DNA of 64,000 bases from Emticicia sp. 21SJ11W-3 (lineage in GTDB: Bacteria > Bacteroidota > Bacteroidia > Cytophagales > Spirosomataceae). How positions within the stretch are numbered: position 1 is the first letter of the stretch; every line of letters begins with the position of its first letter. The stretch is from the NCBI RefSeq assembly GCF_024138715.1, contig NZ_CP092074.1:3906001-3970000 (forward strand), in the 5' to 3' direction. The translations under genes and the position numbers were made by a program. Below the pieces are notes generated by a model that worked only from the letters and a program-made list of their open reading frames with translations, did not search any database and was not told where the DNA came from. Of the stretch, positions 1 to 64,000 are shown piece by piece.

Positions 1-2
1 TG

Positions 3-2174
3 CCCAAAGATTATAAAATGGACGTATTGCTTGACAATACCGTTTTCATAGAAAACTCGGTGGAAGAGGTAGGCGAAACCCTGATTATTGCCATTGTGCT
101 GGTTGTGATTATCATTTTCCTTTTCTTCCGCGACTGGATTATTGCCGTAAGACCATTGATAGACATACCTGTTTCATTGATAGGTACATTCTTCGTGATG
201 TATCTGCTGGGTTACTCGGTTAATGTGCTAACGCTACTGGCTATCGTACTGGCAACCGGTCTTGTGGTTGACGACGGTATAGTTGTAACTGAAAACATCT
301 ATAAGAAGATTGAAGAAGGCATGAAACCCATTGAGGCCGCCATTAAGGGGTCTAATGAAATCATATTTGCCGTTATCTCTACTTCCATTACGCTTGCGTC
401 GGTATTCTTACCGGTTATTTTCATGCAGGGTTTTGTAGGTAAGCTGTTCCGTGAATTTGGTATTGTGCTTGCCTCGGCGGTTCTGATATCCGCCTTTGTG
501 TCTTTGACACTTACCCCGATGCTTAATGCTTATCTGGTAAGAAAAGACCACAAACGCTCGTGGTTTTATGAAAAAACAGAGCCGTTTTTTGAGAACATGA
601 TTAACAGTTATCGTGAACGCCTGAAAGGCTTTATGAAAATGCGTTGGCTGGCTGTGCCTATTCTGTTCGCAACGATGGGGATTATCTGGTTCTTCGGCAA
701 AGACATTCAGCAGGAGTTGGCGCCACTTGACGACCGCAACTGGTTCCGTATTTCTGCCACAGCCCCCGAAGGCTCTTCTTTTGAATACATGGACAACTAC
801 ATGTTGAAAATGGGTAAAATGTTGCAGGATTCTATTCCGGAAGCCAAAGGTATCATGACCATCACAGCACCCGGCTTTTCGGGTTCGGGTTCACCTAATA
901 CAGGTATGGTACGCGTGGCATTGAAAGACAAAAAAGACAGGAAACGCTCGCAGCAGGAAATAGTAGATTTTGTAACCAAAAAGCTGAAAGGTATGCCTGA
1001 TGCCCGGTCTTTTGCTATTCAGCAACAAACCATTTCGGTTGATGCCCGCGGAGGGTTGCCGGTGCAATATGTAATTCAGGCGCCTGATTTTGGGAAACTG
1101 CGCGAATACATGCCTAAGTTTATGGATGAGGTATCTAAAGACCCTACGTTTGTGGTGTCTGACATGAACCTGAAATTTAATAAACCAGAGCTGGAAGTAA
1201 CCATTGACCGCGAGAAAGCCAAAAGCATGGGTATTTCGGTATCTGATGTGGCGCAAAATATGCAATTGTCTTTTGCAGGGCAGCGTTTCGGGTACTTTAC
1301 CATGAACGGCCGCCAGTATCAGGTTATTGGTCAGTTTGACCGCGCCAATCGTGACGAACCTCTTGATTTGAAGAGTACTTTCGTAAAGAATAATCTGGGT
1401 GAAATGATTCAGCTGGATAACATCATAAAAACTGAAGAGCAAAGCAGCCCGCCACAATTATACCACTTTAACCGGTATATGAGCGCCACGGTTTCTGCGG
1501 GTCTTGCGCCTGGTAAAACCATCGGTGACGGTATTAAAGCAATGGATGCCATCAGAGACCGTCTGAATGATGAGTCAATCAGAACGGCGCTTTCAGGTTC
1601 ATCGCGCGACTTCGCCGAAAGTTCATCCAATACATTATATACTTTCATTCTTGCGCTTGTTTTGGTTTATCTGATTCTGGCTGCCCAGTTTGAAAGTTTC
1701 GTTGACCCTTTCATTATTATGCTTACCGTACCACTTGCCGTGGCCGGTGCAATGTTCTCTTTATGGTATTTTAACCAGACATTGAATATTTTCAGCCAGA
1801 TTGGTATGATTATGCTCATAGGTCTTGTAACCAAGAACGGTATCCTGATTGTAGAATTTGCCAATCAGCTACGCGAAAAGGGCATGGGCATAAAAGAAGC
1901 AGTTATTGAAGCAGCGGCCATGCGTTTCCGCCCTATTCTGATGACCACCTTCGCCACCGTGCTGGGCGCTGCACCAATTGCATTTGCATTGGGCGCAGCC
2001 GGTAGAAGCCGGATGTCGATGGGTATTGTTATTATGGGTGGTTTGTTGTTCTCGCTGGTTCTTACTTTATATGTAATTCCGGCCATCTATTCATTCTTGT
2101 CGCGTTCTAAAAACTACGAACGCATGAAACAGATTGAAAAAATCGCCTACGATTCTGAACATGAAGTAGCCTGA
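3..2174 (+). CDS. RND-family efflux pump inner-membrane subunit (5' end outside window)
   Basis: Inner-membrane proton-driven RND transporter, likely a multidrug or solvent pump working with the TolC-like protein downstream and a periplasmic adaptor expected upstream of the window. The frame is open to the left edge (in-frame codons from base 3 read PKDYK before the first Met), so about 300 N-terminal residues of a ~1,020-residue AcrB-type protein are missing. Visible are the TM2-TM6 block with the charged motif GLVVDDGIVVTENI, which carries the proton-relay Asp pair, the second periplasmic domain, and the C-terminal TM block with GLVTKNGILIVEFANQ and FRPILMTTFATVLGAAP. The hydrophobic/amphiphilic (HAE1-like) subfamily fits best. 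The substrate cannot be told. A strong hairpin follows the stop, so tolC 172 bp further on probably has its own control. Confidence 0.93.
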   Translation, partial: PKDYKMDVLLDNTVFIENSVEEVGETLIIAIVLVVIIIFLFFRDWIIAVRPLIDIPVSLIGTFFVMYLLGYSVNVLTLLAIVLATGLVVDDGIVVTENIYKKIEEGMKPIEAAIKGSNEIIFAVISTSITLASVFLPVIFMQGFVGKLFREFGIVLASAVLISAFVSLTLTPMLNAYLVRKDHKRSWFYEKTEPFFENMINSYRERLKGFMKMRWLAVPILFATMGIIWFFGKDIQQELAPLDDRNWFRISATAPEGSSFEYMDNYMLKMGKMLQDSIPEAKGIMTITAPGFSGSGSPNTGMVRVALKDKKDRKRSQQEIVDFVTKKLKGMPDARSFAIQQQTISVDARGGLPVQYVIQAPDFGKLREYMPKFMDEVSKDPTFVVSDMNLKFNKPELEVTIDREKAKSMGISVSDVAQNMQLSFAGQRFGYFTMNGRQYQVIGQFDRANRDEPLDLKSTFVKNNLGEMIQLDNIIKTEEQSSPPQLYHFNRYMSATVSAGLAPGKTIGDGIKAMDAIRDRLNDESIRTALSGSSRDFAESSSNTLYTFILALVLVYLILAAQFESFVDPFIIMLTVPLAVAGAMFSLWYFNQTLNIFSQIGMIMLIGLVTKNGILIVEFANQLREKGMGIKEAVIEAAAMRFRPILMTTFATVLGAAPIAFALGAAGRSRMSMGIVIMGGLLFSLVLTLYVIPAIYSFLSRSKNYERMKQIEKIAYDSEHEVA

Positions 2175-2176
2175 TA

Positions 2177-2203
2177 TTAGCCGGGGGTAAGCCCCCCGGC
2201 TAA
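2177..2203 (+). terminator. Terminator-like hairpin after the RND gene
   Basis: Perfect 11-bp GC-rich stem (TTAGCCGGGGG at 2177-2187 with CCCCCGGCTAA at 2193-2203) and a 5-nt loop, three bases after the RND stop codon. Only a weak T-rich stretch follows, so it may attenuate rather than fully stop transcription into tolC. Confidence 0.7.
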
Positions 2204-2288
2204 GTATTTTCAACTATAAAGATTCAATTGCCTAATTTATTAATGAATGGCTAAAGCCAGCATTAAATTTCAGAAGCATCATTACTAT

Positions 2289-2327
2289 AGTTTCATTAGC
2301 CAATACTTAACCTGAACCAATGAAACT
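2289..2327. promoter_or_regulatory. Inverted repeat upstream of the TolC-like gene
   Basis: AGTTTCATT at 2289-2297 is exactly mirrored by AATGAAACT at 2319-2327 with a 21-nt spacer, ending 18 bp before the tolC start. It could be a regulator binding site or a leader hairpin. No regulator gene is adjacent, so the role is a guess. Confidence 0.3.
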
Positions 2328-2345
2328 CAGATAAAATATAACAAC

Positions 2346-3638
2346 GTGAAAAATTTTATTATTCTTCTATTATTCGTTGCCCAATCATCAATTGCACAGG
2401 AAGTACTGACACTGGAAAACGCCGTAAGCCTGGCGCTGGAAAAAAACTTTGATGTTAAAATTGCAGCTTTACAACAAAAAGCAGCAGAAACACAGGTTTT
2501 TAAAGGCAATGCAGGTATGCTACCCAGAGTAGACCTAAACACCAATGCAGGTACTGCCTTTAACGAAGTTAAACAGAAACTGGCCAACGGTAGTGAAACC
2601 AACCGTTTTGGTACCAACCTTACGCCTTCTGCCAACGTGGCCTTTACATGGACACTTTATGACGGCAAACGCATGTATGCCATCTATGACCGGCTGAAGA
2701 ACCAGAACCAGTTAAGCCAGATTCAGACGCGCATTGCCATGGAAAACACAATGGCTAATGTAATGGCAGCTTATTATGAAATAATGCGCCAGAAACAAAC
2801 GGTGCGTTTTCTTGAAACTATTATTAAGTATTATGAAGAGCGCCTGAACATTACACAGCAACGCTGGGAATTCGGTAAGGGTTCTAAACTGGATTATCTG
2901 CAGTCTAAAACTGATATAGGCACACAGACCAGCTTGTTAATACAGGCTAAAACAGACATGAGAAATGCGAAGGTTGCTCTGAACAACCTGCTGGCCAGAG
3001 ACCCAAACCTGAACTTTGACGTGCAGGAGGTTGTAGAACTTACTTTTGACCCTTCGCAGGAAGAACTCAGAAGCAGAGCCCGTACTGCCAATAAAAACTT
3101 GCAGGCTTTGAGAAAATCAACAGATATTACTATCATCCAGCAAAGAGAGGCAGAATCGTTCAAGTTACCCCGCGTAACGCTTAACTCGTCTCTGGGATAC
3201 TCACTGAGCAAAACCAATGCAGGTTTATTTTTGTATAACCAGAACTACGGTTTAAATACCGGTATAGGCTTAACCTGGAATATTTTCAACGGTCAGATTG
3301 TCCGCCGGCAGATACAGACAGCCAAGATTAATACAGAAATTGCCAAAACACAGGAACAGGATTGGATAGTGCAAATGGAAAACGATTTAATAAGAGCCTA
3401 TAATCAATACCAGACTGACAAGGAGATTCTGAAACTGGAAGAAGAGTATAATCAGGTGGCTGATGAAAACATGAAAATATCGTTGGAGAAATTTAAATTG
3501 GGGGGCTCAACCATTCTTGAAATAAACGAAGCTCAACGCAGCCTGAATACCTCTTTAAACCGCCTTACCAATGCCCGGTTTAACATCAAGATTTCTGAAC
3601 TGCAACTGTTGCGCCTGAGTGGTGAACTGGTAAAGTAA
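2346..3638 (+). CDS. TolC-family outer-membrane efflux protein
   Basis: Outer-membrane channel of a tripartite efflux system. The 430-aa product has a signal peptide (MKNFIILLLFVAQSSIAQ, cut likely after A-Q), then LTLENAVSLALEKNFDVKIA, the typical first helix of the OEP family, and long amphipathic helices rich in Gln, Asn and Leu forming the two OEP repeats. Length is normal for TolC proteins. The start is GTG at 2346: the only nearby upstream ATG (2320) runs into a stop after four codons. It follows the RND gene by 172 bp, so the two very probably form one pump, although a hairpin lies between them. Substrate unknown. Confidence 0.9.
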   Translation: MKNFIILLLFVAQSSIAQEVLTLENAVSLALEKNFDVKIAALQQKAAETQVFKGNAGMLPRVDLNTNAGTAFNEVKQKLANGSETNRFGTNLTPSANVAFTWTLYDGKRMYAIYDRLKNQNQLSQIQTRIAMENTMANVMAAYYEIMRQKQTVRFLETIIKYYEERLNITQQRWEFGKGSKLDYLQSKTDIGTQTSLLIQAKTDMRNAKVALNNLLARDPNLNFDVQEVVELTFDPSQEELRSRARTANKNLQALRKSTDITIIQQREAESFKLPRVTLNSSLGYSLSKTNAGLFLYNQNYGLNTGIGLTWNIFNGQIVRRQIQTAKINTEIAKTQEQDWIVQMENDLIRAYNQYQTDKEILKLEEEYNQVADENMKISLEKFKLGGSTILEINEAQRSLNTSLNRLTNARFNIKISELQLLRLSGELVK

Positions 3639-3664
3639 ACCAGAAACAGAACGTAATACCCTGA

Positions 3665-3707
3665 AACAATAAAACCTGCAATCTTACGATTCGCAGGTTT
3701 TATTGTT
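3665..3707. terminator. Bidirectional terminator between tolC and the oxidoreductase gene
   Basis: Perfect 15-bp stem (3665-3679 with 3693-3707; core AAAACCTGC / GCAGGTTTT) with a 13-nt loop, A-rich on the left and T-rich on the right. It lies in the gap between convergent genes and can serve both strands. Confidence 0.8.
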
Positions 3708-3758
3708 TTATAAGGTCTGATTGTTTCTAATTCAGATACCTGGTCTCCTGAGGCCTGA

Positions 3759-3781
3759 AGAACGGAATATCATTCCGTTCT
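3759..3781 (-). terminator. Short hairpin just after the Gfo/Idh/MocA stop
   Basis: Perfect 10-bp stem, AGAACGGAAT / ATTCCGTTCT around a 3-nt loop, beginning 4 bases beyond the minus-strand stop codon at 3785. No T-run follows on that strand, so it may stabilise the mRNA 3' end rather than terminate. Confidence 0.4.
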
Positions 3782-3784
3782 ACG

Positions 3785-5101
3785 TTAAACCGCCTTAGTT
3801 TTACCCGGCATCGGAATCGGATACCAACCATCTTTGTCTGGCAAAACTTTAGGTAGCGTATCCCAGGTATATTTATCAGGCATCAGATTAATTTCAGAGT
3901 TAAGGGCTTCTTCCCATTTCACTCGTTTACCTGAATAACTGGCCATGCGACCCATAATAGCTGTCATTGTACTTTTTGCACCGTTTTCGGCGTCGTTCAA
4001 AGGCTTGTTGTTCACAATGGCATCAAATAAAACATCGTGTTCTACCTGGTACGGGTTTTTATCACCATCGCCTTTGTGTCTCCAGATACTGTTACCTTTC
4101 AGGTCATAAATTCTACCCTCAGTAGCACGGCCTTTGGTACCAATCAGGTGCTCCGAAACGTCAGAAACCGTACCCGGCTGGTGGCGGCAATAGCTGTTCA
4201 GTATCATGCCGTCGGCATATTTAAATTCTATTGCGTGGTGGTCATATATTTCACCGAATTTTTTATCGGTTCTTACCTGGCGTCCGCCCATACCTAATGC
4301 TTCGGTAGGGTACCCACCTTTAAACCAGTTGATAACGTCAATGTTATGGATGTGCTGCTCATTGATGTGGTCGCCGCAAAGCCATACAAAATAGTACCAG
4401 TTACGCATCTGGTATTCCATCTCTGTCTGGCCGGGTTGGCGCTCATTTACCCACACGCCATCGTTATTCCAGTAACAACGGGCAGAAACGATATCGCCTA
4501 TGGCACCTTCTGTGATAACTTTGTTGTAAGTCTCAAGATATGATTTCTGATAGTGACGTTGCAAACCAACCACTACTTTCAGGTTCTTCTTTTTCGACTC
4601 TTCGGCCGCTGCCAACACACGGCGGATACCAGGGGCATCAGTTGCCACAGGTTTTTCCATAAAAACGTGCTTGCCCTGGCGCACCGCCTCTTCAAAATGA
4701 ATTGGACGGAAACCCGGAGGGGTTGTCAACAATACTACGTCTGCCAATGCAATGGCTTGTTTGTAACCATCAAAACCTGTAAACTTACGGTCTTCAGGTA
4801 CATCAATCTTACTTTTTACACCTTTTCCGGGTTCTTTTTCGGTTGTAAGGTTTTTATAGCATGAGTCTATTCTATCACGGAAGGCATCGGCCATTGCTAC
4901 CAGTTTCACATTTTGCTTAACAGAGAGTGCCTGCATGGCCGCACCTGTTCCACGTCCGCCACAACCAATCAAAGCAATTTTGATGGTATCATCAACAGAA
5001 GAGTTGGCTGCTGACTCAAATGGAAGACTGGTAACAGACAATCCACCTGCTACTACAGCAGACGCCTTTACAAAATCCCGGCGAGAAAAGTTTGTGTTCA
5101 T
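3785..5101 (-). CDS. Tat-exported Gfo/Idh/MocA-family oxidoreductase
   Basis: NAD(P)-dependent dehydrogenase of the Gfo/Idh/MocA superfamily, acting on a sugar or polyol derivative in the periplasm. The N-terminus carries a twin-arginine signal (SRRDFVKASAV, Arg7-Arg8), which implies export already folded with cofactor. A Rossmann fold follows (IALIGCGGRGTG, about residues 42-53), then the family's EKP motif (FMEKPVATD, Glu149-Lys150-Pro151) and the downstream GDHINEQHIHNID segment with the conserved His. At 438 aa it is usual for the exported subgroup common in Bacteroidota and Planctomycetota. The substrate is not predictable. It is monocistronic: terminators lie downstream and a 351-bp promoter region upstream. 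Confidence 0.9.
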   Translation of the reverse strand: MNTNFSRRDFVKASAVVAGGLSVTSLPFESAANSSVDDTIKIALIGCGGRGTGAAMQALSVKQNVKLVAMADAFRDRIDSCYKNLTTEKEPGKGVKSKIDVPEDRKFTGFDGYKQAIALADVVLLTTPPGFRPIHFEEAVRQGKHVFMEKPVATDAPGIRRVLAAAEESKKKNLKVVVGLQRHYQKSYLETYNKVITEGAIGDIVSARCYWNNDGVWVNERQPGQTEMEYQMRNWYYFVWLCGDHINEQHIHNIDVINWFKGGYPTEALGMGGRQVRTDKKFGEIYDHHAIEFKYADGMILNSYCRHQPGTVSDVSEHLIGTKGRATEGRIYDLKGNSIWRHKGDGDKNPYQVEHDVLFDAIVNNKPLNDAENGAKSTMTAIMGRMASYSGKRVKWEEALNSEINLMPDKYTWDTLPKVLPDKDGWYPIPMPGKTKAV

Positions 5102-5452
5102 TTGTTTGAGAGGTTATACGAGTTGATATTTTTCAGAAAACAAATTTATCTTATTTCCTGAAATTTTCATGTTTTTTTTTGGAAAATGTCAAGCCGCTGA
5201 TTCTTAATTACTTGAAAATCAATTTAATTATCGATAATTTTGATTATAACTTACAACAGCATAGGTCATTATAAATGAAGCATTTCAGCATAATGAAACC
5301 TTTATTTACTAACGGTTTAACCAATGACCGGCAAAAATAAGGGACAAAACCGCCGGATTTCGGAATACAAGCCATGGAAAGCATGGCATGACCATCAATA
5401 AAAAACTAATTGCTGAATACCCGGCAGCCGGGCAATATACCTGAACATACTG
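5102..5452. other. Intergenic promoter region between divergent genes
   Basis: 351 bp without a gene. On the minus strand TAAATTTG (plus-strand bases 5141-5148) exactly matches the Bacteroidota -7 element TAnnTTTG and sits about 40 bp before the oxidoreductase ATG. I found no clear -33 TTTG at the usual spacing. The right part must hold the promoter for the LuxR-type gene, but no convincing element was seen there. Confidence 0.45.
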
Positions 5453-5941
5453 ATGATGATTCGTGAATTTCTGATAAGAAATAAACAAACGGTAATGTAT
5501 GGCGTAAGCCTGGCCATACTACTGTTTCTGCTGAAATGGCTAGAGCTGCGGTTCATACTTTTTAGTCACTCAATGGAAATTTACATTGGCTCCATTGCCC
5601 TTTTATTTACCGGCCTGGGCATTTGGCTGGCATTAAAACTGATGTCTCCTAAAGTAGAAGTTAAGATTGTAGAGCAATTGATTGAAAAGCCGGTAACAAA
5701 ACAAAACAACGATGAATTTGAGTTGAATGAAGCATTGCTACTTGATTTAGGCTTGAGTAAAAGGGAACTGGAAGTATTGGAATTGATGGCCAGCGGGCTA
5801 AGCAATCAGGAAATTGCCGGCAAACTGTTTGTTTCGCTCAATACGGTAAAAACGCATACATCAAACGTCTTTGAAAAACTGGATGTAAAAAGGCGCACCC
5901 AAGCCATAGAAAAAGCCAGGCGACTGAGCCTTATTGCCTGA
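5453..5941 (+). CDS. Membrane-anchored LuxR-type transcriptional regulator
   Basis: 162-aa protein with two predicted TM helices at the N-terminus (about residues 12-30 and 40-63), a short linker and a C-terminal LuxR/GerE helix-turn-helix ([25 protein letters not shown], split here as [11 protein letters not shown] and [14 protein letters not shown], then [15 protein letters not shown]). There is no receiver or PAS domain, so the DNA-binding domain is tethered directly to the membrane. It is followed 113 bp later by a DUF4199 membrane protein, a pairing I know from other Cytophagales; regulation of, or by, that partner is an inference. Two adjacent ATGs (5453 and 5456) are both possible starts. 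Confidence 0.85.
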
Positions 5942-5945
5942 TTAT

Positions 5946-6003
5946 GCTCATACTTTGGTATGAAAAATCAGGTCGAGAGTCAAAATCACCCAAAAGTATG
6001 AGC
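5946..6003. promoter_or_regulatory. Inverted repeats between the LuxR-type and DUF4199 genes
   Basis: GCTCATACTTT (5946-5956) is mirrored exactly by AAAGTATGAGC (5993-6003). The left arm also pairs with an internal GTATG to form a small hairpin CATAC-TTTG-GTATG (5949-5962), so two mutually exclusive structures share one arm. It could be a binding site for the LuxR-type protein encoded just upstream, or an attenuator ahead of the DUF4199 gene. Confidence 0.4.
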
Positions 6004-6054
6004 CCAAATTGATTTTTTGATGCCAGTTTTACGACCTAAATAAAACAAAATACT

Positions 6055-6582
6055 ATGAAAAGAATTGTACTTGTAAGTGGACTCATAGCAGGGCTAATTG
6101 TGTCTACATTTATGGTTTGTTCAACTGCATATTGCTATGCCACACAACAGTTTGAGGGCAGTATCTGGGTGGGGTATGCCTCTATGTTATTGGCTTTCTC
6201 GCTGGTTTTTGTGGGCATAAAAAACTACCGCGACAAACACAAAAACGGTGTTATCAGTTTTGGGCAGGCCTTTAAAGTGGGTTTGTTGATTAGCCTGGTT
6301 GCTTCTACGGTTTACGTGGTAGTCTGGACGATTGACTACTATGTGTTTGTACCTGATTTTATGGAGGTTTATTCTACCCGCATGATAGAAAAGGCAAAGG
6401 CCAGCGGAGAAACAGCAGCTAATATACAGGAAGAAATAGCCATGATACAGCAATCGGCAGGCATTTATAAATCGCCCCTGGGGGTTATTGCTTTTACTTA
6501 TTTTGAGATACTACCTGTGGGCTTGTTGGTAACACTCATTAGCGCATTGATACTAAAAAGAAAACAAGCAGTGGCGGGGTGA
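6055..6582 (+). CDS. DUF4199-family membrane protein
   Basis: 175-aa inner-membrane protein with four hydrophobic helices (about residues 5-25, 38-55, 72-95 and 147-166) and a charged loop between the third and fourth. The KNGVISFGQAFKVGLLISLVAS-type segment after helix 2 and the overall layout match DUF4199, a Bacteroidota family of unknown function. It lies downstream of a two-TM LuxR regulator and is probably functionally linked to it. A repeat-rich region begins directly after the stop. Confidence 0.8.
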   Translation: MKRIVLVSGLIAGLIVSTFMVCSTAYCYATQQFEGSIWVGYASMLLAFSLVFVGIKNYRDKHKNGVISFGQAFKVGLLISLVASTVYVVVWTIDYYVFVPDFMEVYSTRMIEKAKASGETAANIQEEIAMIQQSAGIYKSPLGVIAFTYFEILPVGLLVTLISALILKRKQAVAG

Positions 6583-6618
6583 TAATTGAGTGATTGAGCG
6601 GGTGGTGTTCTGCTGAAT

Positions 6619-6690
6619 GAGTGATTGAGTGATTGAGTGATTGAGTGATTGAGTGATTGAGTGATTGAGTGATTGAGTGATTGAGTGATA
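6619..6690. repeat. Tandem 8-bp repeat, (GAGTGATT)9
   Basis: Nine consecutive octamers at 8-bp phase, the last one ending in A. It is preceded (about 6590-6618) by a sequence that is the near reverse complement of the ends of the two 145-bp repeats further right (GCGGGTGGTGTTCTGCTGAA versus TTCAGCGGAACACCGCCCGC), so this array forms the left arm of a large inverted structure with the array at 7149-7244. Confidence 0.9.
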
Positions 6691-6731
6691 AATTTAACTC
6701 AATCAGTTGATTTCATACCTGATTAGCATAA

Positions 6732-6876
6732 AAAAATGGTGAATGCCGATAATTTTTATCAAGGCATTCACCATTTAATTTTATAGCAATTCGTATGTGC
6801 TAACTCGCCAACTGTTAATTTGCAACTCAGCCAATCACTCATTCACTAATTCAGCGGAACACCGCCCGCTCATTCA
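6732..6876. repeat. 145-bp direct repeat, copy 1
   Basis: Nearly identical (two visible mismatches) to 7001-7145. It begins with a 39-nt near-perfect palindrome at 6736-6774 (arms ATGGTGAATGCC and GGCATTCACCAT), continues with a unique-looking middle, and ends in TCACTCATTCACTAATTCAG plus a GC-rich AGCGGAACACCGCCCGCTC stretch. Confidence 0.9.
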
Positions 6877-7000
6877 CCTGTTTTCCTCGGTTTTTCAAAA
6901 AGTGCTTGGATTTTTGCAGGAAATATTTTTAATTAACTGACTAGCAAGCATTTATGATTAGTTGTATTTTTTATTTGGGTGACCCAGCGAGGAAAACAGG
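6877..7000. mobile_element. 124-bp segment with perfect 13-bp terminal inverted repeats
   Basis: CCTGTTTTCCTCG at 6877-6889 is mirrored exactly by CGAGGAAAACAGG at 6988-7000, and the segment fits precisely between the two 145-bp direct repeats. The interior is AT-rich and non-coding. The shape resembles a miniature inverted-repeat element or a structured RNA repeat. No short target-site duplication or transposase is visible, so calling it mobile is tentative. Confidence 0.4.
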
Positions 7001-7145
7001 AAAAATGGTGAATGCCGATAATTTTTATCAAGGCATTCACCATTTAATTTTATAGCTATTCGTATGTGCTAACTCGCCATCTGTTAATTTGCAACTCAGC
7101 CAATCACTCATTCACTAATTCAGCGGAACACCGCCCGCTCATTCA
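7001..7145. repeat. 145-bp direct repeat, copy 2
   Basis: Second copy of 6732-6876, including the 39-nt palindrome (7005-7043) and the GC-rich end. It differs by GCTATT for GCAATT and CCATCT for CCAACT. It runs straight into an octamer array. Confidence 0.9.
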
Positions 7146-7148
7146 ATA

Positions 7149-7244
7149 ATTCACTCATTCACTAATTCACTCATTCACTAATTCACTCATTCACTAATTC
7201 ACTCATTCACTAATTCACTCATTCACTAATTCACTAATTCACTA
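7149..7244. repeat. Tandem 8-bp repeat, (ATTCACTC/ATTCACTA)12
   Basis: Twelve octamers, mostly alternating ATTCACTC and ATTCACTA so that the higher-order unit is 16 bp. Read on the other strand the unit is GAGTGAAT/TAGTGAAT, one base from the GAGTGATT array at 6619-6690, so the two arrays are in opposite orientation. Confidence 0.9.
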
Positions 7245-7261
7245 AATGCCCCATTCCCAAA

Positions 7262-8239
7262 TCAAGGTATATCCTTAGGAGGGCGGGCAAAGTATGCTTC
7301 TATTTCTTCTTTAGATGGTTGTTTTACGGGTCTTACTACCCTGAAACCCAGAAAAGGTGCATCGGTCAACCACCAGTCAGACTTAGGAATCTGAGGGTCA
7401 CGTTGTTTCAGTTCAGGAGTTGACGTTTTGCGAGCAGCGCTACGGAGTTTGTCGGCGTCGTCGTCCCAGTGTCCGCCACGAATCACGTGCGGATAATGCT
7501 TCGTTGGTTTTACATAAGGGTTATTAGCAGCCTCAGGTTTACCGTAGAAGTCGGCCACATACAAGTCAGATGTCCACTCGGCCACGTTGCCATACATATC
7601 ATACAAGCCCCAGGCATTTGGTTTTTTCTGACCAGATTTTTTATAAGCGCCATCTGAGTTATCAAAAAACCAGCCATAGTCTTTCAGCTGAGAGGCGTCA
7701 TCGCCAAAATAATAAGCAGTCTTGCTACCGGCACGGGCGGCGTACTCCCACTCTGCTTCTGTCGGAAGGCGATAAAAATGCCCGGTTTTGGCGTATAGCC
7801 ACTTACAGAAAGCTCTGGCAGCAAACTGTGTAACATTACAAACCGGAAAACCACTTTCTTTTCCTTGACCGAACGACATCTCTACATAAGGTTGTGTCGG
7901 GCGGGCAACTACCCCTACTCTGCTTTGCACTTCGGGTGTGTTTTTAGTATCGGCCACCTCCAGTTCTTTGTTAAAGAAGGTTTCGTACATTTCCCAACTG
8001 GTTTCAAATTTAGCCATCCAGAAGGCATCAATCTTTACAGTGTGTTGAGGGCCTTCATCTGGTTTGCGGTCTTTTTCGGTAGCAGGGCTGCCCATTGTAA
8101 ATTCGCCTGCCGGAACGGGTACCATGTCGAGCCCATGAGAAAGCCCCGGAATATGCTCAGTGTAAGGTTTGAAATCATCACTGCGGAAACCGGAAAAAGC
8201 CAGTAAAGTTGCGCTGAGAATTATGGATATTTTTTTCAC
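7262..8239 (-). CDS. Exported FGE-sulfatase (SUMF1) fold protein without catalytic cysteines
   Basis: 325 aa with a signal peptide (MKKISIILSATLLAFSGF), then a formylglycine-generating-enzyme fold: MVPVPAGEFTMGS, RLPTEAEWEYAARAG, NAWGLYDMYGNVAEWTSDLY and the closing GFRVVR. In true FGEs the segment after RGGSW carries the two copper-binding active-site cysteines; here it reads RGGHWDDDADKLRSAAR with neither, and no sulfatase gene is nearby. It is therefore more likely a periplasmic or surface protein using the fold for another task, as many Bacteroidota paralogues do. The start is GTG at 8239, directly preceded by an in-frame stop, and a well-formed promoter lies just upstream. Confidence 0.88.
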   Translation of the reverse strand: MKKISIILSATLLAFSGFRSDDFKPYTEHIPGLSHGLDMVPVPAGEFTMGSPATEKDRKPDEGPQHTVKIDAFWMAKFETSWEMYETFFNKELEVADTKNTPEVQSRVGVVARPTQPYVEMSFGQGKESGFPVCNVTQFAARAFCKWLYAKTGHFYRLPTEAEWEYAARAGSKTAYYFGDDASQLKDYGWFFDNSDGAYKKSGQKKPNAWGLYDMYGNVAEWTSDLYVADFYGKPEAANNPYVKPTKHYPHVIRGGHWDDDADKLRSAARKTSTPELKQRDPQIPKSDWWLTDAPFLGFRVVRPVKQPSKEEIEAYFARPPKDIP

Positions 8240-8261
8240 TTAGGTTGAATTTTTAATTTCA

Positions 8262-8294
8262 CAAATATACTTACAGCATCTGTTCTATTGCAAA
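8262..8294 (-). promoter_or_regulatory. Bacteroidota-type promoter for the FGE-fold gene
   Basis: On the minus strand TTTG (plus bases 8291-8294), then exactly 21 nt, then TATATTTG (8262-8269). This matches both the -33 TTTG and -7 TAnnTTTG elements of the Bacteroidota housekeeping sigma factor and predicts a start about 15-20 nt before the GTG. Confidence 0.75.
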
Positions 8295-8313
8295 AATCAC
8301 GATTTCAGAATAC

Positions 8314-10785
8314 TTATTCTTTATAAAATACACGTTTTACGCGTTCGCTCACACCAGTCAGAATCTCATAGGGTATCGTTCCTATTGAGGCCGCCAGCTC
8401 ATGTATCGGCAGGTCTTTACCAAATATTATCACCTCGTCTCCCTCTTCACAACTGGCTTCTGTTACGTCTACCATGGTCATGTCCATACAAACATTACCA
8501 ATTACGGGGCATCGTGTGCCATTAACCAGTACATAGCCTACACCCTTACTGAAACCGCGGTCGAACCCATCGGCATAGCCAATGGCAATAGTAGCAATGC
8601 GGGAGTCTTTATCAAGTACACCTTTACGGCTATAACCAATGGTTTCTCCTTTTTTGAGGTGTTTAATCTGCGATATAATGGTTTTAAGTGTTCCAACGGT
8701 CTGCAAAGATTTTTGCTCGGTTCCGGTAGCTTCTACACCGTAAAGACCTATACCCAGGCGTACCATATCAAAACGGGCCTCCGGAAAACGGATAATACCC
8801 GCCGAATTGCAGATGTGTCGTAATGGTGGTGTTTCACCCGCAGGCAGGGCCTGTATTATTTTATCAGACATCCGTTGAAAGCGGTCTATCTGAGACTTTG
8901 AAAAATCATTATGTTCGGCTTCGTCGGCCCCCACCAGATGGCTGAATATAGATGCAATCTTAACAGAAGGATTCGATTTGAGCTGCTCAATCAGGGTATC
9001 GATATCCTGTTCCTCAAACCCAAGCCGATGCATTCCGGTGTCTAGTTTAATATGAATTCTGAATGTGGTATCAGGATATGAACGGGCAAAATCAATAAAC
9101 CGTCGGAAGATTGAAAAACTGTAAATCTCAGGCTCCAGATTATATTCTTTCAACTTACTGAAAGTTTCGGGCTGAGAATTAAGCACCATTACAGGCAGTT
9201 TTATGCCATTCTGCCGCAAAACCACTCCCTCGTCAGGATACGCCACCCCCAGGTAATCTACCCGGTGGTATTCAAGCAGGCTGGCTACTTCGGCGCTACC
9301 GCTTCCATAGGCATAGGCTTTTACCATTACCATTATTCTGGTGTTGTTTCCGGCTTTGCTTCGGTAAAAATTAAGATTATTGGTAAGGGCATCCAGATTA
9401 ATTTCAAATACTGTACCATGCACTTTTTGTATGAGCCTGTCAACGATTTTCTCAAATGCAAACTTTCTGGCACCTTTTACCAGAATAAGGCTGTCTTGCA
9501 GTTGGTTAATCGGGTATTGTTTCAGAAACGCTTCGGTTGACGGGTAGAAAACCCCGTCATCAAAAAAATGCTGGTTTCTTGAAATGTCTTCTCCTATACC
9601 CACCAGGTGGTCAATGCCTTTGCCTTTTACCAAATCGGCAATACTCTTATACAATTCGGTTTCTTTAAGGCCAGACTGCAGTAAATCGCTGATTATTAAC
9701 ACCTTGTTTCTTTTGGTGTGGTGTTGGCTCATAAAATTGAGCGCCATGTTCAGGCCTGCGTAGTCGTTATTATAGGTATCGTCTATCAGGTAGCAGTCAT
9801 TAATGCCCTGTTTCAGTTCCAGACGCATGGCTACCTGCTTCAGATTCATCAGGGCGTCGGCCATCACGCCTGAATCCTGCCCTTTGGGGGTCAGCAGCAG
9901 GCGCGCAAAAACACAATGGGTAGCATTTTCTATTGAGGCATCATCGGTAAACGGAATCCTGAATTCATATTCTTCGGCATTCCAGTTGATACACAGTGTT
10001 GTATAATGTGAGGCCTTGCTGTAAGTAACATTTATGGGGTTCTCCTGGCTCTTAGACCAGCCAATCAGCTGTATACCCGGATTAACCGCTTTCAGCAATA
10101 GTTTTATTTCTTCATCTATTTCTTCGTAGTCTTTACAATAGATAAGCGTTTGGCTCTTTTTAAACAAACGCAGCTTTTCGGTAACTTTTTGCTTGCGGCT
10201 TCTGAATCCCTCATCGTGTGCCGAGCCAATATTGGTAAAAATGCCAATGGTTGGGCTAATGATTGGCTCAAGGTTTTCCATTTCTCCTGATTTGGAAATC
10301 CCTGCTTCAAAAATCCCCAGTGTGTGGCTTTCATTCATTTGCCACACAGATAAACCAACGCCTATCTGCGAATTATAGCTTCGCGGACTTTTGATGATGG
10401 CGTAATCGCGGGCCAGCAGGTTACTCAGCCATTCTTTTACAATGGTTTTGCCATTACTGCCCGTAATGCCAATAACCGGAATGCTGAATTTCTTTCGGTG
10501 CGCGGCAGCAAGGTTTTGCAAAGCTTTTATGCCGTTTTCAACCATCCAGAATTTCCCGTCCGGAAAGCGGACAAGTAAATCAGCAGGCGCTGCTTTTTTT
10601 TCAACTACAAACTCCCGGACACCCTTCCGGTACAGTTCTTCAATAAAAGCGTGGCCGTCATGCCTTTCTCCTTTAATAGCAAAAAAAATACTTTGCTGTG
10701 GTTGAGAAACAAAACGGCTATCGGTAAGCAAAACAGTAGCCCCTGTCAATATGGGTTCAGAAAAGAAGTTCACGGGTATAAACAA
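8314..10785 (-). CDS. Bifunctional UDP-MurNAc-tripeptide:D-Ala-D-Ala ligase / alanine racemase
   Basis: Cytoplasmic peptidoglycan precursor enzyme joining two steps: PLP-dependent alanine racemase supplies D-Ala, and MurF adds D-Ala-D-Ala to the UDP-MurNAc peptide. Residues 1-455 are MurF with the ATP loop GITGSNGKT (106-114, Lys113) and the DDTYNND motif. Residues 456-823 are Alr, with the PLP lysine in MVKAYAYGSG (Lys489), IATIAIGYADGF and CMDMTMVDVT. The fusion is characteristic of Bacteroidota. The start is uncertain: TTG at 10785 follows the upstream lipoprotein's stop in the same frame, and GTG at 10773 (giving MNFFSEPILTG) is equally plausible. The 27-bp gap suggests co-transcription with the lipoprotein. 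Confidence 0.95.
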   Translation of the reverse strand: MFIPVNFFSEPILTGATVLLTDSRFVSQPQQSIFFAIKGERHDGHAFIEELYRKGVREFVVEKKAAPADLLVRFPDGKFWMVENGIKALQNLAAAHRKKFSIPVIGITGSNGKTIVKEWLSNLLARDYAIIKSPRSYNSQIGVGLSVWQMNESHTLGIFEAGISKSGEMENLEPIISPTIGIFTNIGSAHDEGFRSRKQKVTEKLRLFKKSQTLIYCKDYEEIDEEIKLLLKAVNPGIQLIGWSKSQENPINVTYSKASHYTTLCINWNAEEYEFRIPFTDDASIENATHCVFARLLLTPKGQDSGVMADALMNLKQVAMRLELKQGINDCYLIDDTYNNDYAGLNMALNFMSQHHTKRNKVLIISDLLQSGLKETELYKSIADLVKGKGIDHLVGIGEDISRNQHFFDDGVFYPSTEAFLKQYPINQLQDSLILVKGARKFAFEKIVDRLIQKVHGTVFEINLDALTNNLNFYRSKAGNNTRIMVMVKAYAYGSGSAEVASLLEYHRVDYLGVAYPDEGVVLRQNGIKLPVMVLNSQPETFSKLKEYNLEPEIYSFSIFRRFIDFARSYPDTTFRIHIKLDTGMHRLGFEEQDIDTLIEQLKSNPSVKIASIFSHLVGADEAEHNDFSKSQIDRFQRMSDKIIQALPAGETPPLRHICNSAGIIRFPEARFDMVRLGIGLYGVEATGTEQKSLQTVGTLKTIISQIKHLKKGETIGYSRKGVLDKDSRIATIAIGYADGFDRGFSKGVGYVLVNGTRCPVIGNVCMDMTMVDVTEASCEEGDEVIIFGKDLPIHELAASIGTIPYEILTGVSERVKRVFYKE

Positions 10786-10812
10786 AAAAAATGCTGAAGA
10801 AAAACAGATACT

Positions 10813-11250
10813 CTATAAAGACGGCACCAGTTCAAGATTAACCGTACTGTTAGAGGATATTAACTGATTATTAGTGGCTTGCAGTATCAGTTTGGTATTG
10901 GCAAGCTGTATTACTTTAAAATCGCCACCGAAACCGGTAATCTGAATCTCCATTATCGTATTATTGCTTTTAAGATACCAGGTGCCTGCATTTTTTATTT
11001 GCTTTGATACTCTGTCGCGTCCGCGGGTTACGTTGTCTTCCCGGAACTCAAATTCAAGATCAAAAATGGCCTGTGCCTGAGAATTCAGCTCGTTGTTACC
11101 CAAGGTTTTTCCGTTTACGTCGGTGTAACGGTCAAGTTTCCAGTAATTGGCCGACAGTATCTTTACCGAAGCAGTGGCAGGATTATTGCCGTCGCTTTTG
11201 CAGGCTACCGCAAAAACTGACAACATTAGTATAAAAAGTAGTTTTTTCAT
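10813..11250 (-). CDS. Small lipocalin-like lipoprotein
   Basis: 145 aa. The N-terminus is a lipoprotein signal (MKKLLFILMLSVFAVACKS; lipobox VAC with Cys17), so the mature protein of about 128 residues is membrane-anchored. The rest is beta-rich with alternating hydrophobics (YWKLDRYTDVNGK, FEFREDNVTRG, AGTWYLKSNNTIMEIQITG, LILQATNN), the pattern of the lipocalin-like domain proteins common in Bacteroidota. No enzymatic motif is visible. It sits just upstream of murF-alr and probably shares its mRNA, which says little about its job. A minus-strand -7 box lies 35-42 bp upstream. Confidence 0.75.
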   Translation of the reverse strand: MKKLLFILMLSVFAVACKSDGNNPATASVKILSANYWKLDRYTDVNGKTLGNNELNSQAQAIFDLEFEFREDNVTRGRDRVSKQIKNAGTWYLKSNNTIMEIQITGFGGDFKVIQLANTKLILQATNNQLISSNSTVNLELVPSL

Positions 11251-11284
11251 GTGAGTTTACCGTGAGGAAAATAAATTATGGCTG

Positions 11285-11292
11285 CAAAATTA
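11285..11292 (-). promoter_or_regulatory. -7 element upstream of the lipoprotein gene
   Basis: TAATTTTG on the minus strand is an exact TAnnTTTG match about 35 bp before the lipoprotein ATG. The -33 position has only a TTTA-like sequence at short spacing, so the assignment rests on the -7 box. Confidence 0.4.
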
Positions 11293-11329
11293 GTATTTCA
11301 GCCTAGAGTAAACGTAGAACGGCGTGTTT

Positions 11330-11785
11330 TTATTCAAGGTTATACGGTAAAAAATCATTTACCTTGGCCCCGTACTTATGTAGCTCTCTTACAATGGTTG
11401 AACTGATAGGTGCCAGTTCTGGCGATGTAATGAGAAATACGGTTTCCAAATCATCTATCAGATGGCGGTTTACCTGCGATATCGTGTTTTCGTATTCAAA
11501 ATCGGTGGTGTTTCTAAGCCCCCTCAAAAGAAAATTAGCACCCAGGTTACGGGCTACATTGGCGGTCAGGTCATCATAAGTAATTATTCTTACTCCGTCG
11601 GTTCCTTTAAATGCCTCTCTGATTTTCTGCACCATTAATTCTAAAGGGAAATAGCGATTTTTCTGGGTATTGGTGCCTATACCTATTATTACCTCATCAA
11701 ACAGTTTAAGCCCTCTTAAAACAATATCAGCATGGCCTTTGGTGAAGGGGTCAAATGAACCGGGGAATAACGCTATTTTTTTCAT
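11330..11785 (-). CDS. coaD: Phosphopantetheine adenylyltransferase
   Basis: Transfers AMP from ATP to 4'-phosphopantetheine, the penultimate step of coenzyme A synthesis. The 151-aa length is standard. The nucleotidyltransferase signature is clear: ALFPGSFDPFTKGHADIV (substrate-contacting Ser and Thr, and the TxGH-type motif KGHADI), LRGLRNTTDFEYE and the closing ISSTIVRELHKYG. Its ATG lies about 200 bp downstream of the glycoside hydrolase gene. Confidence 0.95.
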   Translation of the reverse strand: MKKIALFPGSFDPFTKGHADIVLRGLKLFDEVIIGIGTNTQKNRYFPLELMVQKIREAFKGTDGVRIITYDDLTANVARNLGANFLLRGLRNTTDFEYENTISQVNRHLIDDLETVFLITSPELAPISSTIVRELHKYGAKVNDFLPYNLE

Positions 11786-11987
11786 GTATAACCAGGGTTA
11801 ATTAGAATGGGTGAGAAAGCCAGCCAGAATTACTGTTTGCCTTTTTAAACAATAAAGTTAAACCTCAAAAATTTAAGGAAAGGCAAAGTTGACTGAATAT
11901 TTTAAAACTTTTAATATTTCAGCCGTAAATCTGCAAAACTAAAGGCTTTTCTGATGCCTATTATTTACCTGTTATATCTATTTGCGC

Positions 11988-13475
11988 TTACATTTTCTCA
12001 ACTCTCACAACAATAGACCTGCTGAAATCGGGCAGAATTGTTGCATTGTTTTTTATTTCGCCTTTGGTCCATTGTTGTTTCCAGGGGTCATAAAACTCTA
12101 CTCTTACCACTCCGGATTCAAGTTTAAACTTCTGGCTTTTAACTACCCGCGGAGCCTTACCATTTACAAGCTCGGTCTGCCAGTTGTTTTCGCCATCTCT
12201 TATCCATACCAGGTCTTTGCCGGTACCCAGTAAACTATAAATCTTAAGTTGGTTTTCGCCATTGCTAAAGTAGGGTTTGGCATTTTCTTTTACGGGGTCA
12301 AATCCTTTTATGGCCTGGCTAAAACGGCCCAGATGATACCACAAGTTATTCTTGTCAACATAAAAATCCCAGTACCAGCTTTGCCCCGGAGCTGCCGAGC
12401 CCGAAAAGAACGGAGCAAAGAGTAAATCGTGGAACAAAATACCGTTTACGTCTTTATCAAACAATTTAGATGGCCCCGAATGGTTAGGCTCCACGGCACT
12501 TGTTTCGGCCAGAACAATTGGTTTATCAAGATTAAACGACCTTAAATCGTTAATGGCATCTGCAGCCAATTCATCCATTGGCCCTCTGCAAACCGCCAGT
12601 TCGGCCCCCAGGTCAAGGTACCGATGCACCTGAGCAATTGAATTATCCGGAATGGCCGAAAATGTTTTATAAATAGACCTTGCCCAAGAGGTACTCATGC
12701 TACCCATGCTTTGCATAACCAGATGGTTAGGTGCCAGTTTTTTAACACCCGGAAAAATCTCTTTCATCCAGGCCTCTACAGCCGGTGTAGGCACCCTGGT
12801 ATGCTCCATTTCGTTCCACAGTTCCCAACCAAATATTATGGGTTTGTTGGCATACCGGTTTAGCCAGAATGCTGCCCGGTTGAGATACACCGCTCTGCCT
12901 TCTTTGCTATTAATGTAGTCGGGCATATCTTTAAATTTGCCACCGTTTTTAACAGCATAAAAGGGTTTGTCGAATGCAAGCGAGTAAACAAAGGGCGCCG
13001 GATACCCGGTTAAATCTCTGAAATGCTCAAAGCAAAGTTTTAATCTTATCTGGTATTTTTCGGCCAATGCTATAAGTTTATCAACCCGCTGGGCAATAAC
13101 CGAATCGTAAACACCTATTTTTTTATTTTCAATTTCAAAAGCAGGCGCGCTAAGCCAGATTCTGGCAAAATTACCACCATACTTTGCTGTTTCCTGAAAA
13201 TAGTGTTCGTATCTCTGCAAGATAACTTCTTCTTTGTCTTCCTGCCTGATAAATGAAGTATTGATACCGATAGGTATAAAGGTATCGCCATTGGTAAGCT
13301 GTAGGTATGCCTTGTTCTGAGGGCTTATACGTACATAACTTTCTGCTGCGGGTTTTACAACAGTGGTGTCTACAGGCGGTTTGGTTGTGACTACTTCAGG
13401 AGCACAACTCATCACAGACATAGAAAAGAATAATAAAACGGACGTAATCATGCGTTTGGGACTTCTGTTCTTCAT
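11988..13475 (-). CDS. Lipoprotein glycoside hydrolase, GH5-like (cellulase/mannanase clan)
   Basis: 495 aa. A lipoprotein signal (FFSMSVMSCAPEV, Cys24) is followed by a Pro/Thr-rich linker and a TIM-barrel hydrolase. The acid/base is the Glu of GWELWNEME (Glu222) and the likely nucleophile is the Glu of IVLAETSAVE (Glu324), the two-glutamate layout of clan GH-A. The C-terminal ~90 residues look like a small beta domain. It probably acts on a beta-mannan or beta-glucan at the cell surface; the exact specificity is not readable. No SusC/SusD pair is nearby, so it is not in a classical polysaccharide utilisation locus. Confidence 0.8.
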   Translation of the reverse strand: MKNRSPKRMITSVLLFFSMSVMSCAPEVVTTKPPVDTTVVKPAAESYVRISPQNKAYLQLTNGDTFIPIGINTSFIRQEDKEEVILQRYEHYFQETAKYGGNFARIWLSAPAFEIENKKIGVYDSVIAQRVDKLIALAEKYQIRLKLCFEHFRDLTGYPAPFVYSLAFDKPFYAVKNGGKFKDMPDYINSKEGRAVYLNRAAFWLNRYANKPIIFGWELWNEMEHTRVPTPAVEAWMKEIFPGVKKLAPNHLVMQSMGSMSTSWARSIYKTFSAIPDNSIAQVHRYLDLGAELAVCRGPMDELAADAINDLRSFNLDKPIVLAETSAVEPNHSGPSKLFDKDVNGILFHDLLFAPFFSGSAAPGQSWYWDFYVDKNNLWYHLGRFSQAIKGFDPVKENAKPYFSNGENQLKIYSLLGTGKDLVWIRDGENNWQTELVNGKAPRVVKSQKFKLESGVVRVEFYDPWKQQWTKGEIKNNATILPDFSRSIVVRVEKM

Positions 13476-13931
13476 TTAATAATAGGGCGTAAAGTACTAT
13501 AAATAATAGTCAGATTGTAATTAAAAAACGATTTAAACGGTCAAAAGCATGGCTACATATTTATTATTCCAACTCCAGCCTGAACACCCATACCGATTTC
13601 GGTACTGAATGTTTGAAAAAGGAAATTTGAAATAACAGATTGGTGGATTATTTGCCGATAAAACAAATAAACAAAGGAGAAGCCTCTACAACTCAGGGTA
13701 CCTGACTTACCCGGTTATAAAAACTATCCAGATGTTAATCTGGTGTTTATCAATCATATGAGAGTACACCCAATTTAACTTAGCGATTGTTGTGAATTAA
13801 ATCAAAATCTTTTTTGAAGTGTTTTAAATAATTCGATTCGAAATTAACACACAGGCAGGTAATATAAAAATAATGAAGTAAATATCAACAAAAATTTAAT
13901 CTGTCAGCGATTAACAAAACTACAGCTTTGG
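13476..13931. other. AT-rich intergenic region, no gene seen
   Basis: 456 bp between two minus-strand genes. It must contain the hydrolase promoter, but no strong TTTG/TAnnTTTG pair was found. It has a 14-bp perfect palindrome TACCGATTTCGGTA at 13591-13604, a possible operator. No open frame or RNA gene is supported. Confidence 0.4.
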
Positions 13932-14852
13932 TTAGTAGAGATAATAAGAGCAAAAGAGGGTGTAATACCGGTGCTCGGGCATTTCTTCAAAATACTGGCT
14001 GAATTTTATTCTGGACGGGTTGGCAGCAAATTCAATATTTTTGAAAGTCTTGTTCAGAAGCACAAACCCCTCTGAAAAAGTGGTTATCTCGCCATAAAAT
14101 CTAACGGGTACGTCGGCATCCAGTGTAAGCTCGTTCATAATAAACATAACGTAATAAACCATGTCCTGGGCAGTACGGTATTGAAGCCTGTTGCAGAAAT
14201 GCAGTCGGGCATCTTGAAAATAAACCACCGATACGTAGTTTTCTTCAAAATACAAATGCAACCCTGTGTTGGTTTTATCTTTGATGCTCCCCTCTATCAG
14301 CGTACTCAGCAAAGGTTGTGGCGTTATTTTCTTGGCCGGATACATTTCTTTCAGCCAGTTAACCAACTCTTTTTCTACACTGAAAACATTAACAATACCC
14401 GAGTGGCCATGTTTAAATTCAAAAGCCTGCTCGAGTTCTGACAGATTTTTACCGGCAGCAAAATTAAGATATTTGGCCATGTCGTCTGGCTGATAAAGCT
14501 CATCCGGTATCAGGGTAAAGTGGTTAGTACTCACGGTAAGCCTGATGCTCTTCCAGTAATTGGCCGATAAAAACGGGTGGTTCTTGTAGATCTGCTTTAC
14601 GGTAGCCAAAAGCTGGCTGTGCTTAAATAAAGAAAAAACGTGGTAGTCTTCCAGCCACATAACCACCTCATGAATTGTGTTATAAACTGCAAAACGGAAA
14701 CGGTCATGCCCCGCCTCAATCAGCAAATGGCAGTCTGCTATCTGACTCACATCAAAGCGGTCGTCCTTAACCTCAAAGCTAGGCGAAATATTAGTTACAG
14801 TGGCCTCCAAATTATCTACCCTATTTTTATTATTCAAAACGGAATATCGCAA
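13932..14852 (-). CDS. DUF3822 family protein
   Basis: 306 aa, a Bacteroidota-specific family of unknown function with an actin-like ATPase (ASKHA) style layout: an acidic N-terminal strand region (DCHLLIEAGHDRFRFAVYN) and a second domain starting near LHLYFEENYVSVVYFQDARL. DUF3822 genes commonly sit near rsmD or coaD; here coaD is two genes downstream. It follows the NUDIX gene by 24 bp and continues in the frame after that gene's TGA. There is no ATG near the start; TTG at 14852 is the first in-frame candidate, and a later TTG/GTG is possible. Confidence 0.8.
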   Translation of the reverse strand: MRYSVLNNKNRVDNLEATVTNISPSFEVKDDRFDVSQIADCHLLIEAGHDRFRFAVYNTIHEVVMWLEDYHVFSLFKHSQLLATVKQIYKNHPFLSANYWKSIRLTVSTNHFTLIPDELYQPDDMAKYLNFAAGKNLSELEQAFEFKHGHSGIVNVFSVEKELVNWLKEMYPAKKITPQPLLSTLIEGSIKDKTNTGLHLYFEENYVSVVYFQDARLHFCNRLQYRTAQDMVYYVMFIMNELTLDADVPVRFYGEITTFSEGFVLLNKTFKNIEFAANPSRIKFSQYFEEMPEHRYYTLFCSYYLY

Positions 14853-14876
14853 TATTTTACCAGATAGGCAAAAACA

Positions 14877-15326
14877 TCAGACACCCTGGTTATTTATCTT
14901 CCTGTAAAGCTCCTCCGAAACAAATTCTCTGTTTTTAACAGGCACCCACTTTACCTCTTTTATTACTTGTATGTGGTGGTCAGCCTCGGGGTCATGCCCT
15001 GTTTTTAAAGCTCCAGATACAACCTTTACTTCAAAATACAACTCAACACCATGCAAAGGGTAGTGGATAAACTCCGACACAAACAAAAATCGGCCTACAC
15101 TTATTTCCAGTCCGGTTTCTTCCAAAAACTCACGCGCCAAAGCAATTGGCAGTTGCTCGCCGTCCTCAACCCCTCCACCGGGGGGCAGCCAAACGTCATT
15201 GTCGTTCACAATGCCTTTATGGCACACCAGCAATATCTGCTCATTTTCTATACATACCCCACAAACCCTGACACGAATCTGATGCCCGTAAAATTTTAAG
15301 GCTGCTTCCTGCGTTTTAATTGGCAT
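14877..15326 (-). CDS. NUDIX hydrolase
   Basis: 149-aa diphosphohydrolase with a complete Nudix box (GGGVEDGEQLPIALAREF continuing LEETGLEI, so G-x5-E-x7-REF-x-EETG). The N-terminal strand IRVRVCGVCIENEQILLVCHKG is typical of ADP-sugar or nucleotide-sanitising members. It probably forms a transcription unit with DUF3822. Substrate unknown. Confidence 0.9.
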   Translation of the reverse strand: MPIKTQEAALKFYGHQIRVRVCGVCIENEQILLVCHKGIVNDNDVWLPPGGGVEDGEQLPIALAREFLEETGLEISVGRFLFVSEFIHYPLHGVELYFEVKVVSGALKTGHDPEADHHIQVIKEVKWVPVKNREFVSEELYRKINNQGV

Positions 15327-15483
15327 TAGTAATTAGAAAGATTCTGCAAAGATATAGATTACTATCTTAGCGGACTTCAGAAAATATGAATGTTTTTTGA
15401 GGTATTTTCTAATAGATTCATAGCTACCTTTTTATGCACGGCATATATCTGCTTACTTTGCATAAAATAATGTGCTTCCGTAG

Positions 15484-16908
15484 ATGAACCTTGCCCCAGA
15501 TATTAAACCTTCAGAAAGGTTATTTAAAAAATTTCCTTTTACGCCAACACCCGGACAAGCCCGCTTGTTTGAGTTGATGGATGAGTTTATTCTGAGTGAG
15601 GATAAATACAGAGATGTATTTTTACTGAAAGGCTACGCCGGTACCGGTAAAACTACCTTTATTAACACACTTTTAAAAGTGTTGAAAGAGTTTGGCTATA
15701 AATCGGTACTGATGGCACCTACCGGCCGTGCCGCTAAAGTAATGGCAGGCTATGCTAAAAAAAGCGCTTTTACGATACACAAGAAAATATACCGGATGGT
15801 AGAGAACACCTATACTGGTGCACTGGTATTTGAGCGGGTAAAAAACAATAATGAAGGCACCGTTTATATTGTAGATGAGGCCTCTATGATATCAGACGAA
15901 CGCGATTTTGGCACTAAAAGCCTGCTGCACGACCTGCTGGACTTTGTTTTTGAACAGGAAACCAACAAATTAATACTGATTGGTGATGAAGCCCAGCTGC
16001 CCCCCGTGAAAATGAACGTAAGCCCTGCCCTGAATGCCGACCACCTGAGGAACCACTACCACACAGAACTGACCGAACATTGCCTGACAGAAGTAATGCG
16101 GCAGGAGCAGCAGTCGGGCATATTGGCCAATGCGACGGCACTAAGAGATTTGCTTGATACTGAAAAACCGGCCATCAAATTAATAACCAGCAGGTTTAAA
16201 GATATATACAAAATGGGTAGCGACCGCCTGGAAGACGGCCTGCGATATGCCTATGGGAAGTATGGCCGAGAAAATACGACTATTATTACGAGGTCTAACA
16301 AAACAGCGGTGCAGTATAACCGATACATCAGAAACGCCATTAACTATGCCGATAGTGAAATTGAAAGCGGTGATATGCTGATGGTTGTACGCAATAATTA
16401 TTCGGTTCTGAATGAAGATTCTAAAGCTGGTTTTATTGCCAACGGCGACTTTGTGGAAATAGTAAAGCTGCGTAAAGAGGAAGAAATACACGGTTTCAGG
16501 TTTATAAACGCTTCTCTAAGGTTGGTTGATTACCCCGATGAGCCCGAGTTTGATGCCAAACTGATACTGAACACGCTTTATTCTAACGCCCCTACCTTAA
16601 CGCAGGAAGAAAACAAGGCCTTGTATGAAAGCGTGATGAAAGACTATTTCTGGGCGAAGTCGAAAAAAGAGCGACAGGAATTATTAAAAGCAGACCCTTA
16701 CCTGAACGCCTTGCAGGTAAAATTTGCCTATGCCCTTACCTGTCATAAGTCGCAGGGTGGGCAATGGGATGCCGTTTTTATAGATCAGGGATACCTGCCC
16801 CCTGACACCGAAATCGACAATGACTATATCCGGTGGCTTTATACGGCAGTTACCCGCGGCGTAAAAGAGGTTTTTCTAATCAATTTCAATAAAGATTTTT
16901 TTGAGTAA
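15484..16908 (+). CDS. RecD/Dda-like superfamily 1 DNA helicase
   Basis: 474-aa ATP-dependent helicase. Motif I is LKGYAGTGKTTF (Lys56), Ia TGRAAKVM, II YIVDEASMISD, III LILIGDEAQLPPV, and the C-terminal motifs V/VI are ALTCHKSQGGQWDAVFID and YTAVTRGVKEVFLI. It has the compact Dda/RecD2 form (no RecB/RecC partners nearby), suggesting a role in fork restart or recombination. A sequence close to a -7 element (TTACTTTG at 15451-15458) lies just upstream. corA starts 12 bp after its stop. Confidence 0.9.
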   Translation: MNLAPDIKPSERLFKKFPFTPTPGQARLFELMDEFILSEDKYRDVFLLKGYAGTGKTTFINTLLKVLKEFGYKSVLMAPTGRAAKVMAGYAKKSAFTIHKKIYRMVENTYTGALVFERVKNNNEGTVYIVDEASMISDERDFGTKSLLHDLLDFVFEQETNKLILIGDEAQLPPVKMNVSPALNADHLRNHYHTELTEHCLTEVMRQEQQSGILANATALRDLLDTEKPAIKLITSRFKDIYKMGSDRLEDGLRYAYGKYGRENTTIITRSNKTAVQYNRYIRNAINYADSEIESGDMLMVVRNNYSVLNEDSKAGFIANGDFVEIVKLRKEEEIHGFRFINASLRLVDYPDEPEFDAKLILNTLYSNAPTLTQEENKALYESVMKDYFWAKSKKERQELLKADPYLNALQVKFAYALTCHKSQGGQWDAVFIDQGYLPPDTEIDNDYIRWLYTAVTRGVKEVFLINFNKDFFE

Positions 16909-16920
16909 TCGTTCCAGGCT

Positions 16921-18003
16921 ATGTCTAAGCATCATAAAAAACTCAACACTTATATTAACAAAAAAGCTTTTACTTCGCCCGGCACATTGGTTTACGTGGG
17001 CAAAGAAGTAGCCGAAAGCACCACTATTAAACTTGTAGAGTTTAATCAGGAGGTTTATAACGAAAAAACCACTAGAGTTTTAAATGATTGCCGCCCGTCT
17101 AAAAAAGAGAATCAGGTGGTTTGGCTGGATGTTGACGGTATACATGAAGTGCAGGTCATTGAGGCCATCGGCAAGCTTTATCATTTACATCCGCTTTTAC
17201 TGGAAGACATCCTGAACACAGGCCAAAAACCAAAAATGGAGCATTTTGGCGACAACCACCTTTTTACTGTACTTAAAATGTTTCAGTTTAACACAGAGCT
17301 AAACATGATTGAGTCAGAACACGTGGCTCTGGTATTGGGAGAAAATTACGTAATCAGTTTTCAGGAGATCCATAAAGCTGATGTGTTTGCACCTATTTTC
17401 AGCCGCTTAAAAGCATCGATAGGCAAAACCCGCCGGGGAAAAGCCGACTACCTGTATTATTCGTGCTGCGACCTGGTAGTTGATAATTACTTTGTGGTGC
17501 TTGAAAAACTGGGCGAAAAACTGGAAGAACTTGAAATAAAAATTATTGATAAACCCCAAACCGACGACCAGAAACAATTGTACCTGCTGAAACAAGAGCT
17601 GATGACTGTCAGAAAGGCGGTTTTGCCCCTACGCGATATGTTCGGTACGCTTGTAAGAGAAGAGTCGCCTCTTATTCAGTCTGCTACCCATATTTATATA
17701 AGAGACCTCTACGATCATGTATTGCAGATACTGGATACGATTGAAACCTACCGCGAAATAGTTGAGAATATACAGAATATTTACCTGACCAGCCTGAGCA
17801 ACAAAATGAATTCGGTTATGAAAACCCTTACGGTTTTCACGGCAATTTTTATGCCTTTGTCGTTTATAGCAGGTATTTACGGCATGAATTTCGACAACAT
17901 GCCTGAGCTTAGGCACCCGTATGGTTATTTTTATACACTTGGGGGCATGGTTCTGATAACAGCTACGCTCTGGATTTATTTTAAGTGGAAAAAATATGTT
18001 TAA
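16921..18003 (+). CDS. corA: CorA-type magnesium/cobalt transporter
   Basis: 360-aa divalent-cation channel. A large cytoplasmic N-terminal domain (VWLDVDGIHEVQVIEAIG, HPLLLEDILN) and a long stalk helix lead to two C-terminal TM helices. The selectivity signature GMNFDNMPEL contains the family GMN motif. In the same operon as the helicase upstream (12-bp gap), though no functional link is known. Confidence 0.95.
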   Translation: MSKHHKKLNTYINKKAFTSPGTLVYVGKEVAESTTIKLVEFNQEVYNEKTTRVLNDCRPSKKENQVVWLDVDGIHEVQVIEAIGKLYHLHPLLLEDILNTGQKPKMEHFGDNHLFTVLKMFQFNTELNMIESEHVALVLGENYVISFQEIHKADVFAPIFSRLKASIGKTRRGKADYLYYSCCDLVVDNYFVVLEKLGEKLEELEIKIIDKPQTDDQKQLYLLKQELMTVRKAVLPLRDMFGTLVREESPLIQSATHIYIRDLYDHVLQILDTIETYREIVENIQNIYLTSLSNKMNSVMKTLTVFTAIFMPLSFIAGIYGMNFDNMPELRHPYGYFYTLGGMVLITATLWIYFKWKKYV

Positions 18004-18040
18004 TGCAACCCCAAAAGGTTAATCAATAGTAATTACAGTA

Positions 18041-18069
18041 GTATTCCTGTTATCTTATGAAAGGAATAC
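18041..18069. terminator. Hairpin between corA and the convergent GT2 gene
   Basis: GTATTCCT (18041-18048) pairs with AGGAATAC (18062-18069) around a 13-nt loop. The stem is weak and has no long T-run, but it sits where both convergent genes end. Confidence 0.4.
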
Positions 18070-18118
18070 CTTAACCAACGCCGACCTTCATAAGTTGGCA
18101 ATTAATTGCTTTTATAGG

Positions 18119-19129
18119 TTAATACTGCCGTCCTTTCCAGACCAGCCTGGTAGGCAATAAATAACTTACCAACTGCAAAAACCAGAAAACATACATATAC
18201 ACGGTGTAGGCAGGAATGTAACGAAACAACCGTAACTGATGCAGACGGGTTAAAATACCGTAACCCACAATCATATTAATGAGTAGGTTAAGACCAAAAA
18301 CAAAAACAGGAATCTGCCAGTAGAAAAAACCGAGAATGACCAAAACCGGTAAAGCAACCCCCTGCAACAATGCCGGAAAAATAAGCGCCGTACCCGTAGA
18401 AAGCCCTCCGGCCACCCATCTTTTACGCTGCTCAAAATAATGAGGGGGTGGCTTGGTAATGGTCATAACCGAGGCATCAAACCCTTGTTTGTAGGCATAC
18501 CCTTTGTCTATTATAGCTTTATAAAGCGCGTAGTCTTCTACTATTGAAAATTCAAATCCCTCATAACCGCCTGTGGCCAGATACGCTTCTTTCAGCACCA
18601 TCATGTTATTACCCATAGCCGTTGAAGGTATCTTCATATCGGTCAGGGTTTTCATTATCTTCAATGCAAAAAACCATTCAAGAGCCTGGCAGGCTTCAAA
18701 CCAGTTGGTGTTCTTCACTAAAGTAATGCCGGTAACCACACCTGCCCTATTTTCGCCGGGCTTTTTATTCATTAGTGCCATCATTTGTTCAATCCAATGG
18801 GCCGGCACTTCTACATCTGCATCGGTAATGAAAAGATATTCGCCTGTGGCATGTGCAGCCAATTGAGCCAGCACATTAGCCTTGCCCTTCAGGTGAGCCA
18901 CCTGCTTGTCAATGGTCAATACATTGAATGCTTTTCTGTCGGCATCTGTTAAACCTTGGAGATATTCATTTATTACACCCGCCGTATTGTCTGTTGAGCT
19001 ATCATTACCAATCAGAATTTGTGTTAATTCTTTTGGATAACTCAGTTTCCTGAGCGATTCCAGCAGGTCGGTTATATTGTTTTCCTCATTGCGGGCAGCA
19101 ATCAGGATACTCACCATCGGTAAACTCAT
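18119..19129 (-). CDS. Membrane-bound family 2 glycosyltransferase
   Basis: 336 aa. The N-terminal GT-A domain has SILIAARNEENNI, GNDSSTDNT, the DxD-type FITDADVEVP and the QxxRW motif (EQRKRWVAGG), followed by three to four TM helices from about residue 245 to the end. This is the layout of processive or lipid-linked sugar transferases. It ends a three-gene operon: its ATG is 4 bp after the stop of the 178-aa gene, which in turn follows the NodB-type deacetylase gene. Together they suggest modification of a surface glycan; no polymer can be named. Confidence 0.88.
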   Translation of the reverse strand: MSLPMVSILIAARNEENNITDLLESLRKLSYPKELTQILIGNDSSTDNTAGVINEYLQGLTDADRKAFNVLTIDKQVAHLKGKANVLAQLAAHATGEYLFITDADVEVPAHWIEQMMALMNKKPGENRAGVVTGITLVKNTNWFEACQALEWFFALKIMKTLTDMKIPSTAMGNNMMVLKEAYLATGGYEGFEFSIVEDYALYKAIIDKGYAYKQGFDASVMTITKPPPHYFEQRKRWVAGGLSTGTALIFPALLQGVALPVLVILGFFYWQIPVFVFGLNLLINMIVGYGILTRLHQLRLFRYIPAYTVYMYVFWFLQLVSYLLPTRLVWKGRQY

Positions 19130-19133
19130 GGGT

Positions 19134-19670
19134 TTAATCCTTAATACTGGTCGCTATTTTTTTAAAATCGGGCAATAGTTTATCAAACTCCGAACTCAAC
19201 GACCAGCATAGTATCTGATAATAATATTTTTTCGTTTCAACGTAGGTAATCAGATAGGTAATCTTTACCTCTTCTTCATTTGTTTCCTTAAAATCTACCT
19301 CAAGCTCAGACTGAAAAAACCGGTTGCCTTTCCATTCAAATTCACGCGGATCCGTCTCCGCCCATTTGTTTTTTTCGCCTTTCAGATTGATGATGTTTTC
19401 ATCGTGAAACTCGCGTAACGACCCGAATTTTATACCCTTCATTTCCAATTCTTCTTTCGAATCATCAATAACTACCATAAAAGCGTTTTTAACGGTATTA
19501 ACATACTGCATAGATGCCACCTCGTTCAGCTTTACGGTTCTGGTCATGTAATTAGGTACTGACACATAATAAATATGCCCTGCTTTCTGCTCGGCAAATG
19601 TACTCTGGCTATACAATGCCTTGGCCGCAATTACCAGCAGCCAGGCAAACAGCACTCGTTTAATTTTCAT
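19134..19670 (-). CDS. Secreted protein of unknown function
   Basis: 178 aa with a signal peptide (VLFAWLLVIAAKALYSQ). The mature part has a hydrophobic-aromatic pattern (YYVSVPNYMTRTVKLN, RFFQSELEVDFKE, YLITYVETKKYYYQILCW) suggesting a small alpha/beta domain of the kind that measures or binds something in the periplasm. I do not recognise the family with confidence. It lies between the polysaccharide deacetylase and GT2 genes with a 4-bp gap to the latter, so a surface-glycan role is the best guess. Confidence 0.65.
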   Translation of the reverse strand: MKIKRVLFAWLLVIAAKALYSQSTFAEQKAGHIYYVSVPNYMTRTVKLNEVASMQYVNTVKNAFMVVIDDSKEELEMKGIKFGSLREFHDENIINLKGEKNKWAETDPREFEWKGNRFFQSELEVDFKETNEEEVKITYLITYVETKKYYYQILCWSLSSEFDKLLPDFKKIATSIKD

Positions 19671-19735
19671 GGTTTGAAAGGTTATACTGAGTTTAATTAC
19701 GATGAATTAAGCCCAACTTGTCACAACATTTTTTT

Positions 19736-20371
19736 TCAGATACATTCAAAACAAAATCCCTTCTCTGAAAAATACGCAAGGAATCTCGGTAAAGCAAAAC
19801 TCATATTCTTGTTGGCTTTAATGCTATCATGAAAAAGCACTATAGACCCTGCCTCTGTGTATTGCAGTGTTTTGGCCAGTACTTTTTCAGGCGCTATATC
19901 TGCAGCATAATCTGCTGTCAGCACATCCCACATTACAATATCATATTCAGGCAGCAAAGCCCTTGCCTGGCTACGCCTGATTCGCCCATGCGGAGGCCTG
20001 AATAGTTTCTTACCAGGCAGCATCAACCTGGCCTGACTGCTAATCAGGGCGTCACATTGCTTTACGTTGTCCAGATATGCTTCAGTGGCAGTATCCCAGC
20101 CTCTTAAATGATTAAAAGTATGGTTGCCAACAGAATGCCCGCCTGCTATTACTTTATCAAAAACAAGCGAGTGTTTCCTGATGTTATCACCGATACAAAA
20201 AAAAGTTGCCCTGGCATTATATGCGGCCAGGGTTTCCAGCACAAACTCGGTTATTTCTGGTATGGGGCCGTCATCAAATGTGAGGTATATTTTCTTTTCC
20301 TGTGTTTTTTTTCGCCAGATAAAGTCCGAATACATGGCTCTCATCAGGAAGTTCGTCTTATGAATAAACAT
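19736..20371 (-). CDS. NodB-type polysaccharide deacetylase
   Basis: Carbohydrate esterase 4 that removes acetyl groups from a GlcNAc-containing polymer or peptidoglycan. Visible are motif 1 IYLTFDDGPIP (catalytic Asp-Asp), motif 2 GGHSVGNHTFNH (metal His pair), motif 3 LFRPPHGRIRR, motif 4 YDIVMWDVLTADY and motif 5 GSIVLFHDS. Near 211 aa it is a single-domain enzyme. No classical signal peptide is seen, so it may act on the cytoplasmic side or be exported another way. ATG at 20371 is preferred over the GTG two codons upstream. Confidence 0.9.
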   Translation of the reverse strand: MFIHKTNFLMRAMYSDFIWRKKTQEKKIYLTFDDGPIPEITEFVLETLAAYNARATFFCIGDNIRKHSLVFDKVIAGGHSVGNHTFNHLRGWDTATEAYLDNVKQCDALISSQARLMLPGKKLFRPPHGRIRRSQARALLPEYDIVMWDVLTADYAADIAPEKVLAKTLQYTEAGSIVLFHDSIKANKNMSFALPRFLAYFSEKGFCFECI

Positions 20372-20499
20372 AGCCACAGTTTCTTCAAATGTTATAAAAT
20401 TGTTCTAATAACTAACTAATTTATCTAAATTGCAAAAGAAAATATCAGATTGCCAGTGCTACACAATTATCTTTTCCGGTTCTGAAATAAACTATTTGT

Positions 20500-22413
20500 A
20501 TGAACAAGTTTTTGAGTATCTGCCTTTTTTTATGCCTTTTTTTTAATGCCGGGGCACAAAATAAACCTTTAAGCAACCGCATTGCCAACTACAACATTGA
20601 TGTAACGCTGTTTGCCGAAAAGAAAATTCTGCTAGGAAAAGAAACACTGGTCTGGAAAAACACATCAACCGATAACATTACCGAATTACAGTTTCATTTG
20701 TATCTGAACGCATTCCGCGATAAAAACTCGACCTTCATGAAGGAATCAGGCGGACAACTACGTGGCGACAAGTTAGATGCTACCGATAAAGCCAATCTGG
20801 GTTACATTGATGTGGTTTCAATGCAAGTGCGCAATGGAGAAACCCTGACACAGAAGCTAAAGTTTATTCAGCCTGATGACCTGAACGATAAAGACCGAAC
20901 CGTAATCAGTGTGCCGCTCAGCAAACCTCTGAAACCAAATGAAACCATTACGCTGGATATTGATTTCAGAGCCAAATTACCTAAAATTTTTGCCCGTACC
21001 GGCTTTGCTGATAACTACTTTCTGGTTGGGCAGTGGTTTCCTAAAATTGGAGTTTATGAACCTGCCGGTATGCGATACGCCACCAAAGGCCAATGGAACT
21101 GCCACCAGTTTCATGCCCATACCGAATTCTACGCCGACTTTGGCAGCTATCTGGTAAACATGACCATACCTAAAGATTATAAACTGGCCGCAACGGGTAT
21201 TTTTCAGAAAGAAACACTTAATAAAAATAATACAAAAACCATAAGCTATAAAGCAGATGACGTACACGATTTTGCCTGGACAGCCTCCCCTCGTTTTGAA
21301 ATCAGCGAGCGGCAATGGAAACACGTAAAGATAAAAGCCGTAATGCAACCGGAACATTCGGGTTCAACTGAACGCTATTTTCAATCAGCCATTACAGCCT
21401 TAAACTATTTTGAGAAGCACGTTGGCCGATATCCGCATACGGTTCTGAGCCTGATTGACCCTCCGGCCAATGCCAGTGGGTCAGGCGGTATGGAATACCC
21501 GACCTTTATTACCTGCGGAACCTTGTGGGGATTACCCAAAGGCCTGAAATTTCCTGAATTGGTAACCATACATGAGTTTGGGCATCAGTATTTTCAGGGT
21601 ATGCTGGCCAGTAACGAATTTGAAGAATCTTTTCTGGACGAAGGCTTTAACCAGTATTTCGAAGGCCGCATCATGGACGAAAACTATTCGCCCGGCTCGC
21701 AGGTCAACCTTTTCGGTTTTACTATCAACGACATGGAGACGTCGCGAAGGAGTTATGTAAAAATGAAAAACCCGAAAATAACCGAGGTTTTCAGAAAAGC
21801 CTGGGAATATCCGCAAGGTACTTATACCATTATGACCTACACCAAAACCGCCGTCTGGATGAAAACCCTCGAAAACCTGATAGGCCGTAAAGTGATGGAC
21901 GAAGTAATGCAGACCTACTTTGCCCGCTGGCGTTTCAGACATCCTTGCGTTCGGGATTTCATTAGTATTGTGAATGAGATTGTGCATAAACGATTGGGAA
22001 ACATATTCGGGCCAGACATGAACTGGTACTTTGAGCAGGTTTTATACAAGGCTCCGGTGCTTGATTATGCCATCAGCTCATTAAACAACACCACAAACGG
22101 ACAAACCACCGAAGGCACATTTACGGCAGAGCGTTTGGGTGATATGATATTGCCCACTGAAATTCTGGTGAAATTTATGGATGGAAGCCAGCAACTACTC
22201 AGCTGGAGCGGGAAAGAAAAAACCAAGGTTTTTAAGTTTAAAAAGCCTGTTGCATCTGCTAAAGTAGACCCACTGAATAAGCTATTGCTAGATTTAAATT
22301 TTAACAATAACAGCAAAGCCACTGAGCCATCAACGTTGGCGCTAAAAAAATACAGCATTAAAATTATGTTCTGGGTTCAGAACCTGATGCAATGGGCGGC
22401 TATGTTGTCTTAA
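20500..22413 (+). CDS. Secreted M1-family zinc metallopeptidase
   Basis: 637-aa aminopeptidase-fold protein with a signal peptide (SICLFLCLFFNAGAQ). The zinc site is HEFGH (His358, Glu359, His362) with the third ligand Glu381 in LDEGFNQYF, the exact HExxH-x18-E spacing of gluzincins. The GAMEN-type exopeptidase motif appears as SGSGGMEYPTF. It likely degrades peptides in the periplasm. Transcribed away from the NodB gene; monocistronic. Confidence 0.92.
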   Translation: MNKFLSICLFLCLFFNAGAQNKPLSNRIANYNIDVTLFAEKKILLGKETLVWKNTSTDNITELQFHLYLNAFRDKNSTFMKESGGQLRGDKLDATDKANLGYIDVVSMQVRNGETLTQKLKFIQPDDLNDKDRTVISVPLSKPLKPNETITLDIDFRAKLPKIFARTGFADNYFLVGQWFPKIGVYEPAGMRYATKGQWNCHQFHAHTEFYADFGSYLVNMTIPKDYKLAATGIFQKETLNKNNTKTISYKADDVHDFAWTASPRFEISERQWKHVKIKAVMQPEHSGSTERYFQSAITALNYFEKHVGRYPHTVLSLIDPPANASGSGGMEYPTFITCGTLWGLPKGLKFPELVTIHEFGHQYFQGMLASNEFEESFLDEGFNQYFEGRIMDENYSPGSQVNLFGFTINDMETSRRSYVKMKNPKITEVFRKAWEYPQGTYTIMTYTKTAVWMKTLENLIGRKVMDEVMQTYFARWRFRHPCVRDFISIVNEIVHKRLGNIFGPDMNWYFEQVLYKAPVLDYAISSLNNTTNGQTTEGTFTAERLGDMILPTEILVKFMDGSQQLLSWSGKEKTKVFKFKKPVASAKVDPLNKLLLDLNFNNNSKATEPSTLALKKYSIKIMFWVQNLMQWAAMLS

Positions 22414-22520
22414 ATTTCAGGTGCATTAATGATTTGTACTGCAGTGATTATAACATTTAATTTACGTTATGTTGAAACCAATAGCCGTAAGTAATACACC
22501 CACTATACATTTCATTCATT

Positions 22521-22568
22521 AAATCACTAATTCGCTAATTCACTCATTCGCTCAATCACTCATTCACT
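22521..22568. repeat. Tandem 8-bp repeat in the leader of the pirin gene
   Basis: Six in-phase octamers, AAATCACT AATTCGCT then AATTCACT CATTCGCT then CAATCACT CATTCACT, ending 9 bp before the pirin ATG. It is a degenerate version of the array at 7149-7244 in the same orientation. Confidence 0.8.
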
Positions 22569-22577
22569 CAATAAAAA

Positions 22578-23447
22578 ATGTCCAATATCAGCCTGATAAT
22601 TGAAGAAAGGCCCACACACTTAGGTAGTTTTATGGTGGGGCGGTTGCTGCCATTTAGAGGTAAGCGCATGGTAGGACCATTTATATTTCTTGACCACATG
22701 GGTCCGGTTTGCATGAGTGACAGAGAAAATGCAGATATTGGCCCGCACCCGCATATCGGTTTATCTACACTTACCTATCTGTTTGAAGGTAACATTATGC
22801 ATCGCGACAGCCTTGGCACTGTTATGGAAATAAAACCGGGCGAAGTAAACTGGATGACCGCCGGTAAAGGCATAGTGCATTCGGAACGAACACCCGACTA
22901 CCTGCGAGATACCGATAAAATGTTGCATGGCCTTCAAATCTGGATTGCCCTGCCCAAAGAGCTGGAAACCATGGAACCCACTTTTTACCATGTCCCTGCC
23001 GATGAAATACCAACCTGGCAGCAAGATGGTATTACTTACAAACTAGTGGCAGGCGAAGCTTTGGGGTATCAGTCGCCGGTGCCGGTTTATAGCAAGTTGT
23101 TTTTGATTGAACTTAAAAATACGGAAGAAAAAACCCTGACCATCGGCCGCGATTTATACGGCGAAGTAGCCATATATATTTTAGAAGGCGGCATTGAAAC
23201 CGAAGGCAATAGCTACGAGCCCAAGCGTATTCTGGTGGCCAAAGACAATAAACTTTGTGAATTTACCCTGAAACCCAACAGTACCATCTATATTTTTGGC
23301 GGAGAACCCTTTGCAGAAGAACGATTCATTTATTGGAATTTTGTAGCAACCAGCAAAGAAACTATTGACGATGCCAAAACCAGATGGAAAGAGCAGTCTT
23401 TCCCAAAAATTGAAGGAGAAACCGGATATATACCCTTACCAGCCTGA
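22578..23447 (+). CDS. Pirin family protein (bicupin)
   Basis: 289 aa, two cupin domains. The N-terminal pirin signature is intact: HLGSFMVGRLLPF, FIFLDHMGPV, GPHPHIGLSTLTYLFEG with the metal His residues, and HRDSLG. The pirin C-terminal domain starts near residue 180. Pirins act as iron-dependent oxygenases (quercetinase) or regulators. It heads an operon with a nitrilase and an arginase-family enzyme, separated by 1-2 bases only, so all three are surely co-translated. Confidence 0.92.
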   Translation: MSNISLIIEERPTHLGSFMVGRLLPFRGKRMVGPFIFLDHMGPVCMSDRENADIGPHPHIGLSTLTYLFEGNIMHRDSLGTVMEIKPGEVNWMTAGKGIVHSERTPDYLRDTDKMLHGLQIWIALPKELETMEPTFYHVPADEIPTWQQDGITYKLVAGEALGYQSPVPVYSKLFLIELKNTEEKTLTIGRDLYGEVAIYILEGGIETEGNSYEPKRILVAKDNKLCEFTLKPNSTIYIFGGEPFAEERFIYWNFVATSKETIDDAKTRWKEQSFPKIEGETGYIPLPA

Positions 23448-23449
23448 TT

Positions 23450-24403
23450 ATGAACAACCTGAGAATATCAACGGCGCAATTTGAAAACAAAAGCGGCAAT
23501 AAACCCTATAATCTATCTGTCATAGACCAACTGGCCGGTAAAGCCGCGCAGGCTGGCTCGCAGGTAATAGCGTTTCATGAATGTTCAGTAACCGGTTATA
23601 CTTTTGCACGCTCACTTTCTAAAGAACAGATGCTGGCCATAGCCGAGGAAATTCCTGACGGAGAAAGCATTCAACAACTGACAGCCATTGCCCGCAAGCA
23701 TGGCATTGTAGTGCTTGCCGGGCTGTTTGAAAAAGACAAGGAAGACAACCTCTTTAAAGCCTATGTATGCGTAGATAAAAACGGACTGGTGGCCAAATAC
23801 CGCAAACTGCATCCTTTTATCAACCCTCACCTTACTCCCGGCAACGAATATTGCCTATTTGAAATCCACGGCTGGAAATGCAGCATTCTGATTTGTTACG
23901 ATAATAATATTATAGAAAACGTGCGTGCTACCACCCTACTGGGCGCTGATATTATTTTTATGCCCCATGTAACCATGTGCACGCCATCTACAAGGCCGGG
24001 CGCCGGTTTTGTAGACCCCCAACTCTGGCAGAACAGGGAAGCCGACCCAACCTCGTTGCGACTGGAGTTTGATGGCATGAAAGGCCGGGGTTGGCTAATG
24101 AAATGGCTGCCAGCCAGGGCTTATGATAACGCCATTTATGCTATTTTCTCGAACCCGATTGGTATGGATGCTGACCAGCTGAAAAACGGTTGCTCTATGA
24201 TTGTTGACCCATTTGGTGATATAATTGCTGAGTGCCGCACACTGGGCGATGATTTTGTAACAGCTACCCTAACGCCTGAAAAACTGACACAGGCAGGCGG
24301 CTACCGGTACAAAAAAGCCAGAAGGCCGGATTTGTACCGAGACATCATCGGGCTGGAGCATACACCTGAACAAAAAGTAGTCTGGCTGAATACAGATAAA
24401 TAG
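23450..24403 (+). CDS. Nitrilase-superfamily carbon-nitrogen hydrolase
   Basis: 317-aa amidohydrolase. The catalytic triad is visible: Glu44 in AFHECSVTGY, Lys119 in AKYRKLHPF and Cys149 in ILICYDNN. It hydrolyses a C-N bond in a small amide, carbamoyl compound or nitrile. Lying between pirin and an arginase-family gene, an amide or carbamoyl derivative of a guanidino compound is a reasonable substrate guess (N-carbamoylputrescine amidase belongs to this superfamily), but its sequence is not close enough to settle that. Confidence 0.88.
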   Translation: MNNLRISTAQFENKSGNKPYNLSVIDQLAGKAAQAGSQVIAFHECSVTGYTFARSLSKEQMLAIAEEIPDGESIQQLTAIARKHGIVVLAGLFEKDKEDNLFKAYVCVDKNGLVAKYRKLHPFINPHLTPGNEYCLFEIHGWKCSILICYDNNIIENVRATTLLGADIIFMPHVTMCTPSTRPGAGFVDPQLWQNREADPTSLRLEFDGMKGRGWLMKWLPARAYDNAIYAIFSNPIGMDADQLKNGCSMIVDPFGDIIAECRTLGDDFVTATLTPEKLTQAGGYRYKKARRPDLYRDIIGLEHTPEQKVVWLNTDK

Positions 24404-24404
24404 T

Positions 24405-25334
24405 ATGTCATCAAAACCCGGGCAAATACTTGATAAGACCCTGGTCTTTGTAACGGCTCCATCTAATCTGGGTCTGAAACGGATGCCCTATGCCGATAAA
24501 GATGGCCCGGGTACAAGAAAAATGCCGGGGGTATTCAAGCAGTTTTTATTTGCAGAAAGGCTGAAGATAGCAGCGCATATACACATAGAACCGCCTGCCT
24601 ACAGCGGTAAGGTTGACGCTGAAACAGGCATCAGAAACCTGCCTGAAATACTTAGTTACAGTAAGCAATATGCGGCTGTCATTAAAAGTATTGTAGAAAA
24701 AGACCAGCTGCCAATTGTAATTGGTGGCGATTGCAGCATTTTAGTAGGCAGTATGCTGGCACTTAAACAGTCAGGCACTTATGGTTTGGCCCATATTGAT
24801 GGCCATTCAGACTATGCCATAGCCAAAATAAGTTCGTCAACAGGTGGGGTAGCAGGTATGGATTTAGCCATTGTAACCGGCATAGGCCCAGACGCTATTA
24901 CCAATATTGACAACCTGAAGCCGTATGTGGCCGAAGCCAATACGGCTCAATTTGCCAACCGATGCTATGACGAAACTTTCAACGGCAACTTCTATAATAC
25001 CAATATTTTTAGTGCCGACTTACCCGAATTAAGAGCGAATGGAATTGAAGAAACAGCCAATGCATTTATAGCAAAACTACGAAAAAATAAAGTAGACGGC
25101 CTATGGCTGCATGTAGATGCTGATGTACTTAATGAAGAGCTTATGCCCGCCGTCGATTCGCCGCAGGAAGATGGTTTATCTTATGCAGAGCTTAAGACAT
25201 TGCTAAAGGCATTGTTAAGGTCGGGGTTGGTATGCGGGTTTCAACTGACTATATACGACCCCGACCTTGACCCTGGCAAAGTCTATGGCAAAAAACTGGT
25301 TGATGAGCTGGTAGATTTGTTTCAGCAAGCCTGA
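24405..25334 (+). CDS. Arginase/agmatinase/formimidoylglutamase family enzyme
   Basis: 309-aa ureohydrolase-fold protein. Metal-binding signatures: IGGDCSILVG (His-to-Cys variant of GGDHS, residues 107-111), AHIDGHSDY (132-136; canonical DAHxD has Ala where this has Gly) and HVDADVLNEELMPAVDSP. The GGDCS change removes a residue that is usually a Mn ligand (the family's GGDHS His), so activity or metal use may differ. It ends 2 bp from the convergent ligA stop. Whether it is a true arginase cannot be read from the sequence. Confidence 0.82.
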   Translation: MSSKPGQILDKTLVFVTAPSNLGLKRMPYADKDGPGTRKMPGVFKQFLFAERLKIAAHIHIEPPAYSGKVDAETGIRNLPEILSYSKQYAAVIKSIVEKDQLPIVIGGDCSILVGSMLALKQSGTYGLAHIDGHSDYAIAKISSSTGGVAGMDLAIVTGIGPDAITNIDNLKPYVAEANTAQFANRCYDETFNGNFYNTNIFSADLPELRANGIEETANAFIAKLRKNKVDGLWLHVDADVLNEELMPAVDSPQEDGLSYAELKTLLKALLRSGLVCGFQLTIYDPDLDPGKVYGKKLVDELVDLFQQA

Positions 25335-25336
25335 AA

Positions 25337-27415
25337 TCAGACAGCCAGCATATCCATAAATTCAGTTTCTGATATCATTTTTACATTCAGTTTCTTAGCC
25401 TTTTCTAATTTTGAGGAGCCGGGTTTTTCGCCAACAATGAGGTAATCGAGCTTGCCAGATACCCCGCTAACAACCTTACCCCCATTGGCCTCAATTTTCT
25501 GCTCCAGCGCCTCACGCTCAAAGTTCTCAAATGTACCTGTATACAAAAATGTTTTTCCGGCTAAGGCTTCTCCTTCTATTTCTTTTACTTCGTTGCCCGC
25601 GGTAAACTGTAAACCTGCAGCCCGAAGCCGCTCAATAAACTGGTTATTATCTTCGTTTTGAAAATAATCAAGAATACTCAGCGCAATTTTGTCTCCAATT
25701 TCAGGTGCGGTTCTTAATTCATCATAAGAAGCGTTTTTAATTGCATCTATATTTTTGAAAAAACCAGCCAGTTTTTCGGCTACTGTTGCCCCCACGAATC
25801 GGATACCAATAGCAAACAGCACCTGTTTAAACGACATTTGCTTCGATTTCTCAATACCATCCAGAATATTCTGTACCGTTTTTTCTTTGAAACCAATCTT
25901 CTTTATTTTACCAGTCTCTTTGTCTTCTATTACTTTTTCAAGGCCAAAGAGTTTTTCATACGTAAGGTCATACAAATCGGCGGCATCATTGACCAGCCCT
26001 TTTTCATAAAGCAGTTCAATTTTTCCTTCACCCAGGCTATCAATATTCATAGCCTTGCGATGAATAAAATGCTCTATCCTGCCACGTATCTGTGGTGGAC
26101 ATCCTTTTTCGTTGGGGCAATAGTGGTTGGCTTCGCCTTCCTTTCTGTACAGTTCAGCACCGCATTCAGGGCAATGAGTCGGGTATTCAATCTTTTGCGA
26201 AATAAAAAGATTTCGTCTCGTCAAATCAACGCCCGTTACTTTGGGTATAATCTCTCCGCCCTTTTCAACAAAAACCGTATCACCTATTCTTAAATCCAGC
26301 CTTTCTATTTCATTGGCATTATGCAGCGACGCCCGCTTTACCGTTGTGCCTGAAAGATGGATACCCTTGTTGTTCAGCTTCTCGTTGTCTAGTTCCGCCA
26401 CCGGAGTAATAGCCCCCGTTCGCCCTACCTGATAAGTAACGCCTCTCAGAATGGCAGGTTTAGATTCCGCCTTGTATTTATAAGCAATGGCCCAGCGGGG
26501 GCTTTTGGCAGTATAGCCCAGCTCTTCTCTTTGCGCAAACGAGTTAAGTTTAATTACGATACCGTCTGTGGCCAGGGGTAGCTTATACCGCTCTTGTTCC
26601 CATTCATTAATGTAAGCCATTACCTCTGCCATGTTGGTACACTTGCGCCAGGTCTGAGATACCTTAAAGCCCAGTTTTTTTAGTGCAATCAGGCTTTCTT
26701 CATGGGTACTGAAAATCTCGTCGTCAGACAAAAACTGATAAACGTAGGCATCCAAACCACGGCGTGCCACTTCTTTTGAATCCTGCAGTTTAAAAGTGCC
26801 AGAAGCCGCATTTCTTGGGTTGGCATAACTCTCTTCGCCAGCTTCTTCGGCCTCGCGGTTCATGCGTTCAAAAGATTCAAAAGGCAAAAAGCCTTCACCG
26901 CGTACCTCAAAAACATCGGGCAGTATAATATCCTCTTTATTATTAACTTTTAATGGCAGGCTTTTTAGTGTTTTTATATTGGTGGTTATGTCATCTCCTT
27001 TCACCCCATCGCCTCTGGTTACACCCCTTACAAATAACCTGTTCTGGTAGGTCATTGATAACGAAATACCATCAAATTTCTGCTCGCATATATACTCATA
27101 GCTTTCCCCGTTCAGCCCTTTTCTTACACGTTCGTCAAAATCAAGCAGTTCCTGCTCGCTGTAAGTATTGGCCAGCGAAAGCATAGGATACCGGTGCGCC
27201 ACACTGGCAAAATTTTTGGTGATACCCCCACCTACCCTGTGCGTTGGTGAATCAGGCTGTTTCAGTTCCGGATACTCCGCTTCAAGGCTTTCCAGTTCTT
27301 TTAGCATCAGGTCAAATTCCTGATCCGAAATCTCCGAAACGCTATCCTGATAATAGCGGTCATTATAGTAATTCAGTTGTTCTGTCAGTTCAATAATTCT
27401 ATCGGCCGGGTTCAT
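25337..27415 (-). CDS. ligA: NAD-dependent DNA ligase
   Basis: Seals nicks in replication and repair. All LigA domains are present: Ia and adenylation with the AMP-accepting Lys in CEQKFDGIS, an OB-fold, a four-Cys zinc finger (CPECGAEL, then HYCPNEKGC), helix-hairpin-helix repeats and a C-terminal BRCT domain (GKTFLYTGTF to the end). I prefer ATG at 27415, which gives MNPADRIIELTEQLNYY as in other LigA proteins; GTG at 27442 adds nine residues and is possible. Confidence 0.95.
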   Translation of the reverse strand: MNPADRIIELTEQLNYYNDRYYQDSVSEISDQEFDLMLKELESLEAEYPELKQPDSPTHRVGGGITKNFASVAHRYPMLSLANTYSEQELLDFDERVRKGLNGESYEYICEQKFDGISLSMTYQNRLFVRGVTRGDGVKGDDITTNIKTLKSLPLKVNNKEDIILPDVFEVRGEGFLPFESFERMNREAEEAGEESYANPRNAASGTFKLQDSKEVARRGLDAYVYQFLSDDEIFSTHEESLIALKKLGFKVSQTWRKCTNMAEVMAYINEWEQERYKLPLATDGIVIKLNSFAQREELGYTAKSPRWAIAYKYKAESKPAILRGVTYQVGRTGAITPVAELDNEKLNNKGIHLSGTTVKRASLHNANEIERLDLRIGDTVFVEKGGEIIPKVTGVDLTRRNLFISQKIEYPTHCPECGAELYRKEGEANHYCPNEKGCPPQIRGRIEHFIHRKAMNIDSLGEGKIELLYEKGLVNDAADLYDLTYEKLFGLEKVIEDKETGKIKKIGFKEKTVQNILDGIEKSKQMSFKQVLFAIGIRFVGATVAEKLAGFFKNIDAIKNASYDELRTAPEIGDKIALSILDYFQNEDNNQFIERLRAAGLQFTAGNEVKEIEGEALAGKTFLYTGTFENFEREALEQKIEANGGKVVSGVSGKLDYLIVGEKPGSSKLEKAKKLNVKMISETEFMDMLAV

Positions 27416-27461
27416 TTCTGTCAAGTTCTTAGGTATAGACACTGATTTTGTTCTTTTATGT

Positions 27462-27469
27462 CAAAATTA
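27462..27469 (-). promoter_or_regulatory. -7 element upstream of ligA
   Basis: TAATTTTG on the minus strand, an exact TAnnTTTG match. Predicted transcription start is near 27455, about 40 nt before the preferred ATG. No clear -33 was seen. Confidence 0.4.
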
Positions 27470-27530
27470 GAAGAAATATTCTAATTTCCGATTGAGGGTT
27501 TAGTTTGAAAAAATTCAAGGAAATTAACGT

Positions 27531-27562
27531 ATAACAAAAATGCCCGCTCAAAGCAGGCATTT
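27531..27562 (-). terminator. Rho-independent terminator after frr
   Basis: On the minus strand AAATGCCTGCT, a short loop, AGCGGGCATTT, then a T-rich tail (TTTGTTAT). It lies about 26 bp past the frr stop. Confidence 0.75.
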
Positions 27563-27587
27563 GTACGAAATCAAAATTCTATTGTGT

Positions 27588-28148
27588 CTAAACACTCATG
27601 ATATCTTTCTCTTTGTCAGCCAGCATCTGTTCTGCTTTCTGAATATAAGCATCAGTCAGTTTCTGCACTCTGTCTTCAGCTTTTTTCACTTCGTCTTCAG
27701 AGCCACCGTCTTTCTGAATCTTTTTTAACTCATCGTTTGCTTCCTGACGAACCTTACGGATATTCACGCGGGCCACCTCAATTTCGCCTTTTACTCTTTT
27801 TACCAGATCACGACGGCGTTCTTCTGTCAATGGTGGAATATTCAAACGGATAACTTCACCATCATTGGCAGGCGAAAGGCCCAGATTTGAATTGATAATG
27901 GCGCGTTCTAAATCGTTGATTAATTTTCTCTCAAAAGGCTTAATGGCAATGGTGCGGGCATCTGGTGTGCTCACTGACGATACCTGGTTTAATGGCGTGG
28001 GTACACCATAGTATTCAACCATGATGCCGTCAAGCATATTTACGCTGGCTCTTCCTGCTCTTATTTTCGAAAGTTCAATTTGAGTATGTTTCAAGGCACG
28101 CTCCATCGAGTCCTTCGACATATCAATTACGAGATCAATTTCTTCCAT
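27588..28148 (-). CDS. frr: Ribosome recycling factor
   Basis: Splits post-termination ribosomes together with EF-G. The 186-aa length is normal. Key stretches: LSKIRAGRASVNMLDGI, PTPLNQVSSVSTPDART, ERAIINSNLGLSPANDG, IRLNIPPLTEERRRDLVK. It lies downstream of pyrH in the usual bacterial order, separated by a repeat-containing gap of 147 bp. Confidence 0.97.
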   Translation of the reverse strand: MEEIDLVIDMSKDSMERALKHTQIELSKIRAGRASVNMLDGIMVEYYGVPTPLNQVSSVSTPDARTIAIKPFERKLINDLERAIINSNLGLSPANDGEVIRLNIPPLTEERRRDLVKRVKGEIEVARVNIRKVRQEANDELKKIQKDGGSEDEVKKAEDRVQKLTDAYIQKAEQMLADKEKDIMSV

Positions 28149-28180
28149 TGTCTAATATATTTTTCAGTCTCTGTTACTAT

Positions 28181-28290
28181 TTAGTGATTTAGTGGTTGAG
28201 TATTTGAGTGAATATTTTTCTTGAATAATGATTTTGCAATCAGCCATTTCAGCCTATTCACTCAGTCATTAATTCACTCAATCACACAAT
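28181..28290. repeat. Octamer repeats in opposite orientations between pyrH and frr
   Basis: Left arm 28181-28214 reads TTAGTGAT TTAGTGGT then TGAGTATT TGAGTGAA; right arm 28255-28290 reads ATTCACTC AGTCATTA then ATTCACTC AATCACAC. The arms are roughly inverted around a 40-nt middle, the same arrangement as the larger 6.6-7.2 kb region, so the transcript could form a long imperfect hairpin. Confidence 0.65.
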
Positions 28291-28295
28291 TATTA

Positions 28296-29012
28296 CTACT
28301 CGCTTACCAACGTTCCAATATCTTCGCCGGTCACCACTTTCATCAGGTTCCCTTCCTGATTCATATCAAACACCACAATCGGCATTCTGTTTTCTTTACA
28401 AAGCGCAAATGCGGTTAGGTCCATTATTTTAAGGTTTTTGTTAATGGCCTCATCATAACTTATCTGGGTGTAACGGGTGGCAGTCGGGTCTTTACGTGGG
28501 TCGGCGGTATAAACACCGTCTACACTGGTGCCTTTCAAAAGCAGGTCAACACCTAATTCATTGGCTCTTAATGCCCCGCCAGAGTCGGTCGAAAAATAAG
28601 GATTACCGGTTCCGGCTCCGAGTATTACCACTCTTCCTTTTTCAAGATGACGTATCGCTCTTCTGCGTATAAACGGCTCGGCCACCTGTTCCATTTTAAT
28701 TGCCGACAGCAGCCGGGTAACTAAACCAACTTTTTCAAGGGCGCTCTGAATAGCCATACCATTAATAACGGTGGCTATCATGCCCATGTAATCACCCTGT
28801 TCGCGCTCAATACCAGAGTTAGTACTTGCCCCGCGGAAAATGTTTCCGCCACCGATAACGATAGCCACTTCGCAGCCCGCATCTACCACCGATTTGATTT
28901 CCAGTGCGTATTGCGAAAGGATATCTGAATTAATAATCTGGCTTTTATCTCCGCCATTTAAGGCTTCGCCACTTAGCTTTAAAAGGATTCTTTTGTATTT
29001 AAGTTGGTTCAT
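28296..29012 (-). CDS. pyrH: UMP kinase
   Basis: Phosphorylates UMP to UDP in pyrimidine synthesis. Amino-acid-kinase fold: [79 protein letters not shown]. The start at 29012 gives [18 protein letters not shown], matching the family; an upstream in-frame start would add 13 residues not seen in homologues. Confidence 0.96.
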
Positions 29013-29056
29013 AGTGTATGATTTGCGCGTAAAATTAAATATTTGTCTCAATCAAT

Positions 29057-29086
29057 CAAAAAAATACCCTCTTTGTTGAAAGAGGG
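29057..29086 (-). terminator. Rho-independent terminator after the biotinyl carrier gene
   Basis: On the minus strand CCCTCTTT-CAAC-AAAGAGGG followed by TATTTTTTTG, a textbook terminator 14 bp after the stop codon at 29100. Confidence 0.88.
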
Positions 29087-29099
29087 CAGCGAATAAATT

Positions 29100-29600
29100 T
29101 TATTCAAATTCCATTATTACCTGGTTCTTCTCTACGGTCTCACCCGTCTTTACCTTTATTGTCTTCACCTTACCGTCGCCGGCGGCTTTAATAGCATTTT
29201 CCATCTTCATCGCTACCAGAATCAACAAAACGTCACCTTTCTTAACCTCATCACCCACCTGCACTTTCATTTCATAGATAAGCCCGGGCATGGGTGCTTT
29301 CAGGTTGTTCAACCGGGTTGATTTATTGCTGCTCATGCCCATTTTTTCAAGAAGCAAATCTGTTCTGTCTTTCAGATTTACTGTATGAATGGTGCCGCCG
29401 ATTTTTAATTTAAAAGTCTTTTCGGCATAGTTGGCTTCTACTACCTCAACATTATATGATCTATTGTCTTTCAGAATATGGAAGTCTTTTTCAGAAATCT
29501 TTGACAGGTTCCAATCAAAAGGCTCGTTATTCACAAGTATATGCCCTTTGTCTTCAGATACCTCCAGGGTTTCGGTGTCGTTTACAATCGCTTTCAGCAT
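29100..29600 (-). CDS. Biotinyl carrier (BCCP-type) protein, probably of an acyl-CoA or pyruvate carboxylase
   Basis: 166 aa ending in a biotinyl domain of about 75 residues with the biotin-accepting lysine in LVAMKMENAI and the upstream KAPMPGLIYEM hinge. The N-terminal half resembles the spacer domain seen in stand-alone carrier subunits of propionyl/acetyl-CoA carboxylases in Bacteroidota. It carries biotin for a carboxylase whose catalytic subunits are not in the window. ATG at 29600 (MLKAIVNDTE) is preferred over the TTG at 29609. Start is 10 bp downstream of the EamA stop, so probably one mRNA. Confidence 0.88.
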   Translation of the reverse strand: MLKAIVNDTETLEVSEDKGHILVNNEPFDWNLSKISEKDFHILKDNRSYNVEVVEANYAEKTFKLKIGGTIHTVNLKDRTDLLLEKMGMSSNKSTRLNNLKAPMPGLIYEMKVQVGDEVKKGDVLLILVAMKMENAIKAAGDGKVKTIKVKTGETVEKNQVIMEFE

Positions 29601-29610
29601 AAAGCACAAC

Positions 29611-30498
29611 TTATTTTTTGTTGATCAGATATACACCCACTAATATAATACTCATTCCTGAATAATGCAGCAAAGAAATTGGTTCTCCGTCTAAAAAGCC
29701 CATAATAGTTGCTACAATTGGTATAAGGTAGGTAACCGACGAAGCAAAAACCGGTGAAGCCGCCTGCAATATATAATTAAAAATAATAGTAGCAATGCCC
29801 GAATTTACTACACCCAGCAAAATAATTAATAACAAGGGTACGATATTGGCCTTATTGATTTTTTGGATGAAATCTGTAGAAAAAAGAACAACACCGGCCA
29901 TAAGGGCAACACCAATGAGTGTCCAGCCGGTTAGCAATACCGGATTAATAGTGTTAAGATGTTTACCCGTAATGTTAACATTGAAGCCATACATGAGCGA
30001 TGCCGCAATAACCAGCAAGGCATAAGGATTATTGAAAGAGAGCCCGTCTTTACCTGCCGAGAGTATAAGCATTAGACTACCCCCAAAACCAAGCACCAGC
30101 CCTGCCAATTGTGAAACCCTGATTGCCTGCTGAAAAAACAAGGCACCCACCACCAGCACAAAAAGAGGAGTGGCAGAATTGAGCGCCCCTACCAGCGAGC
30201 TGTTAACCCTTGTGCCAGCCAATGCAAACAAAAAGGCAGGGAAAAAATAGCCTAATAAACCGGTAAGTACAAAGTATTTTGTTTTTGCGGCAGGATAATC
30301 TTTCCGGTGCTTAATAAGCAAGGGCAGGAAAACCAAACCCGCCGACATGATTCTGAGGGCACCTATCTGCACAGGTGTAAAAGCGGGCAGACTTTTTTTC
30401 ATGATTAAAAAAGAAGAACCCCACATGGTGGCCAACAGGCATAGCAACAGCCATACAACTATGCTTTTACGACGGGTAGCAGAAACGGCAGTATTCAA
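29611..30498 (-). CDS. EamA/DMT-family transporter
   Basis: 295-aa inner-membrane protein with ten TM helices in two five-helix EamA repeats; typical pieces are WGSSFLIMKKSLPAFTPVQIGALR and the second repeat ending YLIPIVATIMGFLDGEP. Probably exports an amino acid, metabolite or amine. The start is TTG at 30498, preceded by an in-frame TAA. Co-transcribed with the biotinyl carrier gene. Confidence 0.9.
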   Translation of the reverse strand: MNTAVSATRRKSIVVWLLLCLLATMWGSSFLIMKKSLPAFTPVQIGALRIMSAGLVFLPLLIKHRKDYPAAKTKYFVLTGLLGYFFPAFLFALAGTRVNSSLVGALNSATPLFVLVVGALFFQQAIRVSQLAGLVLGFGGSLMLILSAGKDGLSFNNPYALLVIAASLMYGFNVNITGKHLNTINPVLLTGWTLIGVALMAGVVLFSTDFIQKINKANIVPLLLIILLGVVNSGIATIIFNYILQAASPVFASSVTYLIPIVATIMGFLDGEPISLLHYSGMSIILVGVYLINKK

Positions 30499-30518
30499 TT
30501 GTTATATAGTAGGTTAGT

Positions 30519-31547
30519 TTAATCTACACCGGCGTACTCAACCTTTATGGCTTGTTTTTCAAGTACGTATCCATCATACACAACCGGAATTTCGTTCAGG
30601 ATATCCATAATTTCGTTAATATCCAACGATTGCACCATCCGCATGCGATACTCTTTAAAATTGGGAAGGCCTTTAAAATAATTGCTGTAATGCCGGCGCA
30701 TTTCCAGAATACCCAGGCGGTCGCCTTTCCATTTTATAGAAAACGTAAGGTGCTTACGTGCGGCTTCTACCCTTTGGTCAATACTTGGGGCGGGTAGTTG
30801 CTGGCCGGTTTTAAAATAGTGCTTAATTTCATTAAATATCCACGGGTAGCCAATGGCCGCGCGGCCAATCATGATGCCGTCTACACCAAAGCGGTTTTTA
30901 TACTCAAGCGCCTTTTCAGGTGAGTCGATGTCTCCGTTTCCAAAAATCGGTATTTTAATACGCGGATTCTCTTTTATTTTGGCTATCAGCGTCCAGTCGG
31001 CTTCACCTTTATACATCTGGGCCCGTGTGCGCCCGTGAATGGTCAGCGCCTGTATGCCTACATCCTGCAATCGCTCGGCCACTTCTTCCACATTTTTAGT
31101 TTCCTCATTCCAGCCCAGGCGTGTTTTTACAGTTACAGGCAGGTGTGTGGCTTTCACAACGGCGGCGGTCATCTCTGTCATTTTCGGAACATCCTGCAAC
31201 AAAGCAGCTCCTGCGCCACGGCAGGCCACGTTTTTAACAGGGCAACCGTAATTGATATCTACCAGGTCCGGACTGGCATTCGTAGCAATTCTGGCACATT
31301 CGCCCATGGTTTCAACATCACTGCCAAACAACTGAATGCCAATGGGGCGCTCATACTCAAATATATCCAGTTTCTGCACACTTTTTGCTGCATGCCTTAT
31401 GAGGCCTTCAGACGAAATAAACTCAGTGTACATCAGATCTGCTCCGTTTTCTTTACACACCAGCCTGAACGGCGGGTCGCTGACATCCTCCATAGGTGCC
31501 AGCAAAAGCGGAAAATCTCCTAATGATATGTTACCTATTTTTACCAA
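30519..31547 (-). CDS. dusB: tRNA-dihydrouridine synthase
   Basis: FMN-dependent reductase that converts uridine to dihydrouridine in the tRNA D-loop. 342 aa: PLLLAPMEDVSDPPFR, the catalytic Cys in VDINYGCPVKNV, ALTIHGRTRAQMYKG, IFGNGDIDSPEKAL and DGIMIGRAAIG. The TTG start at 31547 is supported because it yields MVKIGNISLGDFPLLL, the usual N-terminus of Bacteroidota DusB, and no ATG is available in frame. Confidence 0.95.
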   Translation of the reverse strand: MVKIGNISLGDFPLLLAPMEDVSDPPFRLVCKENGADLMYTEFISSEGLIRHAAKSVQKLDIFEYERPIGIQLFGSDVETMGECARIATNASPDLVDINYGCPVKNVACRGAGAALLQDVPKMTEMTAAVVKATHLPVTVKTRLGWNEETKNVEEVAERLQDVGIQALTIHGRTRAQMYKGEADWTLIAKIKENPRIKIPIFGNGDIDSPEKALEYKNRFGVDGIMIGRAAIGYPWIFNEIKHYFKTGQQLPAPSIDQRVEAARKHLTFSIKWKGDRLGILEMRRHYSNYFKGLPNFKEYRMRMVQSLDINEIMDILNEIPVVYDGYVLEKQAIKVEYAGVD

Positions 31548-31556
31548 AATGAAAAT

Positions 31557-31586
31557 TGAATTAGTGAATTCACAAATAAGTGAATA
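31557..31586. repeat. Short octamer-like palindrome between dusB and the CPBP gene
   Basis: GAATTAGTGAATTCACAAAT then AAGTGAATA: TTAGTGAATTCAC is a palindromic joining of the two orientations of the octamer seen elsewhere in the window. It lies in the divergent promoter region. Confidence 0.4.
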
Positions 31587-31648
31587 TTTTTACTGCAAAT
31601 TTACCGAATTCCGTGCAAATTCTGTTATACTAATTTTAAACAGTAATT

Positions 31649-32590
31649 ATGGAAAATAATTCCCGAATGTACATCAAAACCAACGAAAACCCTGCTGCTT
31701 CTTCCGTTCTCATTATTCTCGGCCTTTTTCTGGTTAACTTTCTGGTGCTTGGTGGTCTGATACAACTGGTAACAGTACTCGCCGCAGGTGTCTCACTGGA
31801 TGTCATGATGAAAGGTGGTGAAGACCTGAGAAAAATACCCAATGCCTGGTTAGGCATGATTATAGGCCAGGGATTAGGGTCTTTTGCAGGTTTTGTTGGC
31901 ACAGCGTGGTTGTACTGGCGGGTTATTGAGAAAAAACAATGGAGCGACCTCAATTTTCAATCCTTACCGCCCATCAGAATATTCTTCATGGTTTTACTTA
32001 TTGAGGTAAGCTTTATGGGTTTCAATGGCTGGCTGCAGGAACTAAACCAGAATTTCGTTTTCCCGGAGTCAATGAAAGGCCTTGAAACCATACTCAAAAA
32101 CATGGAAGATAAACTGGCCGAAACCACCAGGTTTTTTACATCTTTTACCTCATTGTGGCAGTTTTTATTGGCTTTTGTGGTGATAGCCGTTATTGCAGGT
32201 GTAGGAGAAGAACTGGTGTTCAGAGGTTTGCTGATGCGTAAATTGTTTCTGGGCACAAAAAATATTCATGTAGCTATCTGGCTATCGGGTTTTATTTTTG
32301 CGGTTATACACTTCCAGTTTTATGGAATTTTGCCGCGCATGATGCTTGGCGTGTTGTTTGGTTACCTGTATTACTGGACGGGCAACATCTGGGTGCCTAT
32401 TGCAGCTCATATTTTTAACAATGGCTTGGCTATTATCATTATGTATCTTTACAACCTTAAAATTGTAAAAACAGACCTTGAAAACCTTGACCACATGCCT
32501 ACTCCTATTGTTATTTTTTCACTGATTGCAACCGCTGGCCTGTTATTTTTGTTTAAGAATTATCTTGACAAACAGTCGGCAGAATCATAA
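31649..32590 (+). CDS. CPBP-family intramembrane metalloprotease
   Basis: 313-aa protein with about eight TM helices and the CPBP (Abi/CAAX protease-like) motifs: EELVFRGLLMRKLF (EExxxR), FAVIHFQFYGILPRMMLG (H in motif 2) and IWVPIAAHIFNN (motif 3 His/Asn). It may process a membrane or prenylated substrate, or protect against a bacteriocin, as some family members do. A 43-aa membrane protein gene follows 4 bp later. The HPr-kinase-like gene and precursor-like peptide just downstream raise the possibility of peptide processing, but this is unproven. Confidence 0.9.
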   Translation: MENNSRMYIKTNENPAASSVLIILGLFLVNFLVLGGLIQLVTVLAAGVSLDVMMKGGEDLRKIPNAWLGMIIGQGLGSFAGFVGTAWLYWRVIEKKQWSDLNFQSLPPIRIFFMVLLIEVSFMGFNGWLQELNQNFVFPESMKGLETILKNMEDKLAETTRFFTSFTSLWQFLLAFVVIAVIAGVGEELVFRGLLMRKLFLGTKNIHVAIWLSGFIFAVIHFQFYGILPRMMLGVLFGYLYYWTGNIWVPIAAHIFNNGLAIIIMYLYNLKIVKTDLENLDHMPTPIVIFSLIATAGLLFLFKNYLDKQSAES

Positions 32591-32594
32591 CATT

Positions 32595-32726
32595 ATGGAA
32601 AAACAGAATAAATTTAAGCTCTGGTTTAAACGCCTGGGTTGGGCAGGTTTTTTTTTCTTTCTTATTAAAGGCTTGTTATGGCTAATCATACCTTACCTGA
32701 TTACCAAGGGAATTTTGAGCAAATAA
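32595..32726 (+). CDS. Small 43-aa membrane protein
   Basis: MEKQNKFKLWFKRLGWAG followed by a hydrophobic helix (FFFFLIKGLLWLIIPYLI) and a short tail. ATG at 32595 is 4 bp after the CPBP stop. Near-identical short proteins occur in many Bacteroidota genomes, sometimes mislabelled as alanyl-tRNA synthetase fragments; the KxKLWxKRLGWxGFxFFLIKGLLWL core is what I recognise. Function unknown. Probably an in-operon partner of the CPBP protein. Confidence 0.7.
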   Translation: MEKQNKFKLWFKRLGWAGFFFFLIKGLLWLIIPYLITKGILSK

Positions 32727-32743
32727 TTGAATCTTTTCATTGA

Positions 32744-32751
32744 TAAGTTTG
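32744..32751 (+). promoter_or_regulatory. -7 element upstream of the HPr-kinase-like gene
   Basis: TAAGTTTG, an exact TAnnTTTG match, predicts transcription starting near 32757 and a leader of about 100 nt before ATG 32864. TTTG or TTG sequences upstream are off the ideal spacing. Confidence 0.45.
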
Positions 32752-32863
32752 CACCTGTAAACCCAATTTAAGGACATTTTTTAACTTTTAAAGCCGGACC
32801 TTCTGATGTCAGATTGCGTTTATGAGCCTTGGGGCGGTCCGGAATCAAATACCTGAACACCTG

Positions 32864-33772
32864 ATGAATTATTATTTTGCTTATGGTCTTTCTCTAGTAA
32901 CTGATATTGTTTTTCCTGAACTTCATATAATTGCCCCAACTGAAAACCCGGATATAAGCGTAGTTATCGGAACAATCCCCTCAGCATATACAGACACGAA
33001 AAAAGACAGTGAATCAACCATTAGTTTTGATTCAGACAACTATTTTCTCAATATTATAAACGTGGGTGGCTATTATGTTACTTCTGGCAACCACGTGATT
33101 ATTGAACCCGCCGCCAATGCCGATATGAAAGAAGTGCGGCTGTTTTTTTTGTCAAATGCAATGGCGGCCATTTTGTATCAACGCCAGATGATACCTATGC
33201 ACGCTTCTGCCATTTATGATAACGAAGGCATAGTATTGTTTCTGGGAGACTCCGGAGCGGGGAAGTCAACCACGGTAGCTTCGCTTCAGGCAAAAGGCTA
33301 CAGAATATTTTCTGACGATGTATGCGTACCAGTGCCAACTCCTGACGGCATAAGCGCCTATGCTGCCTACCCGATGATGAAACTCTGGAAAGACAGCTTT
33401 GACCGGGCCAATATTGGTGATTATGAGGAAGAACTCAGGATAAGACCAACCATGGATAAATACGGCAAATTGTTTAACGAATCATTTGATACCAGGCCGA
33501 TGAGAATCAAGCGGATTTTTGTTCTGGAAAAAGAAGATACCGGCCATCTGGAAACCAGGCAGGTTATGGGTATTCAGGCATTTAAATATCTGCAAAATTA
33601 TGCCTACCGGCTTCAGTACATTGAAGGCATGGGGGTATTAAAAGACTATTTTCAGGTAATTAGTTTGCTTTCAAATCAGATACCTACAACCGTAATAACT
33701 CGCCCGAACGAAGTTGACACACTGGATACCATACTTGCATATATTGAAAACCTGCTTGAAGAAAAACATTAA
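32864..33772 (+). CDS. HPr-kinase-like P-loop protein
   Basis: 302 aa. The C-terminal half is an HprK-type kinase domain: P-loop FLGDSGAGKSTT (Lys134), then FSDDVCVP with the Asp pair that follows the P-loop in HprK. The N-terminal half (YYFAYGLSLVTDIVFPEL) is typical of the stand-alone HprK-related proteins found near RiPP precursors rather than of HPr kinase itself, which has a different N-terminal domain. In paeninodin-type lasso clusters such a protein phosphorylates the precursor. Here the next gene, 127 bp on, encodes a 47-aa precursor-like peptide. ATG 32864 fits the family start; ATG 32822 adds 14 residues. Confidence 0.82.
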   Translation: MNYYFAYGLSLVTDIVFPELHIIAPTENPDISVVIGTIPSAYTDTKKDSESTISFDSDNYFLNIINVGGYYVTSGNHVIIEPAANADMKEVRLFFLSNAMAAILYQRQMIPMHASAIYDNEGIVLFLGDSGAGKSTTVASLQAKGYRIFSDDVCVPVPTPDGISAYAAYPMMKLWKDSFDRANIGDYEEELRIRPTMDKYGKLFNESFDTRPMRIKRIFVLEKEDTGHLETRQVMGIQAFKYLQNYAYRLQYIEGMGVLKDYFQVISLLSNQIPTTVITRPNEVDTLDTILAYIENLLEEKH

Positions 33773-33843
33773 AGCCTGACAATAAAATGATTAACGTGTT
33801 GTGATAGATGCTTAAATTAATTATAATACTTTTATATACCGTA

Positions 33844-33876
33844 TTTGTAACTCATTTTAAGACCCGGATACTTTTT
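33844..33876 (+). promoter_or_regulatory. Probable promoter of the 47-aa peptide
   Basis: TTTG (33844-33847), 21 nt, then TACTTTTT (33869-33876): a full -33 and a 7-of-8 -7 element at ideal spacing. It predicts a start near 33882 and a leader of about 18 nt, so the peptide can be made in excess of the kinase. Confidence 0.6.
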
Positions 33877-33899
33877 TTTAAAATTAACATTTCACCCCT

Positions 33900-34043
33900 A
33901 TGGCACCCTATTCAGTAAGCACCAGGAAAGTAAAAAAAAGCTGGCAAACGCCTTCTTTTGAAAAAATTGAGCTACAGACCAAGTCAGGTATCAAATCATT
34001 GGCAGGTCTGAAATTGCTAGACCCCGATGCCATCAATTATTAA
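33900..34043 (+). CDS. 47-aa RiPP-precursor-like peptide
   Basis: Too short for routine gene finders. Reads MAPYSVSTRKVKKSWQTPSF, then EKIELQTKSG, then IKSLAGLKLLDPDAINY and stop. W15-x-x-P18-x-F20 matches the Y-x-x-P-x-L leader motif that PqqD-like proteins recognise in lasso precursors, the KK before it and the I/L pattern after it also fit, and Thr27 is where a leader would end. The C-terminal 18-19 residues would be the core. No Asp/Glu lies at ring position 7-9 of a core starting at Ser29; a core starting at Gly36 would put Asp43 at position 8. Codon use is ordinary. Confidence 0.6.
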   Translation: MAPYSVSTRKVKKSWQTPSFEKIELQTKSGIKSLAGLKLLDPDAINY

Positions 34044-34346
34044 AAACCGGCAGGTGGTTTACGTTTCTCTTAATATCGGGGGCTGGGTTCTGCCCCCCGG
34101 CACAAACCTGATCATCCATAGGTTAGCTTTCAATAAGCCCGTTTGTTAATTCTGCCTTAGACCTGCAACTCCTTAGCCCTGCCCTCTGTGGGCAGTCATT
34201 TTCTGGCTAATCCAACTATCCTTAAATTTTACCGTTAGTTGATATTTTCAGACGTATCAGCCTATTTCATTTTTTTAATACTTGAAAGAAATCTATTTTC
34301 GTTTGTCAGAATCCACCTGCGCACTCAATCACTCAAACAAAGATTT
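34044..34346. other. Intergenic region after the peptide, with hairpins
   Basis: About 300 bp without a supported gene. It holds a GC-rich hairpin (CGGGGGC 34077-34083 with GCCCCCCG 34092-34099), a second stem CTGCCC/GGGCAG (34179-34184 with 34190-34195) followed by TCATTTTC that may terminate the peptide mRNA, and a short octamer-like stretch CACTCAATCACTCAAA (34322-34337) just before the permease ATG. Confidence 0.45.
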
Positions 34347-35594
34347 ATGATCAAGTTTTTCTTTCTAGTATTTGAGAGTTTCCGTTTTGCCGCTCAGGCA
34401 TTGCGGGCCAATCTGTTTCGTACCATGCTCTCGTTAATGGGAGTAACCGTAGGTATTTTTTCAATTATAGGGGTACTGACAATGGTGGATTCGTTGGAAG
34501 CCAACATCAAAAGCAGCCTTAATTCAATAGGTACCAATGTAATATATGTTCAGAAATGGCCCTGGCTTTTTTCTAACGGAGACTACCCCTGGTGGAAGTA
34601 CTTTATGCGACCCGAACCCAAATATAACGAGTATAAATACCTGAAGGAAAATCTGGAACATGCCCAGGCAGGCGCCATGATGGATTTTGCAGGTAATGTT
34701 ACATGCCGCAGAGCAAACAATAGTATTGATGCCCTTTGCCAGGGTATTACCTACGAATTTAACGAGATAACCGAGGTACCAATTAATAATGGCCGCTACT
34801 TTGCTCCACAAGAGATTGAGTCTGGCAAAAATGTTGCTGTGCTGGGCGCTGAAATTGCCGAAACTTTATTCCCTGACACCGACCCGATTGGTAAAACCTT
34901 TAAAATGAAAGGTCAGAACATTGTTGTGATTGGTGTGCAGGAGAAAAAAGGAAAACAGATTGCCGATTTTGGTGGTGAGCCAGACCAGAAAGTGCTGATA
35001 CCTTTTCTGGCGCACAAAAGGATTTTCTCGTCTGGTGAACTGACAGGCGACATTGTTTTTAAAGGATATGACTCCGACGAAGGGCTTTATGAACTGGAAG
35101 GAGAAATAACCGGATTGTTGCGTACCAAACGCGGCCTGAGACCATCGCAGGAAGACAGCTTTGCGCTGAACCGCCCGGAAGCAGCAGCAGCCATGCTAGG
35201 GCAACTATTCGGAACGATACGTGTTAGTGGCATAGCCATCGGTTTTTTTGCGCTTCTCATAGGCGGCTTCGGTATAGCCAATATCATGTTTGTAACCGTA
35301 AAAGAACGAACCAATATTATAGGCATACAAAAATCGCTTGGTGCAAAAAACTACTTTATACTTTTCCAGTTCCTGTTCGAATCCATATTTCTTTGTGTAG
35401 TGGGCGGGTTGTTCGGTCTCTTACTGGTGTATCTCATCAGTTTCTTGCCATTAGGCTCACTTGATATTATTCTGAGTTACCGCAACATTGTTTTGGGGCT
35501 GGTGGTTTCCAGTTCTATCGGTATACTTTTCGGTATTATACCTGCCTGGCAGGCAGCCCGACTAGACCCCGTTATTGCCATTAGAAGCAAATAA
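34347..35594 (+). CDS. MacB/FtsX-type ABC transporter permease
   Basis: 415 aa from ATG 34347: an N-terminal TM helix (MLSLMGVTVGIFSIIGVLTM), a large periplasmic MacB-PCD domain, and three C-terminal TM helices typical of FtsX (IGFFALLIGGFGIANIMFVTVKER, then the last two helices ending in GIIPAWQAARLDPVIAIR). It exports lipoproteins, peptides or drugs together with an ATPase, which is not encoded nearby. Choosing 34347 rather than an upstream start removes 36 residues lacking any homologous look. Its position after the peptide is suggestive but the gap is 300 bp. Confidence 0.9.
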   Translation: MIKFFFLVFESFRFAAQALRANLFRTMLSLMGVTVGIFSIIGVLTMVDSLEANIKSSLNSIGTNVIYVQKWPWLFSNGDYPWWKYFMRPEPKYNEYKYLKENLEHAQAGAMMDFAGNVTCRRANNSIDALCQGITYEFNEITEVPINNGRYFAPQEIESGKNVAVLGAEIAETLFPDTDPIGKTFKMKGQNIVVIGVQEKKGKQIADFGGEPDQKVLIPFLAHKRIFSSGELTGDIVFKGYDSDEGLYELEGEITGLLRTKRGLRPSQEDSFALNRPEAAAAMLGQLFGTIRVSGIAIGFFALLIGGFGIANIMFVTVKERTNIIGIQKSLGAKNYFILFQFLFESIFLCVVGGLFGLLLVYLISFLPLGSLDIILSYRNIVLGLVVSSSIGILFGIIPAWQAARLDPVIAIRSK

Positions 35595-35605
35595 AAGGTA
35601 AAATC

Positions 35606-35637
35606 TTGATGCCTTGTCAGACGAATGAGTAATTTTG
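35606..35637 (+). promoter_or_regulatory. Promoter of tsaB
   Basis: TTG (35606-35608), 21 nt, TAATTTTG (35630-35637), an exact -7 match. Transcription would begin near 35643, which also rules out an ATG at 35625 as the tsaB start. Confidence 0.55.
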
Positions 35638-35663
35638 TGAATTCAAAATTACTCATTTTTGTA

Positions 35664-36371
35664 ATGGCCATCATTCTAAGTATTGAAACTTCTACCAAAG
35701 GCTGCTCAACAGCTATCCATCAGGACACCCGTTTATTAGCGCTCAGCGAGTTGTTTCATGAGAAATCGTCGTCCGGTATGCTCACCACACTGGTGCAGCA
35801 GGTAGTAAAAGTTTCTTCTTTGAGCTTTGACGATATTGATGCCATTGCAGTTGCCAAAGGCCCGGGTTCTTACACAGGCCTGCGCATAGGTGTTTCTACT
35901 GCCAAAGGCTTATGTTTTACGCTAGACAAACCCCTTTTAGCTATTAACACCCTTCAGGCAATGGCCTGGCAGGTGCATCATGTGGCAAAATCAGTTGGCA
36001 ATGATAACCCACCACTACTTTGCCCTATGCTTGACGCCCGGCGCATGGAAGTGTACTGCGCTTTGTACGAAGCAAAGAGCCTGGAGCAGGTAACTGCTAC
36101 CGAAGCAAAAATAATAGATGAGACATCTTTTGAAGAGATATTAAAAACGCGCAGAATTGTTTTCTTTGGCGATGGCGCTGCTAAATGCCAAGCAGTGCTG
36201 GGTAAATTTCAGAATGCCATTTTTCTTAACGAAACAATTAACCCATCTGCAAAAGCCATTGGCGAGCTCGCTAATGATGCATTTCTTAAGCAGGAATTTG
36301 AAAACGTGGCCGACTTTGAACCGTATTACCTGAAAGAGTTTATGGCTACCACGCCTAAAAAAGCCTTATAA
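35664..36371 (+). CDS. tsaB: tRNA threonylcarbamoyladenosine biosynthesis protein TsaB
   Basis: Universal t6A37 modification factor that partners TsaD and TsaE. 235 aa with the ASKHA start ILSIETSTKGCSTAI, the AKGPGSYTGLRIGVSTAKGL motif and CPMLDARRMEVYCALY. ATG 35664 gives the standard MAIILSIETS N-terminus and lies after the predicted promoter. Confidence 0.94.
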   Translation: MAIILSIETSTKGCSTAIHQDTRLLALSELFHEKSSSGMLTTLVQQVVKVSSLSFDDIDAIAVAKGPGSYTGLRIGVSTAKGLCFTLDKPLLAINTLQAMAWQVHHVAKSVGNDNPPLLCPMLDARRMEVYCALYEAKSLEQVTATEAKIIDETSFEEILKTRRIVFFGDGAAKCQAVLGKFQNAIFLNETINPSAKAIGELANDAFLKQEFENVADFEPYYLKEFMATTPKKAL

Positions 36372-36378
36372 ACCCAAA

Positions 36379-36412
36379 GTGCCACAGCTATACTTTTGCA
36401 TAACTGTGGCAC
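36379..36412. terminator. Bidirectional terminator between tsaB and the S41 peptidase
   Basis: GTGCCACAG (36379-36387) pairs perfectly with CTGTGGCAC (36404-36412) across a 16-nt partly paired loop, between the two convergent genes. Confidence 0.65.
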
Positions 36413-36435
36413 CCTGTAAATACCTGCAATAACTT

Positions 36436-38088
36436 TTATTTTCCGCCTTTCAGAATAGACTGGTATCTGGGCATATCTTTAAATAATTTAATTGCTTCCT
36501 GCACTTCTTTGTCTCTGTCAAACGAAACAAACTTCATGGCTTTCTGATAATAATAGCGGCTTAGAATCTCGGCCTCCAGCTGTTCTTTAATATCAGCTTT
36601 ATACTTTATTAAATCTTGCTGCTTGGTCTGGTTTATTTTTTCTCTCAACAATTTCAGGCTCTCCTGCACTGCATCAAGGCTGTTTTCTTTTCTGGCAGAT
36701 GCCTCCAGGTTATCCAGGCTCTTTTCCATTGAGGTGGCATAGGTAAAGTTTCTGGTTTTCAGCCAGTTTGTGAAATCCTGATATTCAGCATCTTTCAAAG
36801 AAAACTTCTCTTGCGGTTTAGCAGCCACATGCTCAAAGTAGTATTTGGTGGCGTAGTCAAAAATCATGTTCTTCAACAACAGATTAGTTGTTATTGACGC
36901 CATCTGAGGTACTTCGGTTTTAATATCAGGGTCAACACCGCCACCATCATAAACCGTGCGGCCATTTTTTGTTTTAAACGCAGTTTTTAAAGAATCGGGC
37001 ACCCTGCCCACACTACCATCAGGGTTTCTGTGGCTGTAGTCAAGCGCCTGAATACAACGTCCGCTCGGAATATAATATTTGGCCGTTGTAATTTTCATTT
37101 TGGTGTTGTAGGTCAGGTCACGGGTGGTTTGCACCAGCCCCTTTCCAAACGAGCGTTGCCCCAGAATTACGGCACGGTCGTAGTCCTGTAAAGTACCACT
37201 CACAATCTCAGAAGCAGACGCACTAGAACTATTAATAAGTACCACCACAGGTATTTCAGTATCCATTGGGTTTTCCATTGAATTAAACTTTTTGTTCCAT
37301 TCAGCCACTTTTCCTCTGGTTTCTACAATGAGCTGGTCCTTAGGAAGAAAAATGTTACAGATTTCAACAGACATATTCAGCAAACCTCCGGGATTACCCC
37401 GCAGGTCGAAGATTAATTTTTTCATACCCTGCGCTTTCAGGTCGGTAAAAGCGGCCTTTACTTCTTTTGCTGCTGTGGCAGTAAAATCAGTTAGTTGTAT
37501 GTAACCCACCTCATCGCTGATCATACCCGAGTGCGGCACGTTCAGGGTTTTTACGATATCCCGCCCCACTGTCAGGTCAACAGGGGCATTTTGTCCATAG
37601 CGTTTAATTTGTATTTTTACAGTTGTGCCGGTTTGCCCTTTCATCAGGCGGCCCATATCTACATCTTTGCGCGTAACCACATCAACCCCGTCTATTTTCA
37701 AAATCTCATCACCTATTTTCATACCGGCTTTATCAGCTGGCGAGCCTTCGTAAATCATAACCACCAGGTGCTTGTTGTTCTGATGCGACACCGTTGCGCC
37801 AATACCGTTATACTTACCGGTGGCCAGGGTCATATAGTCTTCAATGTCATCTTCCGGATAAAAGTTGGTGTAAGGGTCAAGCTGTTTCAGCATTGACTCA
37901 ATACTCACTCTCATGGCCTTATTTGGGTTGATTTCGTCTACATAGTAGGCATTCAGCTCTTTAAACATGGTGGCGAATATGTCCAGATTCTTGGCTATCT
38001 CAAAATACCGGTCGTCAATCTTAAATGCCACAAAAGGTATGGCCAGCAAAAGGATAATCACAACCGATAACTTACGTAAACGTTTCAT
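36436..38088 (-). CDS. Carboxy-terminal processing protease (S41 family)
   Basis: 550-aa periplasmic serine protease anchored by an N-terminal TM helix (LSVVIILLLAIPFVAF). A PDZ domain (GIGATVSHQNNKHLVVM, GDEILKIDGVDV) precedes the catalytic core: nucleophile Ser in LINSSSASASEIVSGTL and Lys in GQRSFGKGLVQTT, the Ser-Lys dyad of CtpA/Prc proteins. It likely trims envelope proteins. CtpA is the nearest named relative, but paralogues are common in Bacteroidota. Confidence 0.92.
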   Translation of the reverse strand: MKRLRKLSVVIILLLAIPFVAFKIDDRYFEIAKNLDIFATMFKELNAYYVDEINPNKAMRVSIESMLKQLDPYTNFYPEDDIEDYMTLATGKYNGIGATVSHQNNKHLVVMIYEGSPADKAGMKIGDEILKIDGVDVVTRKDVDMGRLMKGQTGTTVKIQIKRYGQNAPVDLTVGRDIVKTLNVPHSGMISDEVGYIQLTDFTATAAKEVKAAFTDLKAQGMKKLIFDLRGNPGGLLNMSVEICNIFLPKDQLIVETRGKVAEWNKKFNSMENPMDTEIPVVVLINSSSASASEIVSGTLQDYDRAVILGQRSFGKGLVQTTRDLTYNTKMKITTAKYYIPSGRCIQALDYSHRNPDGSVGRVPDSLKTAFKTKNGRTVYDGGGVDPDIKTEVPQMASITTNLLLKNMIFDYATKYYFEHVAAKPQEKFSLKDAEYQDFTNWLKTRNFTYATSMEKSLDNLEASARKENSLDAVQESLKLLREKINQTKQQDLIKYKADIKEQLEAEILSRYYYQKAMKFVSFDRDKEVQEAIKLFKDMPRYQSILKGGK

Positions 38089-38197
38089 TGCTTAATAATT
38101 TTTAAATTTTTTATTCATCTCCTTCCATTCACAATATTACCGATAGGCTAACGAAAAAATCAGAAAAAAGGTATTCGCCAACCCTTAAATCGCTGAA

Positions 38198-38710
38198 TCA
38201 GGGTGTGGGTTTACCATAGGTTTTTGCCGTAAAACTAAGTTTCTTTTGGGGGGCAGTCTGTCTTTTTACAATATACAGGTTGTCGAAATCGGTTTCTTCC
38301 AGGTCTTTTTTCAAGGTATCCTGCTCAAACAGGCCATTGGCAATATGCCTTACCGTATTGCTGTGCCCAACTATAAGCACGTTTTTGCCTTCAATATTTT
38401 TCAAATCTTCAATAAAAGGTTTCTGTTTGCGGGGGTCATACTTTTGTATGCTCAGTTGCATGGCATCTGCCAAAGGTTGAGCAGTTAAAGATGTACGCTG
38501 ATAACTGGTAGCATAAACCGCCGAAATATTTTTATCGGCCAGAAGTTTTTTTAACGTTTCGGCTCTTTCCTGCCCGGCTGCACTCAGCACAGGGTCTGCA
38601 GTATCATCGGCTTTTTCGCCATGCCGTACAATGTAGTAAGTTGACTGAACAGAACGCTGGCAGGCCGATAAAAACAGCACAATAAAAAGCAGGTAAAAAT
38701 AGTTTTTCAT
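38198..38710 (-). CDS. Histidine-phosphatase-fold lipoprotein
   Basis: 170 aa. Lipoprotein signal YLLFIVLFLSACQ, so the protein is attached to the envelope. The phosphoglycerate-mutase/histidine-phosphatase core is present: YYIVRHGEKADD (catalytic His), then YQRTSLTAQPLADAM and VLIVGHSNTVRH (second His). It probably hydrolyses a small phosphate ester in the periplasm. ATG 38710 places the lipobox correctly. Confidence 0.85.
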   Translation of the reverse strand: MKNYFYLLFIVLFLSACQRSVQSTYYIVRHGEKADDTADPVLSAAGQERAETLKKLLADKNISAVYATSYQRTSLTAQPLADAMQLSIQKYDPRKQKPFIEDLKNIEGKNVLIVGHSNTVRHIANGLFEQDTLKKDLEETDFDNLYIVKRQTAPQKKLSFTAKTYGKPTP

Positions 38711-38889
38711 AATGTGTATCAACAGGTCAATGGGCTGAAAAACACCCGGTTTTAATTAAAAAATCAGGCTCTGATTAATTGTATTCTGCTAATAATCATT
38801 AGCTTATAAATTTCGATTTGTAGATAAAAAAGTGTAACTTTACAACTAATTTATGTTAATTATTAGTGAATATCAAGCATCTATTTTAA

Positions 38890-40908
<2,019 letters not shown>

Positions 40909-40920
40909 TGTTTATTACCA

Positions 40921-40958
40921 TAACAGGAAAAGGCCGGATTCCCGGCCTTTTCCTGTTA
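40921..40958 (+). terminator. Terminator after gyrB
   Basis: Perfect 17-bp stem (TAACAGGAAAAGGCCGG with its complement) around a 4-nt loop, 13 bp past the gyrB stop. It also lies downstream of the convergent galK gene and may serve both. Confidence 0.85.
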
Positions 40959-40979
40959 TATAGAATATCATTATTTTAA

Positions 40980-42134
40980 TTACACCTCCCCTACACCATC
41001 AGTAATTGCCATCCGGTAAGAAACGAGTTTCTGCCCAAACTCAGCTTCATAGGCCTGCTCCATATCGGCGAGAAATGTATCAACCGCCTCTTTTTTAATC
41101 AGGTTAATGGTACAGCCTCCAAAGCCTCCGCCCATCATTCTTGAACCCACAACAGCTTCGTTTTCCAGGGTTTTTTCTACCAGAAAATCCAGCTCCGGAC
41201 AGCTTACTTCATACAACTCACTTAGCCCCCTGTGGGTCTCATACATTTTCTGTCCGAAAGATATAAAATCGTTATTCAGCAAATCTTTGCAGGCCTGCTC
41301 AACCCTGTTTATTTCTTCAATTACATATCGGCATCTGTTATAGACAATCCCGGGCAATTTATCGGCCTGGCTTCTGAGCATAGCAATGCTTGCATCCCGC
41401 AAACTATTTACCTGAGGGAAAGCCTGCTGTAAAATACTGATACCCGCTTCGCATTCTGCCCTGCGTTTATTATATTCGGTGTCACCCAAGTTATGCTTTA
41501 CGCCCGTGTTACATAAAACTATGGCGTACTCAGTGGTTTCAAACGGAAAATACTCGTAGCTTAAATCGCGGCAGTCTAGTTTGATAACGGCTTTATCTTT
41601 ACCATGAATAGACGCAAACATATCCATAATACCGCAATTAACCCCGGCAAAATTATGCTCGGCCTGTTGTGCTGCCAAAGCCAGGTCAATTCTGGCAAAC
41701 CCAAGGTTATACAATTGGTTCAGTGCATAGCCAATGCCACTTTCAATAGCCGCAGAAGAAGATAAACCACCTCCAAACGGCACATCACCCCCAAATACAA
41801 CATTTACTCCGAAGGGTATCTCAGCTCCTTTTTTACCCATTTCGGCCATCATCCCAATCAAGAAATTCGCCCATCCCTTCTCAGATTTATCCAATGCATC
41901 TAACGAACACTCGTAGGTATCATCTAAATCGTATGAAAAAAGCCTCACCTGCCGGTCTTCTCTTTTAGAAACTGCGTAGTAAATGGCCTTATCTATAGCC
42001 GCCGGTAGCACAAAACCATCGTTATAGTCGGTATGTTCACCTATCAGATTAATGCGCCCCGGGGCGCGTACAAGTATGTCTGGAGATTGGTTATATAAGT
42101 CTGAAAACTTTTGTCTGATATTTTCTGAATACAT
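40980..42134 (-). CDS. galK: Galactokinase
   Basis: GHMP kinase that makes galactose 1-phosphate for the Leloir pathway. 384 aa: galactose signature PGRINLIGEHTDYNDGFVLP, the GHMP ATP-loop FGGGLSSSAAIESGIG, catalytic Asp in GIMDMFASIHG, and GGGFGGCTINL near the C-terminus. Its ATG directly follows the stop of the polyphosphate kinase gene with no spacer, implying translational coupling in an unusual pairing. Confidence 0.94.
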   Translation of the reverse strand: MYSENIRQKFSDLYNQSPDILVRAPGRINLIGEHTDYNDGFVLPAAIDKAIYYAVSKREDRQVRLFSYDLDDTYECSLDALDKSEKGWANFLIGMMAEMGKKGAEIPFGVNVVFGGDVPFGGGLSSSAAIESGIGYALNQLYNLGFARIDLALAAQQAEHNFAGVNCGIMDMFASIHGKDKAVIKLDCRDLSYEYFPFETTEYAIVLCNTGVKHNLGDTEYNKRRAECEAGISILQQAFPQVNSLRDASIAMLRSQADKLPGIVYNRCRYVIEEINRVEQACKDLLNNDFISFGQKMYETHRGLSELYEVSCPELDFLVEKTLENEAVVGSRMMGGGFGGCTINLIKKEAVDTFLADMEQAYEAEFGQKLVSYRMAITDGVGEV

Positions 42135-44450
42135 TTACTGATTGGTTTCTGTCTCTATTGGTGTTTCTTCTGATACAATTTCTGTGGGTGCGTTCTGCTG
42201 TGCAAACAAATTTGCTTCTTCAGACCCATTCTCTTCAATTTCAAAAAACATTTTATGAATGTTGATCGGTTGGTCATCTGGTGTGAGCGAGCATTTTACT
42301 TTTGAATACGAACCATCTTCCTGCAATTCGTAAGCGTTTACGTTGTCGCGCAGGTTATAATACAATATTTCAATGGCATGTTTTTTAACTTCATCGTCTA
42401 CGAGCTCAAACATGGACTCTATCCGCTTATCAAAACTACGCACCATGATATCGGCACTACTTCCATATACCCTTGGCTCGCCGTTGTTATGGAAATAAAA
42501 TATACGGGCGTGCTCAAGGTATAAACCTACCACCGAGCGCACCGTAATGTTTTCGCTGAGATGCTGACGCCCCGGGCGCAAGCAGCATATACCTCTGATG
42601 ATAAGCTTGATTCTGACACCCGCCTGCGACGCTTTGTATAGTTCATCTATAATATACCGATCTTCAAGCGAATTAAGTTTGATACAAATACCGCTTGGCA
42701 AGCCCTGCTGCGCATTTGATGCCTCGTTTCTGATTAGCTCAATCAGGCGGCGGCGCATATCTCTTGGCGAGGTAATCAGATACCGGTAATCAACGGGCTG
42801 TGAATGCCCCGTAATAACATTAAAAAACTCTGAAATATCTTTGGTGTAAGCCGGATTAGTGGTTAACAGGCCAATATCAGTATATAACCTGGCCGTATCT
42901 TCATTGTAGTTGCCACTGGCCAAATGCGCATACTGCACAACACGGTTGCCTTCTTTGCGCACAATCAACATCAGCTTGGTATGTGTCTTATACCAGCCAA
43001 TACCATAGATAACGAAACACCCGGCTCTTTGCAGGCGTTCGGCCTCTCTGATGTTGTTTTCCTCGTCAAAGCGGGCTTTTATTTCAAACAGCGCCGACAC
43101 GTGCTTGCCGTTCTCGGCGGCCTTTAACAATGCCTGCGTAACGCGCGACTTTTTGGCCAGGCGGTAAATTGTCAGCTTTATAGCCAGTACATCGGGGTCT
43201 TCGGCAGCTCTTTCCAGCAATTGCAATACGGGCTCAAAATTATTGTAAGGGTGGTGTAACAGTAAATCCTTTTCACGTACCACCTCAAAAATATCGTTAT
43301 TCTTTTCTTTTAGTCTTTTAGGGGATACAGGCGGATGGATAGGTTCCAGTTCTTCCTGAAACTCCGGATGGCGGATAATCTGCCAAAGACAGGTGTAGTC
43401 AATCAGACACTCGTCAACAAAAATATTATACTTGTCAATTTCCCACCGTTTCTGCAAAATATTTACCAGCCATTCGTTGGCATTGGCTTCTATCTCCATA
43501 TACACCACACGGCCCAGCCGACGGCTTTTAATTTTCTGTTTTATTTCGTCTACAAAGTCTGACTCAATGTCATCAGACTCCTCCAGTGTAAAGTCGCCAT
43601 TACGCACAATTCTGAAAAGGCTTACCGACTGAATCTCTACGTTTCGGTACAGTTTCTTTATCTCATGGCGAACAATCTCTTCAATTGGCAAAAAAAGCAA
43701 TTCATCGTTTCTCTCAATGGTGTAGAAACGGGGCAGATTACCTGGAATCTGTACAAAAGATATCTTTTTGGTTTCGCTGTCTTCTGAAAACAGTGTAGAA
43801 CGGCTTGAATCAGTTACCACGCCAAATATAAGCGTTTTGGCAATTAGCACCGGAAACGCATGGGTGTGGTCAAAGAGCATCGGTGTAAGCATCGGATAGA
43901 TGGTGTAATCAAAGTAATCCACCACCTCTGTCAACTCATTGCTGGTAAGGTCGCTAATTTTTACTACCTGAAACTTGTGGCTCTTGAACAAGGGTTTCAG
44001 TTCTTCATCAAAGATTCTGTCTTGTTCCTGACAAAACTGCCTTACTGCAGATAACAACGCCTTACGAAAAGGGATTTCTCTTAACCCCGAATAATCTATA
44101 CGTTCTTTATGGTAATCAAGGTAATTATACAAACTACCCAATCTGATGGTAAAGAACTCATCAAGATTGGAAGAAGTAATGGCCAGAAACTTCAGCCGCT
44201 CAAAAAGATTCAGGTTGCTGTCGCGGGTCTGGTCAAGCACACGTTCGTTGAATTTAAGCCAGCTCAGGTCACGGCTTATATAGTTAGACTGCTCAATGCT
44301 GTCGGCATACCGACTGATTTTTGATTCAGGAATAGCACTGCTTTTGTCGTCGCTTTTATTTGAAGTTGACCCCACTAATCCATTTAAAAATGAAAAAAGG
44401 CTACCCTTTGAGCCCCGTTCATTTGCTTTGCCTTTATTCATATCGTCCAT
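42135..44450 (-). CDS. ppk1: Polyphosphate kinase 1
   Basis: Polymerises the terminal phosphate of ATP into polyphosphate. 771 aa: YISRDLSWLKFNERVLDQ in the N domain, HPYNNFEPVLQLLERA, the phosphorylated-His region with YAHLASGNYNEDTARLYTDI, and RPGRQHLSENITVRSVVG near the second catalytic region. About 50 extra polar residues precede the N domain, and about 40 low-complexity residues follow the last domain; both are outside the core. Cotranscribed with galK. Confidence 0.95.
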   Translation of the reverse strand: MDDMNKGKANERGSKGSLFSFLNGLVGSTSNKSDDKSSAIPESKISRYADSIEQSNYISRDLSWLKFNERVLDQTRDSNLNLFERLKFLAITSSNLDEFFTIRLGSLYNYLDYHKERIDYSGLREIPFRKALLSAVRQFCQEQDRIFDEELKPLFKSHKFQVVKISDLTSNELTEVVDYFDYTIYPMLTPMLFDHTHAFPVLIAKTLIFGVVTDSSRSTLFSEDSETKKISFVQIPGNLPRFYTIERNDELLFLPIEEIVRHEIKKLYRNVEIQSVSLFRIVRNGDFTLEESDDIESDFVDEIKQKIKSRRLGRVVYMEIEANANEWLVNILQKRWEIDKYNIFVDECLIDYTCLWQIIRHPEFQEELEPIHPPVSPKRLKEKNNDIFEVVREKDLLLHHPYNNFEPVLQLLERAAEDPDVLAIKLTIYRLAKKSRVTQALLKAAENGKHVSALFEIKARFDEENNIREAERLQRAGCFVIYGIGWYKTHTKLMLIVRKEGNRVVQYAHLASGNYNEDTARLYTDIGLLTTNPAYTKDISEFFNVITGHSQPVDYRYLITSPRDMRRRLIELIRNEASNAQQGLPSGICIKLNSLEDRYIIDELYKASQAGVRIKLIIRGICCLRPGRQHLSENITVRSVVGLYLEHARIFYFHNNGEPRVYGSSADIMVRSFDKRIESMFELVDDEVKKHAIEILYYNLRDNVNAYELQEDGSYSKVKCSLTPDDQPINIHKMFFEIEENGSEEANLFAQQNAPTEIVSEETPIETETNQ

Positions 44451-44574
44451 TGCTTCAATAACAGAATGTGTCTTGCGAAGTACGTCAATTATAGCAAAAA
44501 ATTCAAGTATTTAACAATAATTTAATAGTTTTATACCATTTTTTTACCCGCATCTGCACATTTTATTTGAGCGG

Positions 44575-44955
44575 TCAGGCATTCAGTTTCTTCCAGAGCA
44601 TATCCTTTATTCCGCTTGCCCGGCGTCTTGAGATAGGCAGCATTGTGCCGTCGGCCAGGCGCACTTCTTTGGTGTCTCTTTTCCAGTTCAGTGCTTCCAG
44701 ATAATTCAGGTTTAGTATATAAGATTTATTGATTCTTACAAAGTAAGTGTGTTCTTTGAGCACCTCATCAAAAAACTTCAGATGGAAGGCAGACGTAAAC
44801 TTGTTGTTTCGTGTATGAAAGGTGGTATAATTTATGCTGGCTTCCAGATAAATGATTTCTTCGGGTGATATACTTATCCGTATACCATTGATCATGATGT
44901 AGAGGTTCTGGGCAACATGCTGGGTTTTAGACAGAGCGGGTTTAAAGTGTTTCAT
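44575..44955 (-). CDS. Stand-alone LytTR DNA-binding regulator
   Basis: 126 aa: a LytTR domain (ISISPEEIIYLEASINYTTF, then LKEHTYFVRINKSYILNLNY, and VRLADGTMLPISRRRA) with only ~30 residues before it and no receiver. Such proteins bind two 9-bp direct repeats upstream of target genes. The in-frame start at 45012 would lie inside a terminator loop, so ATG 44955 is used. It is in the same direction as, and directly downstream of, the unknown protease operon, but a terminator separates them. Confidence 0.88.
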   Translation of the reverse strand: MKHFKPALSKTQHVAQNLYIMINGIRISISPEEIIYLEASINYTTFHTRNNKFTSAFHLKFFDEVLKEHTYFVRINKSYILNLNYLEALNWKRDTKEVRLADGTMLPISRRRASGIKDMLWKKLNA

Positions 44956-44999
44956 AATTGTTGGTTTTATATGCCAAATTTCAGCAGATGTACAAAAAC

Positions 45000-45027
45000 A
45001 AAAAATCCCCAATTCTGGGGATTTTTT
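45000..45027 (-). terminator. Terminator after the membrane-protein operon
   Basis: AAAAAATCCCCA paired with TGGGGATTTTTT around a 4-nt loop; on the minus strand the T-run follows the stem. It closes the 45.1-47.3 kb operon 54 bp after its last stop and lies just upstream of the LytTR gene. Confidence 0.85.
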
Positions 45028-45081
45028 GCTACATGGCTACAAAACAACTAAACTAAAAAAATTAAAACCCCGAAAAACAAG

Positions 45082-45732
45082 CTACTTAATTAACATTATT
45101 CCTTTTATATAAAATATAAGGAAAAAGCTCTTAATAAAATTCTGTACGATTAAAACTGCATACAGTATGGTATCGTTTTTATAGGGTACAGAAAGGGCAT
45201 AAATATAATCAAAAATAATAATGCTTGAGTATATCAGAAAAACACCTAATACAAGCCAGCTTTCAGTAAGGCTGAAAAGCCTTTTGTTGATATACCTTTT
45301 GGCAAGCATAAAAAGGCCTAGCCCTGACAAAAAGGTAAGGTAAAGACTGTTTATGAGTGTGCCATAGCTATTATAGTTATTAAAACCCTGCCCCAGAAAA
45401 GAATTATAAACAGAAAACCCCACAAAGGCCAGACATAAAATGTAAACAGTTACGTTTATCCATTTCAGCTTTATAACGCCTCTCAGATAAAAACTCAAAA
45501 CCACAAACTCAAGGGCTATAAACCAATAATCCAGAAAAAGGTTGTTGCTCAGGGTAATGGCTGTTATAGCATAAACTATTTCGAAAAAGGCAGTAGACAG
45601 GGCATAAAGCAAAAAGAACATCTTATGCCCTGTCCAATAACCACCTTTTTTTAGCATCATCCAGCATATTAACAGCCAAATCACATCCTGTGACCATCCG
45701 GAAAACCGATATAATCCTAGTGTAAAATCCAT
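45082..45732 (-). CDS. Multipass membrane protein of unknown function
   Basis: 216 aa with about seven hydrophobic helices and very short loops (segments around residues 15-30, 36-58, 68-85, 92-110, 125-148, 157-180 and 188-212). No catalytic motif or extra domain is visible. Proteins of this size and layout occur next to signalling genes in Bacteroidota, which suggests a sensor or receptor membrane module. It is the last gene of the operon, 7 bp after the 159-aa gene. Function not assigned. Confidence 0.65.
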   Translation of the reverse strand: MDFTLGLYRFSGWSQDVIWLLICWMMLKKGGYWTGHKMFFLLYALSTAFFEIVYAITAITLSNNLFLDYWFIALEFVVLSFYLRGVIKLKWINVTVYILCLAFVGFSVYNSFLGQGFNNYNSYGTLINSLYLTFLSGLGLFMLAKRYINKRLFSLTESWLVLGVFLIYSSIIIFDYIYALSVPYKNDTILYAVLIVQNFIKSFFLIFYIKGIMLIK

Positions 45733-45739
45733 GCTTTAA

Positions 45740-46219
45740 TCAGGGAGTCCTTACTGATGGTGGTGGAACTTTCTGGTTGCCGCCGCCGCCGCCGCCCATT
45801 TCATTATCAAAAGGCTGCCCCGGAATAGTAAGAAAACCTACAACGTTATCAACCGTTAAAAACTCAGAATTACCATCTTTTTTAAACTGGAATGGCAAAA
45901 TCTCAACTGTATATTCTTCTTCATTAACTCTTGGCTTAGCTCTTTCTTGCAACGAGCGCCCCTCTTTTGAGCTTAGTTTGCCAATCATAAAACTTACGTG
46001 ATCAATATTCGGGTGGTTCTTCCTAAGATAGCTTATCAAGATCTCCATCTGGTCAAGGCTAAGGTATAGACCCTCCTGTCTTGTTTTTTCTGTACCATTT
46101 GGCCCTTCATCCAAATCAACGTAGGTGTGTCTTTTCACTCTTTTTAATGCGGCGGAATCTCTTTTTGCAGGATCTCCATTTTGTTCGGATAGGTCTTCTT
46201 TAGTGGTTAAATCTCCCAT
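45740..46219 (-). CDS. Unknown 159-aa protein with Gly6 tail
   Basis: Soluble, no signal peptide. A charged, disordered N-terminus (to about residue 45) precedes a compact segment (LYLSLDQMEILISYLRKNHP, DHVSFMIGKLS, EYTVEILPFQFKKDGNSEFL), and the C-terminus is low-complexity: GQPFDNEMGGGGGGNQ then KVPPPSVRTP. I do not recognise the family. It overlaps the micro-ORF upstream by 13 nt. The exposed Gly run next to a papain-like protease gene makes it a candidate substrate; this is speculation from gene order. Confidence 0.6.
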   Translation of the reverse strand: MGDLTTKEDLSEQNGDPAKRDSAALKRVKRHTYVDLDEGPNGTEKTRQEGLYLSLDQMEILISYLRKNHPNIDHVSFMIGKLSSKEGRSLQERAKPRVNEEEYTVEILPFQFKKDGNSEFLTVDNVVGFLTIPGQPFDNEMGGGGGGNQKVPPPSVRTP

Positions 46220-46320
46220 TTTAATTGATGTTTTAGGAATTGAATAAAATATTGCTTCTCAAAATTTGTAAGGTTTTTCAGGCTGTTTTCAAAATCACCC
46301 GGTTGCCAGGGTAAACGCAC
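46207..46320 (-). CDS. 37-codon micro-ORF coupled to the protease gene
   Basis: GTG start at 46320 overlaps the protease stop by one base (TAGTG), and its TAA overlaps the start of the 159-aa gene. It encodes MRLPWQPGDFENSLKNLTNF then EKQYFIQFLKHQLKWEI, a balanced, amphipathic and aromatic-rich small protein, unlike random frames. The tight overlaps on both sides argue that it is translated. Function unknown. Confidence 0.6.
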   Translation of the reverse strand: MRLPWQPGDFENSLKNLTNFEKQYFIQFLKHQLKWEI

Positions 46321-47297
46321 TACCAATTCATTTCATTACTGATTCTCTCAAGTATCGGGGCCATTGATTCAAACCTGTCGGCTCTTTCAATATGGTTGAT
46401 GATCCAGTTATCGTTAAAACCAAATTGGTTGTGTGGATTCCTTACTTTTGCGGTCGTAATAATGGTGGTAATCTTGTTATTCTGGCCAAGAAAATATATA
46501 TAGGTATCGGCATCCATACCCAAAAGGGTTTCAATTTTCACACCCGAGTCCGCAAAAGTCCCTCGGGTACCTACATTCAGAACTCTGTAACCTTTAGAAA
46601 CCCTGGTTGCTGCCGCCAAAGATTTATTAAAGTTTATTTCATTATAAAACGAATCGCCTTGTGCATCAGGCAAGGCTTCCACATGTTTTAGGAAAGCACG
46701 TATCAAATCATCAGAGGTCTCGTTAAAAAAGACATTTGACAAATATATTTTATCGTCATTATTTAGGTTTGGCCTATTGTTCGTCAGTAATGTTATAGTG
46801 TATTTTCGTCTTGGTCCTGAATCCGAATCATCAATTTTACCTTGCCCGTAATATCTTTCATAGGTTATATAAAAACCATTTCCCTGATTAATTGGCCAAG
46901 GGTCGTTGATGTGAATCCAGGATATGTTACAATTATCTGGCAATAGTGCCGTTTTCTCTACTTTGTCCATCACCACCAGATGAGACTGCGTATTGCTGTT
47001 CAGCTTATAATCATAAATAACTGGTTTTGAGTCTTCAAGCAATTGCTTTATCTGATGCAAACCCAACGAACCCTCTGTAAAACTTGTGTAACCAGAAAGA
47101 TGTTCTGCCGTGAAATAGGCCATATCGGCATCAGGTATGGTGGTTGCCCGATACGGATATTCATTCAGCCCGATAGCATTGTTTCTAAGTTTTATAAATT
47201 CCTCCTGGCTTTTGGGTTCATCATCAAGGGCTAAAGATACCATAGCCAAAGATGCCGCCCAGCAAGAATTCATATCAGTTTGTGGTATAAGTTTCAC
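46320..47297 (-). CDS. Papain-like cysteine protease (AvrRpt2/C70-like) with unknown C-terminal domain
   Basis: 325 aa, no signal peptide, so probably cytoplasmic. The N-terminal domain begins at once with the oxyanion Gln6 and catalytic Cys12 (LIPQTDMNSCWAASLAM), followed by catalytic His106 (NTQSHLVVMDKV) and Asp132 (HINDPWPI), the Gln-Cys-His-Asp set of papain-like peptidases such as AvrRpt2. Residues ~155-325 form a domain I do not recognise, with a YIYFLGQNNKITTIITTA strand pair. GTG start (in-frame TGA just upstream). First gene of a coupled unit: protease, micro-ORF, 159-aa, 216-aa. The substrate is unknown. Confidence 0.7.
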   Translation of the reverse strand: MKLIPQTDMNSCWAASLAMVSLALDDEPKSQEEFIKLRNNAIGLNEYPYRATTIPDADMAYFTAEHLSGYTSFTEGSLGLHQIKQLLEDSKPVIYDYKLNSNTQSHLVVMDKVEKTALLPDNCNISWIHINDPWPINQGNGFYITYERYYGQGKIDDSDSGPRRKYTITLLTNNRPNLNNDDKIYLSNVFFNETSDDLIRAFLKHVEALPDAQGDSFYNEINFNKSLAAATRVSKGYRVLNVGTRGTFADSGVKIETLLGMDADTYIYFLGQNNKITTIITTAKVRNPHNQFGFNDNWIINHIERADRFESMAPILERISNEMNW

Positions 47298-47352
47298 TTG
47301 TTTTCAATCAATAATCGTTAGTCAATAATAAGCCGGGGGCATCAGGCACCTT

Positions 47353-47988
47353 TTAAACCAGCCGCATTGAGAGCGCTTTTACAACTGCTTCAGGCGCCGA
47401 ATTGACGTGCAATTTCTCATAAATGTTTTTTATATGGGTATGTATGGTGTTAAAACTTACATTACAGGCATCGGCTATCATTTTATAACTCATGCCTTTC
47501 ACCATCAGCTGCAAAACTTCTTTCTCGCGCGGTGTCAGCGAAACGTAGGTTTGCTCTTTCATCACAAACTGATTCTGAAACATGGCCAGCACCTTGGCAG
47601 CAATGCTGGGGGTTAAATGAGACCCACCGTTGTAAACGTCAAAAATAGCTTTTACATAATTTTCTGGCTTGGGAGTCTTTAAAATATATCCGTTGGCGCC
47701 TGCGCAAATAGCAGCAAACACTTTGTCGTCATTTTCAAATACCGTCTGAATCAAAACTTTTACATCACTATTCACTTTTTTGATGGCTATCATCGCTTCT
47801 ATGCCCGACACCTGCGGCATCTGAATATCCATCAGCACCACATCAGGCTGGTGCCGGCTCACTAATTTTACAGCATCAGTTGCTTCGGGGTAGGCACCTG
47901 CCAACCTTAGTCCGTCTGTACCCGAAAGGTACAGCGAAAGACTTTCTCTGAGGTTTTTATTGTCTTCAAAAAGTAGTACACTAATCAT
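47353..47988 (-). CDS. LuxR/NarL-type response regulator
   Basis: 211 aa. Receiver domain with phospho-acceptor Asp54 (DVVLMDIQMP), acidic patch FEDN at residues 7-10 and the Lys of LKTPKPENY. C-terminal LuxR helix-turn-helix (LTPREKEVLQLMVKGMSYKM, NTIHTHIKNIYEKLHV). The kinase gene is 120 bp upstream on the same strand; the unknown protease gene lies 55 bp downstream in the same orientation, so the pair may control it. Confidence 0.93.
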   Translation of the reverse strand: MISVLLFEDNKNLRESLSLYLSGTDGLRLAGAYPEATDAVKLVSRHQPDVVLMDIQMPQVSGIEAMIAIKKVNSDVKVLIQTVFENDDKVFAAICAGANGYILKTPKPENYVKAIFDVYNGGSHLTPSIAAKVLAMFQNQFVMKEQTYVSLTPREKEVLQLMVKGMSYKMIADACNVSFNTIHTHIKNIYEKLHVNSAPEAVVKALSMRLV

Positions 47989-48107
47989 TATTAAAACACT
48001 TTAACCCCATAATTTTATAAATCAATTGATTTTATGGCTATAAATATTTCTGTAAAATTACGGGGTATTTTGTTTCGCGTAAATCCCCAATTATGGTGAT
48101 ACCACCC

Positions 48108-49184
48108 CTAAATTGTTATTTCAATCAGAACTTCTGTACCCGTTTGCGCACTTGATTGCACAGATACATTCAAGTCATACTCCTGGCTGCGGTGTTTAAA
48201 GTTTTTGAGTCCGTTACCTTCAAAAATCTCATTTACATTAAAGCCTTTGCCGTTGTCGCTTACTTGTATTTTTACCATCCCCTGGCCTCTGGTTACCTGG
48301 CACGACGCATGCGTGGCCTGCGAATGCTTTGAAATATTATTAATAGCCTCTTTATAAATCAGGTAAATATTACGCCGTTGTTCCATCGGGAATATATCCC
48401 TTTTCCCGTCAATCAGCAACTCAAAGTTAAACGTTATACCGCGGGCTGTCAGCATCTCAACACCAAAAGAACGCATTCTTTCAAATAGTTTTTCGGTAGA
48501 ATCATTTTCAGGATTTATGGCCCATACGGTATCTCGCATTAACAAAACTGTCTCTTCTGAATTATCAGTAATCTTATCCAGAATGGGCAGCAAGTCCGGA
48601 TTCTGCTTGATAACCTTCTTGCGAAGCAACTCAATGAATATGGCAATTGAGTTAAGGTTAGAGCCGACCTCATCATGGAGGTCGGAGGCTATCTGGTTAC
48701 GGATATGCTGTAGCTTGAGTTTCTGGCGAAGGTCATAGATAAAAAACAAATAGAAGCCCGCGCCGAAAATCAATAAAATGTAAATAACAATAGATGGCCA
48801 GAACCACCATTTTTGCCAGAAAGCCTGGTTTTTATTAATACTTACCTGCGCCGCCGCCACCACCCTCTGTTTGTTATCTACCGCCTTTATCTGCAAGTGA
48901 TAATTACCGCCCGGCAGGTTCTGATAATGAACCGACGGGTAGTTGCTCCAGAACCAACTTTCAGACATGGGCCTGATACGGTAGAAATACCTGATTGAAT
49001 TGCCTTTTACCGGATTTAACTCAATGACCAGGTTTTCGTCAGGCGCAGAAATAGAAATACCAGAGCCCGGTTTATATGGATATACCTGCCCGTTTATCAG
49101 CACTTGTCTGATAGAAATCTGAGCATGAGTAGATATACTAAGTAGCAGTATAAAAAATGCTGAATATGTATATTTTTTAAACAA
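48108..49184 (-). CDS. HisKA_3-type sensor histidine kinase with Y_Y_Y domain
   Basis: 358 aa: signal peptide, a Y_Y_Y-type immunoglobulin-like domain (residues ~25-115, FYRIRPMSESWFWSNYPSVH), one TM helix (~128-150), HisKA_3 dimerisation helix with the phospho-His170 in ASDLHDEVGSNLN, and HATPase (IYKEAINNISKHSQ, VSDNGKGF). It is a short relative of hybrid two-component sensors that has lost the beta-propellers, so it probably senses via Y_Y_Y or a partner protein. Its start is TTG (49184): the nearest upstream in-frame codon is a TAG. Pairs with the regulator at 47353-47988. Confidence 0.9.
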   Translation of the reverse strand: MFKKYTYSAFFILLLSISTHAQISIRQVLINGQVYPYKPGSGISISAPDENLVIELNPVKGNSIRYFYRIRPMSESWFWSNYPSVHYQNLPGGNYHLQIKAVDNKQRVVAAAQVSINKNQAFWQKWWFWPSIVIYILLIFGAGFYLFFIYDLRQKLKLQHIRNQIASDLHDEVGSNLNSIAIFIELLRKKVIKQNPDLLPILDKITDNSEETVLLMRDTVWAINPENDSTEKLFERMRSFGVEMLTARGITFNFELLIDGKRDIFPMEQRRNIYLIYKEAINNISKHSQATHASCQVTRGQGMVKIQVSDNGKGFNVNEIFEGNGLKNFKHRSQEYDLNVSVQSSAQTGTEVLIEITI

Positions 49185-49274
49185 AACCGGATTAATAGGT
49201 AACCGAAATACCTAAAAAAAGACAATTAATCCAAATCATCCACAGAATTTCTTTAATAATTACAGAAACAAAAA

Positions 49275-49303
49275 CGGCCATCGGGGAAAATCCTCAATGG
49301 CCG
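49275..49303 (-). terminator. Terminator after the E2 gene
   Basis: CGGCCAT (49275-49281) pairs with ATGGCCG (49297-49303), about 24 bp past the odhB stop at 49327; on the minus strand it is followed by TTTTTGTTTC. Confidence 0.75.
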
Positions 49304-49326
49304 CTCTGGTATATAGGTAACAAGTG

Positions 49327-50910
49327 TTATACGCCTAACAAAATTCTGGTTGGGTCTTCTAACAATTGTTTTACTCTCACTAAGAAACTTACTGAATCTT
49401 TACCATCAATGGTGCGGTGGTCATAACTTAATGCCACGTACATAATTGGACGAACCACGATTTCGCCATTCACAACTACTGGTCTTTCAACAATATTGTG
49501 CATACCCAGAATAGCCGATTGCGGCGCGTTAATGATAGGCGTAGACAACATTGAGCCAAAAATACCACCATTGGTGATAGTAAAGGTACCACCTGTCATT
49601 TCTTCAATAGTCAGCTTGTTGTCTCTTGCTTTTACAGCCAGACGAACAACCTCTGATTCAACACCTGCAAAACTAAGTTGTTCGGCATTTCTGATTACCG
49701 GCACTACCAGGCCGCGTGGTGCTGAAACCGCAATGGCGATATCGGCGTAGTCGTTATACACAATTTCATCGCCGTCTATGTAGGCATTCACTACCGGAAA
49801 CTCTTTCAAGGCAATGGCACACGCTTTGGTAAAGAACGACATAAAGCCAAGACCAACACCGTGAATCTCTTTAAATTTATCTTTGTACTTGGCTCTCAGA
49901 TCCATAATAGGTTTCATATCCACCTCATTGAAAGTCGTAAGCATGGCTGTTTCCTGTTTTACGGCCACCAGACGTTTCGCAATGGTTTTACGCAGGCTTG
50001 TCATTTTTTCTCTGCGCGATATTCTCCCTTCAATACCAGACGCCACCGGAGCAGGTGCAGCAGGCGCTTTAGCAGCCGGTGTGGCAGGAGCTGAACTTGG
50101 TTGTGGTGCAGGTGTTGCTTTCAATGCATCTTCTTTGGTAATGCGGCCACCAACACCGGTACCTTGTACATTGGCGGGATCAATACCCTTTTCGGCCAAT
50201 ACTTTGGCAGCGACCGGCGACGGATGCCCGGCCGCATAGCTATTACCGGCCTCAACAGGTGCTTGCGCTGCGGCAGCAGGTTGCTGAGCAGCAGCTGGTG
50301 CCGGTGCTGAGCTTGCCGTCGCGCCTACGGCTATTCTGGCAACTACGCCACCGATAGGCACTACGTCACCAGCTTGGGCAACTATGGTTAACACTCCGCT
50401 CTCTGGCGATGGCAGTTCAAAAGTGGCTTTGTCTGATTCCAGTTCGCAAATCACCTCGTCCATTTTCACACTGTCGCCGTCTTTTTTGCTCCAGGAGGCT
50501 ATGGTAACTTCAGAAATTGATTCACCTACTGCCGGTACTACCACATCAATGGTTTTTGATGCCGCAGCGGGTGCAGGTTCAGCAGCCGGTGCAGGAGCTT
50601 TCGCTTCTTCTTTTGGTGCTTCTGCCGGGGCAGGAGCCGCCGCAGCCGCAGGGGCGCTGTCTTTAGTATTGTTATTAGAATCTTCAATTTTGCAAATCAA
50701 AGCTCCGATTGGCAACGTTGTACCTTCGGCTGCTATAATTCTTAAAATACCGTCGGCTTCTGCGGGGAGTTCAAAAGTGGCTTTGTCAGACTCCAGCTCA
50801 CAGATTACCTCGTCCATTTTTACAAAGTCACCATCTTTTTTTGTCCAAGAAGCGATAGTTACCTCGCTTACTGATTCGCCCACCGAAGGGACTTTCATTT
50901 CTATTGCCAT
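49327..50910 (-). CDS. odhB: 2-oxoglutarate dehydrogenase E2 with two lipoyl domains
   Basis: Dihydrolipoyl succinyltransferase of the 2-oxoglutarate dehydrogenase complex. 527 aa: lipoyl domain 1 (Lys43 in ESDKATF), Ala/Pro-rich linker, lipoyl domain 2 (Lys161 in ESDKATF), a second linker, the peripheral subunit-binding domain ([20 protein letters not shown]), linker, and the catalytic domain ending with [12 protein letters not shown] (His498). Most E2o proteins have one lipoyl domain; the second here is unusual. It follows sucA by 55 bp. Confidence 0.93.
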
Positions 50911-50965
50911 AACTTGTTTATTGCTAAGTTATTGATATCGATATATTTATTTTTCTTACGGTTAC

Positions 50966-53761
50966 TTACTTGTTAAACGCTTTCTCAACAATTTCGGCCT
51001 GCTCTTTTGCATGTATTTTGGTATATCCTGTGGCAGGTGATGCGCTCGACTTGCGGGCAATTACATTACCTACACCAATTTGAGGAAACTCCCGCAACAC
51101 AAAAGACCAGTAGCCCATGTTTTCAGGTTCTTCCTGTACCCATATTACCTCTGGCTTTTTGTATCTGGCCAGATGTGCTTCTATCTGTTTGGCAGGGAAC
51201 GGGTGCAGTTGCTCAACACGGATAATGGCTACGTCGGTACGTTGTTCTTTTTGTTGCTTATCTAACAAATCGTAATAAACTTTACCGCTGCACAATAATA
51301 CGCGTTTTACCTTTTTAGGGTCGGCAAAATCGTCACCGATAGTCTCCTGGAAGCGCGTACCCTCGCCAAAGTCTTCTATTTTAGAAATAGCCATTGGATG
51401 GCGTAACATAGACTTGGGCGACATGTGGATACATGGCTTACGGAATGGTAATGCTACCTGACGGCGCAACATGTGGAAGATATTGGCAGGCGTTGTACAG
51501 GCACATACATACATGTTGTACTCGGCAGCCAATTGCAGATAACGCTCAGGGCGGGCATTTGAGTGCTCAGGCCCCTGGCCTTCATAACCATGTGGCAGCA
51601 ACAAAACAAGGCCGTTCATGCTGTTCCATTTTGATTCTGAAGCGGCAATAAACTGGTCAATCATAATCTGCGCACCATTCGAGAAATCACCAAACTGTGC
51701 TTCCCAGATAACAAGCGCATTCGGGTTAGCCATTGAGTAGCCATACTCAAAGCCCATTACACCGTATTCAGCCAGAAGCGAATTGTATATTTCAAATTTA
51801 CCCTGATTTTCGTCTATATGGGCCAGATTGGTATATAGCTGGTTGGTATCGGCATCATGCAACACTGCGTGGCGGTGCGTAAACGTACCACGTTGTACAT
51901 CCTGGCCTGTAATACGCACTATTCTGCCTTCGTCAAGGATGGCGCCATAGGCCATTAACTCACCAACCGACCAGTTAAAGGGCTTCTCCTGCGCAAAAAT
52001 GGCACGTCTTTCATCCAGTACTTTTTCAATCTGCTTCAAAGGTTTGAAACCATTCGGCACATTTGATAAAGCCTTCCCGATTTTCTCAATAGTAGCCGTT
52101 GAAATACCTGTAACCGGCGATTGCTCAAAATCTTCAGGCACTGAGCGACGCAGTTTTTCCCAGTCTTCTTCCAGTTTTGGTTTCTGATAAGGCAGTTGCT
52201 TTTGTTTTACTTTGGCAAGCAGGTCCTGCAATTCGCCTTCAAATTGTTTTTTCAGTTCTTCAGAGAATTTTGCATCTGCCTCTCCACGTTCCATCAATTC
52301 CTGCAGATAAATCTCTCTGGTGTTCGGGTGGGTATCAATCACCTTATACATGGTTGGCTGGGTCATACGCGGTTCATCAGATTCGTTATGGCCGTATTTA
52401 CGGTAACAAATCATGTTCACGAACACATCGCGGTTAAATTCCTGACGGAATTCGGTAGCCAGTTTCATGGTATAAACCACTGCCTCGGGGTCATCTCCGT
52501 TTACATGGAAGATAGGCGCATCGATAATTTTGGCGATGTCGGTACAGTAGATAGACGAACGGGCGTCTTCAAAGTCGGTTGTAAAACCAACCTGGTTATT
52601 AATTACAAAATGAAGCGTACCCCCGGTATAATAACCCGGCAGGTTAGACATCTGCGTTACTTCATATACAATGCCCTGACCGGCAACGGCCGCATCACCA
52701 TGAATGATGATAGGCAGAATTTTGTCATAAATATCGTCACGGTCGTTTGGTTTCACGGCCGCTTTCTCGTAGTGTGCATCGGCTCTGGCACGTGCATAAC
52801 CTGTTACCACCGGATTAACGGCCTCCAGGTGAGAAGGGTTAGCCATCAATTTAAGGCTCACTCTTTTTCCTTCCGGGGTTTCTACCTGGCTTGAATACCC
52901 CATGTGGTATTTCACGTCGCCGTCTGTATAGGCATCCAGCTGAATGTTTTCTTCAAACTCATTGAAAACCTGCTCGTAAGGCTTTTGCAGAATATTGGTC
53001 AGTATATTCAAACGGCCACGGTGCGCCATACCAATTACCACTTCTTCTACTCCCAGTTCGGCGCCACGGTTAATGGCAATGTCTAGTGCAGGAATGGTAG
53101 ATTCGCCGCCTTCAAGCGAGAAACGTTTTTTACCCAGGAATTTGGTGTGAAGGAAATTCTCAAAATTTACGGCCTCGTTCAGTTTTTCAAAAATCCGGAG
53201 TTTCTGCTCACGGGTTGGCGTAAAGTTCAGGTACTCCTGTTCAATTTTCTTACGCAACCAGTTTTTAGCCTGGCGGTCGCGGATATATAAATATTCAAAA
53301 CCAATTTTGCCCAGATATACTTTTTTAAGTGCATCAACAATTTTGCGCAAAGAGGCGGCTTCACCAAAAAGCTCTACTCCGGCCTCAAAAACTGTATCCA
53401 GATCTGCATCAGACAAATTAAAATCGGCCAGGTCAAGCATTGGCTTGCGGTCTTTCCGCGGCCCGATAGGGTTTATTTTAGATAGCAGGTGCCCGCGAGA
53501 ACGGTACCCTCTGATGAGGTGCACCACTTCCATTTCTTTGCGTGTGTGCTCTGCACTGGCAGATGTTATACCGGCAGGTTTGGCAGCTACTCCGTTAGTG
53601 CCGTTCGATTGTCCGTTTCCACTATAAGCCTGATGAAACTCAAAACCTTTGAAGAAATTCTGCCAGCTTTCGTCAACAGAAGTAGGATCTTGTTTGTATT
53701 GTTGGTAAATAGCGTCCAATGCGGCTACGTCAGCATTGGCGATGTACGAGAATTGGTCCAT
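50966..53761 (-). CDS. sucA: 2-oxoglutarate dehydrogenase E1 component
   Basis: Thiamine-diphosphate-dependent decarboxylase that starts the complex reaction. 931 aa: typical N-terminal FSYIANADVAALDAIYQQYK, the residues IGMAHRGRLNILTNIL, substrate-binding FHVNGDDPEAVVY, the ThDP motif INNQVGFTTDFEDARSS, and the transketolase C-terminal region with IRITGQDVQRGTFTHRHAVL. Upstream region has a matching -7 element. Operon with odhB. Confidence 0.95.
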   Translation of the reverse strand: MDQFSYIANADVAALDAIYQQYKQDPTSVDESWQNFFKGFEFHQAYSGNGQSNGTNGVAAKPAGITSASAEHTRKEMEVVHLIRGYRSRGHLLSKINPIGPRKDRKPMLDLADFNLSDADLDTVFEAGVELFGEAASLRKIVDALKKVYLGKIGFEYLYIRDRQAKNWLRKKIEQEYLNFTPTREQKLRIFEKLNEAVNFENFLHTKFLGKKRFSLEGGESTIPALDIAINRGAELGVEEVVIGMAHRGRLNILTNILQKPYEQVFNEFEENIQLDAYTDGDVKYHMGYSSQVETPEGKRVSLKLMANPSHLEAVNPVVTGYARARADAHYEKAAVKPNDRDDIYDKILPIIIHGDAAVAGQGIVYEVTQMSNLPGYYTGGTLHFVINNQVGFTTDFEDARSSIYCTDIAKIIDAPIFHVNGDDPEAVVYTMKLATEFRQEFNRDVFVNMICYRKYGHNESDEPRMTQPTMYKVIDTHPNTREIYLQELMERGEADAKFSEELKKQFEGELQDLLAKVKQKQLPYQKPKLEEDWEKLRRSVPEDFEQSPVTGISTATIEKIGKALSNVPNGFKPLKQIEKVLDERRAIFAQEKPFNWSVGELMAYGAILDEGRIVRITGQDVQRGTFTHRHAVLHDADTNQLYTNLAHIDENQGKFEIYNSLLAEYGVMGFEYGYSMANPNALVIWEAQFGDFSNGAQIMIDQFIAASESKWNSMNGLVLLLPHGYEGQGPEHSNARPERYLQLAAEYNMYVCACTTPANIFHMLRRQVALPFRKPCIHMSPKSMLRHPMAISKIEDFGEGTRFQETIGDDFADPKKVKRVLLCSGKVYYDLLDKQQKEQRTDVAIIRVEQLHPFPAKQIEAHLARYKKPEVIWVQEEPENMGYWSFVLREFPQIGVGNVIARKSSASPATGYTKIHAKEQAEIVEKAFNK

Positions 53762-54084
53762 TGAGAATTTTAAAATTATTAAATGCTCGTTTCGGAGAAC
53801 GATAATATTTAGTCGTAAAACCGCATAAAACCTGCTCTGGTGAGGGGAAAATCTTAAACTAACCGTGTCTTCAAACCCCCACTTGCCAAAACGCTACAAA
53901 GTTACAGTAAGGTATTCAATAAAATAACAATTTTTTTACTAAAATCATTGTCTTTCGGATGAAAGAAAACAGAATAGTTACATTTGATATGAAAACAATT
54001 TTCAGTTCCTGACTTTCAGTGTTTCAATGCGCCAACAAAGCCCATGAAATAAATAAAAATCCCTCCGGAAAGAGGGATTTCATA
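53762..54084. promoter_or_regulatory. sucA upstream region and porP terminator
   Basis: 323 bp. On the minus strand TAACTTTG (53897-53904) exactly matches the -7 element, with a TTG 23 nt upstream, about 135 bp before the sucA ATG. At the right end, AAATCCCTC (54057-54065) with GAGGGATTT (54072-54080) makes a terminator after the PorP-type gene. No open frame is supported in between. Confidence 0.5.
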
Positions 54085-54978
54085 TTAATAGTATTTCATG
54101 CGACTGCAGCTGCCGTATTCGCCCAAAAACTCATAACGGATATACAGCTGAAAAATACCTCTCTGCTGGAAAATCTCCTGCGATGCCGAACCTGAATAAG
54201 CCAGCGGTCTAAAATCATAAGACCCGCCCAGACGGAAACTCTCACCCAGTTGAAATTCTGCCATTGGTACTATTTTATTTACCTTTCTACCCATGTGTGT
54301 TTCTGCTCTGTATAATAGGCCCAGGCCTATCTGCTCGTTCATCCATACCTTCGCTGTCAGAAAAACACCTGGTTTTTCACCTTTGCTGGTTTCCAGCGTA
54401 CCGCTAATGTTGAGCATTACGTTTTCTGGTTCTCCTACCGACGCCCCAATCATGGTATAAACCGGTTGTTTGCTGTTATACAGGCCATCGTTTATCAGTA
54501 AAACAGGTTTAGAAAGGCCTACAAAAAACTGTTTGGTAGCAAGCATACCTCCTAAACCCAGATACGGGAACATTTGTTTGACACCAGTGCCGGATAATAT
54601 AACGGGCTGATAGATGAATCCGGCGTTGGCGCCTACAGAAACCGTAAGCCCGTTTCTGAACTGCTCGCGATAGGCATAAGACAACTTGGCGCCGGCGTTA
54701 TCAAAACCACTTACATTACTGTTATACGCCTGCAAACCAAGGCCCCCTTTGCCTTGCTGTATAACGCCATCCATAGAAAAAAGCTGATAAACCTGCTGAG
54801 GGCGCAACGTACCATTAAACTGGTTACCAAACATACCATTGAGGCTGAAAGTCTCCCGGGCTCCAGTCATGGCAGGGTTTAAAGCAAGAAAATTAAATTG
54901 AAACTGCTCTTCAAGTATAGATTGCGCCCTAACCATAGTAGCCATGGGTAAGAGCATTAAAAAGAGGTATTTTCTCAT
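54085..54978 (-). CDS. PorP/SprF family type IX secretion membrane protein
   Basis: 297 aa with a signal peptide (MRKYLFLMLLPMATMVRAQ), then an outer-membrane beta-barrel style pattern with QFQFNFLALNPAMTGARETF, the family signature near the mature N-terminus, and repeated amphipathic strands. Members work with type IX secretion and with adhesins or gliding proteins; no large adhesin is adjacent here. ATG 54978 is preferred because it gives a normal signal peptide. Confidence 0.88.
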   Translation of the reverse strand: MRKYLFLMLLPMATMVRAQSILEEQFQFNFLALNPAMTGARETFSLNGMFGNQFNGTLRPQQVYQLFSMDGVIQQGKGGLGLQAYNSNVSGFDNAGAKLSYAYREQFRNGLTVSVGANAGFIYQPVILSGTGVKQMFPYLGLGGMLATKQFFVGLSKPVLLINDGLYNSKQPVYTMIGASVGEPENVMLNISGTLETSKGEKPGVFLTAKVWMNEQIGLGLLYRAETHMGRKVNKIVPMAEFQLGESFRLGGSYDFRPLAYSGSASQEIFQQRGIFQLYIRYEFLGEYGSCSRMKYY

Positions 54979-55028
54979 GAATTGCCTTTTGGTCAATTAA
55001 TTGTCAAAACAACAAAAATAAACGCAAT

Positions 55029-55949
55029 TTAGAAATAGAAATTAGAAGAAGATGAAATTTCGTTCAGATAGGGCGCCGAAGCCTGCGCGCCCATGCGCGT
55101 TACTGAAAGCGAAGCGGCCTTGCAGGCCAGCTCAACGGCAGACCGCCAGTCTTTTTTATAAGCCAGTGCAACAGCCAGTGTGCCATTAAACACATCACCT
55201 GCGGCGGTGGTGTCTATGGCTTCAACCATTGGCGCGTCCATAAAAAACGAAAGGTATTCGTTTCTGAAATACGCCCCCCTATCACCCAACGTAATAATTA
55301 CATTTCGTACGCCCTTATCAAGCAATACCTGTGCGGCTTCTTCAACAGCGGCATCATCAGTTACCTCAATGCCGGTCAGTATGCCTGCCTCTGTTTCATT
55401 GGGGGTTATCAGATATAATAACGGATAAAGCTCTTGCGGCAGTTGCTGTGCCGGAGCAGGGTTAAGAATTACCTTACTTTCGGTTTTAACCCCCAGTTGA
55501 GCAGCAAAAAATACAGTTGCCAGTGGTGTCTCCAGTTGCATCAGTACCACTTCGGCTCCTTCAATTTCTGATTCTGCCTTCAGAATATCTTCTGCCGACA
55601 ACGTATCATTAGAGCCGGGCGCCACCACAATATTGTTTTCTCCGGCTTCATTCACAATAATTAAAGCTGTACCCGAGGCTTTTTCGGCATCAGTAATGAT
55701 ATAGTCTGTATTGATTTTTTCATTCCGGAAACCCTCAACGGCCTGCTTGCCGAAAATGTCGTCTCCTACTTTGGCAATAAACACCACGTCTCCTCCCATG
55801 CGGGCAGCCGATACAGCCTGGTTCGCTCCTTTCCCACCGGCAAACATAAAAAATGTGCCTCCCAATATAGTTTCCCCGGGTTTGGGGAAACGGCTCGTTT
55901 TCACCACCATATCGGTGTTCGAACTGCCTATCACTACTATTTTTGACAT
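55029..55949 (-). CDS. rbsK: Ribokinase
   Basis: PfkB-family kinase, 306 aa, that phosphorylates ribose. Signatures: MVVKTSRFPKPGETILGG, FMFAGGKGANQAVSAARMG, and DTTAAGDVFNGTLAVAL with the catalytic Asp. It is the last of three genes after a nucleoside hydrolase and a GRP sugar transporter, which fits ribose salvage from nucleosides. Confidence 0.93.
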   Translation of the reverse strand: MSKIVVIGSSNTDMVVKTSRFPKPGETILGGTFFMFAGGKGANQAVSAARMGGDVVFIAKVGDDIFGKQAVEGFRNEKINTDYIITDAEKASGTALIIVNEAGENNIVVAPGSNDTLSAEDILKAESEIEGAEVVLMQLETPLATVFFAAQLGVKTESKVILNPAPAQQLPQELYPLLYLITPNETEAGILTGIEVTDDAAVEEAAQVLLDKGVRNVIITLGDRGAYFRNEYLSFFMDAPMVEAIDTTAAGDVFNGTLAVALAYKKDWRSAVELACKAASLSVTRMGAQASAPYLNEISSSSNFYF

Positions 55950-55969
55950 ATCTAAAAATTTTGTGGATT

Positions 55970-56965
55970 TTACCTTGCTGCTATTATCAAGCCCAAGCCC
56001 GTTAAGTAAAGCAGCAGCATTACATTAAGTATAGTTGATGTACCCCGGGGTGCATTTCTGAACTCTTTCCATATAAAAATACCCCAGATGGCTGCTACCA
56101 CAGTAGCCCCCTGCCCTAATCCGTATGAAATGGCTGTTCCGGCTTTATCAGATGCGATAATGCTAAAGGCCATACCCATACACCAGATTACCCCACCTAA
56201 CACACCCGTCAGGTGATTTTTCATGCTCCCTCTAAAATAACTGCCGTAGCTAACGGGTGTTCCCACAAAAGGCTTCCACATCAGCAATGAATTAAACAAA
56301 ATATTGCTTAAGAAGATGCCTGTAGAAAAAAAGAACACAGCAGTGTAAGGGCTTAGCTTTCCGGCTTCTGGTACTTCAAAGTTCTGGAACATGGCCTGCG
56401 CCACATATTTGTAGAAATAGCCCATCAGCACCCCGGCCACTACCGAGAGAATCAATCCTTTTGAAGAAACACCCTTTGCCTGTGCAACTGCGCGCCTGTA
56501 AGCATAGGCATTAATCAATATGGCAGCAGCAATAAGCCCTACACCAAGAAATATAAGTGATGAATTACCAACCGGGTTATCCAGGTAGTTCACAATCACG
56601 CCAATCACCAGCGCCAGACCAATACCAACCGGAAAAGCCACTGCCATACCTGCAATAGATATAGCCGCACCCAAAAGAATATTAGCTGCGTTGAAAACCA
56701 CCCCGCCCAGCATGGCCGAGCTTACATTGCTGGCATCAGCCTGTTGAACATCAGCAATAAAGCTTCGCCCTTCGGTGCCGTTGCTGCCCAGTGTAAATGC
56801 CAGAAAAGTAGCCAGCAGTACGATACCGGTTACGTAGTCCCAATAAAATAATTCAAAACGCCAGGTAGCTGCCGCCAGTTTTTGGGTATTGGCCCATGAA
56901 CCCCAGCACAACATGGTAATAATACAGAACAGTACGGCAAGCGGATATGTTTCTATGATAAACAT
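55970..56965 (-). CDS. GRP-family sugar transporter (RhaT/RbsU-like)
   Basis: 331-aa inner-membrane protein with ten TM helices. Helix 1 holds the family's LFCIITMLCWGSWANTQKL, the middle GIALALVIGV-like glycine-rich segments (VGIGLALVIGVIVNYL) and the last part AISYGLGQGATVVAAIWG. Likely brings ribose, or a nucleoside, into the cell to feed ribokinase. Same-strand neighbours at 20-31 bp spacing. Confidence 0.88.
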   Translation of the reverse strand: MFIIETYPLAVLFCIITMLCWGSWANTQKLAAATWRFELFYWDYVTGIVLLATFLAFTLGSNGTEGRSFIADVQQADASNVSSAMLGGVVFNAANILLGAAISIAGMAVAFPVGIGLALVIGVIVNYLDNPVGNSSLIFLGVGLIAAAILINAYAYRRAVAQAKGVSSKGLILSVVAGVLMGYFYKYVAQAMFQNFEVPEAGKLSPYTAVFFFSTGIFLSNILFNSLLMWKPFVGTPVSYGSYFRGSMKNHLTGVLGGVIWCMGMAFSIIASDKAGTAISYGLGQGATVVAAIWGIFIWKEFRNAPRGTSTILNVMLLLYLTGLGLIIAAR

Positions 56966-56996
56966 TTGGCCGGATGATTAGAGGTGAAATGATTGA

Positions 56997-57980
56997 CTAT
57001 TTCTTTTTAGGCTGGTGCATCATGTAATCTTCAATGATGGTTGCTACTTCTGCAGGGGGCATTTTCTCTGTCAGATACATTAGTTTCTCACCGGGTATCA
57101 GCACATTTGTGCCATCCTCCTTAATCTCCAGATTCAACTTTCTGTAAGAGAAATAGGGTTCAATACCTTTAATAGCTACCAGAACGGCGGTCTGGTCCCA
57201 GCTGTTACGCCCCTGGGTGTTCTTATCTTTTGCCAAAGCTACCTGATACGCATCTTTCACGGGGCTGCTCTGAATATCCTCATTGTTTATCAGGCGAATA
57301 CCTGTTCTTATTTTCTCGCCAATCTCAAAACCACTGAGCAACATTGGTGTATTCCATTCAGTAAATACCTTTTGCGATGCTCTGGCATCAATATGCACAT
57401 TAAATTCACGGAAACGCTGGTTTTTATCCAGCCCGGCAGCCATAGACACCAGCCATTTTACTTTTTTTCTGATGAGGTCTTTTCCTGAAAGTTTTGAAAA
57501 CTCATCGGGCCGGGAATCAAGTAAATCGGCCAGATTGGTAAAAAAGCCAACCGTTATAATAGTTACAGACTGGTCTGGCTGTTTTGCCAGAATCCTGCGG
57601 TAAAGTTTCACGGCCTCAGTGGCTTCGGCATTTTCTTTTAAGTTATGAGGATATTTATCTATTATAAACTCTGCCCACTTTTGCGAACAGTTCATGTTGG
57701 GTTTTTCTCTTTTGGTAATACCAACCGGGATATCCGGACGACCGAAATAGGTATTCAGTACGCTGATGGTAGGTGCGGTGGTTTCAAAGGCATTGCATGA
57801 AATAGTGGCCAGAATCTTCGCTTCGCCTGCATCGGCCAGGGCATGCAGCAGGGCCATTGCGCCTACGTCGTCATAATCAGGTGCAATATCGGTATCAAAA
57901 ATAACTGAAACTGGCTTACTTTTCTGAGCAGAAAGACACAGGCTTAGCATGCAAAGTACGATGGCAAGAAACTTTGGCAT
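56997..57980 (-). CDS. Secreted nucleoside hydrolase
   Basis: 327 aa. A signal peptide (FLAIVLCMLSLCLSAQ) precedes the nucleoside-hydrolase fold with calcium-binding DTDIAPDYDDVGAMALL, a variant of the DxDxxxDD motif. It splits periplasmic nucleosides into base and ribose; the GRP transporter and ribokinase downstream would take up and phosphorylate the sugar. ATG 57980 gives a normal signal peptide. A -7 element lies upstream. Confidence 0.9.
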   Translation of the reverse strand: MPKFLAIVLCMLSLCLSAQKSKPVSVIFDTDIAPDYDDVGAMALLHALADAGEAKILATISCNAFETTAPTISVLNTYFGRPDIPVGITKREKPNMNCSQKWAEFIIDKYPHNLKENAEATEAVKLYRRILAKQPDQSVTIITVGFFTNLADLLDSRPDEFSKLSGKDLIRKKVKWLVSMAAGLDKNQRFREFNVHIDARASQKVFTEWNTPMLLSGFEIGEKIRTGIRLINNEDIQSSPVKDAYQVALAKDKNTQGRNSWDQTAVLVAIKGIEPYFSYRKLNLEIKEDGTNVLIPGEKLMYLTEKMPPAEVATIIEDYMMHQPKKK

Positions 57981-58013
57981 TGATATAAAGAGGTTAAAGG
58001 CTGAACTTGTTCT

Positions 58014-58021
58014 CAAAAATA
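58014..58021 (-). promoter_or_regulatory. -7 element for the nucleoside salvage operon
   Basis: TATTTTTG on the minus strand, an exact TAnnTTTG match about 35 bp before the nucleoside hydrolase ATG. No clear -33 at ideal spacing. Confidence 0.4.
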
Positions 58022-58164
58022 AAAAATAAAAGTAGAAACTGAAACAGAAACGGCTGATATTAAATGCTCACAGGGTCATTTAAAAATTGAATCTAATCAA
58101 GTAAACAATGGGTTTATTTTATATTTCTATCTAACTTGCCTGCCGAAAACCTCATTCCCAATCT

Positions 58165-59541
58165 ATGAAATACCTTCTTTTACCAGCTTTTATTTTTGCG
58201 GTTTCATTTACTTATGCACAACGGGTTGATGTATGGCTTACCAATGCCGATAAATCTGCCCTGTTTCAAAAACAAGCCCAGGCCTTACAGTTTGTGGATG
58301 ATAAAACTGACGGCCCCACCATTTTTGTAGATGATACAAAGAAATTCCAGACCATGGATGGCTTTGGCTTTACGCTTACAGGGGGTAGTGCCACATTGAT
58401 TAATAAACTGGGCGAAACCGAAAAGGCCAATTTACTGAAAGAACTTTTTGCTACCAATGGTAACAATATAGGCATCAGTTACCTGCGTATCAGCATCGGC
58501 GCATCTGATTTAAGCGACCATGTGTTTACTTATAACGACCTGCCTGCCGGAGAAACCGATGTGACTATGAATAAATTCAGTCTGGCTGAAGAGCAAAAAG
58601 ACCTTATTCCTGTTTTGAAGCAAATACTGAAAATTAATCCGACAATTAAGATACTGGGTTCGCCCTGGACGCCCCCGGTTTGGATGAAAACCAACGGCAA
58701 CTCAAAAGGAGGCAGCCTGAAACCCGAATACTACCAGGCTTATGCCAGATACCTTACCCGCTACATACAGGCCATGCAAAAAGAAGGCATCAGAATTGAT
58801 GCTATAACCATTCAAAACGAACCTTTGCACCCCGGCAACAACCCAAGTTTATTGATGCTGCCAGATGAACAGGCCACTTTTATCAAAAAAAACCTGGGTC
58901 CGATGTTTAAAACCAGTGGTATTAAAACCAAAATTGTACTGTATGACCACAATGCCGACCGCCCGGATTACCCCATCAGTATTCTGAACGACCCCGAAGC
59001 ACGTAAATATATTGATGGCTCGGCTTTCCACCTGTACGGCGGCGCAATTGAAACCCTGAAAGATGTTCATGAAGCACATCCTGACAAAAACCTGTACTTT
59101 ACCGAACAATGGATTGGTGCCCCGGGCAATTTTGCGGGAGACCTGAAATGGCATATAAAAAACCTCATTATTGGCGCACCCAGAAACTGGTGCAGAAATG
59201 TACTGGAATGGAATCTGGCTGCCGACCCGAAACAAAACCCGCACACAGATGGCGGATGCACCGAGTGCCTGGGTGCCTTAACTATTGGCAAGTCTATCAT
59301 CAGAAACCCGGCTTATTATATTGTGGCACATGCCTCTAAATTTGTACGCCCGGGTTCAGTGCGGGTAGCTTCAAACATTACCTTGTCTCTGGCCAATGTG
59401 GCCTTTAAAACCTCAGGTGGCAAAACAGTACTGATAGTACTGAATGAATCTGACAAACCGCAATCTTTCACAATTTCTTTTAAACGCAAAACGCTGAGCC
59501 AGGCTCTTAATGGTGGGTCTGTGGCTACTTATGTTTGGTAA
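58165..59541 (+). CDS. Secreted GH30 glycoside hydrolase (glucosylceramidase-like)
   Basis: 458 aa with a signal peptide (YLLLPAFIFAVSFTYAQ). The GH30 (beta/alpha)8 barrel has the acid/base Glu219 in ITIQNEPLHPG and nucleophile Glu314 in YFTEQWIGAP; other hallmarks are GFGFTLTGGSA, LGSPWTPPVWMKT and the C-terminal beta domain (VLNESDKPQSFTISF). It probably hydrolyses a beta-glucan or glucosyl lipid. The nearby nucleoside cluster reads on the other strand. Confidence 0.9.
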   Translation: MKYLLLPAFIFAVSFTYAQRVDVWLTNADKSALFQKQAQALQFVDDKTDGPTIFVDDTKKFQTMDGFGFTLTGGSATLINKLGETEKANLLKELFATNGNNIGISYLRISIGASDLSDHVFTYNDLPAGETDVTMNKFSLAEEQKDLIPVLKQILKINPTIKILGSPWTPPVWMKTNGNSKGGSLKPEYYQAYARYLTRYIQAMQKEGIRIDAITIQNEPLHPGNNPSLLMLPDEQATFIKKNLGPMFKTSGIKTKIVLYDHNADRPDYPISILNDPEARKYIDGSAFHLYGGAIETLKDVHEAHPDKNLYFTEQWIGAPGNFAGDLKWHIKNLIIGAPRNWCRNVLEWNLAADPKQNPHTDGGCTECLGALTIGKSIIRNPAYYIVAHASKFVRPGSVRVASNITLSLANVAFKTSGGKTVLIVLNESDKPQSFTISFKRKTLSQALNGGSVATYVW

Positions 59542-59563
59542 AGAGGAATGAAACCCCATCCTT

Positions 59564-59602
59564 ACCCTTCCCTACGTGGGTCGCCCCAACATGGGGAAGG
59601 GT
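59564..59602. terminator. Terminator overlapping the miaA 3' end
   Basis: ACCCTTCCC (59564-59572) pairs with GGGAAGGGT (59594-59602), with an inner stem TGGG-TCG-CCCA; it is followed on the plus strand by TTTAATTT. It ends the GH30 transcript and its right arm lies within the last codons of miaA. Confidence 0.55.
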
Positions 59603-60531
59603 TTAATTTCTGCAAGCCCCATCATCTCCTCAGTAAGATTCACCAGGCTATCCATCCCATTCAGCCAGTGAATAGCTAATCCTTTTTTTTCCATGCTCCT
59701 GAAGAACGTCATCTGTCGCTTGGCAAACTGGTGTATGGCAACTTCCAGTTTTTTTACCATATCATCATAGGCCGTATGCCCAAGCAAATATTCCGTAATG
59801 AATTTATATTCAAGCCCATAAAATACCAGTTTCTCAGGGCTTACACCCGCATTCAGTAAGCCTTGCACTTCTTCTATCATGCCACTGGCCAGTCTGCTAT
59901 ATAATCGCGCGGTTATTCTTTCCCGGCGTATCTCGGTCGGTATCTGTATCCCGAAAATAATTGCATCAGATATACTTTCATTATCTTTCTTTACGGCATT
60001 ATTGCTACTGTTGAATTTTGCCACCTCAAAAGCCCTGATTAGCCTTTTTTTAGTAGAGACATCGGCATCAGGGTAAAACACCTGGTAATCTTGCCTAAAA
60101 AGGCACAATAAATCTTCATAGGTTCGGGTGTCCAGTTCATTTCTCCATTCTTCATTAACAGGTACCTGTGTGTGCTGATAGCTTTTCAAAACTGCCTCTA
60201 TATACATACCTGTTCCACCGCAAAGAATGGGTACTTTGCCCCTTGCAGTAATATCCTGATATGCCTGTATACAATCTTTTTGGAATCTTGCTACATGGTA
60301 ATCGTTACCGGCCTCAACTATATCAATCAGATGATACGGAATTACTTTTCCGGAGCTATGCGTATAATCTTCATAGTCTTTGCCAGTACCTATGTTCATT
60401 CCTTTGTACACTTGTCGGCTATCGGCACTGATAATTTCGCCGTCAATCCTTACAGCAAGCTCAACAGCAAGCCGGGTTTTGCCCGATGCCGTCGGCCCTA
60501 AAAGCACTATCAGTCTCGGTTTATTGCTCAT
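59572..60531 (-). CDS. miaA: tRNA dimethylallyltransferase
   Basis: Adds a dimethylallyl group to A37 of tRNA. 319 aa: P-loop LLGPTASGKTRLAVELA, DSRQVYKGMNIGTGKD, CGGTGMYIEAVL, and the C-terminal KRQMTFFRS that binds tRNA. Its start overlaps the end of the upstream unknown gene by 11 nt, so both are translated together. Confidence 0.96.
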   Translation of the reverse strand: MSNKPRLIVLLGPTASGKTRLAVELAVRIDGEIISADSRQVYKGMNIGTGKDYEDYTHSSGKVIPYHLIDIVEAGNDYHVARFQKDCIQAYQDITARGKVPILCGGTGMYIEAVLKSYQHTQVPVNEEWRNELDTRTYEDLLCLFRQDYQVFYPDADVSTKKRLIRAFEVAKFNSSNNAVKKDNESISDAIIFGIQIPTEIRRERITARLYSRLASGMIEEVQGLLNAGVSPEKLVFYGLEYKFITEYLLGHTAYDDMVKKLEVAIHQFAKRQMTFFRSMEKKGLAIHWLNGMDSLVNLTEEMMGLAEIKPFPMLGRPT

Positions 60532-61408
60532 TTACCGGTTCTTTTAATTTTAGTAAATACTTCCAGCTTCCGGCGTTCCAGACTTTCCGGCTATTGTTTC
60601 CAACCTTTGGGTTCCATAGTCTGTTCAGGTTTTCATCCAACTCAAAGGCTTTGGGCGGTAATAATTGCAACCTTTCAAAACCCAGTTTTTCATAACTAGC
60701 CCCGTCTGACCAATCAGCATCTGCGTATGTCATAATATCATCAGGCTTTTGTTCTTTAATAAACGCCTGCAGTAGTTTATCAAAACCACCTACTACCGTA
60801 AACCCTTTCAGATTGGCAAAGCGTATCAGCTCAAAACTACGGTAAGAAACGCCCTCTCTCACAAAAGTTCTGGCTGTGCTGAACGAGGCAACCGCAACCA
60901 GGATTTCTTCAGTTATATCAGAATTTTTTAGCAGTATCCGGCTAAAAATATTCTTCTCGGTATCAATTACCCTAAAGTAACGTTTGGGTAAATACAGGCC
61001 ATATTTAAACTTGGCTGAGGTAGAAATCTGCAGGTGGTGTTCGTTCAGGAAACCGTCAAGCGTTGCTTTATCAATGCGCCTACTCAGGCACAACCGCGCC
61101 GGAATAGTAGCCGATTGACCCAGAATAGACAACAACCTTGATTGTATGACCAATTTGCGGTTAAGCCAGAGGTCTTCCCAAAGATGCACAATTTTAATGC
61201 CCGATTCAGCAAATTGCAAGGTCAGGCTTTTAAAGAAATCCCCATCCTTTGCCTGCGGTTCTAAATTAACACAATGAATAACGGTTTGTTTGTCTGAAAG
61301 ATACAAAAACGTATATGGCGAAAAAGGGAATGCATCAGGATTAATCAGCAACGGTGCAGAACTGTTTTGTTGAATAAAGGCGGCTATTTCGGTACTGAAT
61401 GATTCCAA
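60521..61408 (-). CDS. Unknown protein, phage-endonuclease-like domain, coupled to miaA
   Basis: 295 aa, no signal peptide. The middle and C-terminal part (HLWEDLWLNRKLVIQSRL, IPARLCLSRRI, FLNEHHLQIS, and FELIRFANLKGFTVVGGFDK with KLLQAFIKEQ) resembles a domain I recall from phage homing-endonuclease-related proteins, including the GG-x-DKLL-x-F ending; this recognition is from memory and uncertain. Overlaps miaA by 11 nt. TTG start at 61408 after an in-frame TAA. Possible nucleic-acid processing or host-factor role. Confidence 0.5.
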   Translation of the reverse strand: MESFSTEIAAFIQQNSSAPLLINPDAFPFSPYTFLYLSDKQTVIHCVNLEPQAKDGDFFKSLTLQFAESGIKIVHLWEDLWLNRKLVIQSRLLSILGQSATIPARLCLSRRIDKATLDGFLNEHHLQISTSAKFKYGLYLPKRYFRVIDTEKNIFSRILLKNSDITEEILVAVASFSTARTFVREGVSYRSFELIRFANLKGFTVVGGFDKLLQAFIKEQKPDDIMTYADADWSDGASYEKLGFERLQLLPPKAFELDENLNRLWNPKVGNNSRKVWNAGSWKYLLKLKEPVNEQ

Positions 61409-61510
61409 ATTTATTTAATTTTTAAGTGCTGCTTCAATTTTTAATATCTGTTATACGTTTAAATAACAAAATAGCTAAAAAACTTCCGGAAATAATAAAT
61501 CTGTTTTCTA

Positions 61511-62206
61511 ATGAAGACCCTGCGTTTTTTTGCCTTGATGCTGGCAATTGCAACTATATCCTTTACGGCTTTCGGGCAATCAACACGTACCTATCTATTA
61601 CAGGAGGCTGATGATTACTTTAAAGCAGGCCGTTATTGGGACGCCTTTTTTCTGTACCGCGAGTGCGCCAAATTACCTGAATTTCAGTCGGAAAGCAAAG
61701 TATCAGACCAGATTAGCTATTCGTCGCGGGCGCTTTTTCTTACCAGGAAATTTCAGGACTTTGCAGCGATACGGAGGTATGAACCTGCCAAAAGTAATCT
61801 GATTGAACTCATTAACATAAACCCCAATGACCCGAACCGCGGGCAGTTACCCAGAATTACACTGGCACAAGGCGCTGAGTTGCACCGCCTGGCTTGGCGG
61901 CAGCCCACACCACAGGCCACGGCAGATATGCTGAAAAGAGCCATAGCCTATTATCACCAGGCCATCAGAGAGGGATTAATTGACGCGTCAATAGCCACGT
62001 CTATCAAACAAGCCGAAGCGTCAATTAAAGATACTGGTGTAAAAGATGCTGAACCGGCAATTAATGCAGACCCTGTACTTAAAACAAATACAACGCCCGC
62101 ACAGAATACGGCTCCGGTTGCCAGCCCCAGAAAAGCCGGAAATGCCCCTCCGGAAGTAATTATTTTGCCAGGCACACAAAGTACCTCTCAACCCAAAAAG
62201 AACTAA
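61511..62206 (+). CDS. Secreted protein with helical repeats and disordered tail
   Basis: 231 aa: signal peptide (FFALMLAIATISFTAFGQ), then helical TPR-like segments (YLLQEADDYFKAGRYWDAFF, ADMLKRAIAYYHQAI), followed by a Thr/Pro/Ala-rich tail from about residue 190. It may act as a periplasmic scaffold. I do not recognise a specific family. Confidence 0.6.
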   Translation: MKTLRFFALMLAIATISFTAFGQSTRTYLLQEADDYFKAGRYWDAFFLYRECAKLPEFQSESKVSDQISYSSRALFLTRKFQDFAAIRRYEPAKSNLIELININPNDPNRGQLPRITLAQGAELHRLAWRQPTPQATADMLKRAIAYYHQAIREGLIDASIATSIKQAEASIKDTGVKDAEPAINADPVLKTNTTPAQNTAPVASPRKAGNAPPEVIILPGTQSTSQPKKN

Positions 62207-62231
62207 AAGTTTATTTAATAGCAAAAACAGG

Positions 62232-62259
62232 GAGGCAAATAATAGGTATTGCCTGCCTC
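62232..62259 (+). terminator. Hairpin after the secreted repeat protein
   Basis: GAGGCA (62232-62237) pairs with TGCCTC (62254-62259), followed by GTTTTAGTTTT, consistent with a factor-independent terminator. Confidence 0.5.
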
Positions 62260-62389
62260 GTTTTAGTTTTGCAGGCATTAAATATGCGTTTGGTTTTAAT
62301 CTGCTCATTGTCTTTGGTTAATTTTTGATGGCCATCAGCAAGTAATTGATATATTTGTGCTTTTAATTTCTTACAAAAAAATCAGTATT

Positions 62390-62797
62390 ATGCCATTAGA
62401 AATCGGAGATACCTACAAACACGAATTTCGTTTTTCGCAGGATGACGTCATTAAATTTGCAGAAGTAACCGGCGATAAAAACCCCTTGCACCTGGACGCC
62501 GATTATGCAGCCCAAACACGCTTCAAACGCCCCATTATTCATGGCCATTTAAGCAGTAGTGTTTTTACAAGGGTATTGGGTATGGAGTTTCCGGGCAAAG
62601 GTTCAGTGTATATGAAACAGGAAACGGAGTATTTGTTTCCGATGTTTGTAGATACAGACTACGAAGTAATTTTTACGGTAATGACTGTTGACAAAGAAAA
62701 GCATATTGCTGAAATAGCCGGAGAGGTTTTTATTAAAGGAACATCTCGCCGAACCATCAGAGGGCTGGCTACGCTAATGCATACCGAAAAAATATAA
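62390..62797 (+). CDS. MaoC-type (R)-hydratase/dehydratase
   Basis: 135-aa hot-dog-fold enzyme with the MaoC hydratase-2 motif (VIKFAEVTGDKNPLHLDADY) and IIHGHLSSSVFTRVLG. Acts on (R)-3-hydroxyacyl-CoA or related thioesters. ATG 62390 gives the normal MPLEIGDTYKHEF start. Confidence 0.88.
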   Translation: MPLEIGDTYKHEFRFSQDDVIKFAEVTGDKNPLHLDADYAAQTRFKRPIIHGHLSSSVFTRVLGMEFPGKGSVYMKQETEYLFPMFVDTDYEVIFTVMTVDKEKHIAEIAGEVFIKGTSRRTIRGLATLMHTEKI

Positions 62798-62798
62798 A

Positions 62799-62826
62799 AA
62801 GGTAAGCTCATGACTGAGCTCACCTT
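62799..62826. terminator. Bidirectional hairpin between the hydratase and Hc1-like genes
   Basis: AAGGTAAGCTCA (62799-62810) pairs with TGAGCTCACCTT (62815-62826), with one mismatch, followed by T-rich sequence. Serves two convergent short genes. Confidence 0.6.
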
Positions 62827-62859
62827 CTTCTTTAATCTCTTTCACAATAAATGTGGTTT

Positions 62860-63036
62860 TCATTGGGCATTTTTTATTGATTGTACTTCGGCCCTTGTGG
62901 CTTTCGCCCAGGCAGCCAATTGCGCCATACCGGCTCTTACTCTTGTGCCGGCAGCTTTATTGCCTTTGTCGTAAAATTTGTCAAAATCCCCTTGCAGAGA
63001 AGCAACTAGGTCACTAAGTTCTTTGTACTTATTCAT
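62860..63036 (-). CDS. Histone H1-like protein (Hc1-type)
   Basis: 58 aa, so missed by length filters: MNKYKELSDLVASLQGDFDK then FYDKGNKAAGTRVRAGMAQL and AAWAKATRAEVQSIKNAQ. The KFYDKGNxAAGTRVRxGMxxL core and the length match the small H1-like DNA-binding proteins of Bacteroidota, which resemble chlamydial Hc1. Probably a nucleoid protein. Start ATG 63036; convergent with the hydratase gene. Confidence 0.82.
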   Translation of the reverse strand: MNKYKELSDLVASLQGDFDKFYDKGNKAAGTRVRAGMAQLAAWAKATRAEVQSIKNAQ

Positions 63037-63178
63037 GGTAATTGTAACAGATTTGGTTAAAAAATAGAATTACTTACTCAAACTATGAATTATTAGCACT
63101 TGCAAGTTAGAGATATTGATAAATATTACAAATTTTTCTAAAGAAAATACTATAAAAAACAGCATATTTTTGTACCAC

Positions 63179-63218
63179 AAAGTAAAAAAGTCAGGTTGTA
63201 GCCTGACTTTTTTACTTT
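63179..63218. terminator. Bidirectional terminator after the right-edge synthase gene
   Basis: A 17-bp perfect stem (AAAGTAAAAAAGTCAGG and its complement) with a 6-nt loop, A-rich and T-rich on either side. Lies about 55 bp past the synthase stop. Confidence 0.85.
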
Positions 63219-63272
63219 CTATATTAAAATAGCCTACAAAAACCGTTCTTAAAGACCCTTTCTGCCTGTTTA

Positions 63273-64000
63273 TCAGGCCACTGTAAGTGATGCATATTCA
63301 CCGGCTTTAAGCTTGGCCTGAACTTTTTCAAAGCACTCCATGGTATATTCAACGTCCTCAAGTGTATGAGATGAAGTAGGAATAATACGAAGCATAATTA
63401 CCCCTTTAGGAACTACCGGATAAATGATAACAGAACAGAAAATACCCATATTTTCTCTCAGGTCACGTATCAGATTGGTAACGGTAGGTAAATCATAATT
63501 ACCATGCAGGAAAACCGGGGTAACCGGCGACGAGGTATCACCAATATCAAAACCACGTTTACGGAAACCATCCTGAAGTGCATTAACAATTGTCCAGAGG
63601 TTTTCTTTGTATTCAGGGTGTTTCTTTATAAGTTCAAGCCGTTTCATACCACCCAGAACATAAGGCATAGGTAATGCCTTGGCATAAGTTTGAGAGCGCA
63701 TATTGTATTTCAGAAACATCACCACATCCGGGTCGGCAGCAATAAACGCTCCTATAGCCGCCATTGACTTGGCAAACGTACAGAAGTGCAGGTCTACTTC
63801 ATCCTGAACCCCAAAATGCTCGGGTACTCCCGCTCCGGTGGCACCCATTGTTCCGAAACCATGCGCGTCGTCAACCAATAAACGGAAGCTGTATTTTTTC
63901 TTCAGTTCAACAATTTTATCAAGACTGCCCACTTTACCCGACATCCCGAAAACCCCTTCAGTTATCACCAGAACGCCACCGCCTCTTTCATCAGCCAATT
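63273..64000 (-). CDS. Alpha-oxoamine synthase, probably serine palmitoyltransferase (5' end outside window)
   Basis: PLP enzyme that condenses an amino acid with an acyl-CoA. The frame is open to the right edge; about 240 C-terminal residues are visible of a ~400-residue protein. Present are VDDAHGFGTMGATGAGVPEHFG (with the PLP-stacking Asp and His), HFCTFAKSMAAIGAF with the Schiff-base lysine, and QTYAKALPMPYVLGGMKRLE. In Bacteroidota this family includes the sphingolipid-forming SPT, which I consider more likely than glycine C-acetyltransferase or BioF, but the sequence seen does not prove it. Confidence 0.8.
   Translation of the reverse strand, partial: LADERGGGVLVITEGVFGMSGKVGSLDKIVELKKKYSFRLLVDDAHGFGTMGATGAGVPEHFGVQDEVDLHFCTFAKSMAAIGAFIAADPDVVMFLKYNMRSQTYAKALPMPYVLGGMKRLELIKKHPEYKENLWTIVNALQDGFRKRGFDIGDTSSPVTPVFLHGNYDLPTVTNLIRDLRENMGIFCSVIIYPVVPKGVIMLRIIPTSSHTLEDVEYTMECFEKVQAKLKAGEYASLTVA

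Follow-up and report, generated by a model that had tools for sequence, protein, structure and literature searches.

A kinase-peptide gene pair in Emticicia as a probable reduced version of a lasso-related RiPP cluster without a cyclase

The window analysed here, 64,000 nucleotides of the Emticicia sp. 21SJ11W-3 genome (a single contig of 5.18 Mb), encodes an HprK-like peptide kinase followed by a short precursor-like peptide, both carried on an accessory island. The features are listed with their supporting evidence:

32864..33772, plus strand: HprK-like peptide kinase gene, 302 aa (ORF translation, orthologs, alignment, structural model).
33900..34043, plus strand: precursor-like peptide gene, 47 aa, with a W-x-x-P leader and a C-terminal part ending LLDPDAINY (homologs adjoin the kinase ortholog in the congeners C21 and BO119).
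33844..33876, plus strand: possible Bacteroidota-type promoter, weak, TTTG-N21-TAcTTTTT (one mismatch to the consensus).
34178..34195, plus strand: weak terminator-like stem 3′ of the peptide (the region has five such sites; shuffles average 1.5, sd 1.2).
32728..34210, no strand: accessory island containing the pair (the same site in the congener G008 is without it).

The kinase ORF, which stops at 33772, could also be read from a longer in-frame ATG at 32822, but the C21 and BO119 orthologs begin at the position matching the ATG at 32864. An earlier reading of the letters alone (hereafter the sequence-only reading) had described an HprK-type P-loop protein followed 127 bp later, on the same strand, by a 47-codon ORF. 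We find both GDSGAGKSTT and DD in the kinase, a gap of exactly that length (33773-33899) and the ORF at 33900-34043, as well as the leader features it listed, namely W15-Q-T-P18-S-F20, a lysine-rich prefix (K10, K12 and K13 ahead of W15) and Thr27. It was also correct that the window holds no PqqD, lasso peptidase or Asn-synthetase-like cyclase: HMMs built for kinase, RRE, B2, cyclase, NTase and sulfotransferase matched the kinase alone. The near-consensus promoter assigned to the peptide fared less well. A TTGTGA-17-TATAAT box (10/12) does lie at 33799-33827, but we give it little weight because the scanned 1.8 kb has eight sites of this class where shuffles average 5.0 (sd 2.1), and because Bacteroidota promoters follow a different consensus. 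The Bacteroidota-type match at 33844-33876 was equalled in 15 of 200 shuffles.

The pair is preceded by a gene for a CPBP protease and a hydrophobic ORF of 43 aa, and followed by a MacB/FtsX permease gene. All 11 genomes of the genus have dus, CPBP, the small hydrophobic ORF and the permease in that order, and the variable segment falls between the last two genes: an island in three genomes (window, C21 and BO119), only 243 bp in G008, which represents an empty site, and about 2 kb in the remaining seven. Where this 2-kb segment was read (4/7 genomes), it is a single ORF of 593-596 aa, gamma-glutamyltransferase-like by eye. The window aligns with the G008 empty site at 32595-32727 and again from 34211. 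The tiny hydrophobic ORF itself (..GWAGFFFFL.KGL..; window 32595-32726), which adjoins the CPBP gene in 11/11 genus genomes and gave no Pfam match over cut-off, has similar counterparts immediately 5′ of an RRE gene in two other genera (L080:3007-3144; L081:8947-9096).

The island of C21 (locus L055) holds a fuller gene set at this site:

9570-10499: kinase, same-site ortholog of the window kinase.
10509-10958, minus strand: B2 peptidase (lasso_biosyn_B2, 70.1 bits, cut-off 33).
10972-11277, minus strand: RRE (PqqD, 56.3, cut-off 23.4; best NCBIfam model lasso_PqqD_Bac, 68.1, cut-off 80).
Between 11460 and 11992: three precursor peptides.
12118-13284: NTase (NTP_transf_5, 129.8, cut-off 31.2).

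B2, RRE and NTase are the only ORFs of at least 85 aa listed between the C21 kinase and the permease, and the cyclase HMM found nothing in the 20 kb of this locus or in the 20 kb of the BO119 locus (L056). BO119 encodes the kinase, an RRE and two peptides; its NTase frame is broken by one in-frame stop, and of B2 there is a trace at most (22 residues, E 0.013, in the correct place and on the correct strand). That trace is suggestive at best, because the same search, applied to the window site for remnants of RRE, B2 and NTase, gave as its best match E 0.022 inside an unrelated flanking gene, hence no trace of them there. The kinase and the peptides are the parts intact in all three islands. 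A further congener, G007 (L057; 18 kb without a cyclase HMM match), has kinase, RRE, B2, NTase and two peptides at another chromosomal place, with a kinase of a different clade.

With the window peptide alone as query, 3 of 58 genomes gave matches, its own counted: three ORFs in C21 (E 4.8e-6, 7.5e-5 and 1.8e-4) and one in BO119 (E 0.004), where a second peptide was recognised by eye and by profile. Every C21 and BO119 match lies near the orthologous kinase at the same chromosomal site, and each of these genomes has one kinase match at an E threshold of 1e-10 (57% and 56% identity here, 55-57% overall). The sequence-only reading was to be abandoned if relatives did not keep the peptide beside the kinase; C21 and BO119 do keep it, and the kinase-peptide pair is real and conserved, above chance. 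Profile searches place the peptide family in 5/11 genus genomes, four of which supplied profile members, and the scores of profiles A4 and A5 for peptides that they themselves include are not independent. Across 395 genomes of the phylum the profile matched, apart from the own genome, just one other, and there the leader alone (7.4e-4); a plasmid collection gave no match. The six peptides of the window, C21 and BO119 share an L-D-P motif in which the Asp of D-P stands 26 residues after the Trp in every case. The relatives lend no backing to Thr27 as the lasso T(-2) residue: that position is Ser in all five C21 and BO119 peptides.

The window kinase has the expected catalytic set (His113, Lys134, Ser135, Asp151 and Asp152), and these residues are invariant in 13/13 aligned kinases, a set made up of the window kinase and selected loci and not including the own-genome paralog L008, in which Lys replaces the catalytic His. 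According to PMC9266682, lasso-peptide kinases require the His-Lys-Asp-Asp set, and PMC10368454 describes the equivalent residues of BsfK as important or essential. Four paralogs in the same genome (31-40% identity to the window kinase) all adjoin Asn-synthetase-like cyclase genes in lasso-like clusters, with an RRE in three of the four, a full-length B2 in one and a sulfotransferase, by our own HMM, in two; in one more of these clusters Sulfotransfer_3 scores weakly, 21.5 bits, under its cut-off of 27. The proposed kinship with lasso-peptide kinases is thus borne out by the catalytic set, the HMM match and the setting of the paralogs. An AlphaFold2 model of the kinase (pLDDT 84.3) has PEPCK and HprK/P as its best PDB matches, with modest TM-scores (≤0.53 by query length).

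Since the C21 site holds kinase, RRE, B2, NTase and three precursors without a cyclase, the window pair is better read, on comparative grounds, as a reduced form of such a cluster than as the minimal kinase-peptide pair first proposed. We put the probability that the pair derives in this way from a cyclase-free, lasso-related RiPP cluster, with a linear phosphopeptide as its predicted product, at about 0.6. Against this explanation stand the lack of a C-terminal Ser in the window peptide, the local absence of RRE, B2 and NTase and the fast divergence of the kinase.

The same observations feed the main rival, a decaying relic in which the cluster is being lost from the lineage and both frames are still open but yield no product. 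RRE, B2 and NTase are gone from the window, the BO119 locus has its interrupted NTase and at most a trace of B2, G008 has the empty site, and the C-terminal Ser has been lost from the window peptide. The kinase branch measures 0.55 in the tree against 0.18 and 0.22 for its orthologs, and kinase dN is 0.365 between window and C21 but 0.190 between C21 and BO119, whereas the corresponding values for the CPBP gene alongside are 0.136 and 0.120, with dS saturated or almost so in these comparisons. Such divergence fits relaxed selection or an altered role once partners were lost. However, the 302-codon and 47-codon frames are both intact although dS in the lineage is at or near saturation, kinase pN is far under pS, all catalytic residues are retained, and the L-D-P motif keeps its distance from Trp in 6/6 peptides. 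We regard a relic as unlikely, while taking it seriously.

A separate question is whether the peptide is a lasso precursor, as its leader had suggested. A leader of RRE-recognised type is supported: a whole-genome search of the kind the sequence-only reading had called for found 18 ORFs in the own genome matching the leader profile (E ≤0.008; 11 of these went into the profile), so that 17 further ORFs have a leader like that of the window peptide. Seventeen of the 18 end in Ser, the window peptide (Tyr end) being the sole exception, and C-terminal Ser occurs in 6/8 peptides from cyclase-free loci (one from the window, three from C21, two each from BO119 and G007). Under a strict ring rule (a Gly, Ala, Ser or Cys placed 12-16 residues C-terminal to the leader Trp, then Asp or Glu at ring position 7, 8 or 9), a ring acceptor is present in 11/13 cyclase-linked precursors of the genus and in none of the eight cyclase-free-locus peptides; with any first residue allowed, the counts become 12/13 and 1/8. 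These counts leave out two ORFs at L126 and tally apart a five-peptide array, 6.3-7.6 kb from a cyclase gene, in which 2/5 (strict) or 3/5 (any first residue) are ring-compatible. At the usual spacing, ring positions 7-9 of the window peptide offer no Asp or Glu, whatever the first core residue. On this acceptor spacing and the cyclase-free C21 locus we rejected the reading of the window peptide as a lasso precursor.

A version of that idea would have the peptide matured in trans by the cyclase, RRE and B2 of other clusters, with the window kinase as a tailoring enzyme. The earlier suspicion that enzymes reside elsewhere in the genome was well founded, as we found six cyclase-like genes, four RREs (L006, L007, L009 and an orphan at 1.194 Mb) and one intact B2 over cut-off (0.919 Mb); the leader motif is common to the window peptide and other precursors, and two lasso-like precursors at 0.70 Mb are likewise apart from core enzymes. 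The missing ring acceptor and the absence of a cyclase from the 20-kb C21 cluster both speak against maturation to a lasso, which we consider improbable.

The inventory also contains a fifth RRE match (E 0.03) within a 634-codon frame, a second B2 below cut-off and with an internal TAG (C1:3615656-3615832, in the L006 lasso-like cluster), and one NTase, 29% identical to that of C21. The orphan RRE (L030:8276-8635; C1 about 1194.3 kb), near which no other RiPP gene was detected, is the own-genome RRE closest to the C21 RRE (46% across 87 aa, compared with 33, 37 and 23% for the other three) and groups with the C21 and BO119 RREs at 85/83, support that falls short of the starred level, and with a long branch. 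By sequence it is a candidate partner of the window pair. Because there is one intact B2 for so many precursors, the protease would be shared, or another would serve, if several of them are made. A search of the genome with the window peptide gave seven weak matches, four of which (E 0.02-0.13) fall within the five-ORF array at 3.209-3.210 Mb.

Several of these loci have features of their own. The array (L028:12018-13338; C1:3209017-3210337) comprises five tandem precursor-like ORFs with W-x-x-P leaders, two of them ending LDPTG; farther 3′ lie three 350-aa ORFs with identical printed sequence, transposase-like by eye. At L126:7488-8676 (C1:700487-701675), two lasso-like precursor ORFs adjoin two sulfotransferase-like ORFs, and our kinase, RRE, B2 and cyclase HMMs found no match in the 16 kb of that locus. 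The lasso-like cluster at L006:7300-9287 has a JmjC-domain gene (84.4 bits, cut-off 22) adjoining the kinase, and six alike tandem ORFs of 173-176 aa, phage-tail-collar-like by eye, lie 3′ of another such cluster (L009:11641-15455).

That the kinase is instead a metabolic HPr-kinase-like protein adjoining an unrelated small ORF is scarcely credible: P-loop similarity and the fold match to HprK/P and PEPCK would suit it, but the four paralogs in lasso-like clusters do not, true HPr kinase/phosphorylase identity was rejected, though the fold is related, on scores below the cut-offs of Hpr_kinase_C (PF07475; 17.7 against 33.3) and hpr-ser (TIGR00679; 20.2 against 240), and same-site conservation of the peptide next to the kinase largely refutes it. 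The HPr-rel-A system (TIGR04352/TIGR04353) pairs an HprK-related kinase with a PqqD-like partner; it too was rejected, the window kinase scoring 30.9 bits against 200 and the C21 RRE 18.9 against 35.

In the kinase tree, from which the duplicate loci L060 (=BO119) and L069 (=C21) were excluded, it takes 7 changes to place the 18 cyclase-free and the 17 cyclase-linked rows (shuffle mean 11.9), and a neat division of kinases by cyclase presence was accordingly rejected; 'cyclase-free' here means no cyclase within the stretch examined, and several contigs are short. A distant kinase clade from other genera of the family (L079-L083, L085, L087 and L089) occurs with RRE and NTase at 7/8 loci and with RRE and B2 at L085; the stretches examined gave no cyclase match, and no W-x-x-P peptide was evident among the small ORFs listed.

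Among described systems the nearest kind is that of the linear polyphosphorylated peptides, LPP (Paenibacillus alginolyticus lpp), reported in 2026, a cyclase-free kinase/RRE/NTase family of Bacillota with a demonstrated phosphorylated linear product; in PMC13381572 its authors restrict LPPs to Bacillota, and the word 'bacteroid' is absent from the main text. As presented there, LPP resembles the C21 locus in its HprK-like kinase, discrete RRE and NTP transferase and in having no macrolactam cyclase, and resembles the window, C21 and BO119 in having one to three precursors with an aromatic-x-x-P leader; as in the genome of the window strain, lasso clusters occur alongside. This kinase, RRE and NTP transferase set is complete in C21, interrupted at the NTase in BO119 and represented by the kinase alone in the window. 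The LPP peptidase is an archaeal-type signal peptidase (SpI), whereas C21 has a lasso B2; the LPP leader reads Y-x-x-P-x-V-L-x-H-Q-x-I-x-F-E-T-x-x-S, whereas those of the window, C21 and BO119 have W-x-x-P without H-Q or F-E-T. The same description gives LPP an MsbA-like exporter, which is missing among the ORFs listed in the islands (the MacB/FtsX gene beside them is present in 11/11 genus genomes, island or not), and highly variable C termini, in contrast to the short conserved L-D-P(-H) end of the window, C21 and BO119 peptides. LPP is placed in Bacillota and the window pair, without RRE, peptidase or NTase, in Bacteroidota. Judged by predicted gene content, the C21 set is the LPP set save for peptidase and exporter. 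We infer by analogy that the cluster is neither an LPP member, as peptidase, leader motif and exporter differ, nor a lasso peptide, but would work like LPP.

Paeninodin-type systems (PadeK/ThcoK/PsmK-PsmN; PMC9266682 and PMC8498205) share the His-Lys-Asp-Asp kinase kind and the W-x-x-P leader with the window pair, and B2, RRE and NTase with C21; W15-x-x-P18-x-F20 fits the paeninodin-like [Y/W]xxPx[L/V/I/A/F] pattern. The window locus differs from them in lacking a cyclase, a ring acceptor and the C-terminal Ser that serves as phosphate acceptor in these types (PMC9266682). Bsf of Bradymonas sediminis is alike in having RRE, B2 and NTase beside an HprK-like kinase (BsfK) whose essential residues are equivalent, and in its phosphorylation at an internal serine (core Ser3), but has a lasso cyclase, which the window and C21 loci do not (PMC10368454). 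A search of the open-licence literature, with most subscription papers outside its scope, listed no paper on Emticicia lasso or cyclase-free clusters.

Returning to the reduced cyclase-free cluster, its proposed mechanism would run as follows. A PqqD-like RRE encoded elsewhere, for which the 1.194 Mb orphan is the best candidate, would bind the W-x-x-P leader, and the HprK-like kinase would transfer phosphate from ATP to a Ser in the C-terminal part of the peptide. Because the window peptide is without a C-terminal Ser, the acceptor, if it is phosphorylated at all, would be Ser29 or Ser33. Phosphorylation of the window peptide is suggested by analogy; LPP is phosphorylated at core Ser3, where LppK refuses Thr or Tyr (PMC13381572). 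The single intact B2 protease at 0.919 Mb would then cut off the leader to give a linear phosphopeptide with no ring; where the cluster is complete, decoration of the phosphate would fall to the NTase. The related five-peptide array may be a further substrate of the window kinase, in trans.

More tentatively, and as something we would not yet lean on, these loci could form a Bacteroidota counterpart of LPP of independent origin, making linear phosphopeptides with an L-D-P(-H) end that are cleaved by a lasso B2, its scattered genes (the pair, the orphan RRE, the five-peptide array and a shared protease) acting in trans beside six cyclase-like genes on up to 18 leader-bearing precursors. If true, a differently built cyclase-free version in a second phylum, with a lasso B2, would suggest that the ring enzyme was omitted more than once, and that genome mining anchored on cyclases misses such clusters. 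Since this genome combines a single intact B2 with 18 leader-bearing ORFs, sharing in trans is directly testable in it, and C21, BO119 and the window offer a natural series on which parts of the pathway can be lost or borrowed.
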